From NCBI RefSeq assembly GCF_900113045.1, contig NZ_FONY01000028.1, positions 1 through 64,000 of the forward strand: 64,000 nt of DNA, written 5' to 3'. This DNA comes from Thermoflexibacter ruber (GTDB taxonomy: Bacteria; Bacteroidota; Bacteroidia; Cytophagales; Thermoflexibacteraceae). This document shows, piece by piece, positions 1 to 64,000 of this stretch. Each line of letters begins with the position of its first letter. Position 1 is the first letter of the stretch. A model generated the notes under the pieces. The model was given only the letters and a program-made list of their open reading frames with translations, was not told the DNA's origin and searched no databases. The translations under genes and the position numbers were made by a program.

Positions 1-93
1 GATTTTCTGCGTTTGCCAATGATTTTTTCCATATATTGCCATCGCAGCGGCGAACCGTTGAGAATCGCTTAGGGGAGTAAATTTTGCTCTCAT
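1..93 (-). pseudogene. Possible 5' fragment of an IS5-like transposase, frameshifted
   Basis: Reading leftwards from an ATG at 93, the first dozen codons give MRAKFTPLSDSQ, which resembles the start of IS5-type transposases of Bacteroidota (usually ...LSDSQW...). The next matching stretch (RWQYMEKIIGKRRK) is in a different frame, so a frameshift after codon 12 would join them. The rest of the gene, if any, is outside the window. The match is short and from memory, so the call is weak. Confidence 0.3.
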
Positions 94-146
94 TTGCTTA
101 CTGTTGTTGAGTGGTGCTTTCAAATGTATGATAATTTTATGTGTAA

Positions 147-237
147 AAAAATCCGTTTTCATCGGTACAATCTGTGTCATCAGTGTTCCCAAATAGAACA
201 CCGATAATACGGATTTGGCTGATAAACACAGATTTTT
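147..237. repeat. Large imperfect inverted repeat (42-bp arms, 7-bp loop)
   Basis: Arm 147-188 and the reverse complement of 196-237 agree at about 31 of 42 positions, around the loop 189-195. Each arm itself consists of two similar ~20-bp units of the form AATCYGTnTnATCRG, so the whole element is four degenerate copies of one unit in palindromic order. It lies between two insertion-sequence remnants and has no coding potential. It looks like a member of a dispersed intergenic repeat family or a MITE-like element. Confidence 0.75.
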
Positions 238-297
238 ATTCAACAAACACTTTTCTCATCAAATTGATAACAGGTAGATAAAATACCATCATACAAT

Positions 298-958
298 TGG
301 AATCATCGCCAAATTGCCCTACATGCTTTGCGCCATCAAGATAAATTACGTCTTTGGCAGCCTGCTTCTCATACTATTATCGCCTTAGAGCAACTTTATG
401 CACTTAGAGATAGATTACTTAAAAGCAAACAAACCTTAGAAGTTCCTCTGCAAGAGCAGAAAAATTTCATGGCTACTACTCACTATGCCCTCATGGAGAA
501 ATATGCCCTACCTGCTATACAAAGCATTGAAAAGCAAGTAGCTGAGGTAGAAGCACAAATCAAGCAAATTATCGAGGAGGATAATGATTTCAAAACCCTT
601 ATCCAATTATTGGATTCTATCCCTGGCATAGGAGAGAATATTGCTACACCAATCATTGTTAAAACGCAAGCTTTTACCCGCTTTACAGACCCTAAAAAGT
701 TTGCCTGTCATGCAGGTACTGCCCCATTTAGTTATACTTCTGGTACAAGTGTCAGGGCTAAAACCAAAGTATCTGTGTATGCTGATAAAGAACTTAAAAA
801 GTTATTGCACTTGGCTGCTATCTGTATTGTTAGAGGTAAAACCCTCTTAGCAAAATACTACCAACGTAAAATAGCTAAAAAAAGACAAAATGCTTGTTAT
901 TAATAATTTACGAAATAAACTTGTCCATATTATTTTTGCTATTGTTAAAAAAACATGA
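298..958 (+). pseudogene. IS110-family transposase remnant
   Basis: The frame from about 298 to 903 carries the C-terminal half of an IS110/IS116/IS902 transposase: a coiled-coil-like middle (about 420-590), the helix-hairpin-helix-like LLDSIPGIGE segment (about 612-640) and the conserved FACHAGTAPF...SGTSVR block (about 700-760). The N-terminal DEDD nuclease domain is missing. The frame stops at 903, but the normal family ending (MLVINNLRNKLVHIIFAIVK) continues in another frame from about 888 to the TGA at 956-958, so the tail is frameshifted. It cannot encode an active transposase. Confidence 0.8.
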
Positions 959-1091
959 ATTTTATCAAGATAATTATACCCCTAAACTTGTTTAAAGCAC
1001 GAAAATTGGGGTTATTTTTATCTCAAAAATCTATTTCCTACCAATATTTCACTCCTATAGAGTTAATTCAAACAACTTCTAAGATATATTG

Positions 1092-1892
1092 TTAAATTGA
1101 TACACCTTCCATACAAGCCCAACAGTATTCCAAAAAGTTTTTCACCACTATTTGACAGTTTTTTTCTGCTTCTATCATGCCCATGTGTCCTACCTCTGCC
1201 ATAATGCTAACCAAACTATTTTTAGGTAAATAACACTGAGCCATGCTCGCTTCCAAAGGAACAGGTACGTCATCTTTGCCAACAATAAATAAAACAGGAA
1301 GATTGATATTTTTCAATATGTCTATGCGGTCTTTTCGGTCGCGCATAGCTTGCAAAGTAGTAATGATATTGGCAGGGGGAATCTGTTTTGCGTTGTTTAT
1401 CAGTATATCTATATTTTTCTTGATATTTTCTTTTTGCTTCTGCACAGGAGAAAAAAGCGAAGGAATCAAAGTTCTAACGAAAGGCTCTACTCCATTTTCT
1501 TTGATGCTTGCGATGGCTTTGTTCCTATTTTCTTTGCGTTCTGGCGTATCCTCAAAGGCAGTAGAGTGGAAAAGTCCTAAGCCAGCTAATTGTTCAGGAT
1601 AGAGTTCTGCCATAGCCAAAGCTACATAGCCCCCTAAAGAATGTCCTATGACTACGCATTTCTCGATTTGTAAGTGCTTGATAGTATCTATCACTGAATC
1701 CGCCATTTGTTCTATACTGATTTCCTGCATGGTAGGACTTTCTCCAAAATTAGGCAAATCCACACAAACAAGTCTGTTAGAGGCACTTAATGGACTAACA
1801 AACTTTACCCATAGGCTTTTATCCTCACAAAAACCGTGAATCAGTACGACAGGATTCCCTTGTCCTTTTTCTAAGTAGCTTAAAATAGGCAT
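1092..1892 (-). CDS. Alpha/beta-fold hydrolase
   Basis: This 266-aa cytoplasmic protein has the full alpha/beta hydrolase layout: the oxyanion strand VLIHGF (residues 16-21), nucleophile elbow GHSLGG (83-88, Ser85), acid region VGKDD (204-208) and catalytic His in EVGHMG (His236). There is no signal peptide. The family covers esterases, C-C hydrolases and related enzymes; the substrate cannot be told from sequence. It is transcribed leftwards and starts 37 bp after the galE stop on the same strand, so the two may share a transcript with galE first. Confidence 0.85.
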   Translation of the reverse strand: MPILSYLEKGQGNPVVLIHGFCEDKSLWVKFVSPLSASNRLVCVDLPNFGESPTMQEISIEQMADSVIDTIKHLQIEKCVVIGHSLGGYVALAMAELYPEQLAGLGLFHSTAFEDTPERKENRNKAIASIKENGVEPFVRTLIPSLFSPVQKQKENIKKNIDILINNAKQIPPANIITTLQAMRDRKDRIDILKNINLPVLFIVGKDDVPVPLEASMAQCYLPKNSLVSIMAEVGHMGMIEAEKNCQIVVKNFLEYCWACMEGVSI

Positions 1893-1929
1893 TTTACAAT
1901 GGTTTTAGAAATAAAAATAGAACTTATGT

Positions 1930-2970
1930 TTATTTTGCCTTCTTTTCCTCTAACAGCAACTGCTGCCATTTCCACGCTGAAGCCATCATGTCCTCAATAT
2001 TCAGTTTGGTTCTCCAGCCTAATTTCTGTTCACTTAAAGTAGTATCCGAATAAATCGCTACCACATCTCCCGGTCTGCGTTCTGCCAACTTATAGTTTAG
2101 CTTTACCCCGCTTACTTTTTCAAATGCTTTAATTGCTTCCAAAACTGTAATCCCGTTTCCTGTACCTAAGTTATATACTTCATAGCTTGCTTCGTTTTTG
2201 CCTTCTATCAGGTAGTTCATGGCTTTGATATGTGCCTTTGCAATATCTGTTACGTGTATGTAATCGCGAATACACGAGCCATCTCTTGTATCGTAATCAT
2301 AACCGTACACGCTCATCTCTGGAATAATACCAATCGCAGTTTGCGTAATTACAGGCACAAGATTCGAAGGGCGGTTGATAGGATTTTCCCCATTTAAGCC
2401 ACTAATGTGCGCCCCCACAGGATTAAAATAACGCAAAGCTACGGCTTTGACTTCGTTATTTTTAACAAAATCCTTAATCATCACTTCACCAATTTGCTTA
2501 GTATAAGCATAAGGAGATTCGGCAATACTCAATGGAGTTTGCTCATTAACAGGAAGTTTGCTTACATTTCCATAAACAGAGCAAGAAGAGGAAAAAATAA
2601 AATTATTTACTTGGTATTTCTCTACCAATTTTAACAGATTGAGCAAGGAGTTCAAGTTGTTGTGATAGTATAACAAAGGTTTAAAAACAGACTCAGGCAC
2701 AGATTTCAATGCCGCAAAGTGAATAATGCCTACTAAATCGGTGTTTTCCTTGAAAATTTCTTCTGTTTTTGCCAAATCGCAAAGGTCTATTGCATAGTTT
2801 TTTACTCTTTTCCCTGTGATTTTCTCTATTCTATCTAAGGTATCCGCAGAGGAATTCATTAAGTTATCTACTGAAATTACCTCAAAATCAGTTTGTTCTA
2901 AAATTTCTATGATTGTATGCGAGCCTATGTAGCCGCAACCTCCCGTAACCAATATTTTGTTTTTGTTCAT
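1930..2970 (-). CDS. galE: UDP-glucose 4-epimerase
   Basis: The protein (346 aa, normal GalE length) interconverts UDP-glucose and UDP-galactose using bound NAD, supplying precursors for surface polysaccharide. An extended short-chain dehydrogenase fold is visible: GGCGYIGSH nucleotide loop (10-18), the FSSSCSVYG segment with the catalytic Ser (126-134), and the YxxxK pair Tyr154/Lys158. The late block RPGDVVAIYSD is typical of GalE. Its start lies 65 bp from the divergent LUD-domain gene, so both promoters must sit in that short gap. Other UDP-sugar epimerases share this fold, but the match to GalE is close. Confidence 0.93.
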   Translation of the reverse strand: MNKNKILVTGGCGYIGSHTIIEILEQTDFEVISVDNLMNSSADTLDRIEKITGKRVKNYAIDLCDLAKTEEIFKENTDLVGIIHFAALKSVPESVFKPLLYYHNNLNSLLNLLKLVEKYQVNNFIFSSSCSVYGNVSKLPVNEQTPLSIAESPYAYTKQIGEVMIKDFVKNNEVKAVALRYFNPVGAHISGLNGENPINRPSNLVPVITQTAIGIIPEMSVYGYDYDTRDGSCIRDYIHVTDIAKAHIKAMNYLIEGKNEASYEVYNLGTGNGITVLEAIKAFEKVSGVKLNYKLAERRPGDVVAIYSDTTLSEQKLGWRTKLNIEDMMASAWKWQQLLLEEKKAK

Positions 2971-2996
2971 GATTCAATTTTTTGTTGCTAAATTTG
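2962..2996 (+). promoter_or_regulatory. Candidate promoter of the LUD gene
   Basis: TAAATTTG at 2989-2996 fits the Bacteroidota -7 box TAnnTTTG exactly, with TTTG at 2962-2965 as a possible -33 box at a slightly long spacing (23 bp). The predicted start of transcription near 3003 leaves a leader of about 33 nt. It overlaps the start codon of the divergent galE. Confidence 0.35.
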
Positions 2997-3035
2997 TATG
3001 CTTGCAAGTTAGTCAAAAATTTTATCGAATAGAAA

Positions 3036-3611
3036 ATGAATAGCCGAGAGAAAATTTTAAGTGCTATCAAAAAAAATAAGCCTGAGCCTACGCCCTTACC
3101 TGAGGTTAAAATCTTTGAGAAAAATGAAATAAATCTCATAGAAGGGTTTAAGACGGTCTTACAAAGTATAGGAGGAGCGGTGGTGGAAACTACCCAAGAT
3201 GCCTTAGCAGAAGAAATTAGCAACCAGTATGCAGATTGTAAAGTAGTATGTTCCCTTGTTTCAGAAGTCAAGGGGAATTTAGATATTTCCCAAGTTGCTG
3301 ACCCACACGAGTTAGCCAATGTGGACTTAGCCATAGTCAAAGGAAAATTTGGGGTAGCAGAAAATGGTGCTATCTGGCTCACTGAAAATGATTTAGGGCA
3401 TAGAGCCATTGCTTTTATTACACAACATTTGGCTATTATTTTGGACAAAAACGAGATAGTAGGGAATATGCACCATGCCTACCAGAGAGTAAGCATAGAC
3501 GGCATAGGATACGGAGTTTTCTTGGCGGGACCCTCTAAGACCGCAGATATTGAACAATCTTTGGTCATTGGGGCGCATGGGGCGAGGAGTTTGACAGTAT
3601 ATTTGGTATAG
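3036..3611 (+). CDS. LUD-domain protein (LutC/YkgG-like)
   Basis: The 191-aa product spans a single LUD domain: an N-terminal helix starting MNSREKILSAIKK, the substrate-site segment GKFGVAENGAIWL (about 108-120), and the C-terminal SLVIGAHGARSLTVYLV block. LutC-like proteins usually act with LutA and LutB in lactate oxidation, but no such partner is nearby, so a lactate role is inference only. The gene is divergent from galE and is followed after 30 bp by lpxK in the same direction. Confidence 0.8.
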   Translation: MNSREKILSAIKKNKPEPTPLPEVKIFEKNEINLIEGFKTVLQSIGGAVVETTQDALAEEISNQYADCKVVCSLVSEVKGNLDISQVADPHELANVDLAIVKGKFGVAENGAIWLTENDLGHRAIAFITQHLAIILDKNEIVGNMHHAYQRVSIDGIGYGVFLAGPSKTADIEQSLVIGAHGARSLTVYLV

Positions 3612-3641
3612 TAGCCTTAAAAACTTTCCAGCGCATTATTT

Positions 3642-4712
3642 ATGAAACTGTTAAAATTTTTGCTTTTCCCCTTTGCCTTTATCTATCAAGTCATTACTCA
3701 GGTTAGAAATTTATTGTATGATTATCAAATATTTAAAACCACAATAACAAAACCTCTTGTTATTAGTATTGGGAACTTGACAGTGGGAGGAACAGGCAAA
3801 ACACCTCACGTAGAATATTTGATAGCGTTACTTTTAGAAAAATTTGGTAATCAAAGCCTTGCTACGCTAAGTCGTGGTTATGGCAGAAAAACCAAAGGAA
3901 TCATTATTGCCAATCAAAAAAAGATAAATCAAGAAATTTCTGCCCAAACTATCGGGGACGAGCCTATGCAGCTATTCAGTAAGTTTGGAAAGGGAATAAC
4001 CGTTTGTGTGGGAGAGGATAGAGTCAAGGCAGTAGAAGCTATGTTAGCCTACAAGCCAACTATACAAGTGGTTATTTTAGACGATGCCTACCAGCACCGA
4101 GCTATCCACAGAAACATAAATATTTTATTAACAGATTATTACCAGCCTTTTTATAGTGATTGCTTGTTGCCTGTGGGAAGGCTAAGGGAAAGCAGGCAAG
4201 GCGCAGAAAGGGCTGACGCAGTAATTGTGAGCAAATGCCCTAATAATTTAACGACAGCTGACAAATCAAATATTGCTTTGCAAATAGAGCGATATACTCG
4301 CCCACAAACCCCTATTTTTTTCTCTACTTTGGTTTACCAATCTCCCATTCCTTTGTTTGAAAATTATGAAATATCAAACCTTAAAGAAGGAAGCAATATT
4401 ATTTTATTAACAGGCATAGCTAAAACTTTTGCTTTACTTAATTATCTTAAAACTAAGTACCAGATTGTCAAACATTTTGAATTTGCAGACCATTTTAGCT
4501 ATCAAGAAACTCACCTCAAAGAAATTATAAGCTACTATCTTGTTGAAAATCAAAAAAATACTTGCTATATACTAACTACGGAAAAAGACAGTGTCAAACT
4601 TTTACCTTTTCAAAAGATTTTACAAGCGTACCCGATTTTTTACTTACCTATCGAAGTACAGTTTTTACAAGAGGAAGAAACTTTTAATAACTTTGTGCTA
4701 TCAAAGTTTTAA
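3642..4712 (+). CDS. lpxK: Tetraacyldisaccharide 4'-kinase
   Basis: LpxK phosphorylates the lipid A disaccharide at the 4' position at the inner face of the cytoplasmic membrane. The 356-aa protein has the N-terminal membrane-associating hydrophobic stretch (6-25), the P-loop NLTVGGTGKT (45-54), the GDEP motif (105-108) and the DDAYQHR block (147-153). The length is normal. The last 24 codons lie in a 79-bp sequence repeated exactly at 5904-5982; the second copy still serves as the 3' end of the convergent hydrolase gene. The gene is therefore intact but at the edge of a duplication. Confidence 0.95.
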   Translation: MKLLKFLLFPFAFIYQVITQVRNLLYDYQIFKTTITKPLVISIGNLTVGGTGKTPHVEYLIALLLEKFGNQSLATLSRGYGRKTKGIIIANQKKINQEISAQTIGDEPMQLFSKFGKGITVCVGEDRVKAVEAMLAYKPTIQVVILDDAYQHRAIHRNINILLTDYYQPFYSDCLLPVGRLRESRQGAERADAVIVSKCPNNLTTADKSNIALQIERYTRPQTPIFFSTLVYQSPIPLFENYEISNLKEGSNIILLTGIAKTFALLNYLKTKYQIVKHFEFADHFSYQETHLKEIISYYLVENQKNTCYILTTEKDSVKLLPFQKILQAYPIFYLPIEVQFLQEEETFNNFVLSKF

Positions 4713-4718
4713 AGACCT
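4640..4718. repeat. 79-bp direct repeat, copy 1 (3' end of lpxK)
   Basis: The 79 bp are identical to 5904-5982. In this copy the sequence encodes the C-terminus and stop of lpxK on the plus strand. The same bases read on the minus strand would encode the C-terminus of the hydrolase gene, which shows that these two genes originally converged with overlapping ends. Confidence 0.95.
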
Positions 4719-4721
4719 TAT

Positions 4722-4804
4722 CTTGCAGAATTTCCCCTGCCCACAGAACAAGCCTATCACATTTGATTTTGCTGTAAGCCAGCCAGCGACTTGCCGTAGC
4801 ACAA
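4722..4804. repeat. 83-bp repeat of the internal hydrolase gene segment
   Basis: These 83 bp match 6151-6233 (inside the hydrolase gene, codons about 119-146) at 81 positions. The copy is in the same orientation as the original but is only a fragment. Compared with the intact locus, the 168 bp that should separate it from the lpxK end have been lost here. Confidence 0.93.
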
Positions 4805-4831
4805 TAATCTTGGGTTTACTTTTTGTTTTTT

Positions 4832-4867
4832 TTTGTTATTATCCGAGATTTTAAATCACTATCTTTG
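4832..4867 (+). promoter_or_regulatory. Candidate promoter of the cargo gene pair
   Basis: TATCTTTG at 4860-4867 matches TAnnTTTG exactly, with TTTG at 4832-4835 upstream (spacing 24 bp, a little long). It lies inside the inserted segment, so the cargo can be expressed independently of lpxK. Confidence 0.4.
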
Positions 4868-4931
4868 TCTTACTACCAAATTACATTCTCAAACGAAACG
4901 GATATAAAAAAGAAATTTACTCAAGTTGGGA

Positions 4932-5057
4932 ATGTCTGATGCAGAAGTAAAAGAAAATGCCTACTTGGAAACATATTCAATCTTATCTTATCTGGAAAGG
5001 GTTACTTTTGATAGAGCGGATAATACAACAAATAAGGCATCAAAACGGCTGTATTAG
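4932..5057 (+). CDS. Doubtful 41-aa ORF
   Basis: An ATG at 4932 opens a 41-codon frame ending in TAG at 5057, just upstream of the 75-aa gene. The product is charged, with no membrane segment and no motif that I recognise. It may be a gene remnant or chance reading frame within the inserted segment. Confidence 0.2.
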   Translation: MSDAEVKENAYLETYSILSYLERVTFDRADNTTNKASKRLY

Positions 5058-5088
5058 AGAATCAAGTCTAACTAAAACAAGATAAAAA

Positions 5089-5316
5089 ATGAAACTTTTA
5101 GATGACATTAAACCCAGACCCAATCATCATATTTACTTACAAACATTACGCAATATGACACCTGCTCAAAGACTACAAAAAGCTTTTGAACTATCAGCTA
5201 TGAGCAAAGAATTATTTTTATTTGGACTTAAAAAACGTTTCCCTCAGTACACTGAAAGTGAAATCAAAGCTCTGTATCTCAAAAGAATTGCTTTATGTTA
5301 CAACCGAAACTACTAA
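5089..5316 (+). CDS. Small conserved protein paired with nucleotidyltransferase
   Basis: The 75-aa protein is basic and mostly helical, with the core MTPAQRLQKAFELSAMSKEL (22-41) and the ending CYNRNY. Small proteins of this kind are, from memory, found directly before minimal nucleotidyltransferases in cyanobacteria, Chloroflexi and Bacteroidota. Its 3' end overlaps the next start by 22 bp, so the two are translationally coupled. An antitoxin or partner role is inference from this layout. The gene lies in the 1.1-kb insert next to lpxK. Confidence 0.75.
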   Translation: MKLLDDIKPRPNHHIYLQTLRNMTPAQRLQKAFELSAMSKELFLFGLKKRFPQYTESEIKALYLKRIALCYNRNY

Positions 5317-5861
5317 AGAAGGTCATAGAGGTTTTAGAGGAATGTCAGATTCCTTATTCTGTTACAGGTTCTATAGCATCAAGTTTGCAAGGTGAGCCAA
5401 GAGCAACTCATGACATTGATTTGATTGTCATGCTTAAAAAAACAGACGTAGAAAACCTGATGGCTCATTTTAAGGAACAGCGATATTATCTCAACGAGCA
5501 GAGCATCAAAGAAGCTATTACTCATCAATCCATGTTCAACCTGATTGATACTGAAGAAGGCGACAAAGTTGATTTCTGGCTCCTAACCAATGAGCCTTTT
5601 GATGTATCGAGATTTAAACGCCGTTACCAAGAAGACTTCTTCGGAATCAAAATGTTTGTAACAAGCCCTGAAGATACTATTTTAGCTAAATTGCGTTGGG
5701 CAAAAATGTCAGGTGGAAGCCAAAAACAAATGATTGATGTATTAAGGATCTATGAATTGCAGTTTGGACAACTCAATATGGAGTACATAGAGTTTTGGGT
5801 AGAAAAACTTGATTTAGAGCCTCTTTGGGCTGAGATTAAAGACAAAGCAAATCCTTTATAG
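5295..5861 (+). CDS. Nucleotidyltransferase-fold protein (AbiEii/DUF6036-like)
   Basis: The 188-aa protein has the minimal nucleotidyltransferase signature: GS at residues 25-26, DxD at Asp40/Asp42 (ATHDIDL) and a third Asp at 93 (DKVDFWLL), so the catalytic set appears complete. The C-terminal part (about 118-188) is helical. Proteins of this type resemble the toxin half of AbiE/MenA-like systems, which transfer nucleotides to tRNA or protein, but many relatives are uncharacterised. It overlaps the 75-aa gene by 22 bp and forms a two-gene cargo bounded by duplicated host sequence. Confidence 0.8.
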   Translation: MLQPKLLKKVIEVLEECQIPYSVTGSIASSLQGEPRATHDIDLIVMLKKTDVENLMAHFKEQRYYLNEQSIKEAITHQSMFNLIDTEEGDKVDFWLLTNEPFDVSRFKRRYQEDFFGIKMFVTSPEDTILAKLRWAKMSGGSQKQMIDVLRIYELQFGQLNMEYIEFWVEKLDLEPLWAEIKDKANPL

Positions 5862-5903
5862 CAGAAATTACCTTTACAGGCATAAGCCAAATGCTTGCCT
5901 TGC

Positions 5904-5982
5904 TTACTTACCTATCGAAGTACAGTTTTTACAAGAGGAAGAAACTTTTAATAACTTTGTGCTATCAAAGTTTTAAAGACCT
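5904..5982. repeat. 79-bp direct repeat, copy 2 (3' end of hydrolase gene)
   Basis: This copy is identical to 4640-4718. Here it provides the last codons and stop (5948) of the minus-strand hydrolase gene, while still containing the orphan plus-strand ending and stop codon (5974-5976) of lpxK with no gene in front of it. Confidence 0.95.
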
Positions 5983-6589
5983 CACTGTCAATTTCATGCT
6001 TGCCTTTGAAGCGAATAATTTGAGGGTTTAGCTTCGCTGAGTTTATTCTTTCAAAAATGGTTTCTTTCATTTCTGGCGTAATCAATTCGTCTTCTGTCCC
6101 AAAAATCAAGGTGAGAGGAGTAGTTTTAAAAACCTCATCTTCGACTACGTCTTGCGGAATTTCCCCTGCCCACAGGACAAGCCTATCACATTTGATTTTG
6201 CTGTAAGCCAGCCAGCGACTTGCCGTAGCACAACCTTGCGAAAATGCCAAAATGTTGATTTTAAGATGTTGCAAATCAATGCTTTGTAATTCTTTTTGAT
6301 AAACCTGAGTCAGATAAGTTACATAATTGGCAATTTCATTGAGGCGGTCTTCTTTGGTCATCCAATTTGCCCCTACCCTGCCTCCAAAACCTTCCAAATA
6401 AAACTTGTTCAGTCCTTGTGGAGCAATCAAATAGTGAGTTTCTCTATCTACAACATCAAATTTCTTGATAAAAAACTCCGCCAGCTGCCCATAGCCATGC
6501 AACAAAAACCAAACTTGCAAGGTCTTGTCTGTGAGTTCGTTGATTGTATGATACTTTGTATTGATAGGTATGGTGATAGATTTTTCCAT
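5948..6589 (-). CDS. Phospholipase/carboxylesterase-type alpha/beta hydrolase
   Basis: The 213-aa protein shows the small esterase layout: FLLHGYGQ oxyanion region (28-35), nucleophile elbow AFSQG (115-119, Ser117), acidic residue in FGTEDELI (about 168-175) and a His in KGKHEID near the end. It resembles YpfH/acyl-protein thioesterase-type carboxylesterases; the substrate is unknown. Its 3' end lies in the 79-bp repeat shared with lpxK, and codons 119-146 are present again as a fragment at 4722-4804. The gene itself is intact. Confidence 0.85.
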   Translation of the reverse strand: MEKSITIPINTKYHTINELTDKTLQVWFLLHGYGQLAEFFIKKFDVVDRETHYLIAPQGLNKFYLEGFGGRVGANWMTKEDRLNEIANYVTYLTQVYQKELQSIDLQHLKINILAFSQGCATASRWLAYSKIKCDRLVLWAGEIPQDVVEDEVFKTTPLTLIFGTEDELITPEMKETIFERINSAKLNPQIIRFKGKHEIDSEVFKTLIAQSY

Positions 6590-6613
6590 GAAAAAAATTA
6601 GAGATAAGGTATT

Positions 6614-7222
6614 TTATTCTATTTCTATTGCCTCAAGAATCTCTGCCAACTCATCAAAATCTTTCAATCCTGCACTAATTTCAGGGCTACCGTTCAGGGC
6701 AATGCCCGCAGGGGAGATGTAATCTAATACCTCGTGTACATTGGCGGCTGTGATACCAAAACCAATGAGCAAAGGGTATTCGGCACTGAGTTGTTTTAGT
6801 AAATCTGCTACTTGTTGGTCTATTTTGAGAAAATAACTCTCTATGAGAAAGTAATTTACACTAAGACGGTAACTTTCTAAGGCTTCTTTGGCAAAAGCAA
6901 GAGTTTCTACATTGTCCACCGCAAAGCGGTACAAAAGCGGTGCCCCGCTCCCTACCCATTCATGAAACAAATGAGGAGAATTTATTTCCAACATATCTAA
7001 GGGATAGTCCGCAAGGGCAATTTCTGGGCTATGCGTAAGTTCGCCTACGATACTTACTCCCGATAGCCAGCCTGCAATTTCTTGGGCTTTCTTAGCTTCT
7101 ACAAAGTTGGGGTGATGCTTGTTCAAATCAAAGCCTATCATCTCTACACCCATGCCTGCACAATAGCGAGCATCGCTAAGGTTAGTTACATGGTTAATCT
7201 TGACGGTGGTTTTTAAAGCCAT
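6614..7222 (-). CDS. TrpF-like TIM-barrel protein lacking catalytic residues
   Basis: The 202-aa protein follows the phosphoribosylanthranilate isomerase (TrpF) pattern: KIxxxTNLSDA at the start (8-18), GFDLNKHHPNFV (30-41) and a C-terminal NGSPEISAGLKD block like the phosphate-binding NSGVE..PGxKD of TrpF. However the catalytic Cys of the KICG motif is replaced (KINH, Asn10), and the GGTG/FDW segment with the catalytic Asp is not recognisable. No other trp gene is nearby. It is probably not a normal isomerase; the function is unknown. It begins 63 bp after the M16 peptidase gene ends. Confidence 0.7.
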   Translation of the reverse strand: MALKTTVKINHVTNLSDARYCAGMGVEMIGFDLNKHHPNFVEAKKAQEIAGWLSGVSIVGELTHSPEIALADYPLDMLEINSPHLFHEWVGSGAPLLYRFAVDNVETLAFAKEALESYRLSVNYFLIESYFLKIDQQVADLLKQLSAEYPLLIGFGITAANVHEVLDYISPAGIALNGSPEISAGLKDFDELAEILEAIEIE

Positions 7223-7285
7223 AGTGTTGAGTTTTTTTTATCTATAAAACCACTGTTAGGGACTACTATTCCTAACAAAAAATAC

Positions 7286-8527
7286 TTAATTTTCAGGAAG
7301 ATAGACCAATTTGCTTAATCTATCTTCTGCAAACATTTCATTGGCAATATCCATGAGTTGCGAAGCGGAAAGTGCCTCTATTTCTTCAAAAATAGTATTT
7401 AAAGCATCTATTTTTCCCAAATCTAACATACTTTTTCCCAGCATAAGCATCAGGCTGAGGTTGCTTTCCTCTGACATGGCTAACTGCCCCATGATTTGTT
7501 GCTTGGCACGATGCAGTTGCAAAGTCCCCAAAGGCTCATTTTTGAGCTTTGATAACTCTTTCATTACAAGCATATTGCATTTTTCTAAATTGCTTTTATC
7601 CGTAGCAAAATAAATAGAAAAAATGCCTGAATCGGTAAAAGTATGATAGTTGGCTTCTATGCCATAGACCAAGCCATATTTCTCTCGCAAGGTCATGTTG
7701 AGGCGAGAGTTCATACCCGAACCACCTAAGAGATTGACCAATACCCCAAAAGGCAGGCGTTTGTCATCACTAAGCGGATAGGACTCTGTGCCTATGATGC
7801 AGTGGGCTTGGGTGATGGGTTTATAAAGCGTAAGTTCTTGTTTTTTAAAGCCTTCAAATTTTTGCCTGTTGTATTGAGCAGATTTTTTGGGCAAGTCCAT
7901 GAGATATTTTTCTGCCAAGTGTATGACCTTTGCCAAAGGCAAGGCACTGACCGAGGAGAAAATGATGCGTTCATTATTTTGATGCTCCTGAACAAACTCT
8001 AAGAAGTTTTGGCGGTTAAATCCGCTGACGCTCACATTTGTTCCTAAAATATTCATTCCCAAGGGGTGATTGGGATAAATAATTTCGTCAAAATGGTCAG
8101 CTATCGCATCTGCGGGGTCGTCTAAGTACATAGACATCTCCTCCAAAATTACTCCTTTTTCTTTCTGAATTTCTTTTTCAGGAAAAATGGAGTGAAAGGT
8201 TATATCTGTAAGTAAATCAAGGGCTTTCTCAAAATGTTCTTGCAAGACAGAGGCATGAAAGCAAATCTTTTCCTTAGTCGTGTAAGCATTCAAGTCCCCG
8301 CCTACAGCGTCTAAGCGAGTCAAGATGTGGTACGCTTTGCGTTTTTCAGTACCTTTGAAAGCCAGATGCTCCCAAAAGTGCGCCATGCCTAACTGATGTG
8401 GCTGCTCATCGCGACTTCCTATGTCCAAAATAAAGCCACAATGACTAATTTTTGTGTTTGTTACTTGTTTATGTATGACCCTAATTCCGTTAGGAAGGGT
8501 GTGAATGTCATAGTCGTTCATTGTCAT
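7286..8527 (-). CDS. M16-family zinc peptidase
   Basis: The 413-aa protein has the inverted zinc motif HFWEH at residues 50-54 (HxxEH) and the downstream Glu-rich helix KEKGVILEEMSMYLDD that carries the third zinc ligand. The R-Y pair region of the C-terminal domain (LREKYGLVYGIEA) is also present. The length is that of a single processing-peptidase-like subunit. There is no signal peptide, so it probably acts in the cytoplasm, unlike the larger M16 protein at 13271-16084. It is the upstream gene to the TrpF-like protein on the same strand. Confidence 0.9.
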   Translation of the reverse strand: MTMNDYDIHTLPNGIRVIHKQVTNTKISHCGFILDIGSRDEQPHQLGMAHFWEHLAFKGTEKRKAYHILTRLDAVGGDLNAYTTKEKICFHASVLQEHFEKALDLLTDITFHSIFPEKEIQKEKGVILEEMSMYLDDPADAIADHFDEIIYPNHPLGMNILGTNVSVSGFNRQNFLEFVQEHQNNERIIFSSVSALPLAKVIHLAEKYLMDLPKKSAQYNRQKFEGFKKQELTLYKPITQAHCIIGTESYPLSDDKRLPFGVLVNLLGGSGMNSRLNMTLREKYGLVYGIEANYHTFTDSGIFSIYFATDKSNLEKCNMLVMKELSKLKNEPLGTLQLHRAKQQIMGQLAMSEESNLSLMLMLGKSMLDLGKIDALNTIFEEIEALSASQLMDIANEMFAEDRLSKLVYLPEN

Positions 8528-8687
8528 TTAAAAAAACTACTTTTAAATCCTAAGCCTCTTCGCTTGCCTCAAAATATACAGTTGGTGGTTCTTCGGCAAA
8601 AAATAGTTTAGGTTGCCTTTCAATTAGTTTTACTCTGGGTTTCTTACCTTTATTATTTGTTTACCAATTATACATCTTCTGGTCAAT

Positions 8688-9230
8688 TCATTTTAGTTTC
8701 CAATAACCGTTTACAAGTTCAAAAATACCTTTCTTTTTACCATTTTGCAAAGTAGTTCTAACAGCGTGCTTCCACTTTTTTCCATAATGAACTCCATTAA
8801 TTACCCTATCAACTTCATTATCACACAAATCAGGATGAATTTCTGCAATCAACAAGTTAATATATATCTACGGTGGGCAATTCAATATTTCTTTGAAGTA
8901 GATAAACGATTGTTTTTTCAAATACTGTATGTAAAGCACCAGAGTTTATTTTAGACTTTACCAATTCTATCTCTGCTTTTTCAATAACTTTTTGAAATTT
9001 TACTTCAATTTCTTTTTTGTAAGCATCTTCCCTTTGCTTATTAAGTTTTTTAATCTCCTCAGAGATGAAGCAGTCTGCTGAAATAGAGAATTAATATTCT
9101 TTACTAGGAATTCAGCCCCAACATCAGAAATGTAAGGACTTGAAATAACAAGTTCTTTATCTGCGTATTGAAATAGCTCACTAAGATTCTGCTCCCAACC
9201 TCTTTGTAAAGTTTTCATATTTAATTTCAA
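8688..9230 (-). pseudogene. Decayed PLD-like / winged-helix protein gene
   Basis: Three frames together make a broken gene. From the ATG at 9230 the first ~40 codons read as the start of a phospholipase D-like protein (ELVISSPYIS). After a shift near 9070 a helical, Lys/Glu-rich segment runs from about 9060 to a stop near 8870. A third frame, about 8855-8688, encodes IHPDLCDNEVDRVINGVHYG and ends with a GYWKL motif typical of small winged-helix domains found in nuclease proteins. The central catalytic part is missing. No single long frame remains, so it is not functional. Confidence 0.6.
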
Positions 9231-9528
9231 CTATTAGGAATCTTACTCCCTCTGGCTTTGTGAGTTAAATAAATTTTATGTATTCGCTTGTTTTAAGTGA
9301 AATCTATTTCCAGTAAAGTGGTTGAGTTTTCTATGTTTTTACTTTTCCATGCAAAATTAGCACAAAAAGGGAAAAACATGACTAAAATCATCTTGGGAGT
9401 TGGGAAAAGTCATTAAAAAATTATTTATTTCCTGCTATTTTTGCTTACTTACAAGTGTTAAAACAAATCCAAAAAGGTATTTTTTGTTCAAACACCTAAA
9501 AATCAAACCATTAAACTAAATAAACACT

Positions 9529-10383
9529 ATGGGAAAAATACTTGTGCCAATCGATTTCTCTGAATATTCTAAAAATGCCTTAGAGTATGCCATTGTACTT
9601 GCTAAAAAACTCAATTCCTCTATTACGGTATTTCATAGCTTTTATTTTTCTACTCCTCCAGAATATGGTACGCTTGCTAACTATATGGCTATGGCAATAG
9701 CAGAGGAACAGAAAAGACACGAGGAGCAGATGCAGACTTTGCTGATGCAGTACGAACAGCAAGAATATGATGATAAAAGTGGGAAAGTAGCAATAGATAG
9801 CATCGTAAAGTTAGGCTTGCCCAAAGAAGATATTGCCGAACTTGTCAAAGAACGTAAGTTTGATATGGTAGTCATGGGGACAAGAGGGGCAACAGGATTG
9901 GACAGGCTTTTATTTGGCTCTGTTACAGCCAGTGTTGTCGAGGACAGCGACATAAAATGTACGGTATTAGCCGTACCCAAAGATGCCAAGTGCAGAGGCA
10001 TCAAGCATATCTTGTACGGCATGGATTATGAGGAAGACGATGTACCCGTAATAGACGAACTTTTAGAGTTTGCAGGCTACTTCGAAGCCAAAGTAACTTG
10101 CTTGCACGTCAATACTGACGAGGAGATGATTGCCTCTGATAAGTTAGAAAAAGAAATCTTGCAAGATACTTATTGGTTTACCCCGTACAACAAGATTCAG
10201 TTTGAGTTAGTCAGGAGTGAAAGTATCAAGTCTGGTTTAGAAAACTACATCAAGACTCATCAAGTAGATTTGGTAGCCGTGATACCTCGCAAACGCAGTT
10301 TCTTAGAGAGCTTGTTCCACAAAAGCGTAAGCCAAAACTTAGCTACATATTCGGGAGTGCCTGTGTTAGTGATAAAAAGGTAG
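9529..10383 (+). CDS. Universal stress protein, two-domain
   Basis: The 284-aa cytoplasmic protein is a tandem UspA. Domain 1 (1-150) begins KILVPIDFSEYS and has the ATP-binding pattern G-x2-G-x9-G-S (Gly117, Gly120, Gly130, Ser131). Domain 2 (about 155-284) keeps the fold but its G-rich loop is degraded (VIPRKRSFLESLFHKSVSQ), so only domain 1 is likely to bind ATP. Such proteins respond to stress or energy limitation. It is a single gene with its own terminator; TATTTTTG at 9436-9443 is a possible -7 box. Confidence 0.9.
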   Translation: MGKILVPIDFSEYSKNALEYAIVLAKKLNSSITVFHSFYFSTPPEYGTLANYMAMAIAEEQKRHEEQMQTLLMQYEQQEYDDKSGKVAIDSIVKLGLPKEDIAELVKERKFDMVVMGTRGATGLDRLLFGSVTASVVEDSDIKCTVLAVPKDAKCRGIKHILYGMDYEEDDVPVIDELLEFAGYFEAKVTCLHVNTDEEMIASDKLEKEILQDTYWFTPYNKIQFELVRSESIKSGLENYIKTHQVDLVAVIPRKRSFLESLFHKSVSQNLATYSGVPVLVIKR

Positions 10384-10399
10384 TTATCAATATATACCT

Positions 10400-10437
10400 A
10401 ACGAATGATTCTTTTCTAAGGAATCATTCGTTATTTT
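10400..10437 (+). terminator. Terminator of the universal stress gene
   Basis: A perfect 12-bp stem (10400-10411 with 10421-10432) and a 9-nt loop are followed by ATTTTA. It lies 17 bp after the stop codon. Confidence 0.8.
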
Positions 10438-10498
10438 ATGGTAAAAATATCATTTGCCAGCACATCTTAGCTAAGTGTAGATAAATAATCCTAAAATA

Positions 10499-10530
10499 TT
10501 TGATTTCACAAGATTATACGTGTATCTTTA
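10499..10530 (+). promoter_or_regulatory. Candidate promoter of the GlsB-like gene
   Basis: TTTG at 10499-10502 and TATCTTTA at 10523-10530 (one off TAnnTTTG) are 20 bp apart, fitting the Bacteroidota housekeeping promoter. Transcription would start near 10537, leaving a leader of about 27 nt. Confidence 0.5.
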
Positions 10531-10563
10531 TACCTCTACACATCAATTTAAAAATCTAAAAAA

Positions 10564-10809
10564 ATGGAAAGTCTAATTGTATTTTTATTGGTTGGCTTAG
10601 TGGCTGGCTGGTTAGCAGGTCAAGTAGTCAAAGGTTATGGTTTCGGGCTGATAGGCAATATCTTAGTAGGGGTAGGTGGGGCATTTTTAGGTGGTTTTCT
10701 GCTCCCTAAGATAGGTTTGGCTATAGGAGGAATCATTGGCTCTATTGTTACTGCTTTTATCGGCGCGTTGATTTTATTGGCAATTATTCGTTTTATCAAG
10801 AAAGTCTAA
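10564..10809 (+). CDS. GlsB/YeaQ/YmgE-type stress membrane protein
   Basis: The 81-aa protein is almost wholly hydrophobic and Gly-rich, with three predicted membrane segments (about 2-20, 27-45, 53-76) and the family pattern LVGLVAGWLAGQVVKGYGFG...GNILVGVGGAFLGGFL. This family is found in the inner membrane and is often stress-induced; its biochemical role is unknown. It stands 180 bp after the universal stress gene with its own promoter. Confidence 0.9.
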   Translation: MESLIVFLLVGLVAGWLAGQVVKGYGFGLIGNILVGVGGAFLGGFLLPKIGLAIGGIIGSIVTAFIGALILLAIIRFIKKV

Positions 10810-10843
10810 GACATCATAATAAGCAAAATACCTGCATTATCTT

Positions 10844-10869
10844 CCATGTAATAAGATAGTTTTACATGG
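10844..10869 (+). terminator. Hairpin after the GlsB-like gene
   Basis: Eight-bp arms (10844-10851 and 10862-10869) form a hairpin 34 bp after the stop. There is no clear T-run, so termination is uncertain. Confidence 0.35.
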
Positions 10870-10896
10870 GTAGGTAGTTTATAATGATTCCATAAG

Positions 10897-11823
10897 ATGT
10901 ATGTACCTCATAGTTCATTAGCACCTATTGCTTTGTTTGTTTATAACCGTCCTTGGCACGTCAAGCAGACCTTAGAAAGTTTAGAAAAGAATTACTTATC
11001 CGACCAATCTATCTTATATATTTTTGCTGACGGGGCAAAATCTACTGCCGACCAAGATAGCTTAACCCGCATTGCAGAAGTAAGAAAAATTATTAGGGAA
11101 AAGCAATGGTGCAAGGAAGTTCATATCATTGAAAGTGAGAAAAATAAAGGCTTGGCAAACTCAATCATTAGCGGAGTATCTCAGCTTATCTCTGAGTTTG
11201 GGAAAGTGATTGTGTTAGAAGACGATATGCTCACTTCTCCTTTTTTCCTCCAATTCATGAACGAGGCTTTGGACTTTTATGCAAATGAGGAAAAAGTAGC
11301 CAGTGTTCATGCTTATATCTTTGACATGGAAGATTTGCCAAGCACTTTTTTCTTAAAAGACCCCGGATGCTGGGGTTGGGCAACTTGGGCAAGAGGGTGG
11401 AAACTTTTTGAACATGATGGAGAAAAGTTGATGAAGGAAATCCAAGAGAAGAAGCTAATAGAGCGGTTTAACTACGAAGATAGCTACCCTTATTTTTTGA
11501 TGTTAGAAAAACAAGTCAAGGGAAAAAACGACTCTTGGGCAATTCGCTGGTACGCTTCTTTGTTTTTGAAAAATAAACTAACCTTGTATCCATACCAGTC
11601 TTTGGTCTATAATATTGGTAATGATGCAAGCGGTACTCATGCTACGGGTGAGGAGAATTATTTTGAGGTGAAAGTTGCTCAAAAAGCCATTCCTATAAAG
11701 GAAATACCCATAGAAGCCGAGGGAATGGTCTATCAAAAAATGGTCAAATTTTTTCAGACACATTTTCCTAAACCTTCGTTGAGAAGAAGACTAAAAAACA
11801 AGATTTTAAGTTGGGTAAAGTAG
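10897..11823 (+). CDS. Glycosyltransferase (GT-A fold)
   Basis: The 308-aa protein begins with PIALFVYNRPWHVKQTLESL, the usual first strand of GT-A family 2-like transferases, and has the acidic metal-binding segment VIVLEDDMLTSP (about 105-116) and a later GCWGWATWARGW block (about 153-164) typical of a sugar transferase group acting on surface polysaccharides. There is no membrane segment. Donor and acceptor are unknown, and no polysaccharide cluster surrounds it. Confidence 0.8.
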   Translation: MYVPHSSLAPIALFVYNRPWHVKQTLESLEKNYLSDQSILYIFADGAKSTADQDSLTRIAEVRKIIREKQWCKEVHIIESEKNKGLANSIISGVSQLISEFGKVIVLEDDMLTSPFFLQFMNEALDFYANEEKVASVHAYIFDMEDLPSTFFLKDPGCWGWATWARGWKLFEHDGEKLMKEIQEKKLIERFNYEDSYPYFLMLEKQVKGKNDSWAIRWYASLFLKNKLTLYPYQSLVYNIGNDASGTHATGEENYFEVKVAQKAIPIKEIPIEAEGMVYQKMVKFFQTHFPKPSLRRRLKNKILSWVK

Positions 11824-11830
11824 TTAAAAT

Positions 11831-11865
11831 CAGCCTCATAAGTATTTTGAAGTCTTATAAGGCTG
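11831..11865 (+). terminator. Terminator hairpin between convergent genes
   Basis: Twelve-bp arms (11831-11842 and 11854-11865, one mismatch) lie just after the glycosyltransferase stop and before the end of the convergent DUF2911 gene, so they could serve both. Confidence 0.6.
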
Positions 11866-11881
11866 ATGATGTGCATATTTT

Positions 11882-13027
11882 CTAATTAATATCCTTATTT
11901 TCAGAAAGTTTCTGAATCATGCTTTGAATATTTTGCTTATTTTGCTCATCTGGATTCAAAGTAAGAGCCTGTTTAGCATACTTTAGCGCAGTTTTGTAAT
12001 CGCCTACTGCCGAGTAACCTCTTACCAAACCTACCATAGTAGTAACTTGATTAGGGAACTTTTGAGCGTTCATCTTAAAAACTTCTAATGCTTCTGCACT
12101 TCTTTTTTGATTGACTAATTGGCGAGCGTAGTTGTGCAAGTCATTCATTTTTCCGTAAGGTAGTGCTTTTTTCATGGTAGCATCTGCTTCCGCACTTCTT
12201 CCTAATCTATTCAAAATCATAGCTTTGGTAGAAAGCGTAGTAAAATTTTCTTCTCCGATGAAAGGCATAGAGATAGCACCTTCTGCCCAAGTAAGTGCCT
12301 CTTCTAAGTTGGTGTTATTTTGTAGGCAGTAATTTGCCGCTTGATTCCAAGCCTGCCAAGAAAAGCCTCTGTCCGACTTTAACTCTTCGCGAATAGAGGC
12401 GATGACTCCATTGACTACATCTACTTCTATCTTAAAAGGGATTCTCCACTTTTCCCAAGCCAAGACTACTGTAGCAGAGTTATCAGTTTGGTCGACAAAC
12501 TCATATTGTAAAAACTCCTTACTGCTTTCCGTCTTAATTGGTTTGGTAGTGATTCTCAAAGCATCTCGCGAAGGGTCATAAAAGTAGCTTCCCCAAGCCA
12601 TATAATCTTTAGAAAATATTACGATTACTTCATTCTCAGACATAATTGCCATGAAAAGTCCATATTTCCCTGCGGGAAGATTTTTCCCACCTACTTTTAC
12701 ATCGGTAGAAAAAGTAATCACTGTATTTTCATTTGCTCCAGCTCGCCAAGGTGCCGCTTTACTTGTCCCGAATCCTTGGTCTATAAAGCCAAAGTGAGCA
12801 ATGTTTGTCCCCCAGATTTTCCCTTCTCTGCCTTTGACTGCGGGGCGGTCATAGTCTATGGTAATTTTAGTTAGCCCAATGTATTCACTTACAGAGGCTT
12901 TTTTGCTTCCGCCGCCATGGGGCAGCGTAAGTTGAGCAAAAGCTATCTCCACTTGCCCACAAAGCAAGTAAATAGCAAGAATATAAGCAACTTTTGAAAA
13001 ATAGGTAACAAAGAAGTTCTTTTTCAT
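11882..13027 (-). CDS. DUF2911 and TPR-repeat protein, secreted
   Basis: The 381-aa product has an N-terminal signal peptide (hydrophobic 8-31, ending near ...AFAQ) and a DUF2911 domain (about 35-180; motifs DYDRPAVKGREGKIWG and GAGENT-like WRAGANENTVITFS). It ends with tetratricopeptide repeats (about 225-375). DUF2911 proteins are common in Bacteroidota and of unknown function. The gene stands alone between two terminator hairpins with an exact -7 box upstream. Confidence 0.88.
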   Translation of the reverse strand: MKKNFFVTYFSKVAYILAIYLLCGQVEIAFAQLTLPHGGGSKKASVSEYIGLTKITIDYDRPAVKGREGKIWGTNIAHFGFIDQGFGTSKAAPWRAGANENTVITFSTDVKVGGKNLPAGKYGLFMAIMSENEVIVIFSKDYMAWGSYFYDPSRDALRITTKPIKTESSKEFLQYEFVDQTDNSATVVLAWEKWRIPFKIEVDVVNGVIASIREELKSDRGFSWQAWNQAANYCLQNNTNLEEALTWAEGAISMPFIGEENFTTLSTKAMILNRLGRSAEADATMKKALPYGKMNDLHNYARQLVNQKRSAEALEVFKMNAQKFPNQVTTMVGLVRGYSAVGDYKTALKYAKQALTLNPDEQNKQNIQSMIQKLSENKDIN

Positions 13028-13072
13028 TGATTTTTAGAAATTTAAGTTTTTTGGTAACTATTTAGGTACTTA

Positions 13073-13080
13073 CAAAGTTA
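13073..13080 (-). promoter_or_regulatory. Candidate -7 box of the DUF2911 gene
   Basis: Minus-strand TAACTTTG at 13080-13073 is an exact TAnnTTTG match 46 bp before the start codon. No clear TTTG -33 box is present. Confidence 0.45.
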
Positions 13081-13210
13081 GGAAAAAGGTTGTAATATTA
13101 AGCTATGAAATTACCGAATGGCTTAGAAAGTTTACAAATTCTGCGGCGAGAAGTGCCTTTCACTAAAAAATAAGCTGAAAATGAAAACCGAAGATTTGAA
13201 TTTACAAAAC

Positions 13211-13250
13211 AAAAACAAAGGGCTGTTCTTTTCAAACAGCCCCTTGTTTT
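13211..13250 (-). terminator. Terminator of the large M16 protease gene
   Basis: Arms 13216-13227 and 13235-13246 (12 bp, one mismatch) form a hairpin; A-rich sequence to the left gives a T-run on the minus strand, and T-rich sequence to the right allows use in both directions. It is 25 bp after the stop at 13271. Confidence 0.8.
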
Positions 13251-13270
13251 TATTTACAATAGACACTTTC

Positions 13271-16084
13271 CTAATCCTTTTTTTCTTTAGCTGCTTTTTC
13301 TTTTGCTCCTTTGAAATCTCCTGCCTTGACGATGCTGATTTTCTCGGGTTTGATAAATCTTTGCATTGCCGCTTTGATTTGCTCAGGAGTTAGGGCTTGT
13401 ACTTTCTTTTCTAACTCCTCGTCCCAAGTAATTTCGCGGTTTAGGTAGAGGTTATTATTCAATGTATTTGCCAAAGAAGCGTCTTGAGAGCGACCTACTT
13501 GCCTACTTTGTAACCAACCAGACTTTGCAGCAGCTACTTCTTCTGGGGTAAAGCCTTCCTTGATGGCTTTATCTATTTCTTCCTTAAATGCTTTTTCTAA
13601 ACGTTCTACATTTTCAGGAGCATAAATCGCATAGCTCAAAAAGCTACCTGTTTTATCTAAGGGGCTGGCAGAGAAGTTAGAACCTACCCCGTAGCTGATG
13701 CCTTCTTTTTGGCGAATACGCACTGCCAAGCGAGAGTTCAGAAAACCTCCCCCTAACATGAAGTTCCCTAACAACATCGCAGGATAGTCGGGGTCATCAT
13801 CTCTGACTTCTAAGTTCATCATCGCAACAAAAAATGCGTTTGCCTTATCAGGAGTTTCTATATTTTCGTTGATAGCGGGTGCATCTTTGTAAATACTCAC
13901 CAATCTCTCGAACTTCTTAGGGCTTTTCCAACTGCCAAAATGTTGCTCTAATACATTGCGTACCTCGTTTTCATCAAAATCTCCTACTACGGTCATAGTA
14001 GCATTAGAAGCTCCGTAAAAATCTTTATAAAACTGTTTTACTTGGTCTATGGTAACGGCTTTCATACTTGCCAAACTTTCATCTATGTCCTCAGCATATC
14101 TTGGGTCGTCTTTGCCATAAGGGGAAAGATGTTTGCTAATTTTATTGAATGCGATGCTTTGAGGCTCACTCCTTTGCTGTTCTATGCCTGAGATGTCTTC
14201 TTCTCGCATCTTGTCCAACTCATCAGCAGGGAAAGAAGGCTCTTTCAATACCTCGGCAAGCAAGTTGATAGCAGGAATCAAATTTTCGCGCGTGGTTTCT
14301 ATATTGACGCTGGCTTGGGTAGCTCCTCCCAAAATACTTACTCTTACTTTGAGTTTGTCAAACTCATCTTTGATTTGTTGGCGTGTTTTATTTCTTGTTC
14401 CCTTGTCCAACATTCTTGCGGTATATGAGGCGGCTGTAGATTTATTTTTAAGGCTTTGCAAATCTCCGAAACGCAAAGTTATGCGGAAAGAAACTACTTC
14501 ACCTCTTGTTTTTTTAGAAAGCAAAGCTACTTTTGCGCCATTGGCTAAGGTACTTTTCTTGGTACGAGCATTGATATTGGCGGGAGAAGGGTCAAACTCT
14601 TCGCCTTGCTTCACTGTTTCTGTTCCTTTGTAGTCTTTGACCAATGCCTCTACGTCAGGCATATCGGGAATTTCTACCCTATCAGGCTTTTCAGTGGGAA
14701 TAAATATACCTACGGTGCGGTTATCAGGTTTGAGATAGTAAGCTGCCACACGCTTTACATCATCTATGGTTACTTTCTTGAGTCTATCTCTACCTATAAA
14801 AAGTAGTCGCCAATCCCCAGCCCCAATCGCCTCGCTTAATCTTAATGCTACTGTTTGAGAAGAGTTAAAAGAAAGCTCTAAGTTTTTGAGAATATCGTTT
14901 TTAGCACGTTCTACCTCTTCTGCTGTCGGTGGATTGGTAGTAGCTAACTCATCAAAACTTTTGAGTAAAATATTTCTGGCTTCGTCTAAGGGCTTATCCT
15001 TAGCTACCTCCGCAAAACCCATGAGTTGCCCTCCTTCGCGAAAAGCCATAGTAAAAGCATACACACTATTGGCTTTTTTGTTGTCTATAAGGTTTTTATA
15101 TAACCTTCCATAAGGCTGTCCTCCTAAGATATTGCCTAAGACTTGCACTGCGGGTGCGTCAGCATGAGAACTTGGCGGCGTATGATAGAATACACCTGCC
15201 AACTGCACATCGCCAACTCTACGAAGTGTAACAAAACGCTCGCCGTCTTGGGTAGGGTCTTTGGTGTAATAAACAGGAAGTTCACGAGTAGGTTTAGGGA
15301 TTACACCAAAATACTGGTTTATCATCTCTAATGTTTTGGCTTCGTCAAACTTTCCTGCTACTGTAAGCACTGCATTATCAGGTTGATAATATTTCTTATA
15401 AAAAGCCTGCAAGCGTTCTATGGGTACATTCTCAATATCACTTCTTGCGCCTATGGTAGATTTGCCGTAGTTGTGCCAGAGGTAAGCTGTAGAAGTGATG
15501 CGCTCCATGAGTACACCAAAAGGGTCGTTTTCTCCAGATTCAAATTCATTCCTTACCACACTCATTTCACTGTCCAAGTCTTTTTTGGCGATGAATGAAT
15601 TGACCATGCGGTCAGCTTCCAAGTCCAATGCCCATTTTAGGTTCTCTTCAGTGGCGGCAAAAGTTTCAAAATAGTTGGTGCGGTCAAGCCAAGTAGTTCC
15701 GTTAGGACTTGCTCCATGTTCGGTTAGTTCTTGGGGGATATTAGGGTGTCTGGGTGTTCCTTTGAAAACCAAATGTTCTAAGAGGTGAGCCATGCCTGTT
15801 TCTCCATAGTTTTCGTGCTTTGAGCCAACTAAGTAAGTGATATTCACCGTAATAGTAGGCTTTGAAGGGTCAGGGAAAAGCAACACCCTCAATCCGTTGT
15901 CTAAGCGATATTCTGTAATTCCTTCTACCGTAGTTACCTTGACGGGAGGTTTGGGTTTTACAACTAAGTTTGGCTGTTCCGTTGTTGCATTGTTGTTTTT
16001 AGGTTTGTTGTCCTTTTTTTGAGAAAAGGTCTGAGTGCTAAATAGGAAGCATACCAGCAGACCTGTAAGCATAATTTGTTTCAT
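13271..16084 (-). CDS. Periplasmic M16 zinc protease, two-half (pitrilysin-like)
   Basis: The 937-aa protein has a signal peptide (1-21, ending TFSQ) and two M16 halves. The first half has the zinc motif HLLEH at 100-104. The second half (about 500-925) keeps the fold, including GGGFLNSRLAVRIRQKEGISYGV, but lacks HxxEH, which is normal for fused M16 proteases where one half only shapes the chamber. It probably degrades peptides in the periplasm. The C-terminus is Lys/Glu-rich. The gene is a single unit with its own -7 box and terminator. Confidence 0.92.
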   Translation of the reverse strand: MKQIMLTGLLVCFLFSTQTFSQKKDNKPKNNNATTEQPNLVVKPKPPVKVTTVEGITEYRLDNGLRVLLFPDPSKPTITVNITYLVGSKHENYGETGMAHLLEHLVFKGTPRHPNIPQELTEHGASPNGTTWLDRTNYFETFAATEENLKWALDLEADRMVNSFIAKKDLDSEMSVVRNEFESGENDPFGVLMERITSTAYLWHNYGKSTIGARSDIENVPIERLQAFYKKYYQPDNAVLTVAGKFDEAKTLEMINQYFGVIPKPTRELPVYYTKDPTQDGERFVTLRRVGDVQLAGVFYHTPPSSHADAPAVQVLGNILGGQPYGRLYKNLIDNKKANSVYAFTMAFREGGQLMGFAEVAKDKPLDEARNILLKSFDELATTNPPTAEEVERAKNDILKNLELSFNSSQTVALRLSEAIGAGDWRLLFIGRDRLKKVTIDDVKRVAAYYLKPDNRTVGIFIPTEKPDRVEIPDMPDVEALVKDYKGTETVKQGEEFDPSPANINARTKKSTLANGAKVALLSKKTRGEVVSFRITLRFGDLQSLKNKSTAASYTARMLDKGTRNKTRQQIKDEFDKLKVRVSILGGATQASVNIETTRENLIPAINLLAEVLKEPSFPADELDKMREEDISGIEQQRSEPQSIAFNKISKHLSPYGKDDPRYAEDIDESLASMKAVTIDQVKQFYKDFYGASNATMTVVGDFDENEVRNVLEQHFGSWKSPKKFERLVSIYKDAPAINENIETPDKANAFFVAMMNLEVRDDDPDYPAMLLGNFMLGGGFLNSRLAVRIRQKEGISYGVGSNFSASPLDKTGSFLSYAIYAPENVERLEKAFKEEIDKAIKEGFTPEEVAAAKSGWLQSRQVGRSQDASLANTLNNNLYLNREITWDEELEKKVQALTPEQIKAAMQRFIKPEKISIVKAGDFKGAKEKAAKEKKD

Positions 16085-16109
16085 GAGTATAAGATTTGTT
16101 AGTGTAATA

Positions 16110-16117
16110 CAAATTTA
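16110..16117 (-). promoter_or_regulatory. Candidate -7 box of the M16 protease gene
   Basis: Minus-strand TAAATTTG at 16117-16110 is an exact TAnnTTTG match 26 bp before the start codon. A clear TTTG -33 box is not seen. Confidence 0.45.
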
Positions 16118-16299
16118 TCACTGAATAGTGAAAATACATGCTTTTTAACTTTCTTAACATTTTCACTTTTATTGACGTTTATGAAAAAATTTTTCTTTGA
16201 CCGTAGCATCGTTCTTCCAAACGGCAGTGAAACTTAAAAAATAATCTATTGAAAATCAAATAGTACAAACTCTAATAATCAAATGTACGCTCTATAAAT

Positions 16300-16337
16300 A
16301 AAAAGTACCTTTGCCTAAAAAAGCAAAGGTACTTTTT
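16300..16337 (-). terminator. Terminator of the peroxiredoxin gene
   Basis: Perfect 15-bp arms (16300-16314 and 16323-16337) with an 8-nt loop; the A/T-rich ends give a T-run on the minus strand. It lies 19 bp after the peroxiredoxin stop. Confidence 0.85.
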
Positions 16338-16355
16338 GAAAAATATGCCGTTTTA

Positions 16356-16823
16356 TTAGTTCAGCGAATTAAGTGTTTGTTTGATTGCCTCGAAATTAGG
16401 TAGGTTTCCTGCTGAGTCTAATACTTCTGCATAGCGGATAATGCCTTCTTTGTCCACTACAAAGGCAGAGCGCTTGGCTACTCCTTTCATACCCATAACA
16501 AACTCGTCATAGTAAGCATCATAGCTTTTTGAGGTTCCTTTGTTAAAATCTGATAATAAAGGAAAGTTTAGGCGTTGGTCTTCTTTGAACTTCGCCAAAG
16601 TAAAAGGAGAATCTACAGAAATAGCCAATACTTCTGCATTAAGACCGCTGTAATATGCGATGTCATCTCTCATCGTGCAAAGTTCGGTAGTACATACGCT
16701 TGTAAACGCCATAGGAAAGAAAAGCACCACTACATTTTTGCCTTTGTAATCACTTAGGCTTACTTCCTTTTTCTCTGAGTTAAAAAGTTTAAAATCAGGG
16801 GCTTTATCACCAATTTTTAACAT
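16356..16823 (-). CDS. Peroxiredoxin, PrxQ/BCP type
   Basis: The 155-aa cytoplasmic thiol peroxidase reduces hydrogen peroxide and organic peroxides. The active-site block PMAFTSVC (37-44) contains the peroxidatic Cys44 in the P-x3-T-x2-C pattern, and Cys49 five residues later gives the C-x4-C pairing typical of the PrxQ/bacterioferritin-comigratory group, so a disulfide within one helix is likely. No second distant Cys is present. The length fits the group. It is a single gene with a strong terminator. Confidence 0.9.
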   Translation of the reverse strand: MLKIGDKAPDFKLFNSEKKEVSLSDYKGKNVVVLFFPMAFTSVCTTELCTMRDDIAYYSGLNAEVLAISVDSPFTLAKFKEDQRLNFPLLSDFNKGTSKSYDAYYDEFVMGMKGVAKRSAFVVDKEGIIRYAEVLDSAGNLPNFEAIKQTLNSLN

Positions 16824-16900
16824 AATGTTTTGAGTTTTTGCTTAAAAAAATATAATAACAATAGGATAAACAGTAATTGCTAAGATTTGTTTATCTTTGT

Positions 16901-17776
16901 TTACTTTTTCAAGGCATTGACCATAGTTTCTCCGATAAGAGCAGGAGATTCTACTACGTGCAGACCACATTCTCTCATAATTTTCATTTTTGCGGCGGCA
17001 GTATCTGCGGCGCCCCCAATGATAGCTCCTGCGTGTCCCATTCTTCTACCGGGAGGGGCTGTTTGCCCTGCGATAAATCCAACTACGGGCTTTGTGCCAT
17101 TTTCTTTAATCCAATAAGCGGCTTCTGCCTCCATGCTTCCGCCGATTTCTCCTATCATAATGATTCCTTCTGTCTCAGGATCAGCCATGAGTAGTTTTAC
17201 GGCTTCCAAAGTAGTCGTTCCGATAATAGGGTCACCCCCTATGCCTATACAAGTAGATTGCCCTAAACCTGCCTTAGTAATTTGGTCGACAGCTTCGTAA
17301 GTGAGCGTTCCAGAACGAGATACAATACCAATAGTCCCTTTTTTGTGGATAAAGCCGGGCATAATACCTACTTTGGCTTCTTCTGGGGTAATCACACCGG
17401 GACAGTTAGGTCCTATCAGCGTAACCTCTTTTTTATTTTTGAGGTAAGTTTTTACCATCATCATGTCTTTGACGGGAATACCCTCTGTAATACAGATAAT
17501 TACTTTGATACCTGCATCTGCCGCTTCCATGATAGCATCTGCGGCAAAGGCTGGAGGCACAAAAATAATAGATACGTCTGCTCCTGTTGCTTTGACTGCA
17601 TCGAGTACTGTATTAAACACAGGACGCTCTAAGTGCATCTGTCCTCCTTTGCTTGGAGTAACCCCTCCGACTACATTAGTGCCGTATTCTATCATCTGTT
17701 GGGCATGAAAAGTTCCCTCAGAACCCGTAAAACCTTGTACGATGACTTTGGAATTTTTATTTACTAAAACGCTCAT
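16901..17776 (-). CDS. sucD: Succinyl-CoA synthetase alpha subunit
   Basis: SucD carries the phosphohistidine of the TCA-cycle enzyme converting succinyl-CoA to succinate with nucleotide triphosphate formation. The 291-aa sequence shows the CoA-binding start [20 protein letters not shown] (11-30 region), TEGIPVKD (98-104), GPNCPG (122-127) and the active His in RRMGHAGAI (His248). The length is normal. The beta subunit gene sucC is not adjacent, so the two subunits are encoded apart, as in many Bacteroidota. Confidence 0.97.
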
Positions 17777-17957
17777 TGTCTTGTATTTATAATTTTATAG
17801 TAAGAAAAGTTAAAATTGCGCCTCTCTATAAGGTTTACAAAAATAGATTTTTCAAATACAATTCCTTAAAACAAGATTGAAAATATTTTCTGTAAGAATT
17901 AAATTTTATATGAACTTTTGGAATTGTCGAGGCATGTACCTACAAGCAGTTATTTTT

Positions 17958-18920
17958 CTATTGCCAAGGCAATTTGTCCAAGTCGACATTGCCTCCTGTC
18001 AAAATTATTCCTATCTGCTTGCCTTGGAAAAAGCCCGAGGTATCGTCCATGATGGCTGCTAAGGGAACAGCACAAGAGGGTTCTATGATAATTTTAAGTC
18101 TTTCCCAAATCAGTCGCATCGCTTTGACAATACTCTCCTCTTTAGCAAGTATTACGCTGCTCACATATTTTTGCATGATGTCGAGTGTTTTCTCGCCCAG
18201 CGAAGTTCGCAAGCCGTCAGCTATGGTAACCGTACTCAATACAGGTTCTACTTTCCCTGATTGGAAGGAGCGAAAGGCATCATCTGCTAAGGCTGGTTCG
18301 GCGGCGATTACTTGGCTATGAGGAAGCAAATAATGCGTACTAAGGGCTGTCCCACTGAGCAAGCCACCTCCGCCCACAGGACAAACTATGACATCAAGCA
18401 ATTTGACTTCTTCTATTAACTCTTTGGCACAACTTGCCTGGCCTGCAATAATCCGATAGTCATTGAAGGGGTGGATAAAAGTAGCTCCTGTTTTGCCAAT
18501 TACTTCCTCTGCCGTTCTCTCTCTTGCCTCTAAGGTAGGCTCACAAAAGAAAATTTGCCCACCGTATTCTTTTACTCCCTCTATTTTGATTTTTGGGGCA
18601 TTGGTAGGCATGACGATATAGGCAGGAATACTGTGCTTGCGGGCTGCATAGGCGACTGCTTGGGCATGATTCCCAGAGGAGTGCGTAGCTACTCCTTTTT
18701 GAGCAGATTCCTCGTCAAGAGAAAATATAGCATTGCTTGCCCCTCGCAACTTAAATGACCCTGTATGTTGGAAATTTTCGCATTTGAAAAATAAGTGAGT
18801 ATGAAACATTTTATTGAGCGCATCGGAATGTAAAACAGGGGTGCGGACTATAAATGGGCTGATGCGTTGATGAGCCTCTTGGATATGGGCAAGTGACGGG
18901 ACAGTATTTAAGTGATTCAT
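17958..18920 (-). CDS. Threonine/serine dehydratase (PLP)
   Basis: The 320-aa enzyme has the fold-type II PLP site with Lys57 in TGSFKLRGA, the phosphate-binding glycine loop VGGGGLLSG (about 178-186), and a SSGNHAQAVA block (about 80-90). It lacks the C-terminal ACT-like regulatory domain of biosynthetic IlvA, so it belongs with the short catabolic threonine dehydratase/serine racemase group. It would deaminate threonine to 2-oxobutanoate or serine to pyruvate. No amino acid operon surrounds it. Confidence 0.9.
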   Translation of the reverse strand: MNHLNTVPSLAHIQEAHQRISPFIVRTPVLHSDALNKMFHTHLFFKCENFQHTGSFKLRGASNAIFSLDEESAQKGVATHSSGNHAQAVAYAARKHSIPAYIVMPTNAPKIKIEGVKEYGGQIFFCEPTLEARERTAEEVIGKTGATFIHPFNDYRIIAGQASCAKELIEEVKLLDVIVCPVGGGGLLSGTALSTHYLLPHSQVIAAEPALADDAFRSFQSGKVEPVLSTVTIADGLRTSLGEKTLDIMQKYVSSVILAKEESIVKAMRLIWERLKIIIEPSCAVPLAAIMDDTSGFFQGKQIGIILTGGNVDLDKLPWQ

Positions 18921-18967
18921 TTCAAATGTATTATGTTTTAGAGTAAATGAAAATTTTTAGTAGATTT

Positions 18968-19042
18968 CTTGCGAAAGTGTTTCTTTATCGCCTCACCTCT
19001 GCCCCTTCTCCTTTAGAGAGGGCAAATAGGTACTTTCGCAAG
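18968..19042. repeat. Nested inverted repeat, 75 bp
   Basis: Perfect 11-bp outer arms (18968-18978 and 19032-19042) enclose an inner hairpin (18996-19000 with 19017-19021) containing a CCCCTTCTCCTTT core. It lies between the stop of the SRPBCC-like gene and the start of the dehydratase, so it may end transcription of the former, or be a dispersed intergenic repeat: similar CCTTCT...AAAGGAG sequences occur near 34560 and 48740. Confidence 0.65.
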
Positions 19043-19067
19043 CACTATAGTAAAGATACTGAAAAAC

Positions 19068-19508
19068 TTATTTGAATATTTTTCTATAGATGCCTTTCCG
19101 ATACCAAAACTGAAAGTAGAGGATAGGATATATCAGCCACCCCAAAAAACTTTTAAACTCTATCTCATCGATAATGATGCTTTGCGTGCCTCTTATCTTG
19201 TCTATGTGTTTAATAATGCGATGCTTATGTTTCCAATATTGGAGAAAGAAGGGAAGTTTTGTTCCCTCATCAATAAAATAAATTTGGTCATCAGTTTTTA
19301 CATTTTCTGTGATGCGACTTATCCAAGTTTGCTTGAAAAGTAAGAAGTTGAGTCTGAGGTGAACCTCGTCCCCTTTTTCGGAGCCATCAAATCGCAACAG
19401 CTTGACAGGTGGGAATGGAGGGGCTAACTTTAAAAAAAGAGCCTCATTAAAGCCTTGCCATACAGCCAGAAAAGTCTGATTTACATAAGTTTTGATAACT
19501 ATCTCCAT
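19068..19508 (-). CDS. SRPBCC-like ligand-binding family protein
   Basis: The 146-aa protein has the alternating strand pattern and C-terminal amphipathic helix of the START/SRPBCC fold seen in Bacteroidota proteins of unknown role: MEIVIKTYVNQTFLAVW start, RFDGSEKGDEVHLRL, and a Trp/Tyr-rich C-terminal helix (about 120-143). There is no signal peptide. No ligand can be named. Confidence 0.65.
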   Translation of the reverse strand: MEIVIKTYVNQTFLAVWQGFNEALFLKLAPPFPPVKLLRFDGSEKGDEVHLRLNFLLFKQTWISRITENVKTDDQIYFIDEGTKLPFFLQYWKHKHRIIKHIDKIRGTQSIIIDEIEFKSFLGWLIYPILYFQFWYRKGIYRKIFK

Positions 19509-19571
19509 AGTAGAGAGTTGTTTGTCTTATAGATAGAATAATTTGGATAGAATATGGGGTATAATAATATT

Positions 19572-19607
19572 GAGCAGCATCAACTTTATGTGTTGTAGAT
19601 GCTGCTC
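19572..19607 (-). terminator. Terminator of the coiled-coil protein gene
   Basis: Ten-bp perfect arms (19572-19581 and 19598-19607), extendable inwards by AAC/GTT pairing, lie 4 bp after the stop of the gene ending at 19612. The T-run on the minus strand is weak. Confidence 0.6.
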
Positions 19608-19611
19608 GGAT

Positions 19612-20886
19612 TTATAATACAGGAAAAAAGCTGTCTAAGCGTTCTACTGTGTTTTTTAACTTTTCAATATTAATTGCTCTCTCTATGGCAGCTATGCCTT
19701 TTTGTTTTTCATTTCTTAGGCGATTGATTTGCTCTGTAACCTTGCTTGAACTATCACTTAGCTTTTCTGTAATCGCCAAATTTAGGATTTCTTGCATGGT
19801 ATCATTATTTTTATCAATCATCGTAATATATTGGCGATAAATAGACTCAAACTCTTTGTAGATGTCTATGACCTCTTGAGTTCGCTTGTTCATATTTATC
19901 AAATGTACGTTGCCTTTGATGATAGCCTCATACCGAATACCGCGGCTATCTCTAAAGGTATTCTCCAAGTTGGTAAAATACTTCTCTACCGCTTCTCGGT
20001 TGTAAATTTGAAAAAGCCCACTCAAATAATCACCTACGGTGGCATTGGCAGGCTGTTTGGCTACAGTAGTAGAATAACCTCCCTCTTGCAAATTTTTCAC
20101 CGTAAAATCTCTTACCTTGTTGTGTAAATTGCCAACGCTGATACGATAGCTGGCTAAGTTTCGCTGAAATGTAGCATTGGCTTCGTTGAGCTTGCCGTAG
20201 TAAAGTGTATATTTGTCTAATTCATTTTTTACTGTTTGCAAAGCAGAGGAGCTAATCCTGTCATCTTGGACGGCAAAAGAAGAAACTACACTGAAAATAG
20301 AGTTACCTACGCTCAAAATCGGGGTAAGTGAAGTTACTCCTTTGAGAATAGGATTATCCAAAACCATTTGAGTTATTTCAAGTAAGCGACTTTTCTTTTT
20401 AGTTTGAATATTATTGTTTATCAGGTCAATCACTTTCTTGTTATAGGAAAAGCCCAAGCTTTCATTGGCAGGATTGTTCAAATCTACTAAGATTTGCTGG
20501 TAAGTTTCTAACTGATTGAGGGCATCTAAGGTATTCAGGCGTTCATTTAGCATTTCAAAAAGTTCCACTGAATAGACTAAGTTGCTCTTAATCACTCTGT
20601 ATCGGTTCTCATCGGTTACTTCTAAACGCTTGCCGAATTGTTTTAGCCCTGCATCAGCTTTCTGAAGGTCTAATTCATGGTTTTCTATGCGTTTTTGCAT
20701 CGTACTGATGATTTGCCCTTTTTGCTTCAAAGAATCCATGAGAGCAACAATGCGAAGACTATCCATGCGTCTTCCTTCCATAAGCATTTTCATCTGTTGA
20801 GCAATCTGCTGTGGCGTGGGGTCTTGCGCCTGTAAAGAGGATAAAATTGCTACAAAACAAAAAACAAGCACACTGATTTTTTTCAT
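19612..20886 (-). CDS. Secreted coiled-coil protein of unknown function
   Basis: The 424-aa product starts with a clear signal peptide (1-20, ending SLQAQ). The rest is rich in Lys, Glu, Gln and Asn with long helical stretches; heptad-like patterns are visible at about 45-90 and 370-415. A short hydrophobic stretch near 185-215 (TSLTPILSVGNSIFSVVSSF) could touch a membrane. I do not recognise a domain. A promoter with both boxes precedes it and a terminator follows, so it is a single expressed unit, probably periplasmic. Confidence 0.75.
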   Translation of the reverse strand: MKKISVLVFCFVAILSSLQAQDPTPQQIAQQMKMLMEGRRMDSLRIVALMDSLKQKGQIISTMQKRIENHELDLQKADAGLKQFGKRLEVTDENRYRVIKSNLVYSVELFEMLNERLNTLDALNQLETYQQILVDLNNPANESLGFSYNKKVIDLINNNIQTKKKSRLLEITQMVLDNPILKGVTSLTPILSVGNSIFSVVSSFAVQDDRISSSALQTVKNELDKYTLYYGKLNEANATFQRNLASYRISVGNLHNKVRDFTVKNLQEGGYSTTVAKQPANATVGDYLSGLFQIYNREAVEKYFTNLENTFRDSRGIRYEAIIKGNVHLINMNKRTQEVIDIYKEFESIYRQYITMIDKNNDTMQEILNLAITEKLSDSSSKVTEQINRLRNEKQKGIAAIERAINIEKLKNTVERLDSFFPVL

Positions 20887-20956
20887 TTCCTATCAAAATG
20901 GTTTAAAAGTTCAAATTCAAAACTTTTGCAATAAACTATTATTTCTATTGCAGGTT

Positions 20957-20988
20957 TAAAATTACGTCAATCCAAAGCATTGCACAAA
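20957..20988 (-). promoter_or_regulatory. Candidate promoter of the coiled-coil protein gene
   Basis: On the minus strand TTTG (20988-20985) and TAATTTTA (20964-20957, one off TAnnTTTG) are 20 bp apart. Transcription would start near 20950, leaving a leader of about 65 nt. Confidence 0.5.
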
Positions 20989-21143
20989 TTTTTGTTAAAA
21001 ATCTTACGAAATTATCATTTTTTACAATTCCACATTGTGCAGATTTCCAAATTTTAATCTTTTTTGCCAAATTTGTAAAAATAATCAACGCACATCAGCC
21101 GAAGTTTTATTCACCAAATTTCATTTAGTAAAATTCTACCCTA

Positions 21144-22193
21144 TTGAAAAAGCGATTTTTTATTAATAAAGTAGTTTTCTTTGTTAGTTTGCTATGCTAT
21201 CTAAGTATATTTGTCCCTCCTGATGCTTTTTGGATAGCAGGTTTTTTGGCTTTGATTATTCCTGTCTTATTACTTACGCATCTTTTTTTTATTATCTATT
21301 GGTTTTTATTGAAAAAATATAGTTATGCCATTTATTCTTTTATTGCCCTCTTTATAGGCTACTCCTTTATTTTTAAGACCTTTACTTGGAACGAGAATGC
21401 AGATATAAAGCCTAATTTTTCGGTATTGAGCTACAATGCAAAAATTTTTAAAGCCTACGACAAAGATGCAGAAGGTCAAGCTTCTCAAAATATTATTCGC
21501 TGGCTTACCCAAGAAGAGGCTGAGATTAAATGTTTCCAAGAATTTTATCATTGGCAAGACTCTAAGGTGCTAAATACTATAGAGCAAATAAGCCAAAACA
21601 ATAGATATTATACTCATTTTCAACGCACCTATACCAATGATGTAGGTGGATTGGTGGGAATGGCTACTTTTTCTAAGTTTCCTATCATCAACAAAGGCTA
21701 TCTTCACTTAGGGGGGAAGTACAAGTACGGGGTGATTTTTACGGATATTGTTGTAAAAAAGGATACTATTCGCATTTATAATGCGCACTTAAAATCCATG
21801 AGTATAGACACCAAATCACTTACTACCACAGAAAACTGGCAAGAAAATTACCTCAAATTATTTAAAAGACTTAAAAATGGCTTCATTGAAAGAGCCAAGC
21901 AAGTGAAAAAAATCAATGAGCATATTGCTACTTGCCCTTATCCTGTCATTCTTTGCGGCGATTTGAACGATATTCCCTATAGCTATACCTACACACAGCT
22001 TAAAACTCACCTCAACAATGCTTTCGAGGAAGGAGGCAAAGGGTTTGGCTTTACTTTTAACAGTTGGTTATTTTTCTTGAGGATAGACAATCAGTTTTTT
22101 TCTAATAGGTTTAAAATCAAAGATTTTCATACTTTTAGAGAAATCACGTACTCTGACCACTTCCCTATCAAGGCAAGCTATTGCATAGAATAA
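21144..22193 (+). CDS. Membrane-anchored endonuclease/exonuclease/phosphatase-fold protein
   Basis: The 349-aa protein has three N-terminal membrane segments (about 9-25, 30-52, 58-76) followed by an EEP domain (about 90-349) facing away from the membrane core. Active-site motifs are present: SYNAK (99-103), KCFQEF with the metal-binding Glu (about 132-137), NAHLKS, CGDLND (about 272-277) and SDHFP near the end. Such proteins cleave phosphodiester bonds in nucleic acids or lipids; the substrate is unknown. The start is a TTG, chosen because no in-frame ATG precedes the membrane part. Confidence 0.85.
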   Translation: MKKRFFINKVVFFVSLLCYLSIFVPPDAFWIAGFLALIIPVLLLTHLFFIIYWFLLKKYSYAIYSFIALFIGYSFIFKTFTWNENADIKPNFSVLSYNAKIFKAYDKDAEGQASQNIIRWLTQEEAEIKCFQEFYHWQDSKVLNTIEQISQNNRYYTHFQRTYTNDVGGLVGMATFSKFPIINKGYLHLGGKYKYGVIFTDIVVKKDTIRIYNAHLKSMSIDTKSLTTTENWQENYLKLFKRLKNGFIERAKQVKKINEHIATCPYPVILCGDLNDIPYSYTYTQLKTHLNNAFEEGGKGFGFTFNSWLFFLRIDNQFFSNRFKIKDFHTFREITYSDHFPIKASYCIE

Positions 22194-22205
22194 TCCAATA
22201 GTTTT

Positions 22206-22892
22206 TTAGTGTGTAGTTCTTTCATCACTTAGCACTGCCCCACCTTTTAAGCGGATAAGTCTTTGTGTTTTTTTGGCAAGTTCTAAATCATGTGTAACCA
22301 AAACTAAGGTAGTTCCTGCCTCTTTGTTAAGTTCAAAAAGTAAGTTTTGTATTTTTTCGCTCGTTTCATTGTCCAAGTTGCCCGTAGGCTCGTCGGCAAA
22401 AAGAATCTGAGGGCTATTAGAAAATGCACGTGCAATGCAAACTCTTTGTTGCTCTCCCCCAGAGAGCTGGGTAGGATAGTGGTCATGCCTCTCTGCCAAG
22501 CCTACCTTCTCCAAGAGTTCCATAGCTATTTTGTGTGTATTTTTCTCGCCTCTGAGTTCCAAAGGCACCATGACATTTTCTAAGGCAGTTAAAGTGGGGA
22601 GCAGTTGGAAATTTTGAAAGATGAAGCCCACATACTGATTGCGAATCGCCGCTCTATCGTCTTCACTGAGCGTATCTAAAGCTATGCCGTTGAGTTTAAC
22701 TGAGCCTGTACTTGCCCTATCCAGACCTGCGCACAAGCCAAGCAAGGTGGTTTTTCCGCTTCCTGATGAGCCTACAATCGCCAAGGTGCTACCTTGCTCT
22801 ACTGAAAAACTTACGTCATTTAATACTGTAAGTGTGTGATTACCTGTTTGATAGGTCTTGCCTAAGTTAGTTACTTCTAAGATTTTACTCAT
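22206..22892 (-). CDS. ABC transporter ATPase, LolD/MacB type
   Basis: The 228-aa ATPase has Walker A GSSGSGKTT (about 37-45), signature LSGGEQQRV (about 142-150), Walker B ILFADEPTG (about 162-170) and the switch His in VTHD. The sequence belongs to the MacB/LolD/FtsE group that powers lipoprotein release or efflux. No permease gene is next to it, so its partner is encoded elsewhere. It converges on the EEP gene with 12 bp between stops and is divergent from the nucleoside phosphorylase gene. Confidence 0.9.
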   Translation of the reverse strand: MSKILEVTNLGKTYQTGNHTLTVLNDVSFSVEQGSTLAIVGSSGSGKTTLLGLCAGLDRASTGSVKLNGIALDTLSEDDRAAIRNQYVGFIFQNFQLLPTLTALENVMVPLELRGEKNTHKIAMELLEKVGLAERHDHYPTQLSGGEQQRVCIARAFSNSPQILFADEPTGNLDNETSEKIQNLLFELNKEAGTTLVLVTHDLELAKKTQRLIRLKGGAVLSDERTTH

Positions 22893-22929
22893 TTTTAAAT
22901 ATAATGTGCATACTCTAATACAAAGGTGC

Positions 22930-22937
22930 TAATTTTG
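22930..22937 (+). promoter_or_regulatory. Candidate -7 box of the nucleoside phosphorylase gene
   Basis: TAATTTTG is an exact TAnnTTTG match 50 bp before the start codon, in the gap between divergent genes. No TTTG -33 box is seen. Confidence 0.35.
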
Positions 22938-22987
22938 CTTTACTATATTAACTTTTTTGAGAATAAAAGTAAAAAACCATACAGTCT

Positions 22988-23857
22988 ATGCCTATACCCG
23001 CCTCAGAGTTAGTCTTAAATCCTGATGGAAGTGTGTATCACCTTCATCTCTTACCAGAGCAAGTCGCCCAAGACATCATCGTAGTTGGCGACCCAGAGCG
23101 AGTTCCGCAGGTAAGCCGATTTTTTGATAAGGTCGTTTATAAAGTCAAAAAACGTGAATTTATTACACATACAGGTACTTACAAAGGAAAGCCTATTTCT
23201 GTTATCTCCTCTGGCATAGGTACAGACAACGTAGAAATTTTGATGACAGAACTGGACGCTTTGGCGAATATTGACCTGAAAAAAAGAGAGTTGAAAGAAA
23301 AGCACACCACTCTAAACATCATTCGCATAGGAACATCAGGAAGCCTTCAAGCTGAGATTCCTTTAGGTAGCCATTTGGCTTCAAGCTATGGACTTGGCTT
23401 AGATACCCTGATGTGCTTTTACGATTTACTACAAAAACCATTAGAAAAACAGGTGGGGGAACGCTTACAAAACCAACTTTCTCTTCCTTTCCAACCCTAT
23501 TGCGTTAGTGGTTCTGAAAAGTTGTTAGAAAAATTTGCACCTCATATCTTGCAAGGCGTAACCGTTACTTGTTGCGGCTTTTACGCTCCACAAGGGCGAA
23601 GTATCAGAACAGCACTCAAAATTCCTCAACTTATAACAACACTCAATCAATTTCGCTTGGCAGAAAACCCAACTTTCCGACTTACTAACTTTGAAATGGA
23701 AACCGCAGGTTACTATGCTATGGGTAGGCTGCTGGGACATGAGGTACTTTCTCTTAATGCCATTTTAGCCAATCGTATTACCCATGAATTTCATCAACAG
23801 CCTGAGAAAGTAGTTGGTGAACTTATAGAGCAAACGCTTAGCTTAATGAACAAGTAA
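22988..23857 (+). CDS. Nucleoside phosphorylase (uridine phosphorylase-like)
   Basis: The 289-aa protein belongs to the PNP/UDP phosphorylase family I: phosphate-binding VVGDPERV (about 32-39), SSGIGTDNVEILM (about 76-88), GTSGSLQ (about 116-122), and the ribose-binding NFEMETAGYYAM (about 236-247). It splits nucleosides with phosphate into base and ribose-1-phosphate. The Met-Glu-Thr motif is shared by uridine and purine phosphorylases, so the base preference is not certain. Its stop is 6 bp from the stop of the convergent gene. Confidence 0.88.
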   Translation: MPIPASELVLNPDGSVYHLHLLPEQVAQDIIVVGDPERVPQVSRFFDKVVYKVKKREFITHTGTYKGKPISVISSGIGTDNVEILMTELDALANIDLKKRELKEKHTTLNIIRIGTSGSLQAEIPLGSHLASSYGLGLDTLMCFYDLLQKPLEKQVGERLQNQLSLPFQPYCVSGSEKLLEKFAPHILQGVTVTCCGFYAPQGRSIRTALKIPQLITTLNQFRLAENPTFRLTNFEMETAGYYAMGRLLGHEVLSLNAILANRITHEFHQQPEKVVGELIEQTLSLMNK

Positions 23858-23863
23858 AGAATT

Positions 23864-24343
23864 TCAGACGGTTTGCAAAGCTACTTCCTGCTCCACCTCA
23901 AAAGTAGGCAAACTAATATCTGCTAACAACTGTTCTTCTAATAGGTTTGCCCATTCTCGCATATACATTACTACGTGGTCGCGTTTGTTGTGCTGTAAGT
24001 ACCTAAATTCGGCGGGTAAACGTACTAATATTTCCCTATCCGATAGTTTTTCCAAGTTTTTCAAATCTGTAGTTGTTAAACCTATTTCTGTCATTTGGGT
24101 AATGAGCAAGTCCATGGGCTGGTTGCTCACCGGACAGTAAGCATCAGTTTGCTCTGACCAGTCCCCTTGCCTATTCCTCATGGCGTATTCGTGAATCTCA
24201 GCCTTAGTAAGTTTGCTAATTTCTTGGGCTAAGTTCCCACAATTGCAGCTACCCATGTGTCCCCACTGATAGGGTGCGCCCTCTTCTAATTTTTTTGCAG
24301 TTTTTCTAAGTGCAGCAATAAGTTCTAAGTTAGGAGTTGCCAT
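23864..24343 (-). CDS. Conserved protein of unknown function with Cys motif
   Basis: A longer frame exists upstream to 24484, but the start at 24343 is preferred because the extension is poor in conserved character and would overlap purU. The resulting 159-aa protein begins MATPNLELIAALRKTAKKLE and contains a short Cys cluster GSCNCGN (about 31-37) and a later Cys in DAYCPVSNQP. The C-terminal half is helical with a DHVVMYMREWANLLEEQL segment. It looks like a conserved Bacteroidota protein, but I know no function. Confidence 0.75.
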   Translation of the reverse strand: MATPNLELIAALRKTAKKLEEGAPYQWGHMGSCNCGNLAQEISKLTKAEIHEYAMRNRQGDWSEQTDAYCPVSNQPMDLLITQMTEIGLTTTDLKNLEKLSDREILVRLPAEFRYLQHNKRDHVVMYMREWANLLEEQLLADISLPTFEVEQEVALQTV

Positions 24344-24434
24344 ATACTTCAAAATTAAATGATTGTCATTCTTACCTGGTAGCATAACAATCTGATAAGA
24401 AAGGAGGTTTAGAAAAATTAGAAAAAACTTTGAG

Positions 24435-25274
24435 CTACTCAAAAATGACCGTTTTATTGTCTTTGACGAAAACTCTATCCTCAAAAACTAACTTTAAGGC
24501 TTTGGCAAGCACTATTTTTTCTACATCTCTGCCCAGTCGAGCCATGTCCGTAGCATTTTCTGTATGGTCAACTGGTATTACGCTCTGAGCAATGATGGGT
24601 CCTTCGTCTAAGTTTTCATTCACAAAGTGTGCCGTTGCCCCTATAATTTTTACCCCACGCTGATAGGCTTGGCGATACGGATTTGCTCCTATAAAAGCAG
24701 GTAAAAAAGAATGATGAATATTGACTATTTTATTGGGGAAATAAGAAGCAAAATCCGCTGTCAGCACTCTCATATACTTAGCAAGTACCAAAAAATCAGG
24801 GCGATAGGCATTGACAATGTGCAGTACTTCCGATTCATGTTCTTCTCTGCTTTTATTTTCATGGGGAACGAAATGAAAAGGAATATTGAATTTTTCTGTA
24901 AGAGAATGTAGCACCTCATGGTTACTTACTACGGCTAAAATATTTGCATTCAATTCGTTAAAATGGTAACGAATCAGTAAATCCCCTAAGCAGTGATGCT
25001 CTTTGGTGGCTAAGATGATGATATTTTTTTTGTGGGCTTTGTTCAGAGAGATATTGGAGTTTGACGGCAGTATGCCTATCAATCCAGAGATGATTTTATT
25101 TTCGTCTGTGTTCCCTGCAAACTCTATTCGCATGAAAAAATAAGCACTTTCTTTATCTACAAATTCGTCAGTTCTAATGATATTGAGGTCGTTGTGATAA
25201 AGTACACCCGTAATTTTATGCACTAAGCCTTTTTCGTCTGGGCAGTCTATTCTCAAAATATATTGGTCTTGCAT
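24435..25274 (-). CDS. purU: Formyltetrahydrofolate deformylase
   Basis: PurU hydrolyses 10-formyl-tetrahydrofolate to formate and tetrahydrofolate, balancing one-carbon pools. The 279-aa protein has an N-terminal ACT domain (about 1-80, starting ILRIDCPDEKGLVHKITGVL) and a formyltransferase-like C-terminal domain with the catalytic region NIHHSFLPAFIGANPY and GATAHFVNENLDEGPII, containing the His, Asp and Asn residues of the family. The length is normal. The next gene on this strand begins 92 bp downstream. Confidence 0.95.
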   Translation of the reverse strand: MQDQYILRIDCPDEKGLVHKITGVLYHNDLNIIRTDEFVDKESAYFFMRIEFAGNTDENKIISGLIGILPSNSNISLNKAHKKNIIILATKEHHCLGDLLIRYHFNELNANILAVVSNHEVLHSLTEKFNIPFHFVPHENKSREEHESEVLHIVNAYRPDFLVLAKYMRVLTADFASYFPNKIVNIHHSFLPAFIGANPYRQAYQRGVKIIGATAHFVNENLDEGPIIAQSVIPVDHTENATDMARLGRDVEKIVLAKALKLVFEDRVFVKDNKTVIFE

Positions 25275-25380
25275 CGAGACTGTTTTTGATTGTAAAGATG
25301 CAAAATTGAGGATTTTATAGTAAAAATCATGGAATAGAGCAATAAAAAAGCAATAAAAGAAAAAAAAATTGGGAAAATAA

Positions 25381-25413
25381 AACCCCTAAGGAATCTTGAA
25401 ATCCTTAGAGGTT
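25381..25413 (-). terminator. Terminator of the 52-aa membrane protein gene
   Basis: Thirteen-bp arms (25381-25393 and 25401-25413, near-perfect) lie 38 bp after the small gene's stop, with an A-rich stretch on the left that gives a T-rich run on the minus strand. Confidence 0.7.
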
Positions 25414-25450
25414 CTGAGCAGAGGCTTAGTCAAAAAGTTGTTGATGCTTT

Positions 25451-25609
25451 TCAGTAAAGAGTCGGGTGGTTTTTCTTCTTTTCATCTAAAGTAATCAGAG
25501 CGAAAATTACTGTAAAAGCACACAAAATCAGACCAAAACCATAAGTAAAAAACTCAAACAAGGAAGCTACTTGCTCGAAGCTTGTAGTGCTAACTAATTC
25601 ATTTTCCAT
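25451..25609 (-). CDS. 52-aa single-pass membrane protein
   Basis: A frame from ATG at 25609 to TGA at 25451 encodes 52 aa with an N-terminal soluble part (MENELVSTTSFEQVASLF), one strong membrane segment (about 19-42, FFTYGFGLILCAFTVIFALI) and a basic tail (DEKKKNHPTLY). The positive tail predicts that the C-terminus is cytoplasmic. Its hairpin terminator supports a real gene. I do not recognise the family. Confidence 0.6.
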   Translation of the reverse strand: MENELVSTTSFEQVASLFEFFTYGFGLILCAFTVIFALITLDEKKKNHPTLY

Positions 25610-25783
25610 GATGTTGAATGTTTTAATTTGTAAAAAACTTGCTTTCCAACAAGGAAAGCATCGGTAAAGTCATGGTAAAGAATAAGTTTATATAAATTTG
25701 ACTCTTAATATAAGTAAAAAAATATGAAAAAGCAAAAAAATGTGAAAAATTATTCTGTGCGATTAATCATTAACCATAAACTC

Positions 25784-27157
25784 CTACTGCGGAATAATTT
25801 GCAACTCATCAAAAGCTACTTTCTGCTCATCACAAGCCCGAATACCTACTTTTGAAATGAGAAAGTCATTTCTAAGAGAAAAAGCCTCTACGAAAGTTTC
25901 ATTAATGTAATAGCTTACTTTTCCACTTCTAATTTCCACTTTCATAGTTACCACAGGAAGTTGCTCACTACTCTCAATCTTTGTATTTTTGTAAGCTCCG
26001 GTAATAGTATATTTATCCCCTTCGTAGAGCGTATATCTGGCTTTGCCGTTGTTTTGATAGTCCAAACTATAAAAATTTACTTCGTCTTGGATAAGTGTAA
26101 GCCCAAAATCACTTGTGATACCTTGCAAGGACTTCATTTTAAGGATAATATCTACATCTTGGCTTGGGGTTATAGTATAATATTGAGCCGCATAAAAGCA
26201 TTTATCCACCTCATTGGTTTCTAAAATATACTGTCCGTCTTTGATTTCAGAAATCGCCTTGATTTCTTTTTTTAGCGTCCATCTATCGTTGCGTGTTGTT
26301 TCAAAATCATCACTAAAAATAGTACTATTTGTATTTAAGTCAATCACTTTGAGGCTTTTGAAGGCAACTCTTTGCACACCACAAGAGCGAAATCCTACTT
26401 TGTTCAAAGCAATAGGCAAGAACGTTCCCTCTTTGGCTAAGTGGCTGTTCACAAAATACTTAAATTGATTAGTACTGCGTCTTATTTCTACACGTTGTAG
26501 GTTCTCTTTGCCTTCGCTGTTTGCTATCCTACCTGTCCAGTCATTGTCTATGACCCAATTATCGTTTTGATACTGAGCAAAACTTACTTCTCCATCAGGG
26601 AAAAGAGAAAAACAAATAGTATTGGCATCATCTTGATACAATCCTATGCCATATTCTGATTTTTTTTCTCCCCTCTCCCATACAGAGGTAAGTTCTACGG
26701 CAAAATAATCAGGAAAATTGACATTATTTGCGTCCCAATAGCACCAGCCATCATTTCCAGTCTGAAAAACATAGCTTCCATTCTCTATTTTTCGCTCATA
26801 CTTTACATCATCATACAAACTCCAATTTTTACTATTGTCATCAAAAGTTTCTATGAATGTATTATTTTGCTTATTTAAAAATCTTATTATCCAAATCCCT
26901 GAAATTACGATTAAGATAGCAAAACATAGCACTATCAGCCTCTTACGTCTTGCTTCTTTTGCTTCAAATTCTTTGCGAACTTGGAAGGAGATGCGTAAAA
27001 TCTCCTCTTGGCTCAGTGAACTCATCTCGTTCAAGGCTTGGATATTAGCCTTACGTAAACTTTCTAAGTCTTCTTTCTCTTGGTTCTGGCTCTCAAAGTC
27101 GAGAACTCTTTTTCGGATTTCTTCTAAAATTTTTTCCTCTTTGGACTTGTCTTTCAT
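25784..27157 (-). CDS. Membrane-anchored protein with two LamG-like domains
   Basis: The 457-aa protein starts with a charged helical cytoplasmic part (1-70), then one membrane segment (about 73-92, LIVLCFAILIVISGIWIIRF), then two similar beta-rich domains (about 98-270 and 280-457). Both domains share the pattern FxDDFxxxxxxW...K..NG.Y and end with a SKVGIRACDEQKVAFDELQI / NKVGFRSCGVQRVAFKSLKV block, showing internal duplication. This resembles concanavalin/LamG-like or family-16-type domains that bind sugars. The function is unknown. Confidence 0.75.
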   Translation of the reverse strand: MKDKSKEEKILEEIRKRVLDFESQNQEKEDLESLRKANIQALNEMSSLSQEEILRISFQVRKEFEAKEARRKRLIVLCFAILIVISGIWIIRFLNKQNNTFIETFDDNSKNWSLYDDVKYERKIENGSYVFQTGNDGWCYWDANNVNFPDYFAVELTSVWERGEKKSEYGIGLYQDDANTICFSLFPDGEVSFAQYQNDNWVIDNDWTGRIANSEGKENLQRVEIRRSTNQFKYFVNSHLAKEGTFLPIALNKVGFRSCGVQRVAFKSLKVIDLNTNSTIFSDDFETTRNDRWTLKKEIKAISEIKDGQYILETNEVDKCFYAAQYYTITPSQDVDIILKMKSLQGITSDFGLTLIQDEVNFYSLDYQNNGKARYTLYEGDKYTITGAYKNTKIESSEQLPVVTMKVEIRSGKVSYYINETFVEAFSLRNDFLISKVGIRACDEQKVAFDELQIIPQ

Positions 27158-27251
27158 GTCTGTAATGTTTTAGACGGTTTTTGTATGATAGTAAGGTTAA
27201 TGAGATTATAACGCAAATTATTCTTACTAAGATACAAAAACTTACTCAAAT

Positions 27252-27287
27252 AAAAAACCATCACAAACAAAATCTGCTTGTAATGGT
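27252..27287 (-). terminator. Terminator of thrA
   Basis: Arms 27257-27269 and 27275-27287 (13 bp with G-U pairs allowed) lie 25 bp after the thrA stop and lead into a T-run (A-run 27252-27257 on the plus strand). Confidence 0.7.
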
Positions 27288-27311
27288 CTGGATTTGCAAA
27301 AAAGTATCTGT

Positions 27312-29756
27312 TTACAGATAGTTAGCAATGCGAATCATATCGGCAAATACCCCTGCGGCGGTTACTTCTGCCCCAGCCCCCGCTCCTTTGACCAAAAGCG
27401 GTCTTTCAGGATAGCGAGCCGTAGTGAAAGCGATGATGTTATCACTTCCTGAGAGTTGGTAAAAAGGATGCTCACGACCTACTGCTTGCAAGGCAATGTC
27501 TGCTCTGCCATTTTCAAACTTGGCAATGCACCTGAGTACTTTTCCCTCTTTTTCTGCATTGGCTCGCATTTGCTCAAAGTAAGCATCGGATTTTTCTAAC
27601 TCCACAAAAAACTCCTCTACCGAAGGGGCTTTCTGGCAGCTCTCGGGAATAAAACCATGAATGACTACATCAGAGCTTTCCATAGGATAGCCACATTCTC
27701 TGGTGAGAATCAATATTTTGCGTGCTACATCAGAGCAGCTCAAATCTTCTCTGGGGTCTGGCTCGGTATAGCCTTTGAGTTTGGCATCTTTGACCACCTC
27801 ACTGAATTTCTTTGTACTATCAAAAGTATTGAAAATATAAGACAGCGTTCCAGAAAGCACTGCTTCAATTTTCAAAATTTTGTCCCCACTATTGACCAAA
27901 TCTTGTAAGGTACTAATTACAGGCAAAGCCGCTCCCACGTTGGTTTCATAAAGGTAAACTACATCGTGCTTTTTTGCTAAGTCTTTGAGGTTTTGGTATT
28001 GGTGATAGCCACCTGAAGAAGCAATTTTGTTAGGAGTAACGATAGAAATACTTGCCTTTAATATCCTTTCATAGAAACTTGACACCAAACTGCTTGCAGT
28101 ATTGTCTATGAAAACAGAGTTCGGCAAGTTGAGCTGTTCCATTTCTCTAACAAAGCTCTCCATATCCATATTCTCAGGTGAGTTGAACAAGCGTTCTTTC
28201 CAAACTGTAAGGTCTATACCATTGGCATCAAAAAGTTTCTTTTTGCTGTTTGCCAAAGCAATGATTTTAAAATCGATGCTGTACTCTTTTAATAAATACT
28301 TTTTCTGTTCTTGTATCTGCTTTAAAAGTGTACTTCCTATCAGCCCTACTCCTACTATGAAAACATTGATGACCTTGATGTCCGAAAGGAAAAATGCCTG
28401 ATGCAATGCCCTAAGTGCTTTTACTTCATCTTCTTTCTTGATAACTACCGAAATATTCAACTCAGAAGAACCTTGTGCAATGGCGGTAATATTAATCCCG
28501 TTTTTCCCCAAAGATTGGAACATTTTGCCCGCTACCCCAGAAGTTTTCTTCATATTTTCCCCTACAATCGCTACGATGGAAAGGTCATACTCTGCCACTA
28601 CTTTGTCAATCTCACTCCTTTGAATCTCAGTGGCAAACTCTTCATTGATAAGTTTTACTGCCAAAGGTGCTTCCTCAGGCTTGACAGCAAAGCAAATAGA
28701 ATGTTCGGAGGAGGCTTGTGTAATTAAAATAACGCTGATGCTTTCTTTTGCCAATGCCCCAAATAGCCTTGCAGAAACCCCCGCTACGCCTACCATGCCG
28801 CTACCTTGTACGCGCAAAAGAGCAATATTGCTAATAGAGGTAATTCCTTTGACCGCTTTACCATCACTGCTCGATTGATTATAAATGATAGACCCTTTAA
28901 AATCTGGGTTAAAGGTATTGCGAATAAGAATAGGAATATTTTTTTTCAGCGCAGGCACCATTGTAGGTGGATAAATCACCTTTGCCCCAAAATGAGAAAG
29001 TTCCATAGCTTCCTCATAAGTCAGTGTAGGCACAGGAAAAGCCTGTGCTACTTTGCGAGGGTCTGCGGTCATTACCCCATCTACGTCAGTCCAAATCTCG
29101 ATTTCGGAGGCTTGAAGTGCCGCACCAAAAATAGAAACCGTATAGTCAGAGCCTCCACGACCCAAAGTAGTCGTTACCCCTTCTGCATTAGAGCCGATGA
29201 AACCCGTAGCAATTTGGAGTGCTGGATGTTGCGCAATATATTCTTGGATAAGTTTATCCGTAATTTCAAAATCAACTGCGGCATTAGTAAAATTACTATT
29301 GGTTCTAATGACCTTTCTGGTATCCAAATATTCAGCTTGCAATCCTGCATCTTTGGCATATTCGCTAATAATGTAGCAAGAAAATCGCTCTCCGAAACTC
29401 ACAATATTATCTAATGTACGCTTGCTAAGTTCTCTAAGCAGAAAAATCCCTTCTAAAAGTTCCTCTAATTCATTTAAGAGATTTTTTACCTGAGCCACTA
29501 CGCTACTCTGTCTTTTGATTTCTATGAGTTCTTTAGCCGCCTCAATATGTCTTTTTTCAATTTCTTTAAAAAGGTTTTTGTAGGTCTCATCGCCTTTCTC
29601 AGCCATTTTTGCCGTATTGATGAGTTGGTCAGTAATTCCACCGAAGGCAGAGCAAACTACCACCCTTGCTTGTTTGTCAGCTTTGACAATTTTTACTACA
29701 TTACGGATTCTTTCTGGTGTTTGCACAGAAGAACCACCAAATTTTAGCACTTTCAT
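27312..29756 (-). CDS. thrA: Bifunctional aspartate kinase/homoserine dehydrogenase
   Basis: The 814-aa fusion carries out the first and third steps of the aspartate pathway to threonine and methionine. Domain order: aspartate kinase (1-about 300, KFGGSSVQTPERI start, LGRGGSDYT at about 198-206), two ACT domains that bind the feedback inhibitor (about 310-455), then homoserine dehydrogenase (about 460-814, NAD loop FIVGVGLIGSTLLKQ, and the FSEVVKDAKLKGYTEPDPRED block). The length is normal for ThrA/MetL. thrB and thrC are not adjacent, so this is a stand-alone unit. Feedback inhibition by threonine is likely from the family. Confidence 0.95.
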   Translation of the reverse strand: MKVLKFGGSSVQTPERIRNVVKIVKADKQARVVVCSAFGGITDQLINTAKMAEKGDETYKNLFKEIEKRHIEAAKELIEIKRQSSVVAQVKNLLNELEELLEGIFLLRELSKRTLDNIVSFGERFSCYIISEYAKDAGLQAEYLDTRKVIRTNSNFTNAAVDFEITDKLIQEYIAQHPALQIATGFIGSNAEGVTTTLGRGGSDYTVSIFGAALQASEIEIWTDVDGVMTADPRKVAQAFPVPTLTYEEAMELSHFGAKVIYPPTMVPALKKNIPILIRNTFNPDFKGSIIYNQSSSDGKAVKGITSISNIALLRVQGSGMVGVAGVSARLFGALAKESISVILITQASSEHSICFAVKPEEAPLAVKLINEEFATEIQRSEIDKVVAEYDLSIVAIVGENMKKTSGVAGKMFQSLGKNGINITAIAQGSSELNISVVIKKEDEVKALRALHQAFFLSDIKVINVFIVGVGLIGSTLLKQIQEQKKYLLKEYSIDFKIIALANSKKKLFDANGIDLTVWKERLFNSPENMDMESFVREMEQLNLPNSVFIDNTASSLVSSFYERILKASISIVTPNKIASSGGYHQYQNLKDLAKKHDVVYLYETNVGAALPVISTLQDLVNSGDKILKIEAVLSGTLSYIFNTFDSTKKFSEVVKDAKLKGYTEPDPREDLSCSDVARKILILTRECGYPMESSDVVIHGFIPESCQKAPSVEEFFVELEKSDAYFEQMRANAEKEGKVLRCIAKFENGRADIALQAVGREHPFYQLSGSDNIIAFTTARYPERPLLVKGAGAGAEVTAAGVFADMIRIANYL

Positions 29757-30144
29757 ACGTTAGTGATTAGTGAAAAGTGGAGGTGAAAAGTACAGGAAAA
29801 TTACGTTTCACGATTAACTGTTTTAATTTTTATCTAAATTGAGGTGCAAAAATAGGTATTGGGAAGCAAAAAATATAAAATAAATGCCTGCTTGTTTAAA
29901 ATTTTGTAAAGTTTGCCCGTAAATATTCAAATCAAACTCAGAATGATGAATTTTCTAAAAATATTGCTTATCTTACTTGTCCAGGGGGCTAACGAATCTG
30001 TCTAAATTTCATTAGTTTTGCAAAAAGATAGAAAAAAGTGTTTGTATAAATAAAAATCATTTTATTTTTGAGAATTAAAATAACAGATACAATATATTTG
30101 TTAGTAGATTCGTATAAATGATTTTTAGCTAATTAATAAATTAT
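29757..30144. other. 388-bp intergenic region between divergent genes
   Basis: No coding frame was recognised. It holds the upstream regions of thrA (minus) and the response regulator gene (plus). Exact TAnnTTTG boxes are seen on the minus strand at 29854-29847 (for thrA) and on the plus strand at 30013-30020. A short inverted pair of ACGAATCT/AGATTCGT sits around 29993 and 30105. Confidence 0.6.
29847..29854 (-). promoter_or_regulatory. Candidate -7 box of thrA
   Basis: Minus-strand TATTTTTG at 29854-29847 is an exact TAnnTTTG match, 91 bp before the thrA start; no TTTG -33 box at normal spacing. Confidence 0.4.
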
Positions 30145-30555
30145 ATGACTTCACCTGCCGTTGATTTAGTGATGTTAGTTGATGATAATGACACTGATAA
30201 CTTTATCAGTAAGCGTATCATCGAGCTTACCAAGTTTGCCAAGCGTACTGAGATAAAAAATTCAGGGAAAAGTGCCTTGCAATATTTGGAAGCAGAACAA
30301 AATAATGATATAAACTTGCCCGATTTGATTTTCTTGGACATCAATATGCCAATTGTGGACGGATTTGTATTTTTGTATGAGTTCGAGAAGTTTCCTGATA
30401 ATATCAAGAAAAAGTGCAAGGTCATCATCTTGTCAAGTTCTGACAATAAAAGGGACATAGATAAAATTGTGAATAACAACTATGTGATTAAGTTCATCAC
30501 CAAACCGCTCACCGATGAGGTTTTAAAAGATGTTAGGGTTTTACTTGGACAATAA
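30145..30555 (+). CDS. Single-domain response regulator
   Basis: The 136-aa protein is a bare receiver (REC) domain. The acidic pair Asp13/Asp14 (LVDDND), the phosphorylated Asp65 (IFLDINMP), Ser97/98 and Lys120 (FITKPL) are all present, so it should accept a phosphoryl group. There is no output domain. No histidine kinase is adjacent; the nearest is at 51000-52202, about 20 kb away. The gene starts only 14 bp before the ABC ATPase gene begins, so the two are probably co-transcribed. Confidence 0.88.
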   Translation: MTSPAVDLVMLVDDNDTDNFISKRIIELTKFAKRTEIKNSGKSALQYLEAEQNNDINLPDLIFLDINMPIVDGFVFLYEFEKFPDNIKKKCKVIILSSSDNKRDIDKIVNNNYVIKFITKPLTDEVLKDVRVLLGQ

Positions 30556-30569
30556 CTATCTATCTGCCA

Positions 30570-32066
30570 ATGGATTATTTGCTTTCTCTACACAACATTT
30601 ACAAGTCCTTTGGCGTGGTTAAAGCTCTAAAAGGTGTTTCTCTGCACGTAAAAAAAGGAGAAGTCCATGCCTTGATAGGAGAAAATGGTGCGGGTAAGAG
30701 TACCTTGATGAAGGTCATTAGTGGGGCGCACCAAGCTGATAGCGGGCAGATGTTTTTTAATGGACAAACCTACCTACCTAAAAACCCTTTGGACAGTCGC
30801 AAGTTAGGAATTGCGATGATTTACCAAGAACTCACTTTAGCCCCGCACCTTACCGTAGAAGAAAATATTATGCTTGGTATAGAGCCTACACAATTTGGCT
30901 TTGTAAAAAATAATCAAGAAAAAGTAAGACAGGCCCTCAGTCTGTTGGGGCAAGGTTTTTCTCCTACTACCAAAGTAAGAGAGTTGAGCATAGGCAAGCA
31001 ACAGTTGGTGGAGATAGCGCGTGCCTTAGTTGCCGAAGCCCAAATCATCATCATGGACGAGCCTACGAGTTCGCTTTCCTCAGAAGATACCCAAGCCCTC
31101 TTCAAAGTTATACAAACACTTAAAAAACAAGGCATTGCAATTATTTATATAAGCCATTTTTTAGAGGAAGTCAAAGAAATTAGCGATAGTTTTACGGTAC
31201 TCAGAGATGGGGAAACTATCAGTTCAGGGAGTATGCAAGAAATTACTATTCCCGAAATCATCAAGCAGATGGTAGGGCGTTCAGTGGACGAACTCTACCC
31301 CAATATTCTCCATACCATAGGAGAAACTGTCTTAGAGGTCAATCGGTTAGGGAATGGTATTAGTCCTAAAAGTGTAAGTTTTAAGCTTCGCAAAGGTGAA
31401 ATTTTAGGTTTGGCAGGATTGATAGGAGCGGGGCGTTCAGAAACGATTAGAGCCATTTTTGGTTTAGAAAAAGTAAAAAATGGAGAGGTCAAAATCAAGG
31501 AGTATCCCCACATCAAAGCTCACTATCTCTATCCGCAAACAACGTTGGACAAAGGTATCAATCTATTGAGTGAGAACCGCAAAGAAGAAGGTTTGGCATT
31601 GAACCTCTCAATTGCTACCAATTTGACGCTTTCTGCTCTAAAAAAATATACAAAATTGGGCTTTTTAAACTTAAAAGAAGAAAGCCAAAATGCTAAAAAT
31701 TGGGCAGACAAACTGGGCAGTAAGTACCAATCTATTGACCAAGCAATTAGCGGACTCTCAGGCGGGAATCAGCAAAAAATATGCTTGGCACGCTTGCTGC
31801 ACCATGAGAGCGAGATTCTCTTTTTAGATGAGCCAACCAGAGGCATAGACGTAGGGAGCAAGTCAGAAATTTACCGCCTCATACAGCAGTTAGCTGGTCA
31901 AGGTAAGGCGATAGTGATGATAAGTTCCTATCTCCCTGAACTTTTGGGGGTTTGCGATACCTTAGCTGTTATGCACAGAGGCGAAATGTCCCCCATTAGA
32001 GAAGTTGAGCAATGGACAGAAGATGCCATTATGCTCTATGCAACTTCTGGTCGTTACAATTTTTGA
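30570..32066 (+). CDS. Sugar-type ABC transporter ATPase (RbsA/MglA-like)
   Basis: The 498-aa protein has two nucleotide-binding halves. Half 1 has Walker A GENGAGKST (about 37-45), signature ELSIGKQQLVEIARA and Walker B IIIMDEPTSSL. Half 2 has the altered Walker A GLIGAGRSE (Arg for Lys, as in RbsA), LSGGNQQKICLAR and LFLDEPTRGIDVG. This matches monosaccharide importer ATPases such as RbsA, MglA and AraG. No permease or binding protein gene is adjacent, so it is an orphan subunit here. It follows the response regulator after 14 bp. Confidence 0.9.
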   Translation: MDYLLSLHNIYKSFGVVKALKGVSLHVKKGEVHALIGENGAGKSTLMKVISGAHQADSGQMFFNGQTYLPKNPLDSRKLGIAMIYQELTLAPHLTVEENIMLGIEPTQFGFVKNNQEKVRQALSLLGQGFSPTTKVRELSIGKQQLVEIARALVAEAQIIIMDEPTSSLSSEDTQALFKVIQTLKKQGIAIIYISHFLEEVKEISDSFTVLRDGETISSGSMQEITIPEIIKQMVGRSVDELYPNILHTIGETVLEVNRLGNGISPKSVSFKLRKGEILGLAGLIGAGRSETIRAIFGLEKVKNGEVKIKEYPHIKAHYLYPQTTLDKGINLLSENRKEEGLALNLSIATNLTLSALKKYTKLGFLNLKEESQNAKNWADKLGSKYQSIDQAISGLSGGNQQKICLARLLHHESEILFLDEPTRGIDVGSKSEIYRLIQQLAGQGKAIVMISSYLPELLGVCDTLAVMHRGEMSPIREVEQWTEDAIMLYATSGRYNF

Positions 32067-32091
32067 GAGGTCAAATTTACAATCACAAAAT

Positions 32092-34503
32092 TTACTTCAA
32101 TTTTACTATCGTAACCCCTACGCCTCCTCTGTCTGCATGTTCGTCTTGCATAGAGGCAACCTCCTTGTAGTTGCGGAGATGCTCGCGAATGAGGTTTCGC
32201 AAAATCCCATCTCCCTTGCCATGCACAATATATAACTCATGCTGATTCAAGTATATAGCCTCGTCTATGAGGGTAGCTACTTTGGCAAGAGCTTCCTCTG
32301 CCCTATCCCCACGTACATCTAAGCGAGAGGAAAAGTTTTGCATTTTTTCTATCATATCCATAGATGTATAGGCAGGAGCAACGGGTTTTTTCGTTGCCTG
32401 CTCATATGTTTTTCGCTTGATTTTCACCAATCTATTCAGTTTGATAGTAGATTTCAAATCCCCAATAGAAACGGTAACATCTTTATTTCTGATGGCTAAA
32501 ACTTCGCCTACTGCGTTTTGGTCTTTGAGTTTGACAAAATCTCCTACCTCTATGTTTCCTCCTATTTCCTCTACTTCTTCTGTTGGGTTTTCTTCCTCAT
32601 TGTCAATGACAACTATTTCAGGTTTTAGATTTTCTTTGTACTCGTCAAGTTCTTTTCTTAGTGTCTTAGTTTTTTCCTTTTCTGCTTGGCTATCTTTGAT
32701 TTCCTTGATGACTCCCTCTATTTTTTGGTTTGCCTCTTTGAGTAGGCTTTTGGCTTGTGCCTTCGCTTCGTTCATGAGTTGCTTACGATTGGTTTCAAGG
32801 AAGTTTTTGAGTTTTTCGTACTCTTTCAAGGTCTTATCTAACTGTTTTTGAGTTTCTTGTAACTCCTTGTTTTTTTCTCTGTAAAACTTCTTGTCTAGTT
32901 CCAACTCTGTCAGTAACTTTTCCATGTCTATTTTATCTTTGCCTACTTTCTGCCTCGCACTTTGGGTAATGCTTCGCGGCAAGCCTATTTTTTGGGCAAT
33001 TTCTAAGGCAAAAGAACTTCCCGGCGTACCTATTTCCAACTCAAAAAGCGGTTCTAACTGCTTGACATCGTATCGCATTGCTCCATTGATGACTCCTTCC
33101 GTGTTTTCAGCAAAAACTTTGAGGTTAGCATAGTGAGTAGTGATGACTCCATAAGCCTTTTTCTGGTTCAAGTCTTCTAAAATAGCTTCTGCAATAGCTC
33201 CCCCAAGTTGTGGCTCTGTTCCCGTTCCAAATTCGTCTATGAGGCAAAGTGTTCTCTCATTGGCAAACAAAGTAAAATGCTTCATGTTTTTCAAATGCGA
33301 ACTGTACGTACTGAGGTCATTTTCAATAGATTGCTCATCGCCAATGTCAATAAATAAGTTTTCAAAAATGCCGCATTTCGCTCCTTCCATAGCAGAAATA
33401 AGCAAGCCACATTGCAACATATATTGGAGCAGTCCTACCGTTTTCAAGCAGACAGATTTCCCCCCCGCGTTAGGTCCCGAAATAAGTAAAATCCTATTTT
33501 TTTCATCTAAGCTGATGTTCAGAGGGACTACATTTTTCCCCTGTTTTTGAAAGTTGAGGAAAAGCAAGGGGTGCTTGGCATTGTACCAATTCAATGCAGG
33601 TTTTCTATCTAAATCGGGAAAATTCGCTCCAATTTTTAAGGAAAATTGGGCTTTGGCACGGATAAAATCAATAATGCCTAAAAAAGAATAGGCTTTTTTC
33701 AAGTCAGGTACATGAGGACGCACTTTGTCGGTCAGTGCCGTCAAAATACGTACAATTTCTCTCCTTTCTTCGTACTCTAACTCCCTGATTTCGTTGTTAA
33801 TTTCCAATACCTCCTCGGGTTCTATATAGACCGTCTGCCCAGAGGAGGAGGTATCATGCACAAAACCCTTAATCCTGCGCTTGTACTCTACCGCTAAGGG
33901 AATGACCATGCGACCTTCGCGAATCGTCAAGGAAGTGTCCTCATTTACCAAGTTTTGCCCTTTGAGCGATTTCAAGATAGCGTCCAACTTTTTTCTTACG
34001 CTATTCTGTGCCTCCAACATACTCGACCTAATTCGCTGAAGCTCGGGCGAGGCATTGTTCCTGACCTTGCCTCTGTCATCTATGATTCTTTCTATTTCTT
34101 TGAGTAAAGTCTTGTCAATGTGCAGGTTATTACACAGCTCTTTGAGCGTAGGGAAAAACTTTTCGTCTTTTTTTTCTAAAAACTCTATGCACTTGAAGAA
34201 AGTCCCCAAAGACATTTTCAAATCTTGGAACTCGTCCTCCAGCAAAAAAGTATTCTCTATTCTTGCCTTGTCTAAGGAAGCATTGACATCTAAAAAATAG
34301 CTGTTAGGGAAAGGCTCGCCCGCCTGAATGATTTTGATAAACTCATCAGTTTGGCGCAGCAGTTTTAAAATCACTTCGTAATTATCTGAAAATCTGATTT
34401 TATCGACAAAAGACTGCCCTAATGTTCCGCTACATTCCTCTTTGAGCAGTTCTCTAATTTTGTCGAATCCTATTTTTTCTTCAAAATTTTTTGGATAAAG
34501 CAT
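32092..34503 (-). CDS. mutS2: MutS2 family protein with Smr domain
   Basis: The start at 34503 (MLYPKNFEEKIGF) is chosen rather than an upstream ATG because the leading residues are not conserved. The 803-aa protein has the MutS core and ATPase with GPNAGGKS (about 343-350), CLIDEFGTGT and a long coiled-coil (about 500-610). It ends with an Smr nuclease domain showing LDVRGDRAEEA and HGKGDGILRNLIREHL. MutS2 suppresses recombination and, in some bacteria, rescues collided ribosomes. The mismatch-recognition domain of MutS1 is absent, as expected. Confidence 0.95.
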   Translation of the reverse strand: MLYPKNFEEKIGFDKIRELLKEECSGTLGQSFVDKIRFSDNYEVILKLLRQTDEFIKIIQAGEPFPNSYFLDVNASLDKARIENTFLLEDEFQDLKMSLGTFFKCIEFLEKKDEKFFPTLKELCNNLHIDKTLLKEIERIIDDRGKVRNNASPELQRIRSSMLEAQNSVRKKLDAILKSLKGQNLVNEDTSLTIREGRMVIPLAVEYKRRIKGFVHDTSSSGQTVYIEPEEVLEINNEIRELEYEERREIVRILTALTDKVRPHVPDLKKAYSFLGIIDFIRAKAQFSLKIGANFPDLDRKPALNWYNAKHPLLFLNFQKQGKNVVPLNISLDEKNRILLISGPNAGGKSVCLKTVGLLQYMLQCGLLISAMEGAKCGIFENLFIDIGDEQSIENDLSTYSSHLKNMKHFTLFANERTLCLIDEFGTGTEPQLGGAIAEAILEDLNQKKAYGVITTHYANLKVFAENTEGVINGAMRYDVKQLEPLFELEIGTPGSSFALEIAQKIGLPRSITQSARQKVGKDKIDMEKLLTELELDKKFYREKNKELQETQKQLDKTLKEYEKLKNFLETNRKQLMNEAKAQAKSLLKEANQKIEGVIKEIKDSQAEKEKTKTLRKELDEYKENLKPEIVVIDNEEENPTEEVEEIGGNIEVGDFVKLKDQNAVGEVLAIRNKDVTVSIGDLKSTIKLNRLVKIKRKTYEQATKKPVAPAYTSMDMIEKMQNFSSRLDVRGDRAEEALAKVATLIDEAIYLNQHELYIVHGKGDGILRNLIREHLRNYKEVASMQDEHADRGGVGVTIVKLK

Positions 34504-34622
34504 TACAAGTATTTTCTGTCTTGGTATTATGTATATGTGCAAAAACAACTGCAACAGCCCTTCCTCAAAGGAGAAAGAAGTTAAAGCACCTCTTTAAGAC
34601 CCAATTTTATTGATAAACGTTG

Positions 34623-34630
34623 CAAAGTTA
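34623..34630 (-). promoter_or_regulatory. Candidate -7 box of mutS2
   Basis: Minus-strand TAACTTTG at 34630-34623 matches TAnnTTTG exactly and would give a leader of about 110 nt. The -33 box is not clear. Confidence 0.4.
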
Positions 34631-34710
34631 GGTATTTTCTCTGGAGGAAGGTAATGAAACGAGCAGAAAGCAAGTGTTAAGGATAAGGCAATACAAACTG
34701 ACATTTTTTT

Positions 34711-35409
34711 TTATAGTCCTGTTTCAAAAACTACTCCTTCGTAAATCTCTGAAAGGCTCAAACTGTACCCAATACTCTCTAAATGTACCTTGCTACTCAT
34801 AGAGGTCAGATATTCCTGCTCCCACTTGTTTGCACTAATGCGTCTATGAATAGCTACATAAGGTTTGTATTGGTCTATCAAAATATATTCTATCAAAGTT
34901 TCTATGCTTTGGTAAGCCTCCATCTTTCGGGTCTGGTCGAGATTTTTGGTAGATTCGGACAGAATCTCTATGATTGCCAAAGGATTTAGCAACTGATGGT
35001 ATTTATTTCTTTTTTCCCCTGATTTAGAGGTAAGTACAATGTCTGGCAAGGGAGTTTTAGTACTTACTTCTAAGCAAATGTACGTGCCTTGAGAGTACAC
35101 GCGTACATCTTTGTCTTTGGAAAATACATAAAGCATTCCATGCAAGTTGGAGGTAATAATGTCGTGATTTTGTGTTGGCATTTCAAAAATAAGAGTAATA
35201 GGTTGAGTACCAAAATCCTCGCTTAGTACATAGCTTACGAACCACTCAGGGAGAGGCGTTCCGCTATGTGCAGGGATAATTTCTCCATCAAAATACTGAA
35301 ATTTGTGTTCTATTTGCCCTTCCTCGGCTTTTTCCAGAAAGGTGAGATAGTCTTCGTAGGAGAAGCCTAACTCCAAATTTTTTCTTGGTGTGTCAAGTAC
35401 AACAGTCAT
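34711..35409 (-). CDS. Uma2-family protein (restriction-endonuclease fold)
   Basis: The 232-aa protein has the Uma2/DUF820 features: GEIIPAHSGTPLPEW-like start of the domain, the PDIVLTSKSGEKRN segment with an acidic residue and the second strand LAIIEILSEST (E then S/T) typical of the family's PD-(D/E)xK core. Uma2 proteins are abundant in cyanobacteria and Bacteroidota and remain mostly uncharacterised. It stands alone between mutS2 and the serine hydrolase gene. Confidence 0.8.
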   Translation of the reverse strand: MTVVLDTPRKNLELGFSYEDYLTFLEKAEEGQIEHKFQYFDGEIIPAHSGTPLPEWFVSYVLSEDFGTQPITLIFEMPTQNHDIITSNLHGMLYVFSKDKDVRVYSQGTYICLEVSTKTPLPDIVLTSKSGEKRNKYHQLLNPLAIIEILSESTKNLDQTRKMEAYQSIETLIEYILIDQYKPYVAIHRRISANKWEQEYLTSMSSKVHLESIGYSLSLSEIYEGVVFETGL

Positions 35410-35544
35410 TTTATCCTTAGGAAAATTTTTTAAACACGAATCTAAGAATTTTATTTCAAATTATAAAGATAAACCCCGTAAGAACTTTGCCATGCTAATT
35501 TTGCATAGCTACCGAAGATTACCCAAGCCTATTACTTTGATAGT

Positions 35545-36840
35545 TTAGTCTATGATACTCTGATAAGTAGCATTTTCGAACTTATCATAAATCTCGCTAT
35601 TATGGGTAGAGGAGAAAATTTGCATCATTAGTACCCCTACTATTTCTTCTTTGGGGTCTATCCAAAAGTGTGTACTCAACGCTCCTCCCCACCCCAATCT
35701 GCCTACAGAACCTAACTTTTGAGCAGCAGTTTTTTCTGTGCTAATGGAAAAACCTAAACCAAACTTACTTCCGCCCCAAATAGCTAAATCGCCAATCTGG
35801 TTCTTAGTCATTAGTTCTATCGTTTTTCGGCTGAGCAGGCGTTTTCCGTTGTAAGTCCCGCCATTCAGGATAAATTGACAAAATTTCAAGTAATCCAAAG
35901 CAGTAGAGGTAAGTCCACTTCCGCCAGAAAAATACTTTTTTGCTCCTTTTACGGGATATTCTACCATTTTTAGCAAATCAGGATTAGTTTCTTTGGCAAC
36001 TAATCCTTCTTTTTCTGTATAAACCCTCACTAATCTTTTTTCTTCGCTTTCATTCCAAAAATAGTGTGTTTCATTCATTCCCAAAGGCTGGAAAATGCGT
36101 TTTTCACAAAAATCGGAAAGTGTCATACCCGATAATACTTCTACCAAGTAGCCACATACGTCTGTGTTCAAACCGTAAGTCCACATCTCGCCTGGGTGAT
36201 GTACTAAGGGAAGTTTAGCCAACACTTTCATTTTCTCACCGATAGTAATGGGGTAGGCACTCGCAAAATCAGGAACTTTGGCTTTGGCAAAGATAGCCCC
36301 CCATTTTTTGGCATCAGTAAACCCATAAGCAATACCCGAAGTATGCGTAAGTATCTGACGAATAGTGATTTCTCTTTTGGCAGGTTCTGTGGTATAGCTA
36401 CTGTCCTGCTCGTTAAAAGTTTTTAGCACTACAGGGTTCTTAAACTCAGGTATGTACTTAGAAAGAGGCTCATCTAAGAGAAATTTTCCTTCTTCGTAAA
36501 GTATCATCAAAGCTACTGAGGTAATAGGCTTTGTCATGGACATAATGCGAAACAAGTCGTCTTTTCGCATTGCTTGGTCGTTGCCTATGCCACTTGTACC
36601 AAAACTTTTGTAATAAACTATTTTGCCTTTGCGAGCCACTATTGCCACCGCACCATGAGTCCATTTTTTGTCTATGTATTCTTGTAGTGTTTTGTCTATT
36701 TGCATCAATCGCTCCTCAGACATTCCAACTTCCGAAGGTTTGCCCTCTTGGAGTTGGTCTGTGGTGGCTTTAAAACCATTTTGGGCAAAAATTACCCATG
36801 CCCATAGAAAGAACGCAAGTAATAATGTTATTTTTTTCAT
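35545..36840 (-). CDS. Serine hydrolase, class C beta-lactamase fold
   Basis: The 431-aa protein has a signal peptide (1-20, ending IFAQ) and the penicillin-binding/beta-lactamase fold. The S-x-x-K motif is Ser101-Met-Thr-Lys104 and the Tyr-containing loop is TYGLN (about 226-230 region). A conserved HTSGIAYG block lies between. The family includes esterases, D-aminopeptidases and beta-lactamases; which applies here is not clear from sequence. It is secreted to the periplasm and encoded as a single gene. Confidence 0.88.
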   Translation of the reverse strand: MKKITLLLAFFLWAWVIFAQNGFKATTDQLQEGKPSEVGMSEERLMQIDKTLQEYIDKKWTHGAVAIVARKGKIVYYKSFGTSGIGNDQAMRKDDLFRIMSMTKPITSVALMILYEEGKFLLDEPLSKYIPEFKNPVVLKTFNEQDSSYTTEPAKREITIRQILTHTSGIAYGFTDAKKWGAIFAKAKVPDFASAYPITIGEKMKVLAKLPLVHHPGEMWTYGLNTDVCGYLVEVLSGMTLSDFCEKRIFQPLGMNETHYFWNESEEKRLVRVYTEKEGLVAKETNPDLLKMVEYPVKGAKKYFSGGSGLTSTALDYLKFCQFILNGGTYNGKRLLSRKTIELMTKNQIGDLAIWGGSKFGLGFSISTEKTAAQKLGSVGRLGWGGALSTHFWIDPKEEIVGVLMMQIFSSTHNSEIYDKFENATYQSIID

Positions 36841-37013
36841 ATTTACAGTAAGATTATTGTTTAAAAATCATCATATTTCAGTCGATGCAAAATAGATTAT
36901 TTTCCTTATAAAATTTATTATATCTAAGCTAATTTTATAAGTTTTATACGATTACTTACCACAAAAATACAAAGCATGCAAGTTTCATGATTTTCCCTTG
37001 CGAGGCTTGTGTA

Positions 37014-37043
37014 CTTGCGGTAGAAAAATTAAGACTACCTTTG
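37014..37043 (+). promoter_or_regulatory. Candidate promoter of the 64-aa gene
   Basis: CTTG at 37014-37017 and TACCTTTG at 37036-37043 (exact TAnnTTTG) are 18 bp apart. Predicted start near 37050 leaves a leader of about 24 nt. Confidence 0.55.
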
Positions 37044-37073
37044 TATTAGCTATCTTATTAATTGGAATTAAAC

Positions 37074-37268
37074 ATGCAAGATATGGAAAGCGATTTTGAA
37101 AAATATTTGATAGGGAAAAATATCAACCCGCAACTTTTTAAAGAAAAAGAACCTGCTCGCTTCAAAGAGTTTGAGCAACTTTTTGCACAAATGCACCCTA
37201 AAAGTTTTACTGCTCAGAAATTGTATTTGATAAATAAAATTAGGCGAATGTACCAGCTAAAAAAGTAG
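37074..37268 (+). CDS. Conserved small protein of unknown function
   Basis: The start at 37074 (MQDMESDFEK) is preferred over the TTG at 37062. The 64-aa protein ends with HPKSFTAQKLYLINKIRRMY, a strongly patterned block that I have seen in small Cytophagales proteins. It is soluble and mildly basic at the C-terminus. No function is known to me. It has its own promoter and stands 98 bp before hsp20. Confidence 0.7.
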   Translation: MQDMESDFEKYLIGKNINPQLFKEKEPARFKEFEQLFAQMHPKSFTAQKLYLINKIRRMYQLKK

Positions 37269-37335
37269 ATGAAAATATGACAAAAATCACCTAAATACCT
37301 GCACAAATGTCATTTTTTTTCTTCTTAGTACAAGT

Positions 37336-37343
37336 TAATTTTG
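37336..37343 (+). promoter_or_regulatory. Candidate -7 box of hsp20
   Basis: TAATTTTG matches TAnnTTTG exactly 22 bp before the hsp20 start. A T-rich stretch, not TTTG, occupies the -33 position. Confidence 0.4.
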
Positions 37344-37365
37344 GTGTATAAAACTTGTAAATACT

Positions 37366-37815
37366 ATGTCATATCTTGGAACAACAAAAAATAAGACTTT
37401 TGAAAGGTTTAGTACCGATATTGACCGTTTTTTTGAGGAAAATCGGTTTTTAGCACATTCGCCTTTCCGCAAGAGCTGGCTCGCTAAAGATGAAGCGGCA
37501 ACTAACCTAAGTAGAAATGAGAAAGGGTACAACTTGCAGATTGCTCTTCCGGGCTTTGATAAAGATGCCGTGAGAGTAAATATAGAAAATGGCGTACTGA
37601 AGATTTCAGCAGTAAAAAGCAACTATAAAGAGGAGGAAGAGGAGTTCATTGTCAAGGAGTTTCACCAAGAAAACCTCTATCGCTCTTTTACCCTGAATGA
37701 CACTATAGACGAGGAGGGTATCACAGCTAAAATGGAAAATGGTATTTTACTCATTTTTCTCCCAACCAAGTCCCCTCACGAGCCTACAGTAAGTAAAAAT
37801 ATAGAGATAAAATAA
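37366..37815 (+). CDS. Hsp20/alpha-crystallin small heat shock protein
   Basis: The 149-aa chaperone binds unfolding proteins without ATP. It has the alpha-crystallin domain with NLSRNEKGYNLQIALPGFDKD (about 46-66 region), ENGVLKISA and the C-terminal GILLIFLPTK block (beta-9). A short N-terminal arm and a C-terminal tail (SPHEPTVSKNIEIK) complete it. The length is normal. It has its own -7 box and terminator. Confidence 0.92.
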   Translation: MSYLGTTKNKTFERFSTDIDRFFEENRFLAHSPFRKSWLAKDEAATNLSRNEKGYNLQIALPGFDKDAVRVNIENGVLKISAVKSNYKEEEEEFIVKEFHQENLYRSFTLNDTIDEEGITAKMENGILLIFLPTKSPHEPTVSKNIEIK

Positions 37816-37844
37816 AAAATGAGTAATTGATTTTTTTCTTTTTG

Positions 37845-37875
37845 CCCTTGCAAGCCCGACTTGCGAGGGTTTTTC
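37845..37875 (+). terminator. Terminator of hsp20
   Basis: Arms CCCTTGCAAG (37845-37854) and CTTGCGAGGG (37860-37869, one mismatch) are followed directly by TTTTTC, a classic intrinsic terminator 30 bp after the stop. Confidence 0.85.
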
Positions 37876-37916
37876 TTTGTATATTGCTAAAATCTTTTGT
37901 GCTATATTTTTTGGAA

Positions 37917-38412
37917 ATGTTATGCAAGCATACTAATTTTAGCCCAAGAAAAAACAAGATAGAAAATCAGATACGAAACTTAGAGATACAGAACTTCAAA
38001 TCTATCAAACACATGCAGTTAGCCTGCAATGGGGGCGATATTTTCATAGGTGAACCCAATACGGGCAAGTCCAATATTTTGGAAGCATTGAGTTTGTTGG
38101 GGGTAATTGCTATGCCTGATAGTTTAAGTCAAATGATAAGACTTGAAAAAACAAGTAACTTATTTTATGATGAAATTACTGAAAATACAATTTCAGTGAT
38201 AGCAGATAACATTGAGGCAAGACTTTCATACTCAAAATTTGTTTGAGAATATTCTTGGCAAAACAGATTGGAATGAGTTAAGTGTAAACATTGTATATTT
38301 TGAAGACTACCAAACAAAGATAAAAACACTAAGCCAAGAGGATTTACGAGATGCTTTGGATAATTATGTAGATATTTTCTTTAACCTTCATAGATATTTA
38401 GACCATGAATAA
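37917..38412 (+). pseudogene. Truncated, frameshifted AAA ATPase (OLD-like)
   Basis: From ATG 37917 the frame encodes an SMC/OLD-type start: LEIQNFKSIKHMQLACNGG and Walker A GEPNTGKSN (about residue 43-51). It runs into a stop at 38246, while the continuing family-like sequence (ENILGKTDWNELSVNIVYFE) is in another frame from about 38212 to 38412. The fused product would be about 165 aa, less than half of a normal ATPase of this kind; Walker B and the rest are gone. It is a decayed defence or ATPase gene. Confidence 0.7.
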
Positions 38413-38507
38413 TAAACTACAAGTTGCTGTTTTTAGATAATTATGCGCCTAATTTTCAGAAATATAATTCTTTTATAGATATTATCTACTTCCCGAGATT
38501 TGCCAAA

Positions 38508-38774
38508 ATGAAAGAATTTATGGCAAAAAATGATGAGCTAAACGCAGTAATTGGAATATTAGATTCATTATGGAAAAACCTTAAAATAGAAAACGGAAAT
38601 TTCATTATTACCGATAATTTGAAGGAAATAGAAAAGCAACTTTTGAAAATATACTATCAAAAAATTGATAATCAAAAACGTATGCCTAATAATAGATTAG
38701 AAGTTCTTAGAAAATTTAAGGGAATTGCCAAATCAAATATAGAAATTTCAGAAGACGAATGGTATCTCCAATAA
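38508..38774 (+). CDS. Antitoxin-like small protein
   Basis: The frame is open from 38424, but the preceding part looks like the tail of the broken ATPase region; MKEFMAKNDELNAV at 38508 is a likelier start, giving 88 aa. It ends ISEDEWYLQ, like the tails of small antitoxin proteins that precede PIN-domain toxins. Its last 16 bp overlap the start of the PIN gene, as in toxin-antitoxin pairs. The antitoxin role is inference from context. Confidence 0.55.
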   Translation: MKEFMAKNDELNAVIGILDSLWKNLKIENGNFIITDNLKEIEKQLLKIYYQKIDNQKRMPNNRLEVLRKFKGIAKSNIEISEDEWYLQ

Positions 38775-39226
38775 AAGTATTTGTTGATTCTTCTTTGTTT
38801 ATTGAGTATATCAAAGGGAATAAAACAGAATTATTAGAAAAACTTTTTGCTAGTAAATTAGACTTATGTATTAACTCTACTGTACTTAGTGAGTTATTGT
38901 ACTATTATTTGGGCTACTATGGAGGAAAATCACTGCGAGCTTTGAAAGAAAACAAATCAATTCATTAGGTTTTTACACAAAATAATCCACAAGAATTGAT
39001 AGATGAATTAACTTTAATAGGACAAAATGATAGTCTGAAAAAGCAAACAATTGAGGCGATGAAAAAATATAATCTTCTTTCTAATGATGTCATCATTTTG
39101 GTAGATTGTAAGAATAATCAAATTAATTATGTTGCTTGTTATGACCCTGATTTTAAAGGTTTTTACGAAGATGAAAATATCAATTTGATAAGTGATGGTT
39201 TGGTATTTGATAAGTATTTTCCATAA
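38759..39226 (+). pseudogene. PIN-domain toxin gene with internal stop
   Basis: The frame encodes a PIN nuclease: Asp10 in KVFVDSSLF, Glu45 in TVLSELL, and the later LSNDVIILVDCKNNQ and CYDPDF segments hold the other acidic residues. A TAG at codon 70 (38966-38968) interrupts it, but the same frame continues without shift to 39226, so a single nonsense base change (or read-through) separates the halves. A fresh start at about 38996 could not give a complete nuclease. Confidence 0.75.
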
Positions 39227-39506
39227 AAAAATTCTTTCTTATTTCGAGCAGAGCCTTTTAAGAGATTGGAAAGTTGGATTAAGGAGTTTTTGTCTATCAT
39301 GTGTTTTCACATGATAAATTGACTTGCAAGGATTTATGCATGTGCCTATTAATCACAAACCATAAATTGGGTAAGGCTTTGGAAAGTAGTGTTTTAGCAT
39401 TAGAAAATATAGTAACAGAAATAGAATAGTACAAAAAATAAAACCATTTCAACTATCAAACTATTCAAACAACAAAAAATTAAGCAATTAACAATCAATA
39501 AAATAG
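39227..39506. other. Intergenic region with no recognisable gene
   Basis: About 280 bp separate the PIN pseudogene from the FadN-type gene. Short frames are present (for example one ending ...VLALENIVTEIE at about 39430), but none looks coding. The last 60 bp are simple, AAC/CAA-rich sequence similar in character to the repeat inside the efflux pump gene. Confidence 0.5.
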
Positions 39507-41915
39507 ATGAAAAATCGTAGCATAAAAAAAGTAGCCGTTTTAGGTTCAGGCATTATGGGGTCAAGAATTGCCTGTCATTTTGCCAATATTGGCGTAGAAG
39601 TCCTCTTGTTAGACATTGTTCCCTTTGAACTTTCCGAGGCAGAGAAAGCCAAAGGACTGACCTTAGAACACCCTGCCGTCCGCAATCGCATTGTGAATGA
39701 GGCATTTGCTAATACTTTGAAAGCAAGCCCTTCTGCGGTTTTTACGCAGTCGGTGGCTTCTTTGGTGAAGTTGGGCAATTTCACTGACGACATGAAAAAA
39801 ATCGCCGACTGCGATTGGGTCTTAGAAGCAGTCGTAGAGCGTTTGGACATCAAGAAAAAGGTGTTTGAGGACGTAGAAAAGTACAGAAAAAAAGGTACTT
39901 TGATTACTTCTAATACCTCAGGGATTCCTATGCACCTGATGATTGAAGGCAGAAGTGAGGACTTCCAAAAGTATTTTTGCGGTACGCACTTCTTCAATCC
40001 TCCACGTTATTTGAAACTTTTGGAAATTATCCCCTCTCAAAAAACTTTGCCAGAAGTGGTTGATTTTTTGATGTGGTACGGGGATTTGTACTTAGGGAAA
40101 GACACCGTTCTTTGTAAAGACACTCCCGCCTTCATTGCTAACCGAATTGGTGTTTACTCTATGATGTCAGGAATGCACAGCATTACTAAGTTTGGCTTAA
40201 CGGTAGATGAGGTAGATGCTTTGACGGGACCTGTGATTGGCAGGGCAAAATCAGCAACTTTCCGCACTTCTGACGTAGTAGGTTTGGATACTACTATCAA
40301 CGTTTCCAATAACTTATACGCTACTTTGACGCATGATGAAAGCAGGGATATGTTCCTTTTGCCCGAAATTGTGAAAGAGTTGCAAAACCGTAAGTGGCTT
40401 GGCGACAAAACAGGACAAGGCTTTTTCAAAAAAGTAAAAACTCCCGAAGGTAAAAGCGAAATTTTTACTTTGGACTTGCAAACTTTTGAGTACAAACCTC
40501 AACAAAAAAAAGTGAGTTTCAAAGCCTTAGAAGCCACCAAAGAAATTGAAAACCTGAAAGAAAGAATCGTAAAACTTATTAACTTTGACGACAAGGCAGG
40601 CGAGTTTTATCGTGCTACTTTCTACGATTTATTCAAATATGTAACGTATAGAATCCCTGAAATAGCTGATGAATTGTATAGAATTGACAAGGCAATTTGT
40701 GCGGGTTTTGCTTGGGAATTGGGTCCTTTTGAAACTTGGGATTTACTGGGCGTAAAAGAAACTTTGGGCAAAATGGAAGCGGCAGGGCAGAAACCTGCTC
40801 AGTGGGTATATGATATGTTGGCAGGTGGGAATGAATCTTTCTATAAAGTTGAGAATGGAATCCGTAAATACTATGATATTCCAAGCAAGTCGTACAAAAC
40901 TATCCCCGGCACAGAAGGCTTTATTATTTTGGACAACATTCGCAAAACCAACAAAGTATGGGGCAATGCAGGCGCAACGATTTTTGACTTGGGAGATGGC
41001 ATTGCAGGTTTAGAGTTTCACTCTAAAATGAATACTTTTGGGCAAGAAGTTTTGGAAGGTCTGAACACAGCTATCACCAAAGCAGAAACAGATTTCAGAG
41101 GCTTAGTCATTGGGAATGAAGCACCTCAGTTTTCCGCAGGGGCAAACTTGGCGACCCTTTTCATGTATGCGGGCGACCAAGAGTGGGACGAAATCAATAT
41201 GATGATTGCTTATTTCCAAAATTCAATAATGAGGGCAAGATTTTCGTCTATCCCTGTCGTAACTGCGCCTGCGGGTTTGGCTTTGGGTGGCGGTTGCGAA
41301 CTGAACCTACACGCTGACCACATTCAGGCACATTGTGAATTATATATCGGTTTAGTAGAGTTTGGCGTGGGTTTGATTCCTGCGGGGGCGGGAACAAAAG
41401 AAATGACGCTGAGAGCCTCAGATAGTTATGCCAAAGGAGATGTAGAACTCAATCGCTTACAAGAGTATTTTATGAATATCGCTACTGCCAAAGTGGCGAC
41501 CTCTGCTGAGGAAGCAAGAACAATGGGTTATTTGCGTCAAAGTGATGAAGTTACCATGAACCGCACTCGCCTACTTGCAGATGCCAAGCGCAAGGCAATA
41601 GAGTTAGCAGAAGCAGGCTATACGCAACCTGCACAGCGCAAGGACATTAAAGTATTAGGACAAACTGCCTTAGCCGCTTTTTATGCAGGGGTAAACGGTA
41701 TGCTCTACGGCAACTATATCTCCGAACATGATGCCAAAATCGCCCGCAAATTGGCTTGGGTAATGGCAGGGGGCGACCTTTCTGCGCCTACTTTGGTATC
41801 AGAGCAGTACCTACTTGACTTAGAAAGAGAAGCCTTCCTATCATTGACAGGAGAGCCTAAGACCTTGGAAAGAATCCATAGTATTTTGTTTAAAGGGAAG
41901 CCTTTGAGGAATTAA
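39507..41915 (+). CDS. 3-hydroxyacyl-CoA dehydrogenase / enoyl-CoA hydratase fusion (FadN-type)
   Basis: The 802-aa protein catalyses two steps of fatty acid beta-oxidation. The dehydrogenase part is first: NAD loop GSGIMG (13-18), THFFNPPRYLKLLEIIP (about 155-171) and a second helical domain up to about 400. The hydratase part is last (about 490-720): FSAGANL and GLALGGGCE, which form the oxyanion hole. This order is that of Bacillus FadN, the reverse of E. coli FadB. A thiolase gene does not follow; a strong terminator does. Confidence 0.9.
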   Translation: MKNRSIKKVAVLGSGIMGSRIACHFANIGVEVLLLDIVPFELSEAEKAKGLTLEHPAVRNRIVNEAFANTLKASPSAVFTQSVASLVKLGNFTDDMKKIADCDWVLEAVVERLDIKKKVFEDVEKYRKKGTLITSNTSGIPMHLMIEGRSEDFQKYFCGTHFFNPPRYLKLLEIIPSQKTLPEVVDFLMWYGDLYLGKDTVLCKDTPAFIANRIGVYSMMSGMHSITKFGLTVDEVDALTGPVIGRAKSATFRTSDVVGLDTTINVSNNLYATLTHDESRDMFLLPEIVKELQNRKWLGDKTGQGFFKKVKTPEGKSEIFTLDLQTFEYKPQQKKVSFKALEATKEIENLKERIVKLINFDDKAGEFYRATFYDLFKYVTYRIPEIADELYRIDKAICAGFAWELGPFETWDLLGVKETLGKMEAAGQKPAQWVYDMLAGGNESFYKVENGIRKYYDIPSKSYKTIPGTEGFIILDNIRKTNKVWGNAGATIFDLGDGIAGLEFHSKMNTFGQEVLEGLNTAITKAETDFRGLVIGNEAPQFSAGANLATLFMYAGDQEWDEINMMIAYFQNSIMRARFSSIPVVTAPAGLALGGGCELNLHADHIQAHCELYIGLVEFGVGLIPAGAGTKEMTLRASDSYAKGDVELNRLQEYFMNIATAKVATSAEEARTMGYLRQSDEVTMNRTRLLADAKRKAIELAEAGYTQPAQRKDIKVLGQTALAAFYAGVNGMLYGNYISEHDAKIARKLAWVMAGGDLSAPTLVSEQYLLDLEREAFLSLTGEPKTLERIHSILFKGKPLRN

Positions 41916-41943
41916 AGGGGTTCGTTATTAGATATATTAAGAA

Positions 41944-41992
41944 GAGGCAAACTTGCGAGCATCGCACCGTTTGAAAGTTTGCCTCTATCTGT
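41944..41992 (+). terminator. Terminator of the FadN-type gene
   Basis: Perfect 11-bp arms (41944-41954 and 41975-41985) with a loop that can itself pair; TATCTGTTTTT follows. It is 29 bp after the stop. Confidence 0.8.
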
Positions 41993-42036
41993 TTTTATAA
42001 TTACACCTAATTTTTGCTTAGCAATGAGAGAAAATT

Positions 42037-42068
42037 TTTGTAATTCCCAAACATACGGTTTACTTTTG
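42037..42068 (+). promoter_or_regulatory. Strong promoter of asnB
   Basis: TTTG at 42037-42040 and TACTTTTG at 42061-42068 are exact matches to both Bacteroidota boxes with 20 bp between them. Transcription is expected near 42075, giving a 16-nt leader. This is one of the best promoter matches in the window. Confidence 0.75.
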
Positions 42069-42090
42069 AAAAATAACCGAATACCTAATC

Positions 42091-44028
42091 ATGTGCGGAA
42101 TTACAGGAATTTACGCTTTTAACGAAATCGGGAGGTTTTCTATGATTAATCTCCACTTGGCAAATGAAGCCCTCGCCCACAGAGGTCCCGATGCAGCACG
42201 CTTATTTGATGCCAATAGAACAGGACTGGGGCATAGGAGGCTGTCTATCATAGACTTATCTTCTGACGGCAACCAACCCATGAGCGATGCAAGTGGACGG
42301 TTTACCATTGTTTTTAATGGAGAAATTTATAACTACAAAACGCTAAGGGAAGATTTAAAAGCAAAAGGCATAGTTTTCCACTCTGCCTCTGATACAGAAG
42401 TTTTGCTCTATGCTTACATTCACTACCAAGAAAAATGCTTAGATAAGTTGCATGGCTTTTTTGCCTTTGCCGTTTATGATAAAGAAGAAGATAGTATTTT
42501 CATCGCAAGAGATAGGCTGGGAATCAAACCTTTATGGTATTATTTAGACGAAGACAAGTTTTTGTTTGCCTCCGAACCTAACGCTATTTTAGCTTATCGG
42601 ATTCCTCAGATAATAGACCGCACCTCTATTTTCCAATATTTTCAGCTGCACTATGTTCCTGCCCCCTATACTATTTTCAAAAATATGTATAAACTACTTC
42701 AAGGGCATTATTTGACCTTAAAAGGGAAAGACTTGCAAATAAAAAGATATTACAGTCCACCTACAGCTCCCTTGCCTGAGTACAAAAATCTCAGCTACGA
42801 AGCCGCTCAGAAAAAGTTAGTACAGTTATTAGAGGAATCGGTGCTGGAAAGATTGATTGCCGATGTGCCTGTGGGAGCATTTTTGAGTGGGGGAGTTGAC
42901 TCCTCTGCCATCGTCGCCTTAGCCAGTAGGCACACAAAGTATCTGAACACATTTTCAGTTGGTTATGCCGATGAGCCTTTTTTTGATGAAACTAAGTATG
43001 CACGCTTGGTCGCTGAAAAATTTGGAACGAATCACACAGTTTTTCGTTTGACCAATGACGACCTCTTTGAGGCTATTTTTAACTTATTGGACTTTTTTGG
43101 AGAACCTTTTGCGGATTCTTCTGCGATTCCTGTCTTTGTTTTGAGCCAAAGAACCAAAAAGAAAATCACTGTAGCCCTCTCAGGGGACGGCGGCGATGAA
43201 CTTTTTGCGGGCTACAACAAATACTTGGGCGAGTACAAGGCAAGAGAAGGCGGATTTTTAGCCAATATCCTGAAAAATTCCCTACCCCTGTTGGAGAAAC
43301 TTCCTCGCTCCAGAGGAGGCTACTTCCCCAACAAATTCAGGCAGTTACATCGCTTTGCAGAAAGTATGCAGAAATCTCCCCAAGAGCGATATTGGTATTT
43401 GAGCAGTTTTATAGAAGAAAATGAACTTTGGAAAATGTTTTCAGAAAACTTAACTGCCCATCAGGAGTTTAGTGGCAGCATCAGTGAGTTTTTGACCTAT
43501 CAAAATCGCAAAAAAGAATTTTTACAATATATTGAAAATAAGAATTTTAATGAAGTTTTGTATGCAGATGTGCAAACCCTTCTGCCCAACGATATGCTTC
43601 ACAAGGTCGACAGTATGTCTATGGCACACGCCTTAGAGGTCAGAGTTCCTTTTTTGGCGCATCAGCTCGTCAATTTTGCTTTTTCTTTGCCTGCAAGTTA
43701 CAAAATAGATGGGAACAGGAAAAAACGCATTGTCCAAGACGCTTTCAAGGATATACTTCCCAAAGAACTCTATCACCGCCCTAAACATGGCTTCGATGTT
43801 CCCCTTGCCAAAGGTTTTAAAACAGTCTTGAAATCTTGGATAAACCAACTGCTCGATGAGGATTTCATAGTAGAGCAGAAAGTTTTTAACCCTGAGTACA
43901 TCAAGCAGTTAAAAAAGACTATTTTTGAGAGCAGTAATTTCGACCAAAATCATATATGGGCAGTTTTGGTGTTCCAACATTGGTGGAAAAGGCTTAGGTT
44001 AGATATAGAAGCAAAGGAAGAAGATTAA
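42091..44028 (+). CDS. asnB: Asparagine synthetase B (glutamine-hydrolysing)
   Basis: The 645-aa enzyme converts aspartate to asparagine with ammonia from glutamine. The N-terminal glutaminase begins MCGITGIY with the nucleophile Cys2 exposed after Met removal. The synthetase part has the ATP pyrophosphatase loop SGGVDSS (266-272) and ALSGDGGDELFAGYNKY (about 361-377). The length is longer than E. coli AsnB (554 aa), as in the family that amidates other substrates in polysaccharide or peptide pathways, so the amide acceptor may not be free aspartate. Confidence 0.92.
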   Translation: MCGITGIYAFNEIGRFSMINLHLANEALAHRGPDAARLFDANRTGLGHRRLSIIDLSSDGNQPMSDASGRFTIVFNGEIYNYKTLREDLKAKGIVFHSASDTEVLLYAYIHYQEKCLDKLHGFFAFAVYDKEEDSIFIARDRLGIKPLWYYLDEDKFLFASEPNAILAYRIPQIIDRTSIFQYFQLHYVPAPYTIFKNMYKLLQGHYLTLKGKDLQIKRYYSPPTAPLPEYKNLSYEAAQKKLVQLLEESVLERLIADVPVGAFLSGGVDSSAIVALASRHTKYLNTFSVGYADEPFFDETKYARLVAEKFGTNHTVFRLTNDDLFEAIFNLLDFFGEPFADSSAIPVFVLSQRTKKKITVALSGDGGDELFAGYNKYLGEYKAREGGFLANILKNSLPLLEKLPRSRGGYFPNKFRQLHRFAESMQKSPQERYWYLSSFIEENELWKMFSENLTAHQEFSGSISEFLTYQNRKKEFLQYIENKNFNEVLYADVQTLLPNDMLHKVDSMSMAHALEVRVPFLAHQLVNFAFSLPASYKIDGNRKKRIVQDAFKDILPKELYHRPKHGFDVPLAKGFKTVLKSWINQLLDEDFIVEQKVFNPEYIKQLKKTIFESSNFDQNHIWAVLVFQHWWKRLRLDIEAKEED

Positions 44029-44108
44029 GTTTTTTGTATTTTTGCTCAGAGATAAAAGGTATAACTAAATAATCAGATTGTCATAGAACAGATAATCATT
44101 GCATATAC

Positions 44109-44792
44109 ATGATAAAATTAATCCATGAGTTTTTAAACACAGCCAGGCGCATCACAAGTGCTTGTATTGGTGTGGGCATTTTGTATTTTTATATTTGGTT
44201 ATCAAGTATTTATATATTAAACTTATTATGGTTTCTCTTAGGTATTCCCGTCATATACCTTTTTTCTTGGGCATGTGATTTGCTATTTTCTCATCTAATT
44301 TACAAGTTTAATTGGTTGAGAAAGTGGGTTTTAGGAAAACATTTTATCGAGGGTTATTGGATTGAGATTCTATACGACAGAAGCAAAATGGAATCTCTTG
44401 CGATTTTGCAGGTAATTCTTGAGAAAGATTTGACTTATCTTATCAAAGGAGAAAGCTATACTTTATCAGGGGAATATAGGGGAAGTTTTACTACACCCAA
44501 TACCAGCTACCATGAAAAAGAATTTGCCTTGCGATATGCTTACTCAGGGAAATTAAAAGAAGCCTTGATTGCAGGAACGGGGATATTAGAGTTTAAAATA
44601 GAACCTAATCAGCCAATAGCTAATTTTTTTGAGGGGCATTTGATTGACAATTTTCATGTTAAAGGAGCAGTCTTTAAAGGAGAAAGAATCAATGATGCTA
44701 AGGAGGTAACCTCTCTAAAAGCCAAAAAAGAATTTATGCGAAATTATCTTTCTCAAAAAATGCTTCATGAACAAATCTATGCTGGCACTTAA
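44109..44792 (+). CDS. Membrane protein of unknown function
   Basis: The 227-aa protein has an N-terminal hydrophobic region with probably two membrane segments (about 15-35 and 37-62), then a soluble domain (about 75-227) of mixed strand/helix with many Lys and Glu residues. No family is recognised. It starts 80 bp after asnB and has a candidate -7 box at 44037-44044 (TATTTTTG). Confidence 0.7.
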   Translation: MIKLIHEFLNTARRITSACIGVGILYFYIWLSSIYILNLLWFLLGIPVIYLFSWACDLLFSHLIYKFNWLRKWVLGKHFIEGYWIEILYDRSKMESLAILQVILEKDLTYLIKGESYTLSGEYRGSFTTPNTSYHEKEFALRYAYSGKLKEALIAGTGILEFKIEPNQPIANFFEGHLIDNFHVKGAVFKGERINDAKEVTSLKAKKEFMRNYLSQKMLHEQIYAGT

Positions 44793-44898
44793 AAATTAAA
44801 CCTTTGCTTTAAGGTATTTTAAGTTGAACGTTTTTATTTTTGCATATGTTTTAAAGCAAGTAGGTGAAATTTTTTTAACATAAACTTATCCATACACT

Positions 44899-45300
44899 TT
44901 GAAGAAATTTTTTGCTTTGGTTTTATCTCTTCATTTTTTGGCGATTAGCTTTTTGCCAAACGATGGTGTATTGGAGTTGTTCAAAGTGAGCCATCTTATC
45001 AAGCATTTTACTCACCATCAAGTTGTTCACCAAGAAGATATTGATTTTTTAGAGTTTTTAACCCTGCACTATTTAGACCCTGTGCATCAGCAAAAAGATG
45101 CTCATGAGCATACAGATTTACCTTTTCAGTCCTCTGTACAACACATTAGTCATGTTCATTTTGTATTTCTTCCGCCTCCTTCTTTTGCTTGGAGTATGGA
45201 ATGGGAAGATTTCCCAACTATAAAATCTTACAAAACTACTTATCAGGAAAGCTACTTTTCTGCCTTTCACCTCTCTATTTGGCAACCGCCAAGAGTTTAG
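44899..45300 (+). CDS. His-rich exported protein of the metal efflux locus
   Basis: The start is TTG (44899), giving a signal peptide (MKKFFALVLSLHFLAISFL) and a 133-aa product rich in His (HFTHHQVVHQ, HQQKDAHEHTD, HISHVHFVF). Small His-rich proteins of this kind precede CusA/CzcA pump genes in Bacteroidota and may bind metal in the periplasm; the role is inference from that context. The pump gene follows after 185 bp. Confidence 0.65.
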   Translation: MKKFFALVLSLHFLAISFLPNDGVLELFKVSHLIKHFTHHQVVHQEDIDFLEFLTLHYLDPVHQQKDAHEHTDLPFQSSVQHISHVHFVFLPPPSFAWSMEWEDFPTIKSYKTTYQESYFSAFHLSIWQPPRV

Positions 45301-45485
45301 TTAGTCATGAGTTATAAACTATGAGTTATGAGTTGTAATCGTTGATTATTTTCAACTATTTATCTCTGTAGTTTGCTTTCAAACAAAGTAAATTAATACT
45401 CATTTTTTAATGCTCCTAACTCAATCCTGCCAACAAATTCAATCTGTTTAAAATATTCTCAAACAAATTCAAACATTTAATTTCA

Positions 45486-48400
45486 ATGTTAGACAGAATT
45501 ATTCATTTTTCCATATATCATAAATTTATTATTGGACTTTTTACTTTGGCATTGGTACTTTGGGGCGGGTATGCCCTTACCCAACTGCCTATAGATGCCG
45601 TCCCCGATATTACCAACAACCAAGTCCAAGTGGTTACTTACAGCCCTTCTCTGGCGGCACAGGAGGTAGAAAGGCTGATTACTTTTCCTGTAGAGCAAAC
45701 GATGATGAGCATTCCATACATGGAAGAGATGCGTTCTATTTCTCGTTTTGGCTTGTCGGTGCTGACCATTGTTTTTAAGGAAGACATTGATATTTATTGG
45801 GCAAGGCAACAAGTATTTGAAAGAATCCAACAGGCTCAAAATCAGATTCCTGCGGGGGTAGGCGTGCCTGAACTCATGCCTATTACGACGGGTTTAGGAG
45901 AAATTTACCAGTATGTCATTCACCCTAAAAAAGGCTATGAGAAAAAATACTCTTTAGCAGATTTACGGACTATCCAAGATTGGATAGTTCGCAGGCAAAT
46001 GCTTGGCACGGAGGGAGTAGCAGACGTAAGTAGTTTTGGTGGGTACGTAAAGCAATACGAAATCGCTTTCCACCCTGAAAAATTGCGAAGCATGAACTTG
46101 ACCATAGACGATATTTTTTCTGCTTTAGAAAAAAATAATCAAAATACAGGAGGGGCATACATAGATAAAAGACCTAATGCTTATTTTATTCGCAGCGAAG
46201 GGCTGATAAGTACGATAGCAGACATAGAACAAATCATGGTAAGCCAAGCAGAAAATGGTTTGCCTATTTTCATCAAAGACATCGCCAAAGTACAGTTAGG
46301 GAGTGCAGTGCGGTACGGTGCCATGACACGCAACAATGATGGGGAAGTAGTGGGGGGAATCGTAATGATGCTCAAAGGGGAAAACTCCTCCAAAGTCATT
46401 GCCAAGGTGAAAGAAAGAATGAAACAAATAGAGAAAACCCTGCCCGAAGGCATAGCGATTGAGGCATTTTTAGACAGGACGAAGTTGGTCAATAATGCCA
46501 TTCAAACGGTGGTCAATAACCTGACAGAAGGGGCTTTAATCGTGATTTTTGTCTTGGTCTTGCTTTTGGGGAATTTGCGGGCAGGCTTAGTCGTGGCTTC
46601 TGTCATTCCGCTTTCTTTGCTTTTTGCTATTATTATGATGAATCTTTTTGGTGTGTCGGGGAACTTGATGTCTTTGGGAGCAATAGACTTTGGGCTGATA
46701 GTAGATGGAGCAGTGATTATCGTAGAGGCAACTTTGCATCACTTGCACAGTCGTAGCCTCTCCCTTCCCTCCTCAGAGGCAACAAGCCTTACCCAGAGTG
46801 AAATGAACGAAGAAGTATATCATTCTGCTTCTAAAATTCGTACTTCTGCTGCTTTTGGGGAAATTATCATTATGATAGTGTATTTACCACTTTTGACTTT
46901 GATAGGCATAGAGGGCAAAATGTTTAAACCTATGGCACAGACCGTTTCTTTTGCCATTTTAGGCGCATTTTTACTTTCTTTGACTTACGTACCGATGATG
47001 TCGGCTTTGGTGCTAAGTAAAAAAATAAATTTCAAAGTTACCATAGCTGACCGTATTATTCATACTATTTATAGTATTTATAAGCCTTTGATAAACAAGG
47101 TATTAAAAATTCCCTTTTTAATTGTGAGCTTGGCTGTAATTTTATTTTCCCTCAGCCTAATGGTGTTTAGTCGCTTAGGAGGCGAGTTTATTCCTTCCTT
47201 AGACGAGGGAGATTTTACCTTGGAAGTGCGTTTATTTACAGGGAGTTCCTTAGACGAAACGGTGCATACTTCCTTGACAATCGCTGAGATTTTAAAAAAG
47301 AATTTTTCCGAAGTAGAAGAAGTCATTGGGAAAATAGGAGCGGCAGAGATTCCTACCGACCCCATGCCTCTGGAAGCAAGCGATGTCATGGTGATTCTCA
47401 AAAATAAAAGCGAGTGGAAAAATGCCCACACCAAAGAAGAATTAGCGGAAAAAATGCAAGCCAAGTTAGAAGAAAATATCGCAGGCGTTTCCATTGGCTT
47501 TCAGCAACCTATCCAAATGCGTTTCAATGAGTTAATGACAGGAGCAAGGCAGGACGTAGTTTTGAAAATATATGGCGAAGACCTGAACACACTTGCTCAG
47601 GAAGCTGAGAAATTAGCCAAATTAGTACAAAAAGTAGATGGCGTAGCAGACTTGTACGTGGAAAAAGTCATCGGTTTACCTCAAATTATCGTTAATTTTG
47701 ACAGAGAAAAAATTGCTCAGTTTGGGTTAAGCATTGCCGAAGCCAATGATGTTTTGAGTACTGCCTTTGCAGGGAAAGAAGCTGGGGTAGTGTATGAAGG
47801 AGATAGAAGATACCAACTGGTAGTGAGGCTGGCAAAAGAAAATAGAGAAAATATAGATGATGTACGCAACTTATTCATTACCAATAAAAAAGGAGAGCAA
47901 ATCCCTCTAAGCCAAATTGCAGAGATTAGCTTTAAGGAAGGAGCAAACCAAATTCAAAGAGAAGAAGGCAAAAGGCGTGTGATTGTAGCTTTTAACGTAA
48001 GAGGTCGCGATGTAGAGAGCATTGTAAACGAAATTCAGCAAGAAGTCGGGAAAAAACTATCTCTGCCCCCAGGCTATTACATTACTTATGGAGGAAGTTT
48101 CAAAAACCTGCAAGAGGCAAAACAACGATTGAGCATTGCTGTTCCCATTGCTTTGGGAATGATTTTTATGCTCTTGTATTTTACTTTTCATTCTATCCGA
48201 CAGAGTTTATTGATTTTCACCGCTATACCCCTTTCTGCCATTGGTGGGATTTTGATGCTTTGGCTCAGAGATATGCCTTTTAGCATCTCGGCTGGGGTAG
48301 GCTTTATCGCTCTTTTTGGCGTAGCAGTATTGAATGGCATCGTCCTCATCGCCGAGTTCAATTTCCTCAAAAAACAAAAAACAATGAGCAATGAGCAATT

Positions 48401-49916
48401 GACAATTATCAATCAACAATTATCAATCAACAATGAACAATTAACAACCAACAATCAACCACCAACATCTAACCACCAACATCTAATTGAAATCATCATG
48501 GAAGGTACAAAAAATCGCCTACGCCCCGTACTGATGACGGCGGCAGTAGCAAGTTTAGGCTTTTTACCTATGGCACTTTCGCAGGGAGCGGGAGCAGAAG
48601 TACAGAAACCCTTAGCTACCGTAGTCATTGGAGGTTTGATTTCCGCTACTTTGCTCACTTTGTTTGTCTTACCTGCCCTCTATTATTTGATAGAAAAATG
48701 GGCAATGGCTAATTCGCAGAGCCATAAAGGACTCTTATCCCCTTCTTTACTCAAAGGAGAAAAATTAGCTGTTTTTATCTTTTTGATGCTTTCCTTGTTA
48801 CTGACCTCTTGCGATGGGGTAGAAGAAAAACTAACAGAAACACAAGAAACAATAAGCCAAGCAAGTAACAAAGTGGAACTGACCACAGAGCAGTTTGCCA
48901 ATGCGGGCATAGAGTTAGGAGAGTTGAGTCAAATGAACGTAAGTAAAACCCTCAAAGTCAATGGAATGATAGACGTACCTCCACAAAATTTGGTGAGTAT
49001 TTCTATCCCTATGGGTGGTTTTATCAAAAATACAGAAATGTTGCAAGGGCTAAAAGTGAAAAAAGGGCAAGTATTGGCAGTCATAGAAAATCCTGATTTT
49101 ATCCAACTCCAACAGGATTACTTAGATACGCAAAGTAAACTTGAATATGCTCAGGCAGAGTACGAAAGGCAAGCAGAAATGCAAAAAGAAAAGGTAACTT
49201 CTGAGAAATTGGTACAACAAAGCACCGCAGACTATAAAAGCCTACAAATCAAGCTAAAAGCCTTAGAGCAAAGATTGAAACTCGTAGGGTTGGACATAGA
49301 AAAGGTCAAAAAAGGAGAAATTACTAACCAAGTAGCTGTAACTGCCCCAATTAGCGGTTATGTCATTACGGTCAATGTCAATATTGGCAAGTACGTTTCT
49401 CCCGCAGAGGTACTGTTTGAAATCGTAAATAATGAACACTTACACGCAGAACTCAATGTTTTTGAAAAAGATGTATTGGATTTAAAAATTGGGCAAAAAG
49501 TACTTATCATGCTGGGCAATGAAACCCACGAACACGAGGGCGAAATTTACCTTATCAATCACAAAATCAATCCAGACCGCACTGTAAGCGTTCATGTTCA
49601 CTTTGACGACAAGGGCGAGGACATAATGCCCAAGACCTTTCTCAAAGGCATCATAGAAATAGACAAGCAAAAAGTGTGGGCATTGCCAGAGCAAGCCTTT
49701 GTCTTATCCGAAGGGAAGGATTATATTTTTGTATATTTGGGAAAAAATGAAGGCAAGGATACTTTTGAAATGGTCGAGGTAAAAAAAGGAGCGAGTGAAA
49801 AAGGCTTCGCAGAAATTATTTTGCCTGAGCAGATAGATTTGAAAGGTAAAAAGATAGCCACCAAAGGCAGTTTTCACCTTTTAGCAAAGATGAAAAATAT
49901 CGGGGAGGAGGAGTAA
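45486..49916 (+). CDS. CusA/CzcA-type RND metal efflux pump fused to CusB-like adaptor
   Basis: One continuous 1476-codon frame holds two proteins that are normally separate. Residues 1-about 1075 are an HME-type RND pump: first membrane segment near 12-30, TQLPIDAVPDITNNQVQVVT start, and SLGAIDFGLIVDGAVIIVEA (about 399-418), the charged segment of TM4. Residues about 1085-1476 are a periplasmic adaptor with its own signal and lipobox (LLLTSC, Cys1109), hairpin and HlyD-like barrel. The outer-membrane TolC-type gene usually found in such loci is missing. A 35-residue repeat insert lies at 966-1000. The Cys1109 signal would be internal, so if translation really continues, processing is odd; a frameshift or assembly error is the alternative. 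Confidence 0.85.
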   Translation: MLDRIIHFSIYHKFIIGLFTLALVLWGGYALTQLPIDAVPDITNNQVQVVTYSPSLAAQEVERLITFPVEQTMMSIPYMEEMRSISRFGLSVLTIVFKEDIDIYWARQQVFERIQQAQNQIPAGVGVPELMPITTGLGEIYQYVIHPKKGYEKKYSLADLRTIQDWIVRRQMLGTEGVADVSSFGGYVKQYEIAFHPEKLRSMNLTIDDIFSALEKNNQNTGGAYIDKRPNAYFIRSEGLISTIADIEQIMVSQAENGLPIFIKDIAKVQLGSAVRYGAMTRNNDGEVVGGIVMMLKGENSSKVIAKVKERMKQIEKTLPEGIAIEAFLDRTKLVNNAIQTVVNNLTEGALIVIFVLVLLLGNLRAGLVVASVIPLSLLFAIIMMNLFGVSGNLMSLGAIDFGLIVDGAVIIVEATLHHLHSRSLSLPSSEATSLTQSEMNEEVYHSASKIRTSAAFGEIIIMIVYLPLLTLIGIEGKMFKPMAQTVSFAILGAFLLSLTYVPMMSALVLSKKINFKVTIADRIIHTIYSIYKPLINKVLKIPFLIVSLAVILFSLSLMVFSRLGGEFIPSLDEGDFTLEVRLFTGSSLDETVHTSLTIAEILKKNFSEVEEVIGKIGAAEIPTDPMPLEASDVMVILKNKSEWKNAHTKEELAEKMQAKLEENIAGVSIGFQQPIQMRFNELMTGARQDVVLKIYGEDLNTLAQEAEKLAKLVQKVDGVADLYVEKVIGLPQIIVNFDREKIAQFGLSIAEANDVLSTAFAGKEAGVVYEGDRRYQLVVRLAKENRENIDDVRNLFITNKKGEQIPLSQIAEISFKEGANQIQREEGKRRVIVAFNVRGRDVESIVNEIQQEVGKKLSLPPGYYITYGGSFKNLQEAKQRLSIAVPIALGMIFMLLYFTFHSIRQSLLIFTAIPLSAIGGILMLWLRDMPFSISAGVGFIALFGVAVLNGIVLIAEFNFLKKQKTMSNEQLTIINQQLSINNEQLTTNNQPPTSNHQHLIEIIMEGTKNRLRPVLMTAAVASLGFLPMALSQGAGAEVQKPLATVVIGGLISATLLTLFVLPALYYLIEKWAMANSQSHKGLLSPSLLKGEKLAVFIFLMLSLLLTSCDGVEEKLTETQETISQASNKVELTTEQFANAGIELGELSQMNVSKTLKVNGMIDVPPQNLVSISIPMGGFIKNTEMLQGLKVKKGQVLAVIENPDFIQLQQDYLDTQSKLEYAQAEYERQAEMQKEKVTSEKLVQQSTADYKSLQIKLKALEQRLKLVGLDIEKVKKGEITNQVAVTAPISGYVITVNVNIGKYVSPAEVLFEIVNNEHLHAELNVFEKDVLDLKIGQKVLIMLGNETHEHEGEIYLINHKINPDRTVSVHVHFDDKGEDIMPKTFLKGIIEIDKQKVWALPEQAFVLSEGKDYIFVYLGKNEGKDTFEMVEVKKGASEKGFAEIILPEQIDLKGKKIATKGSFHLLAKMKNIGEEE
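48381..48485 (+). repeat. In-frame simple-repeat insertion in the efflux pump
   Basis: About 105 bp of degenerate CAATTAACAA/ATCAATCAAC-type units encode residues 966-1000, rich in Asn, Gln and Thr, in the cytoplasmic loop before the conserved EGTKNRLRPVLMTA segment. Homologous pumps have a short loop here. The frame is kept because the insert is a multiple of three. It looks like an intergenic-type repeat captured in the gene. Confidence 0.8.
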
Positions 49917-49925
49917 AAAAACAGT

Positions 49926-50975
49926 TCAATCATTTAATATCCCTTTGGATTTTGCCAAATCAATAGCTTCTTGTGCAGTTTTCTCTGGATTGTCCTCGCT
50001 AACAGGCAGATAGTAAATACTTGACGGCTTGCGGCGTGAAATATCATAAGTATATGCCTTATCGTAATAGACTAAGGTAATGTCAGCTACTTTGGCAAAA
50101 TCTCCTATTTCAAGGGCTTTGAGGGCATCTCCTGCCTTATCAAAGCCCAATCGCTTGCGAATTTTCAAAATAGCACTTTCAAGTAAAGCCCTATCGCAGT
50201 GGGTATATTCTCTCACTAAGCGTTGTATGCGGAGATTTTTAGGCAACTGTATGTATATCAAATTACTATCTTGCATCTGTTCCCAAAAGGGCTTAGGTAA
50301 ATATACCTTACCGATATGCGAACTTTCGTCCTCTAACCAAATCTTTGCTAAGGGACAATCTTTCAAAATTTGATATAACAAATATTGTAAGTCATTTTCA
50401 AACTGCTCAGTAGTAGGTTGTTCTGCTTGCCCTATACTCCCAAAAGCTGAGCCTTTGTGATGAGCAAGCCCTTCTAAATCAATCCCTTTTTGACCTTTTT
50501 TGATAATTTCTTTGAGAATATCTGTTTTCCCACTTCCTGTCATTCCCCCTACTATGAGCATATCAAACTTTTTTTCAAAAAAGCTCAATACATAGCGTCT
50601 ATAATTCTTGTAGCCTTTTTCTAAGGTAAAAGTTTGCATACCCGCCGTATCAAAGAGCCAAGCCATACTTCCACTTCGCATGCCTCCTCGCCAGCAGTGT
50701 ACTAATATTTTTTTGTCTTTAGTCAGTTGCTTGGCTGTACGAGCAAAGTCAGCTAATTTAGTCCCTACGATTTCCAAGCCTTTCATGATAGCTTCCTCTC
50801 TGCCTTTTTGCTTGTAAAGCGTTCCCACTACCGCTCTTTCTTCGTTGGTAAAAATAGGAATATTAACTGCCGTAGGGATATGCCCTTGTGCGAACTCCTT
50901 AGGGGAACGAACGTCAATCACGGGTATCGTTTCTACCTTGTCAATAAAATCAGAAATATTTAAAACCTTTGCCAA
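49926..50975 (-). CDS. mnmH: tRNA 2-selenouridine synthase
   Basis: MnmH replaces the sulfur of 2-thiouridine at the wobble position of some tRNAs with selenium, via a geranylated intermediate. The 349-aa protein has an N-terminal rhodanese domain with Cys94 in VHCWRGGMRSGS and a P-loop GGMTGSGKT (143-151). The length is normal. A selD gene is not in the window, so selenophosphate supply cannot be judged. The gene starts 24 bp after the histidine kinase stop on the same strand and ends 10 bp from the convergent pump gene. Confidence 0.93.
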   Translation of the reverse strand: MAKVLNISDFIDKVETIPVIDVRSPKEFAQGHIPTAVNIPIFTNEERAVVGTLYKQKGREEAIMKGLEIVGTKLADFARTAKQLTKDKKILVHCWRGGMRSGSMAWLFDTAGMQTFTLEKGYKNYRRYVLSFFEKKFDMLIVGGMTGSGKTDILKEIIKKGQKGIDLEGLAHHKGSAFGSIGQAEQPTTEQFENDLQYLLYQILKDCPLAKIWLEDESSHIGKVYLPKPFWEQMQDSNLIYIQLPKNLRIQRLVREYTHCDRALLESAILKIRKRLGFDKAGDALKALEIGDFAKVADITLVYYDKAYTYDISRRKPSSIYYLPVSEDNPEKTAQEAIDLAKSKGILND

Positions 50976-50999
50976 GTATGAAGTAGAAAAGTTTAAAGT

Positions 51000-52202
51000 T
51001 TAATTTTTTATATGTACTTTTTGGACTTTTAAAGTAGGTAAAACAATCCTAAAAGTTGTTCCTAAGTCTATTTCAGAGCGAAGTACAAATATTTTACCTT
51101 TGTGATAATTCTCTATGATTCTCTTAGCGAGGGTCAATCCTAAGCCCCAACCGCGTTTTTTAGTAGTGAATCCCGGTCTAAATACAGTTTTTAGTTTAGA
51201 CTTGGGGATACCCTTACCCGTGTCTTTGATGTCTATTACCAAATGCTTATCGTCTTTGGTATGACTTACGTAGATGTCTATATCTCCCACTCCATTCATA
51301 GCATCTACCGCATTTTTGCAGATATTTTCTATTACCCACTCAAAGAGCGATTTATTCATTGGTACGGGAAGTTCGTCATCTTTGATATGTAATAAAAAAC
51401 TTACTTTACTCGATACTCTTTTTTGCAAATAATTTACACACTCCTCTAATACTTCTTTGATATTTTCCGTTTTCAAGGCAGGTACAGAGCCAATACTTGA
51501 AAATCGAGCTGTTATGGTTTCAAATCTTTTTACATCTTTTTCCAATTCCTCTACTATCTCCTCTCCAATATTCTCATCTAATCTCATGTACTCTACCCAA
51601 GCTATCAAAGAGGAAAGTGGTGTACCTAACTGATGGGCAGTTTCTTTGGCAAGTCCTACCCAAACCCTATTCTGCTCTGCCTTACGCGAGTAGCTAAAAA
51701 GAGAATAGACTAAGATAAAAAATATCAAAATGACTGTCAGTTGGACATAGGGAAAATAGCGCAACTGATTGACCAAAGAGGAGTTTTTGTAATAAACATA
51801 CTGTTTCATATTTGAGGCAGAATCCAAAGTAAGTACGATAGGAGGGTGTTCTTTTTTCATTTTCTCAATCTCCTCCTCCATTAATTTTTTTTTCATTTCT
51901 GTTTCTTGGGGAAGGTCAAGATTGCGACTATCTATAGGAACGCCGTCTGCATCTGCCAACACCACAGGAATAGAATTATTAGAAGCAATAATCTCCTCCA
52001 TTAAAAAATTGAGATTTTCGCTTGGTTCTGCATTAGCCAAAAACTCCTGCCCCTTAGCAAATAGGGCAATTTGTTTTTCTTCTTGGATTAAAAGCCTATT
52101 TACCAAAGAGTTGGTATATATAATGGAAGCTATCCCTATCAAGATAGCTATGCTGAGAAGCACCCAGTTGACCAAAGGACTACGCTCATAAATATTTATC
52201 AT
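51000..52202 (-). CDS. Sensor histidine kinase
   Basis: The 400-aa kinase has two membrane segments (12-30 and 151-171) enclosing a short periplasmic sensing loop of about 120 residues. The dimerisation helix carries His190 in KETAHQLGTPLS, followed by N box NICKNAVDAMNG, G1 DTGKGIP and G2 RGWGLGLTLAKRI, so it should be active. No response regulator is adjacent; the free regulator at 30145 is distant. Its start overlaps the stop of the restriction enzyme gene by 4 bp (ATGA), so translational coupling is possible. Confidence 0.9.
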   Translation of the reverse strand: MINIYERSPLVNWVLLSIAILIGIASIIYTNSLVNRLLIQEEKQIALFAKGQEFLANAEPSENLNFLMEEIIASNNSIPVVLADADGVPIDSRNLDLPQETEMKKKLMEEEIEKMKKEHPPIVLTLDSASNMKQYVYYKNSSLVNQLRYFPYVQLTVILIFFILVYSLFSYSRKAEQNRVWVGLAKETAHQLGTPLSSLIAWVEYMRLDENIGEEIVEELEKDVKRFETITARFSSIGSVPALKTENIKEVLEECVNYLQKRVSSKVSFLLHIKDDELPVPMNKSLFEWVIENICKNAVDAMNGVGDIDIYVSHTKDDKHLVIDIKDTGKGIPKSKLKTVFRPGFTTKKRGWGLGLTLAKRIIENYHKGKIFVLRSEIDLGTTFRIVLPTLKVQKVHIKN

Positions 52203-54694
52203 TGCAGCAGTTGATTAATTTGCTCTCTTAGTTTTTGTTTAGTATCCATAATATTTTTTACCTCGTCAGAAATTTGTCCTAATTTTTTAACATCTTTCAA
52301 AATAGGCAATTTGAGTTCATAAAATCTTTCACCAACAGTAGAGATTGTACCTTGAATAAAGGTATATTTTTTGATTTGCTTCTGCACTATGGGTAGATTG
52401 AGTAAATACAGTAGATAATAAGCATTTATAGAATCATTTTTCAAAACTCTTATTTTAAGTAAATGGCTCTGAATAATAATCTTTTCGTTTTCTTTTGAAA
52501 CAATAGCACTTCTACCTATCAAAAAAGTGCCGTCTTTTACAAACAAAATATCATTTTCTTTCACATCTTGTTGTTTTTTATACTGCTCATATACCTCTTG
52601 GGGTACACACTTAATAGGGTCAATTTTGAGTTCCCAATTTACAATATCACTTGTACGGATAAAAGGAATATCTCCTTTTCCATAAAATTGTGAGCCTATT
52701 TCGTTGCCACGTTTGATTTGAATGACTTTTTCATTCACTAAGTCCTGAATTGTTTTTAATTCAAATTCCTTGGTCTTTTCTAAAGCATCTAAATCTTGTT
52801 GCAGCTCAGGGTCATAGTAATCGGGAATAAAAACGGAGTTTTTTATTTTTGAAAAAGGTACAACAAAACCTAAATGAGAAAAATCATTTAAGTGAGAATT
52901 TTGAAATAATTTGTATTTTTCAAGCACTAAAACCAGTTCATCATCAATGATTTTATTTCCGTTTTCATCTAAGATAAAAGTTCCATCTTGATTGATTTTA
53001 TAAATTTCTTTACCATTTTTATTATGCCCACAAGTATTGGCAATACCCATAAAAATAGGATAATCTTTTTCAGGTTTTCCTTTTCTAACAACTAAAATAC
53101 TTGTTTTAAAATGTGTATTGGGCTGAAAAGTCTCAGAAGGTGTACTGATAATAGCCTCAACCGTAGCACATTGTAAAAGATAGTTCCAAACATAACGGTC
53201 TGTCGGATTACCAAAAGTTCCTTCGGGTAATACCATTGCCATTCTTCCCCCCTCTTTCAAAAGTTGCATACACCTTTCTATGAACAATATCTGAGGTGGC
53301 TGTTCTGTTTTAAGTTTCCCTTTTTCTAATTGATTGTTTCTATTTTTCCACTCGTAAGCCAATTCAAACTGTCTTAATTTTTCCTCACCCTTTACTTTTA
53401 TCTTTTCTCCAAAAGGCGGATTAGTCAAAAGCACATCAAAAGTTCCTAATTGGATTTTGTTGCGTGTTTCTGCACGCCAATTTTCAGGTAGTTCTAAACT
53501 ATCTTCACAAAAAATACCTGTTGTGCCGTCCCCTACCAAATTCATATAGGCTTTGGCTACCTTGCTCAAAAAATAATCTTTGTCAATACCCCTAAAGTTT
53601 TTGGTAGCAATGTCAATTTTCTTTTTCTCAATATCGGCTTCTCTCCAGCCCAATTTTTTGTATTTCTGTTCGACTTGTTCCCAAACAAATCTTAGGGCAT
53701 CTATCAAGAAACCACCACTACCACAAGCGGGGTCAATAATTTTATCGGTTTCGGTAGGTTGCAAAATCTCTACTATCATTTTTACCACGTTGCGAGGCGT
53801 AAAAAACTGCCCTTGTCCACCCTTCAAGGCGTGTCCAATAAAAGTTTCAAAAGCATCTGCTATTACGTCTCTTTCACTATTCATTAGCGAATAGTTTTGT
53901 AATTCACCTACCACATAAACGATAGAGTTAGTATCCAAACTAATACGGTCTTCGTCGTCTATTACTTCGGGAAGGTTTGTTTTTACTTCTTTGAATAAAT
54001 CCAAAATCCGTCTTTCAACTTCTTTGGGCTTTTCGTCAATACCTGCCCGAAATTTCACGATTTGGTCAGGTGCAGTATATTTTTCGTCATAGAGTTTGCA
54101 AAAAATCAAGTTAATAAGTTGTTGGGCTAAAACCTCATCACGAGTTGCCCCTACGGTGTTGGCGGCTAAATGATTGCGAATAGATTTGAAAATGGCTTTG
54201 AGGTTGTGTGTAGGTTTCAGGTCTTGGCGTGTGAATTTGCCTATGTCCTCTATGCGTTGCCCAAATTGCGGAATGTTGAGAATTTCCTCAAAAACAATTT
54301 CACCATTCTGTTTCACAAACTTGCGAATAAAAATTCGTTCTTCACCATTGAACCAAACGCCAAGATGGGCATTGGATAGAGTGAGATAGTTTTCAAGTTG
54401 TGTTCTACCATCTTTACGATTTTTCTTTTTGCACTCTACTACTATGTAAAGTTCGTTTTCGTCTTTTTTGTCATTTTTGAACACAGCAATATCCACAGGA
54501 TACTCTTTTTTAGTATCCGAAGGACGAGCTTTTACTCTATGTTGTGGGTGTGTTTGCATATGAGTTTTGGGGTATCCGTAGTCCTCTACAAGTTGCCTTG
54601 CAAACACTTGTACCGCCTCTATTTCTTCGGGTGTAGATTTGATTTCCAAGCCTGATATAAAGTCTGTGATTGTATTTTCTAAGTTTTTTGCCAT
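52199..54694 (-). CDS. Single-chain restriction-modification enzyme (nuclease-methylase-half specificity)
   Basis: The 831-aa protein joins an N-terminal HsdR-N-like PD-(D/E)xK nuclease (about 25-130, Asp68, Glu87-Cys-Lys89), an HsdM-type N6-adenine methylase (about 160-560, SAM motif DPACGSGGF 321-329, catalytic NPPF 425-428) and one HsdS-type target recognition domain (about 635-831). A single recognition domain means half of the usual two-part specificity, as in type IIG-like or type I-derived enzymes that work as dimers. There is no separate hsdR/M/S gene nearby. The 3' end overlaps the histidine kinase start by 4 bp. It would cut unmodified DNA and protect the host's. Confidence 0.9.
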   Translation of the reverse strand: MAKNLENTITDFISGLEIKSTPEEIEAVQVFARQLVEDYGYPKTHMQTHPQHRVKARPSDTKKEYPVDIAVFKNDKKDENELYIVVECKKKNRKDGRTQLENYLTLSNAHLGVWFNGEERIFIRKFVKQNGEIVFEEILNIPQFGQRIEDIGKFTRQDLKPTHNLKAIFKSIRNHLAANTVGATRDEVLAQQLINLIFCKLYDEKYTAPDQIVKFRAGIDEKPKEVERRILDLFKEVKTNLPEVIDDEDRISLDTNSIVYVVGELQNYSLMNSERDVIADAFETFIGHALKGGQGQFFTPRNVVKMIVEILQPTETDKIIDPACGSGGFLIDALRFVWEQVEQKYKKLGWREADIEKKKIDIATKNFRGIDKDYFLSKVAKAYMNLVGDGTTGIFCEDSLELPENWRAETRNKIQLGTFDVLLTNPPFGEKIKVKGEEKLRQFELAYEWKNRNNQLEKGKLKTEQPPQILFIERCMQLLKEGGRMAMVLPEGTFGNPTDRYVWNYLLQCATVEAIISTPSETFQPNTHFKTSILVVRKGKPEKDYPIFMGIANTCGHNKNGKEIYKINQDGTFILDENGNKIIDDELVLVLEKYKLFQNSHLNDFSHLGFVVPFSKIKNSVFIPDYYDPELQQDLDALEKTKEFELKTIQDLVNEKVIQIKRGNEIGSQFYGKGDIPFIRTSDIVNWELKIDPIKCVPQEVYEQYKKQQDVKENDILFVKDGTFLIGRSAIVSKENEKIIIQSHLLKIRVLKNDSINAYYLLYLLNLPIVQKQIKKYTFIQGTISTVGERFYELKLPILKDVKKLGQISDEVKNIMDTKQKLREQINQLLQ

Positions 54695-55044
54695 ATTTAT
54701 TGATTTACAAGCAAAGATATAAAATAAAAATGAATTTTTATCAACTTTGTTTTGGTGTTGGTTATTCTAAAGTATCAGCTAACCGCAGCTTTGCGAAACC
54801 TGTCAGGAGTGAGTATAACAAACAAATGGAAAATAAAATTAAGCAAAAAAACAAATGTGAATAATTCACAAAAAATTAATTTTTGGATTAGAATTTGTTT
54901 TCGTAGTTTTGCACCCAAATTAGATTTTAAGCTTTTAATAAATTGATTTTCAAAGCGTATTTTTATGCTTTATTGAACTTTTTTATTAAACACTTTCTTT
55001 CTAATCTAAACTAAAGCATTTACAACTAAACTACTTTGATAACA
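54695..55044. other. 350-bp region upstream of the phosphatase gene
   Basis: No gene was recognised. It contains the start of the divergent restriction enzyme gene at its left, AT-rich sequence with a short GCAGCTTTGCGAAACCTGTC segment (54786-54805) of the kind seen in dispersed repeats, and the promoter at 54882-54911. Confidence 0.55.
54882..54911 (+). promoter_or_regulatory. Promoter of the histidine phosphatase gene
   Basis: TTTG at 54882-54885 and TAGTTTTG at 54904-54911 (exact) are 18 bp apart. Transcription is expected near 54918, so the leader is about 127 nt. Confidence 0.65.
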
Positions 55045-55695
55045 GTGAAAAAGATTTACCTCATTAGGCATGGCGAAACCTACTATAATCAATTGGGCTT
55101 GGTGCAGGGCAGCGGTATAGACTCGGACTTGAACGAATTGGGCTGGCAACAGGCTAAGGCTTTCTATCAAGCCTATAAGAATGTTGCTTTTGATAAAATT
55201 TATACCTCTACCCTGAAGCGTACGCATCAAACGGTCTGGGATTTTATTGTCAAAGGGACACCTTGGCAACAACTTGCTGGGCTAAACGAAATGGGCTGGG
55301 GACACAGAGAAGGCAGGTCTATTACCCCTCATGACGACTATGAGTACCAACAAATTTTGACTGCTTGGCGCAACGGCGAAATGCACATCAGACCAGAAGG
55401 TGGAGAAAGCCCTTTAGATGTACTTGAAAGACAGAAAGTTGCTTTGCAACACATCTTAGAGAATGATGACGAAAATACCATACTGATTTGTATGCACGGT
55501 AGAGCGATGCGCATTTTCTTGTGCTTACTTTTAGATATTCCTTTGAAAGATATGGACACTTTTCCACATTCTAATACATGTTTGTATATGCTCAATTATA
55601 CCATAGATGGTAACTTTGTATTAGAATTGGCTAATGATACTTCGCATCTGATAGGAATAAAAAAAGAAATCATGCTAACAGTAGAAAGACCGTAG
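55045..55695 (+). CDS. Histidine phosphatase (RHG) family protein
   Basis: The start chosen is GTG 55045 (MKKIYLIRHGETYYNQ); a TTG at 55036 is in frame but adds nothing conserved. The 216-aa protein has the RHG motif with the phosphorylated His (LIRHGET), the second His in CMHGRAM and the acidic EMGWGHREG block (about residues 84-92). The family includes phosphoglycerate mutases and alpha-ribazole or sugar phosphatases; the substrate is unknown. Its last 26 bp overlap the convergent methylase gene. Confidence 0.85.
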   Translation: MKKIYLIRHGETYYNQLGLVQGSGIDSDLNELGWQQAKAFYQAYKNVAFDKIYTSTLKRTHQTVWDFIVKGTPWQQLAGLNEMGWGHREGRSITPHDDYEYQQILTAWRNGEMHIRPEGGESPLDVLERQKVALQHILENDDENTILICMHGRAMRIFLCLLLDIPLKDMDTFPHSNTCLYMLNYTIDGNFVLELANDTSHLIGIKKEIMLTVERP

Positions 55696-56380
55696 GCTGT
55701 TTGTGTAGGTCGGGAAGCAGTTTTTTTACCTTCTCATTTTTCCATTCTTTGACCTTCTTTGTTTTAATGTATTCATTCTCACAAGTTAAATTGCTTGCTA
55801 CGCAAAGATAAGTTTCCTCCCAAAGATGTTCTATCAGACTTTCTAACATCGAGTTATTCCTGTATGGAGTTTCTATAAAAATTTGAGTTTGTCTTTTTTG
55901 CTTTGACTCCTTTTCTAAGGTTTTAATCACTTTTTCTCTATTATTTTTTTCTATGGGCAAATACCCTTGAAAGGCAAAAGACTGTCCATTCAAGCCAGAA
56001 GCCATCAAAGCCAGCAAAATAGAAGAAGGCCCCACCAGAGGAATTACTTGTATATGATGTTTATGTGCATAGTTTACAGCCAAGCTACCAGGGTCAGCTA
56101 CAGCAGGGCAGCCCGCTTCCGACATTAACCCCACATTTGCCCCTGAAGGAATTTTCTTGAAATTCTCCCCTACTTCTTTTATTTCTGTTTTCTTGTTTAA
56201 CTCGAAAAAAGTCATTTGAGAAATATCCCTGCCTGTTTTCAGGCTACTAATGAAACGGCGTGCAGTGCGAATCTCCTCTACAAAATAATAATCAGTAACT
56301 AAAATTACTTCTTTGATTTGTGGAGAAAGTGTATGTAAACTATTCTCTGACAAAGGAATAGGTATGAGGTACAACTTCAT
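55670..56380 (-). CDS. RsmI-like SAM methyltransferase (tetrapyrrole methylase fold)
   Basis: The start at 56380 (MKLYLIPIPL) is used because the upstream extension would overlap a terminator hairpin. The 236-aa protein has the tetrapyrrole-methylase core: DYYFVEEIRTARRFI, the SAM loop GLMSEAGCPAVADPGSLAV (about 85-103) and VIPLVGPSSILLALMASGL. RsmI 2'-O-methylates C1402 of 16S rRNA. This protein is similar, but such short Bacteroidota forms may have another role. It converges on the phosphatase gene with a 26-bp overlap. Confidence 0.82.
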   Translation of the reverse strand: MKLYLIPIPLSENSLHTLSPQIKEVILVTDYYFVEEIRTARRFISSLKTGRDISQMTFFELNKKTEIKEVGENFKKIPSGANVGLMSEAGCPAVADPGSLAVNYAHKHHIQVIPLVGPSSILLALMASGLNGQSFAFQGYLPIEKNNREKVIKTLEKESKQKRQTQIFIETPYRNNSMLESLIEHLWEETYLCVASNLTCENEYIKTKKVKEWKNEKVKKLLPDLHKQPTVFLLLA

Positions 56381-56405
56381 AATAAGTATGTTCTTAAACC
56401 AGCAT

Positions 56406-56443
56406 AAAAAAATAGCTTTGCCCAATCAATTAGCAAAGCTATT
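56406..56443 (-). terminator. Terminator of the SPFH gene
   Basis: Perfect 11-bp arms (56411-56421 and 56433-56443) lie 17 bp after the stop, with an A-run at 56406-56412 giving a T-run on the minus strand. Confidence 0.8.
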
Positions 56444-56460
56444 CATTATTTTTTGATTAT

Positions 56461-57555
56461 CTATACAACAGGAGGCGGAGGTGGTACTGGAGGCGGTACG
56501 GAAGCAAAAATACTGGCTAAATGAGGCACTTGACCCGCAGCTGTCCAACTTGCCATGCCTTGCGACCACACCAAAGATTGTTGATTTAACTGTCCTGCTT
56601 GGAACATTTGCTGTAACTGAGCAAGATTGAAAGGTCCTGTTTGTTGTCCGTTCACTGCTACATAAAAAGAAGGCATGGGGGGAGGCGGATTCTGATTTCC
56701 TCCTTGCCCACCTACCATATTATTTAGCATATTCAAACCTACACCTACACCTACCAAATCACCTAAATTGCCTCCGCTCGTATTATTACCCATATTCCCA
56801 AGTGCTTGCCCACCTTGATACTTCATGTATTGGTCTAAATTTCCTAATACCCCCATACTACTGCGTTTATCTAACGCCGCTTCTACTTCTGGTGGCAAAG
56901 AAATATTTTCTATCAAGACCTTAGTAATTTCTAAGCCATATTCATTAAAATCATCTTTGATTTGCTCTTTGATGTACTTGGAAAACTCATTGTAGTTTGC
57001 AGCCATGTCTAATACAGGGATTTTACTTTCCCCGATGATGTCAGTAAAACGAGTAACTACCAAATTTCTTAATTGGTCGGTAATTTGGTCAGCGGTAAAT
57101 TCTGCATTTGTACCTACTATTTCTTTCAAAAATTTCTCTCCGTCCGTAATACGAATAGCGTAGCTACCGAATGCCCTCAATCTAATCGGACCGAACTCAG
57201 GGTCTCGGAGCATAATGGGATTTTTCGTTCCCCATTTTCTATCTACAAAGTTTTTGGTACTAACAAAATACACTTCTGCCTTAAAAGGGCTATTAAATCC
57301 ATATTTCCAACCTTTTAAAGTGCTAAGAATAGGAAGGTTTTGTGTAGTGAGGGTATAAGTTCCTGCTTGAAAAGTATCCGCAATTTGTCCTTCATTCACA
57401 AAAATAGCTACCTGCGACTCTCGCACTATCAACTGCGCCCCATTTTTTATCTCATTCCCTTTGCGTTCAAACCTATATACCATCGTATCTTGGGTATTAT
57501 CTAACCACTCGATGATATCTATAAACTGACCAGTCAATTTGTTCCAAATTCCCAT
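56461..57555 (-). CDS. SPFH-domain protein with C-terminal GYF_2 domain
   Basis: The 364-aa protein has an SPFH/virion-core-like part (about 1-225; MVYRFERKGNEIKNG and LIVRESQVAIFVNEGQ near the start), a Gly/Asn-rich linker (about 240-300) and a GYF_2 domain (FYVAVNGQQTGPFNLAQLQQ to SWTAAGQVPHL). The Pro-rich ending PPPVPPPPP follows. There is no membrane segment. Such YdjI-like proteins are thought to form membrane-associated scaffolds; the GYF-type part should bind proline-rich partners, which is inference. Confidence 0.88.
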   Translation of the reverse strand: MGIWNKLTGQFIDIIEWLDNTQDTMVYRFERKGNEIKNGAQLIVRESQVAIFVNEGQIADTFQAGTYTLTTQNLPILSTLKGWKYGFNSPFKAEVYFVSTKNFVDRKWGTKNPIMLRDPEFGPIRLRAFGSYAIRITDGEKFLKEIVGTNAEFTADQITDQLRNLVVTRFTDIIGESKIPVLDMAANYNEFSKYIKEQIKDDFNEYGLEITKVLIENISLPPEVEAALDKRSSMGVLGNLDQYMKYQGGQALGNMGNNTSGGNLGDLVGVGVGLNMLNNMVGGQGGNQNPPPPMPSFYVAVNGQQTGPFNLAQLQQMFQAGQLNQQSLVWSQGMASWTAAGQVPHLASIFASVPPPVPPPPPVV

Positions 57556-57791
57556 AGTGTTTTTAGTTTAAGATGGTTAAAGTGAAATGCTTACCTAAAA
57601 AATCTATTTGTAAGATGCTTTACTTTATAAACCTTTGTCAATCAAACTATTGCCAAGTAAAATTATGTAATTTCTATTATTCGTCTATAAGTACGCCTCT
57701 TAGTCTTTTTCAATTTTAAACGAAAATGCTAAATAAAACTGAGAAAAGCAAGTTTAGTGTTACTTTTAGATAAGCAATTCCCTAAATCACC

Positions 57792-60212
57792 TTAATTATT
57801 CCCACCTACTCTCCTCTGTACGTCATCTATAGAAGTTTTGCGCTGGCGAGCAGGTTTGATTTCATTCCTACCGAAGTTGTAGGTCAAAGTCAGGCGGGCT
57901 ACTCTGGTTTCCCATTTGTTATAAATATTGCTGTTAAGCGTTCCTTGACTAATTAACATCCTGTTATTGCGTGTGTTGAATACATCTGTTACGCTGGCTC
58001 TCAGGCGCATTTTCCCATCCATGAGGCTGTGAGAAAGCCCCATATCGATTTGGTACTGTTCACTGAAATTAAATATTCCATAAATCATAGCCGATTGGTA
58101 AAACCCTGTGAGTTCCAACTTAGTAGCTTTGGTCAAAGAGAAAGTGTTAGTAACATTGCCAATCACGCTAAACTGTGAGTTGTCTATGAAAGTGCCATCT
58201 GTAAAAGGCGATTTGATTTGATTATATACTCCTGTCAAGTTTATGTTTGCCATCCACCATTTTTGCACAGGAATAGGGCTGGATAGCGTCAGGCTATAGC
58301 TTTGGAAATCGTTGAGGTTTGCCATAGTCGCAAAGTTAGCTTGGGAAACATTGTCTTGCTCAACGATTTGTGTCATAGCGTTTTTCGTTTTATTATAGCT
58401 CAAACTTGCCGTTGCTGCATTTTTGAAAGAGTAAGTCAAACTATAAGAGTTGGTAAATTGTGGATTCAAAAATGGATTGCCTTTTTGGTAATTGTATTTA
58501 TCTAAGAAATAGATAAATGGATTCAAAGACTGGTAATCTGGACGGTCAATTCTTCTACTTAAAGAAAGTGAAAAATTGTGGTTCTTCCCTACCACATACG
58601 AAGCACTGATGCTCGGGAAAAGATTGAAATAATCTCTTTTGTTGCGCTGATTCATGGTCGCAGAGTAGCCGTCGGAGTTAGTATGCTCCCCTCTCAACCC
58701 TGCTTGCACAGAGAAAGTTTTGCTAAACTGTTTGCTCAAATTCACGTAAGCGGCATTGATATTTTCCGTATATTCGAAAGTATTGCTACGCTGAGGGTCG
58801 TTTGCCCAGTCTGCATCTTGCTTGGTCATAAAGTCTAAGTTATTGTCCGTTACTACCCAGCTACTTTTTGCACCTACTTCTAAGTTCAGATTATTTTTCA
58901 AGCCTATAGAGTAATCTGCTTTGAAAGCCTTGATGTCTATGTTGGCATCTGTTTTCATTTTTACATACAAAGGATTAATGACATTTTGCGTTTCTCCATT
59001 GCTGAAGACATTGGTAAGCAGTTGATTGCCATCACGTTTCCAATGAGAGTAGTCTGCATCAAAAGTCAGCTCTCCCTTGCCAACTTTTTGCTTGATATTA
59101 AAATTAGCCGCAATATTATTCCACTTATCGCCTATATCCACAGAAGTAGCCATTTTATCATAAGGATTAGGGTTTAAGCCAGACAAGCGAGTTCTGTTGT
59201 CATTATTCCCATTCCAAGAGCCAAAGTTACCATTGACCATTACCCCTATGGTAGTCTTAGGGCTAACTATGTAGTCTATGCCTGCTCTGAAGTTGTGGTT
59301 ATCTCGCCAGTTTATCATTTCATTATTTTGTTGAAAAATCGTCAGTTCATCTCGTAAGGGAACTGTGCGATAAAAGTCAAGTTCTTGAAAACGCTTGTTA
59401 TAGTTGTAATTATAATTACCAAAAGCATTAAATTTCTTTTGACGATAGTTTAGTGTCCCCCCTACTCCATATTTTTCAAAGCGACCATAGCCCGTATTTA
59501 AGTTCAAACTGCCATTTGCCCCCAAAGTCTTATCTCTTTTAAGTTTGATATTGATAATCCCTGCATTACCTGCCGCATCATATTTGGCAGAAGGATTTTG
59601 CATTACCTCTATAGATTCGATATTATTAGCAGGGGTGTTTTGCAATAGTCTGCTTACCTCATCAGCAGAAAGATAGGTCAGTTTGCCATCTATCATTACG
59701 CTTACATTTGGACGACCTTTGAGGCTGATTTTTCCATCTTGGTCGACATTGACACCCGGAGCTTTGGAAAGCACATCTAAGGCAGTCCCACTTGACAAGA
59801 TAGGGCTACTCTCTACGTTCAAAACTATAGCATTATTCTTTACCTCAATCATGCTTTTTGCCGCACTTACGCTTACCTCTTTGAGTTGGGTTGTTGCCAG
59901 GCTCAAACTTATTGTTTCTAACTGCACGTCAGCGCCGCTAAACTCAAAAGGTTGAGAAAAATGCGTTTGGTAGCCGACCATGCGAACAGACACCAAATAT
60001 TTTCCCGAAGCTATTTTTTCAAAACTATATTTTCCTGTGTTGGCATCACTTACTGCCCCTTTCACCATAGAGGAGTCGGCGGATTTGAGCAAAAGTACAT
60101 TGGCAAAAGGTAAAGGTTTGGCATTTTCATCTAAAACTGCCCCAGAGATAGACTGGGCAAAAGAATAAGAAGCCACCAATAAGAGGCTAAAAATCGCTGT
60201 AAGCGTTCTCAT
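57792..60212 (-). CDS. TonB-type outer-membrane receptor (CarboxypepD-reg/OMP_b-brl)
   Basis: The 806-aa protein has a signal peptide (1-19, ending SFAQ), a carboxypeptidase-regulatory-like domain (about 20-115, SGAVLDENAKPLPFANVLLL), a plug-like domain (about 135-225 with GRPNVSVMIDGKL and SIEVMQNPSAKYDAAGNAGI) and a C-terminal beta-barrel. It belongs to the group of Bacteroidota receptors with a 22-stranded barrel but no obvious TonB box. The substrate is unknown. It follows the periplasmic binding protein gene by 213 bp, so an uptake link is plausible. Confidence 0.88.
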   Translation of the reverse strand: MRTLTAIFSLLLVASYSFAQSISGAVLDENAKPLPFANVLLLKSADSSMVKGAVSDANTGKYSFEKIASGKYLVSVRMVGYQTHFSQPFEFSGADVQLETISLSLATTQLKEVSVSAAKSMIEVKNNAIVLNVESSPILSSGTALDVLSKAPGVNVDQDGKISLKGRPNVSVMIDGKLTYLSADEVSRLLQNTPANNIESIEVMQNPSAKYDAAGNAGIINIKLKRDKTLGANGSLNLNTGYGRFEKYGVGGTLNYRQKKFNAFGNYNYNYNKRFQELDFYRTVPLRDELTIFQQNNEMINWRDNHNFRAGIDYIVSPKTTIGVMVNGNFGSWNGNNDNRTRLSGLNPNPYDKMATSVDIGDKWNNIAANFNIKQKVGKGELTFDADYSHWKRDGNQLLTNVFSNGETQNVINPLYVKMKTDANIDIKAFKADYSIGLKNNLNLEVGAKSSWVVTDNNLDFMTKQDADWANDPQRSNTFEYTENINAAYVNLSKQFSKTFSVQAGLRGEHTNSDGYSATMNQRNKRDYFNLFPSISASYVVGKNHNFSLSLSRRIDRPDYQSLNPFIYFLDKYNYQKGNPFLNPQFTNSYSLTYSFKNAATASLSYNKTKNAMTQIVEQDNVSQANFATMANLNDFQSYSLTLSSPIPVQKWWMANINLTGVYNQIKSPFTDGTFIDNSQFSVIGNVTNTFSLTKATKLELTGFYQSAMIYGIFNFSEQYQIDMGLSHSLMDGKMRLRASVTDVFNTRNNRMLISQGTLNSNIYNKWETRVARLTLTYNFGRNEIKPARQRKTSIDDVQRRVGGNN

Positions 60213-60425
60213 TGTATCTAAAAAGTTTTAAGTTTTTATATAATTTTAAGTTAATACTGATTTAACAATGAAAATGCCAATTTTTTAAAATATTGATTAT
60301 CAAAAATTTAAATACAAAACAATTTAATTGATTGTTCAGAAACGAACAGGGAGATGTACGATTTGTAAACAAGGTAGTGGGTAATGCAAGGAATGTTTGA
60401 GCAAGTAAGGAAATAGCCTTATGTT

Positions 60426-61562
60426 TTATTTCAATTTTTTATAAAAGTACAAGTCATGTTGAGGCAAAATGTGTGGGTGAAAAATTTTAACTAAGTCTTT
60501 TAGCACTATATCTGGACGTGCCACTCCCAGTTCCCAATACGCTATCCCTCCTCCTTCATTCACTTTATTGTTATTATTAAAAATATTACCTTTTTTCATA
60601 GCATCAAACTCTATAAAGCGGGTATCCAAATTTTTAAGTTCTTGCAGAGATTGAAAATCACTTACATTAAGCCAAAAATCTGCTTTCTGAGCTGCTTGAA
60701 AAACAGATTCTATGCTCATAGGAATACTCCCGCGTGTACTATCTTGCTCAAAAATATAGTTTGCTCCCGCATCTTGGATTAATTTGGCTACAAAACTACG
60801 CCCTCCTGCTACATACCAAGTTCCCCCGTAGGGAATATTAGTAAAAACTGACGGCTTATTAGCTTCTTGCCTCGCCAAGGCAGAGGTCGCCAGATATTCA
60901 TTTTCTATCTCATTAAAAATACTATCCGCCTCTCTTTCCTTGTCCAAAAAAGCAGCAAAAAATTTAATCCATTCTGCCTGTCCGAGAGGACTTTCTTCTA
61001 AGTATTCTGAATTGATAGCTATTTTTACGCCTGCTCTTTGCATTTCTTGGTAAGACTTGTCTGCCTCATTCATCATATAGGCGATTACTAAGTCAGGTTG
61101 CAAATCTAACATCACTTCCAAGTTAATACCATTCTCTTGCCCAACTTCTTTGATTTTTCCTTGTTTGATTAGCTTAGCGATAGAAGCAGTAGAAACATAT
61201 TTACTACCAGCAAAACCCACAATTTTCTCACTTTCTCTTAATAAATCGACAAAAGGGGCATGGGTAGTGGATAGACAGATGAATTTTTGGATGGGGACTT
61301 CTACCACAACCTCATCTGTAAGGTTTTGAGGCATCTGTTGTCCTTGTTTCAGAAGTATGTATCGGAATGTCTTTTTAGCATTTTTCCATGCCTGATGCAC
61401 TGTAAGTATTTTATAATCTTTGGCTTTTGTGATGCTAAAACCCTTTGCATGTTTTATCTGAGTAGGAAAAGTTTGAATCTCCTCCTTTTCTCGCTTTTCA
61501 GTTGCACACCTACTAAATAAAAAAACCATTAAAACTATGAAAGGCAAAAAAATATATTTCAT
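60426..61562 (-). CDS. Iron/cobalamin-type ABC transporter binding lipoprotein
   Basis: The 378-aa protein starts with a lipoprotein signal whose Cys19 lies in LFSRC; Arg at -1 is unusual, so lipid attachment is uncertain. The rest is a BtuF/FepB-type bilobed binding protein (LRESEKIVGFAGSKYVSTASI, DLQPDLVIAYMMNE, VNEGGGIAYWELGVARPDIVLKDL). No ABC permease or ATPase gene is next to it. The TonB-type receptor lies downstream on the same strand. Confidence 0.85.
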   Translation of the reverse strand: MKYIFLPFIVLMVFLFSRCATEKREKEEIQTFPTQIKHAKGFSITKAKDYKILTVHQAWKNAKKTFRYILLKQGQQMPQNLTDEVVVEVPIQKFICLSTTHAPFVDLLRESEKIVGFAGSKYVSTASIAKLIKQGKIKEVGQENGINLEVMLDLQPDLVIAYMMNEADKSYQEMQRAGVKIAINSEYLEESPLGQAEWIKFFAAFLDKEREADSIFNEIENEYLATSALARQEANKPSVFTNIPYGGTWYVAGGRSFVAKLIQDAGANYIFEQDSTRGSIPMSIESVFQAAQKADFWLNVSDFQSLQELKNLDTRFIEFDAMKKGNIFNNNNKVNEGGGIAYWELGVARPDIVLKDLVKIFHPHILPQHDLYFYKKLK

Positions 61563-61597
61563 AGGTAGTGAAAATTATTGATAATTAGGCTAAACAA

Positions 61598-61627
61598 TAA
61601 AAAAGCTACCTGTAAATAGGTAGCTTT
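61598..61627 (-). terminator. Terminator of the rpsD-rpoA-rplQ cluster
   Basis: Perfect 9-bp arms (61602-61610 and 61619-61627) lie 22 bp after the rplQ stop, with the A-run at 61598-61604 read as T on the minus strand. Confidence 0.75.
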
Positions 61628-61649
61628 CAAGAGTGTATCACTATCAAGA

Positions 61650-62174
61650 TTAGTTTTCGTTCTCCGATATTTTTTCCTCGACTTTCTCAGTTTCCTGAAG
61701 TGTTTTTTCGTTTGTAGAAACTACCTCAGCAACCGCTACCTGCTCAGATGTTTTCCCTTTACCTCTGCGGCTGCGTCTTGTACGCTTACCAGCTTTGCTA
61801 TCAGTAAGTAAAAGTGTATTATAATCTACTAATTCCATCATACACATTTCCGCATTATCCCCCTGTCTATTACCAAGTTTAATGATTCTTGTATAGCCAC
61901 CAGGTCTGCTTGCTATTTTTTGTGCTACCTCATCAAAAAGCACCTTCACAGAATCTTTATTTTGCAAATAAGAAAATACTATTCTACGAGAATGTGTACT
62001 ATCTACTTTAGCTTTTGTAAGCAAAGGCTCTACATATTTCCTTAATGCTTTTGCTTTAGCTACTGTAGTAGTAATTCTTTTATGTATGATTAAGGAAGAT
62101 GCCATATTAGAAAGCAATGCACTTCTATGGCTTGCTGTTCTTCCCAAATGATTAATTTTTCTACCGTGTCTCAT
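61650..62174 (-). CDS. rplQ: Ribosomal protein L17
   Basis: L17 is a 50S subunit protein close to the exit tunnel. The 174-aa sequence begins [20 protein letters not shown], the invariant start, and has the usual core to about residue 125; the remaining Lys/Glu-rich tail is the Bacteroidota extension. It is last of the cluster rpsD-rpoA-rplQ and starts 28 bp after rpoA. Confidence 0.98.
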
Positions 62175-62202
62175 TTTTTAAAATTATTAGGAAATCTAAA
62201 AT

Positions 62203-63192
62203 TTAGTCTTCATCAAGTCTGTATCTGCCTACGTCCATTCCAAAGTTTAAGCCTTTGTCTGCCACTAATGCTTCCAACTCGGTCAAGGACTTTTTACCAA
62301 AATTCCTAAATTTCATCATATCTGAAATTTCTAACTGCACCAAATCCCCCAAAGTACGAATATCTGCCGCTTTCAAGCAATTATAAGCACGTACAGAAAG
62401 GTCAAGTTCGGTAAGAGGAGTCTTAAGCAACTTACGCATGTGTAGTACTTCCTCATCTACAGTTTCTTCTTCTTCTGGTTTAGCAGTTTCAAAAGTCATC
62501 GTCTGGTCAGAGAACAGCATAAAGTGCTTGATTAAAATATTTGCTGCTCCTTTCAAAGCGTCTTCTGGGTGAATAGAGCCATCTGTTTCCACTTCAATAA
62601 CCAACTTTTCATAGTCTGTCTTTTGCTCTACCCTTGTATTCTCTACATTATATCTAACATTTTTGATAGGAGTAAAGATAGCATCTACTGGAATATAGCC
62701 AAAACTTTGCTCTACAGCTTTGTTTTCTTCTGCTGGCACATAGCCTCTACCCTTGTCAAGGAAAAGTTCCACTTCAAAACCCTTAGAGGAATCCAAATGA
62801 CAGATTACATGGTCTGGATTCAGCACCTGAAAATCTGTAGAAAACTCTCCAATATCGCCAGCCCTAAATACATCTTTATTACGTACTTGAACGGTAATTT
62901 TGGTAGATGGAGCATCTACTAACCTTTTAAATCTTACCATTTTCAAGTTCAAAATAATCTCAGATACATCTTCGACAACCCCCTCAATCGTTGAAAACTC
63001 ATGTAATACGCCAGAAATTTTGATTCCGATAATTGCGTAACCTTCTAAAGAAGATAAAAGGATTCTACGAAGTGCGTTACCAATAGTAACACCATAACCT
63101 TTTTCAAGTGGCTTGAACTCAAACAACCCTTTAAAGTCATCTGCTTTTTCCATTACCACCTTCTCAGGCATTTGAAATGCTAAAATGGACAT
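62203..63192 (-). CDS. rpoA: RNA polymerase alpha subunit
   Basis: The alpha subunit dimer is the scaffold of RNA polymerase. The 329-aa protein has the N-terminal assembly domain (1-about 230, [20 protein letters not shown]) and the C-terminal domain (about 255-320, [20 protein letters not shown]) that binds DNA and activators. The length is normal. It follows rpsD by 166 bp, a rather long gap that could hold a promoter, and precedes rplQ by 28 bp. Confidence 0.99.
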
Positions 63193-63358
63193 ATTAATTT
63201 TCCTATTAATTTTTTAAATTCAATAATGAACTATTTGAAACCTAAACAAGTAGCAAATATAGAAAAGATTTTCACAATTTATTAAAAAGTTTCTCTATTA
63301 CTACTTCTATCTATTAGAACGGGTACGCAAAATACAACCTTAGTAAACAAGCAATAAA

Positions 63359-63961
63359 TTACTTAGAGTACAATTCTACGATTAATTGCTCTTTGATATT
63401 TTCTGGAATTTCCTCACGTTCAGGGAAATTGATAAATTTACCTTCCATATCGGCACTATTCCATTCCAACCATGCAAACTTGTTGAGTCTGCCAGAAAGA
63501 GATTTAGTAATTGCCTCTAAGGATTTAGACCTCTCTCTTACACTTATCACATCGCCTGGTCTTAAAGAGTAAGAAGGAACATTTACCACTTCTCCATTTA
63601 CTTGAATGTGCTTATGACTTACCAGTTGGCGAGCCGCTCTACGCGTAGGCGCAATACCAAGTCTGTAAACTGTATTGTCTAACCTTGCTTCTAATAACTT
63701 GAGCAAATTAGCCCCTGTAACGCCAGACTTACGAGATGCAATATGAAAAGTCTTTCTAAATTGTCTTTCTAAAACACCATACAAGTATTTTGCTTTTTGC
63801 TTCTCAGCCAATTGTACGGCATATTCTGAGCTTTTCTTGCGCTTATTTTTCCCATGCTGACCTGGGGGATAATTTTTATTTTTTAGAGCCTTAGAAGGAC
63901 CTAAAATAGGTTCGCCATATTTCCTTGAAATCTTGGACTTAGGACCTGTATATCTTGCCAT
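63359..63961 (-). CDS. rpsD: Ribosomal protein S4
   Basis: S4 starts assembly of the 16S rRNA 5' domain and in many bacteria represses its own operon. The 200-aa sequence has the N-terminal part [20 protein letters not shown] and the S4 RNA-binding domain (about 92-160, [30 protein letters not shown]). The length is normal. The gene leads into rpoA; its own upstream region is outside the window. Confidence 0.99.
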
Positions 63962-64000
63962 TTTAATTAAAAATTAGTTACTTAAATGTGTTGCGTCTTG

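Follow-up and report, generated by a model that had tools for sequence, protein, structure and literature searches.

The window, a 64,000-nucleotide stretch of the Thermoflexibacter ruber genome, contains at 110-310 a 201-bp repeat that is a non-autonomous IS1-family MITE, ordinary in kind and well supported. This assignment follows from its inverted-repeat ends, from the 8-bp duplications of its family and from an IS1 transposase in the same genome with matching ends. Very probably the centre of this MITE, 148-236, consists of inverted arms like those found on either side of GxxExxY genes, and the unit spread by the steps proposed below. Most likely an IS1-type MITE captured the palindrome as the cut ends of a GxxExxY element of an undescribed kind and then spread it; the window would then show that the ends of one selfish element can be spread by the transposase of another. 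The features of the region are as follows.

1-109, no strand: part of another repeat, 99% identical to C119:9718-9827; the homology stops at the MITE
110-310, forward strand: IS1-family MITE; 17 full copies in the genome, of 199-208 bp with one of 192 bp
110-132, forward strand: left terminal inverted repeat AGTGGTGCTTTCAAATGTATGAT, one mismatch to the consensus pattern; the first base is G in the other full copies
148-189, forward strand: arm 1, four ATCNGY units at 10-9-9 spacing with the GTTC end toward the centre; GxxExxY-arm profile E 1.8e-10, model positions 1-42 of 42
190-195, no strand: spacer between the GTTC/GAAC ends, 6 bases between the profile matches
196-236, reverse strand: arm 2, four ATCNGY units, inverted relative to arm 1; profile E 1.8e-9, model positions 1-41 of 42
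288-310, reverse strand: right terminal inverted repeat GGCGATGATTCCAATTGTATGAT, one mismatch to the consensus pattern
328-903, forward strand: truncated IS110-family transposase, 191 aa, profile positions 174-319 of 343

A hairpin inside an IS1-family MITE

The two halves of the hairpin (147-188 and 196-237) form Watson-Crick pairs at 31 of 42 positions, with four more G-T pairs, over a loop of 7 bases (189-195), which confirms the pairing described in an earlier note on this DNA. The hairpin ranks first among the 42-bp hairpins of the whole 64-kb window, and five block-shuffled windows gave maxima of 25-26. RNA folding of 140-245 yielded -30.8 kcal/mol (z = -4.48), a value as low being reached by 0 of 200 shuffles, in line with the earlier suggestion that a hairpin could form in RNA; the fold is stable on both strands (z = -4.48 and -3.98). 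Each arm is made of four ATCNGY units of 9-10 nucleotides (ATCCGTTTTC ATCGGTACA ATCTGTGTC ATCAGTG...). The earlier note had seen two copies of a 20-bp unit in each arm; the repeated make-up stands, but the size does not, because the arm matches itself better at offset 9 (15/33) than at offsets 18-20 (7-11 of 22-24), and four shorter units therefore fit better. The palindrome is the core of the larger repeat 110-310, which had not been delimited before.

Within the genome itself (5.5 Mb on 123 contigs), 21 matches exceed 110 bp in length. There are 17 full and two truncated copies of the MITE, about 19 in total, so the copies that the earlier note had expected elsewhere in the genome do exist, and the outcome it had allowed for, that of no second copy, did not occur. 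L025 and L026, which are cut at contig ends, were counted as duplicates because their flanks repeat those of L013 and L005, with which they are probably identical. When aligned, the copies share the stretch from GGTGGTGCTTTCAAATGTATGAT to ATCATACAATTGGAATCATCACC and diverge outside it, whilst in the two truncated copies (on C33 and C65) the sequence breaks off past the hairpin. At the ends stand imperfect 23-bp inverted repeats, and a pattern of them matches the genome 22 times on each strand, its backwards control giving 0. Target duplications of 8 bp are exact in five of the 17 full copies and carry one mismatch in two; among 272 cross-pairs of flanks none matched with one mismatch or fewer. 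At the other ten full copies no duplication with at most one mismatch is present, and the window copy is one of these, so that the duplication the earlier note had suggested looking for is found in the family but not at the window copy. No ORF of at least 60 aa lies wholly within 110-310, and none of the 17 full copies sits inside an ORF of at least 100 aa.

A candidate partner for these ends is present in the same genome, where an IS1-family transposase scores 139.8 bits with NF033558 (cut-off 100). The transposase on C58 matches the PF03400 and InsA zinc ribbon profiles, and the IS ends on C54, C58, C64 and C99 have the same inverted repeats as the MITE. There is no intact IS1 copy in the assembly; in the C58 copy a stop separates the two domain pieces. 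This copy, at the start of its contig (L060, 35-785), also contains a GCGGTTCGCCGCTGCGA-like stretch, found inverted at about window 42-57, which is possibly an insertion or an assembly join. Terminal repeats, duplications and a transposase with the same ends together turn what had been a guess of a MITE-like element into an assignment. A passage of PMC6382973 describes an IS1-family element, the ISAba3-like element in Tn6645, with 24-bp ends GGTGGTGTTTCAAAAAGTATGCTG and 8-bp duplications; the window MITE resembles it, as far as that passage goes, in its GGTGGTG... ends of about 23-24 bp and its 8-bp duplications, here together with a co-resident IS1 transposase. Unlike IS1-family MITEs that hold an internally deleted transposase gene, 110-310 holds the arms of another repeat family.

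The MITE was looked for outside this species and not found there in full form. Exact matches to the left end numbered 0 in genome_contigs and viral_contigs, blastn of the MITE against plasmids and phages gave 0 matches, and 58 relatives other than T. ruber held no full copy, the weaker matches in seven of them being fragments of arms or ends. Two IS1-type MITEs of 143 and 131 bp in a genome of the same genus, G002 (L128:901-1043 and L129:808-938), share the ends of the window MITE and have other G/C-rich hairpin interiors with 0 arm matches; the 8-bp duplication is exact in one (ATATTTAA) and agrees at 6 of 8 positions in the other. Since these same-ended elements lack the arms, the MITE does not need them.

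Arms around GxxExxY nuclease genes

A tandem array of arms on contig C55 of T. ruber surrounds a GxxExxY gene (PF13366 7e-38, TIGR04256 1e-36), and similar arrays lie around GxxExxY genes in three relatives (L157, L163 and L166). In L157 (genome G045) the gene within the long array is of a different GxxExxY subfamily, and the units include a repeated GACCTGCCCGTATCAGGCGGGTGTC hairpin. As a query we aligned five GxxExxY proteins, of which four come from arm-bearing loci, and took the best 80 loci in genome_contigs by protein sequence alone. In 75 of these 80 loci a double ATCNGY motif lies no more than 600 bp from the tblastn match, and 47 have it on both sides; near the gene there are 355 motifs in 93 kb, as against 102 in 329 kb farther out, the reversed motif occurring 0 times and once, respectively. 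Measured from the ORF, arms lie within 600 bp in 78/80 loci and on both sides in 61/80 (reversed-motif control 0). One of the 80, L177, on the same contig as L163, is itself a query locus, which leaves 77 of 79 loci independent of the queries.

The arrangement of the arms is regular. A clean order of inverted arm, gene and arm, with three or four units in each arm, was found in 29/80 loci with spans of 444-658 bp; in this gene-bearing order the GAAC/GTTC sequences stand at the outer ends. Neighbouring units mostly stand 9 or 10 bp apart (358 and 188 cases among the distances of at most 30 between successive units), and runs of units end at four, with 110 runs of four and none longer. In the 15 of 80 loci that have four perfect units on both sides, to which this comparison was confined, arms within one element are more alike than arms of different elements (0.62 against 0.43 over 18 variable columns, 0 of 10,000 permutations). 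Beyond the arms of the GxxExxY element in L218 lies another inverted repeat (CCGCTCGAGAAGGG), which continues them outward and gives the impression that the element had inserted into a hairpin.

The link to arms is limited to one GxxExxY subfamily. Loci picked by PF13366 score alone carry arms in 5/29 and 5/30 cases, and the second GxxExxY gene of T. ruber, on C73, has no arms. All six of the PF13366-picked proteins above 175 bits have arms and the other 53 include four cases, the profile that supplies these bit scores having been trained in part on the best 80 loci and one of 140 loci having no match to it. On a tree of 134 proteins (rows of at least 80 aa) the arm label changes seven times, compared with 39.5 when shuffled. 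Arm-bearing rows span nine named phyla and comprise many bacteria and some archaea, and outside Bacteroidota they are mostly MAGs.

In the GxxExxY protein itself, D66, K78, Q90 and Y94 are present in 77/77 proteins and E76 in 75/77, a set that we take to be the pattern of an intact RecB/Cas4-type nuclease. An AlphaFold model (pLDDT 91.4) has as its nearest solved structure 4ic1 (SSO0001), presumably a Cas4, with Foldseek E 3.4e-4 and TM 0.52-0.55; a sequence search of solved structures returned none for the GxxExxY protein, and PADLOC gave weak Cas4 matches (E 6e-4). The family is named yet unstudied as far as the open-licence literature found goes, a passage there using the name merely for a neighbouring gene. 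For such a family the constant arms offer a concrete DNA substrate to test.

To compare the window with these loci we built a profile from 69 arms of 41 GxxExxY loci outside the genus, leaving out the same-genus L177; its arms were picked by the pattern of four perfect units, and it therefore leans to regular arms. Over the 64-kb window the profile matches only the two window arms, along the full arm length, the next match having E = 6 and the best match in the reversed window E 0.33. The exact four-unit pattern is found at 151-185 in arm 1 and 199-233 in arm 2. What had first been marked out as a palindrome at 147-237 thus resolves, through the profile matches at 148-189 and 196-236, into exactly two GxxExxY-type arms. 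This is strong sequence evidence that the core of the MITE is of the same kind as the arms of GxxExxY loci. In contrast to those loci (TIGR04256/PF13366, PD-(D/E)XK), the window has no gene between its arms and their order is opposite; the repeat therefore carries GxxExxY-type arms but is no arm-bracketed element. The outer ends of the arms face each other, as at the junctions of neighbouring units in the C55 and L166 arrays.

Matches to the palindrome of about 45 bp occur at other places in the T. ruber genome. One of them is the C55 array, and others belong to a second dispersed element, which is older and about 235 bp long (L066-L070, L130-L146 and others). Its ends are TAGAGTTTTTACT... and ...GTAAAAACTCTA, it may have TA duplications, and its middle holds an arm pair made of the same ATCNGY units.

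Spread of the arms and competing explanations

In G002 the genes that flank the T. ruber GxxExxY cluster are 91 bp apart, as compared with about 811 bp in T. ruber, where the gene and arms lie between them. There is no arm at the 91-bp site (best profile E in that contig stretch 0.61), and the GxxExxY gene of G002 (85% aa identity) is on a different contig from this unoccupied site. In Flavobacterium a GxxExxY element lies between two genes in 9/22 genomes by a near full-length match, the query genome included, and in G154, G156 and G168 the matches to the two flanks are separated by about 101, 118 and 283 bp, compared with about 545 bp. These differences fit gain of the element as well as its loss. 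At GxxExxY elements no target duplication could be made out. Carriage by viruses or plasmids was rejected as a route of spread for GxxExxY, its relatives there being two in viral_contigs and eight plasmid records, all below 60% identity.

Arms also lie inside other MITEs. In G094, 18 of 20 fetched single-arm copies stand behind the same left end, TAGAGTTTTTTAAATGG, and one more is cut at a contig end. In G132 an arm pair lies inside the ends TTTGATAACGAC ... GTTATCAAA in 6 of 18 fetched stretches and is bare in two, five stretches without arm B having been set aside; in G143 longer flanks are common to most of 14 fetched arm copies. These three genomes were chosen for high arm copy number, which favours cases of arms in MITEs. 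More widely, 26 of the 148 genomes surveyed in the order contain the four-unit arm, and 73 of 395 sampled Bacteroidota genomes contain a stricter form of it, with backwards controls of 0 throughout. The arms may account for a class of dispersed palindromes in those 73 genomes.

We propose the following course for the window repeat. The arms would make up a small mobile unit together with a gene for GxxExxY (PF13366, Cas4/RecB-like PD-(D/E)XK), and the nuclease would act on the arms; we put the odds that these loci are mobile elements, and that the nuclease works in this way, at about even. Arm pairs without the gene lie scattered in genomes, where such units may have left them. One arm junction would then have come between IS1-type ends, and the IS1 transposase could have copied the 201-bp unit to about 19 places with 8-bp duplications. 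The ends, the duplications and the partner transposase are all observed; the copying by this enzyme is presumed from them. A broader reading, which might equally well prove right or wrong, is that one GxxExxY subfamily and its inverted four-unit arms make up a widely spread mobile element of about 450-660 bp in nine phyla, REP/RAYT-like with a Cas4-like nuclease, whose gene-less arm pairs are non-autonomous offspring repeatedly amplified by unrelated MITEs. We found no account in the open-licence literature of a link between GxxExxY genes and dispersed arm palindromes, and no spellings of the arm repeat there.

Alternatively, an ordinary DNA-binding protein of the host could bind the arms as an array of sites, the GxxExxY genes being merely neighbours. 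The idea comes from the spacing of the units, which at 9-10 bp places them about one helical turn apart, and it would suit the 7 of 26 genomes that have at least one arm match and no clear GxxExxY gene. We nevertheless consider it unlikely, because arms occur near the gene in 75/80 and 78/80 loci from nine phyla and form matched inverted pairs around it. Against it, too, a clear GxxExxY gene is present in 12 of 13 genomes with at least five arm matches, compared with 63 of 124 others (p = 0.003); for genomes with any arm match the link to the gene is weaker (19/26 against 56/111, p = 0.03). This comparison covered 137 genomes, with 11 of 91 left out and with G001 and G004 lying outside the 148-genome arm survey.

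Less probable still, and in our view improbable, is that the MITE keeps the hairpin because it serves as a terminator of transcription in both directions, or as an insulator, and stops read-through. Its strong fold on both strands and the T run that can be read after it on each strand would be expected of such a device. However, a terminator scan did not report the 147-237 hairpin, copies of the MITE lie between convergent genes in only 2 of the 14 cases with both neighbours resolved, and copy L024 has lost 10 bases of the hairpin. The same-ended MITEs of G002 likewise dispense with the arms, although their other G/C-rich interiors are compatible with a generic role for a hairpin.

Scarcely credible is a reading of the palindrome as a REP element that a RAYT (Y1 transposase) would mobilise: the sequence is palindromic, intergenic and dispersed, but it measures about 90 bp rather than 20-40, sits within an IS1-type unit with 8-bp duplications, and reads neither GTAG nor CGTC in 147-237, the tags that name two REP super-families in a passage of PMC3733652. 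From the 'REP-like' label of the earlier note the dispersed palindrome family survives, though one tied to GxxExxY genes and free of these tags. A likeness to REP/RAYT and BIME systems, as PMC2817692 and PMC3733652 present them, lies in dispersed non-coding palindromes related to the inverted repeats that flank a nuclease-type gene; the GxxExxY arms differ in flanking a gene for a Cas4-like nuclease instead of a Y1 transposase, in having four tandem units per arm and in lacking a tetranucleotide tag. The preferred reading, of GxxExxY-type arms captured by an IS1-type MITE, has a parallel in QMITE2 of Coxiella, which a passage of PMC10969869 describes as a MITE harbouring a palindrome of another repeat family. 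There the palindrome was a target of IS1111, whereas in the window family no insertion into the arms was seen.

Flanks of the window copy

The earlier note had placed the palindrome among insertion-sequence remnants, and the truncated IS110-family transposase does adjoin the MITE. A bridge-RNA role for this fragment was considered and dropped because the repeat unit ends at 310 and the sequence past that point differs among the copies elsewhere. Rfam returned a single sub-threshold match, to MIR821 (26.4 bits, gathering score 249), which was taken as chance. Further along, at 1009-1085, lies a separate 77-bp repeat, with copies 83-90% identical on C63, C52 and C69 and shorter ones elsewhere.
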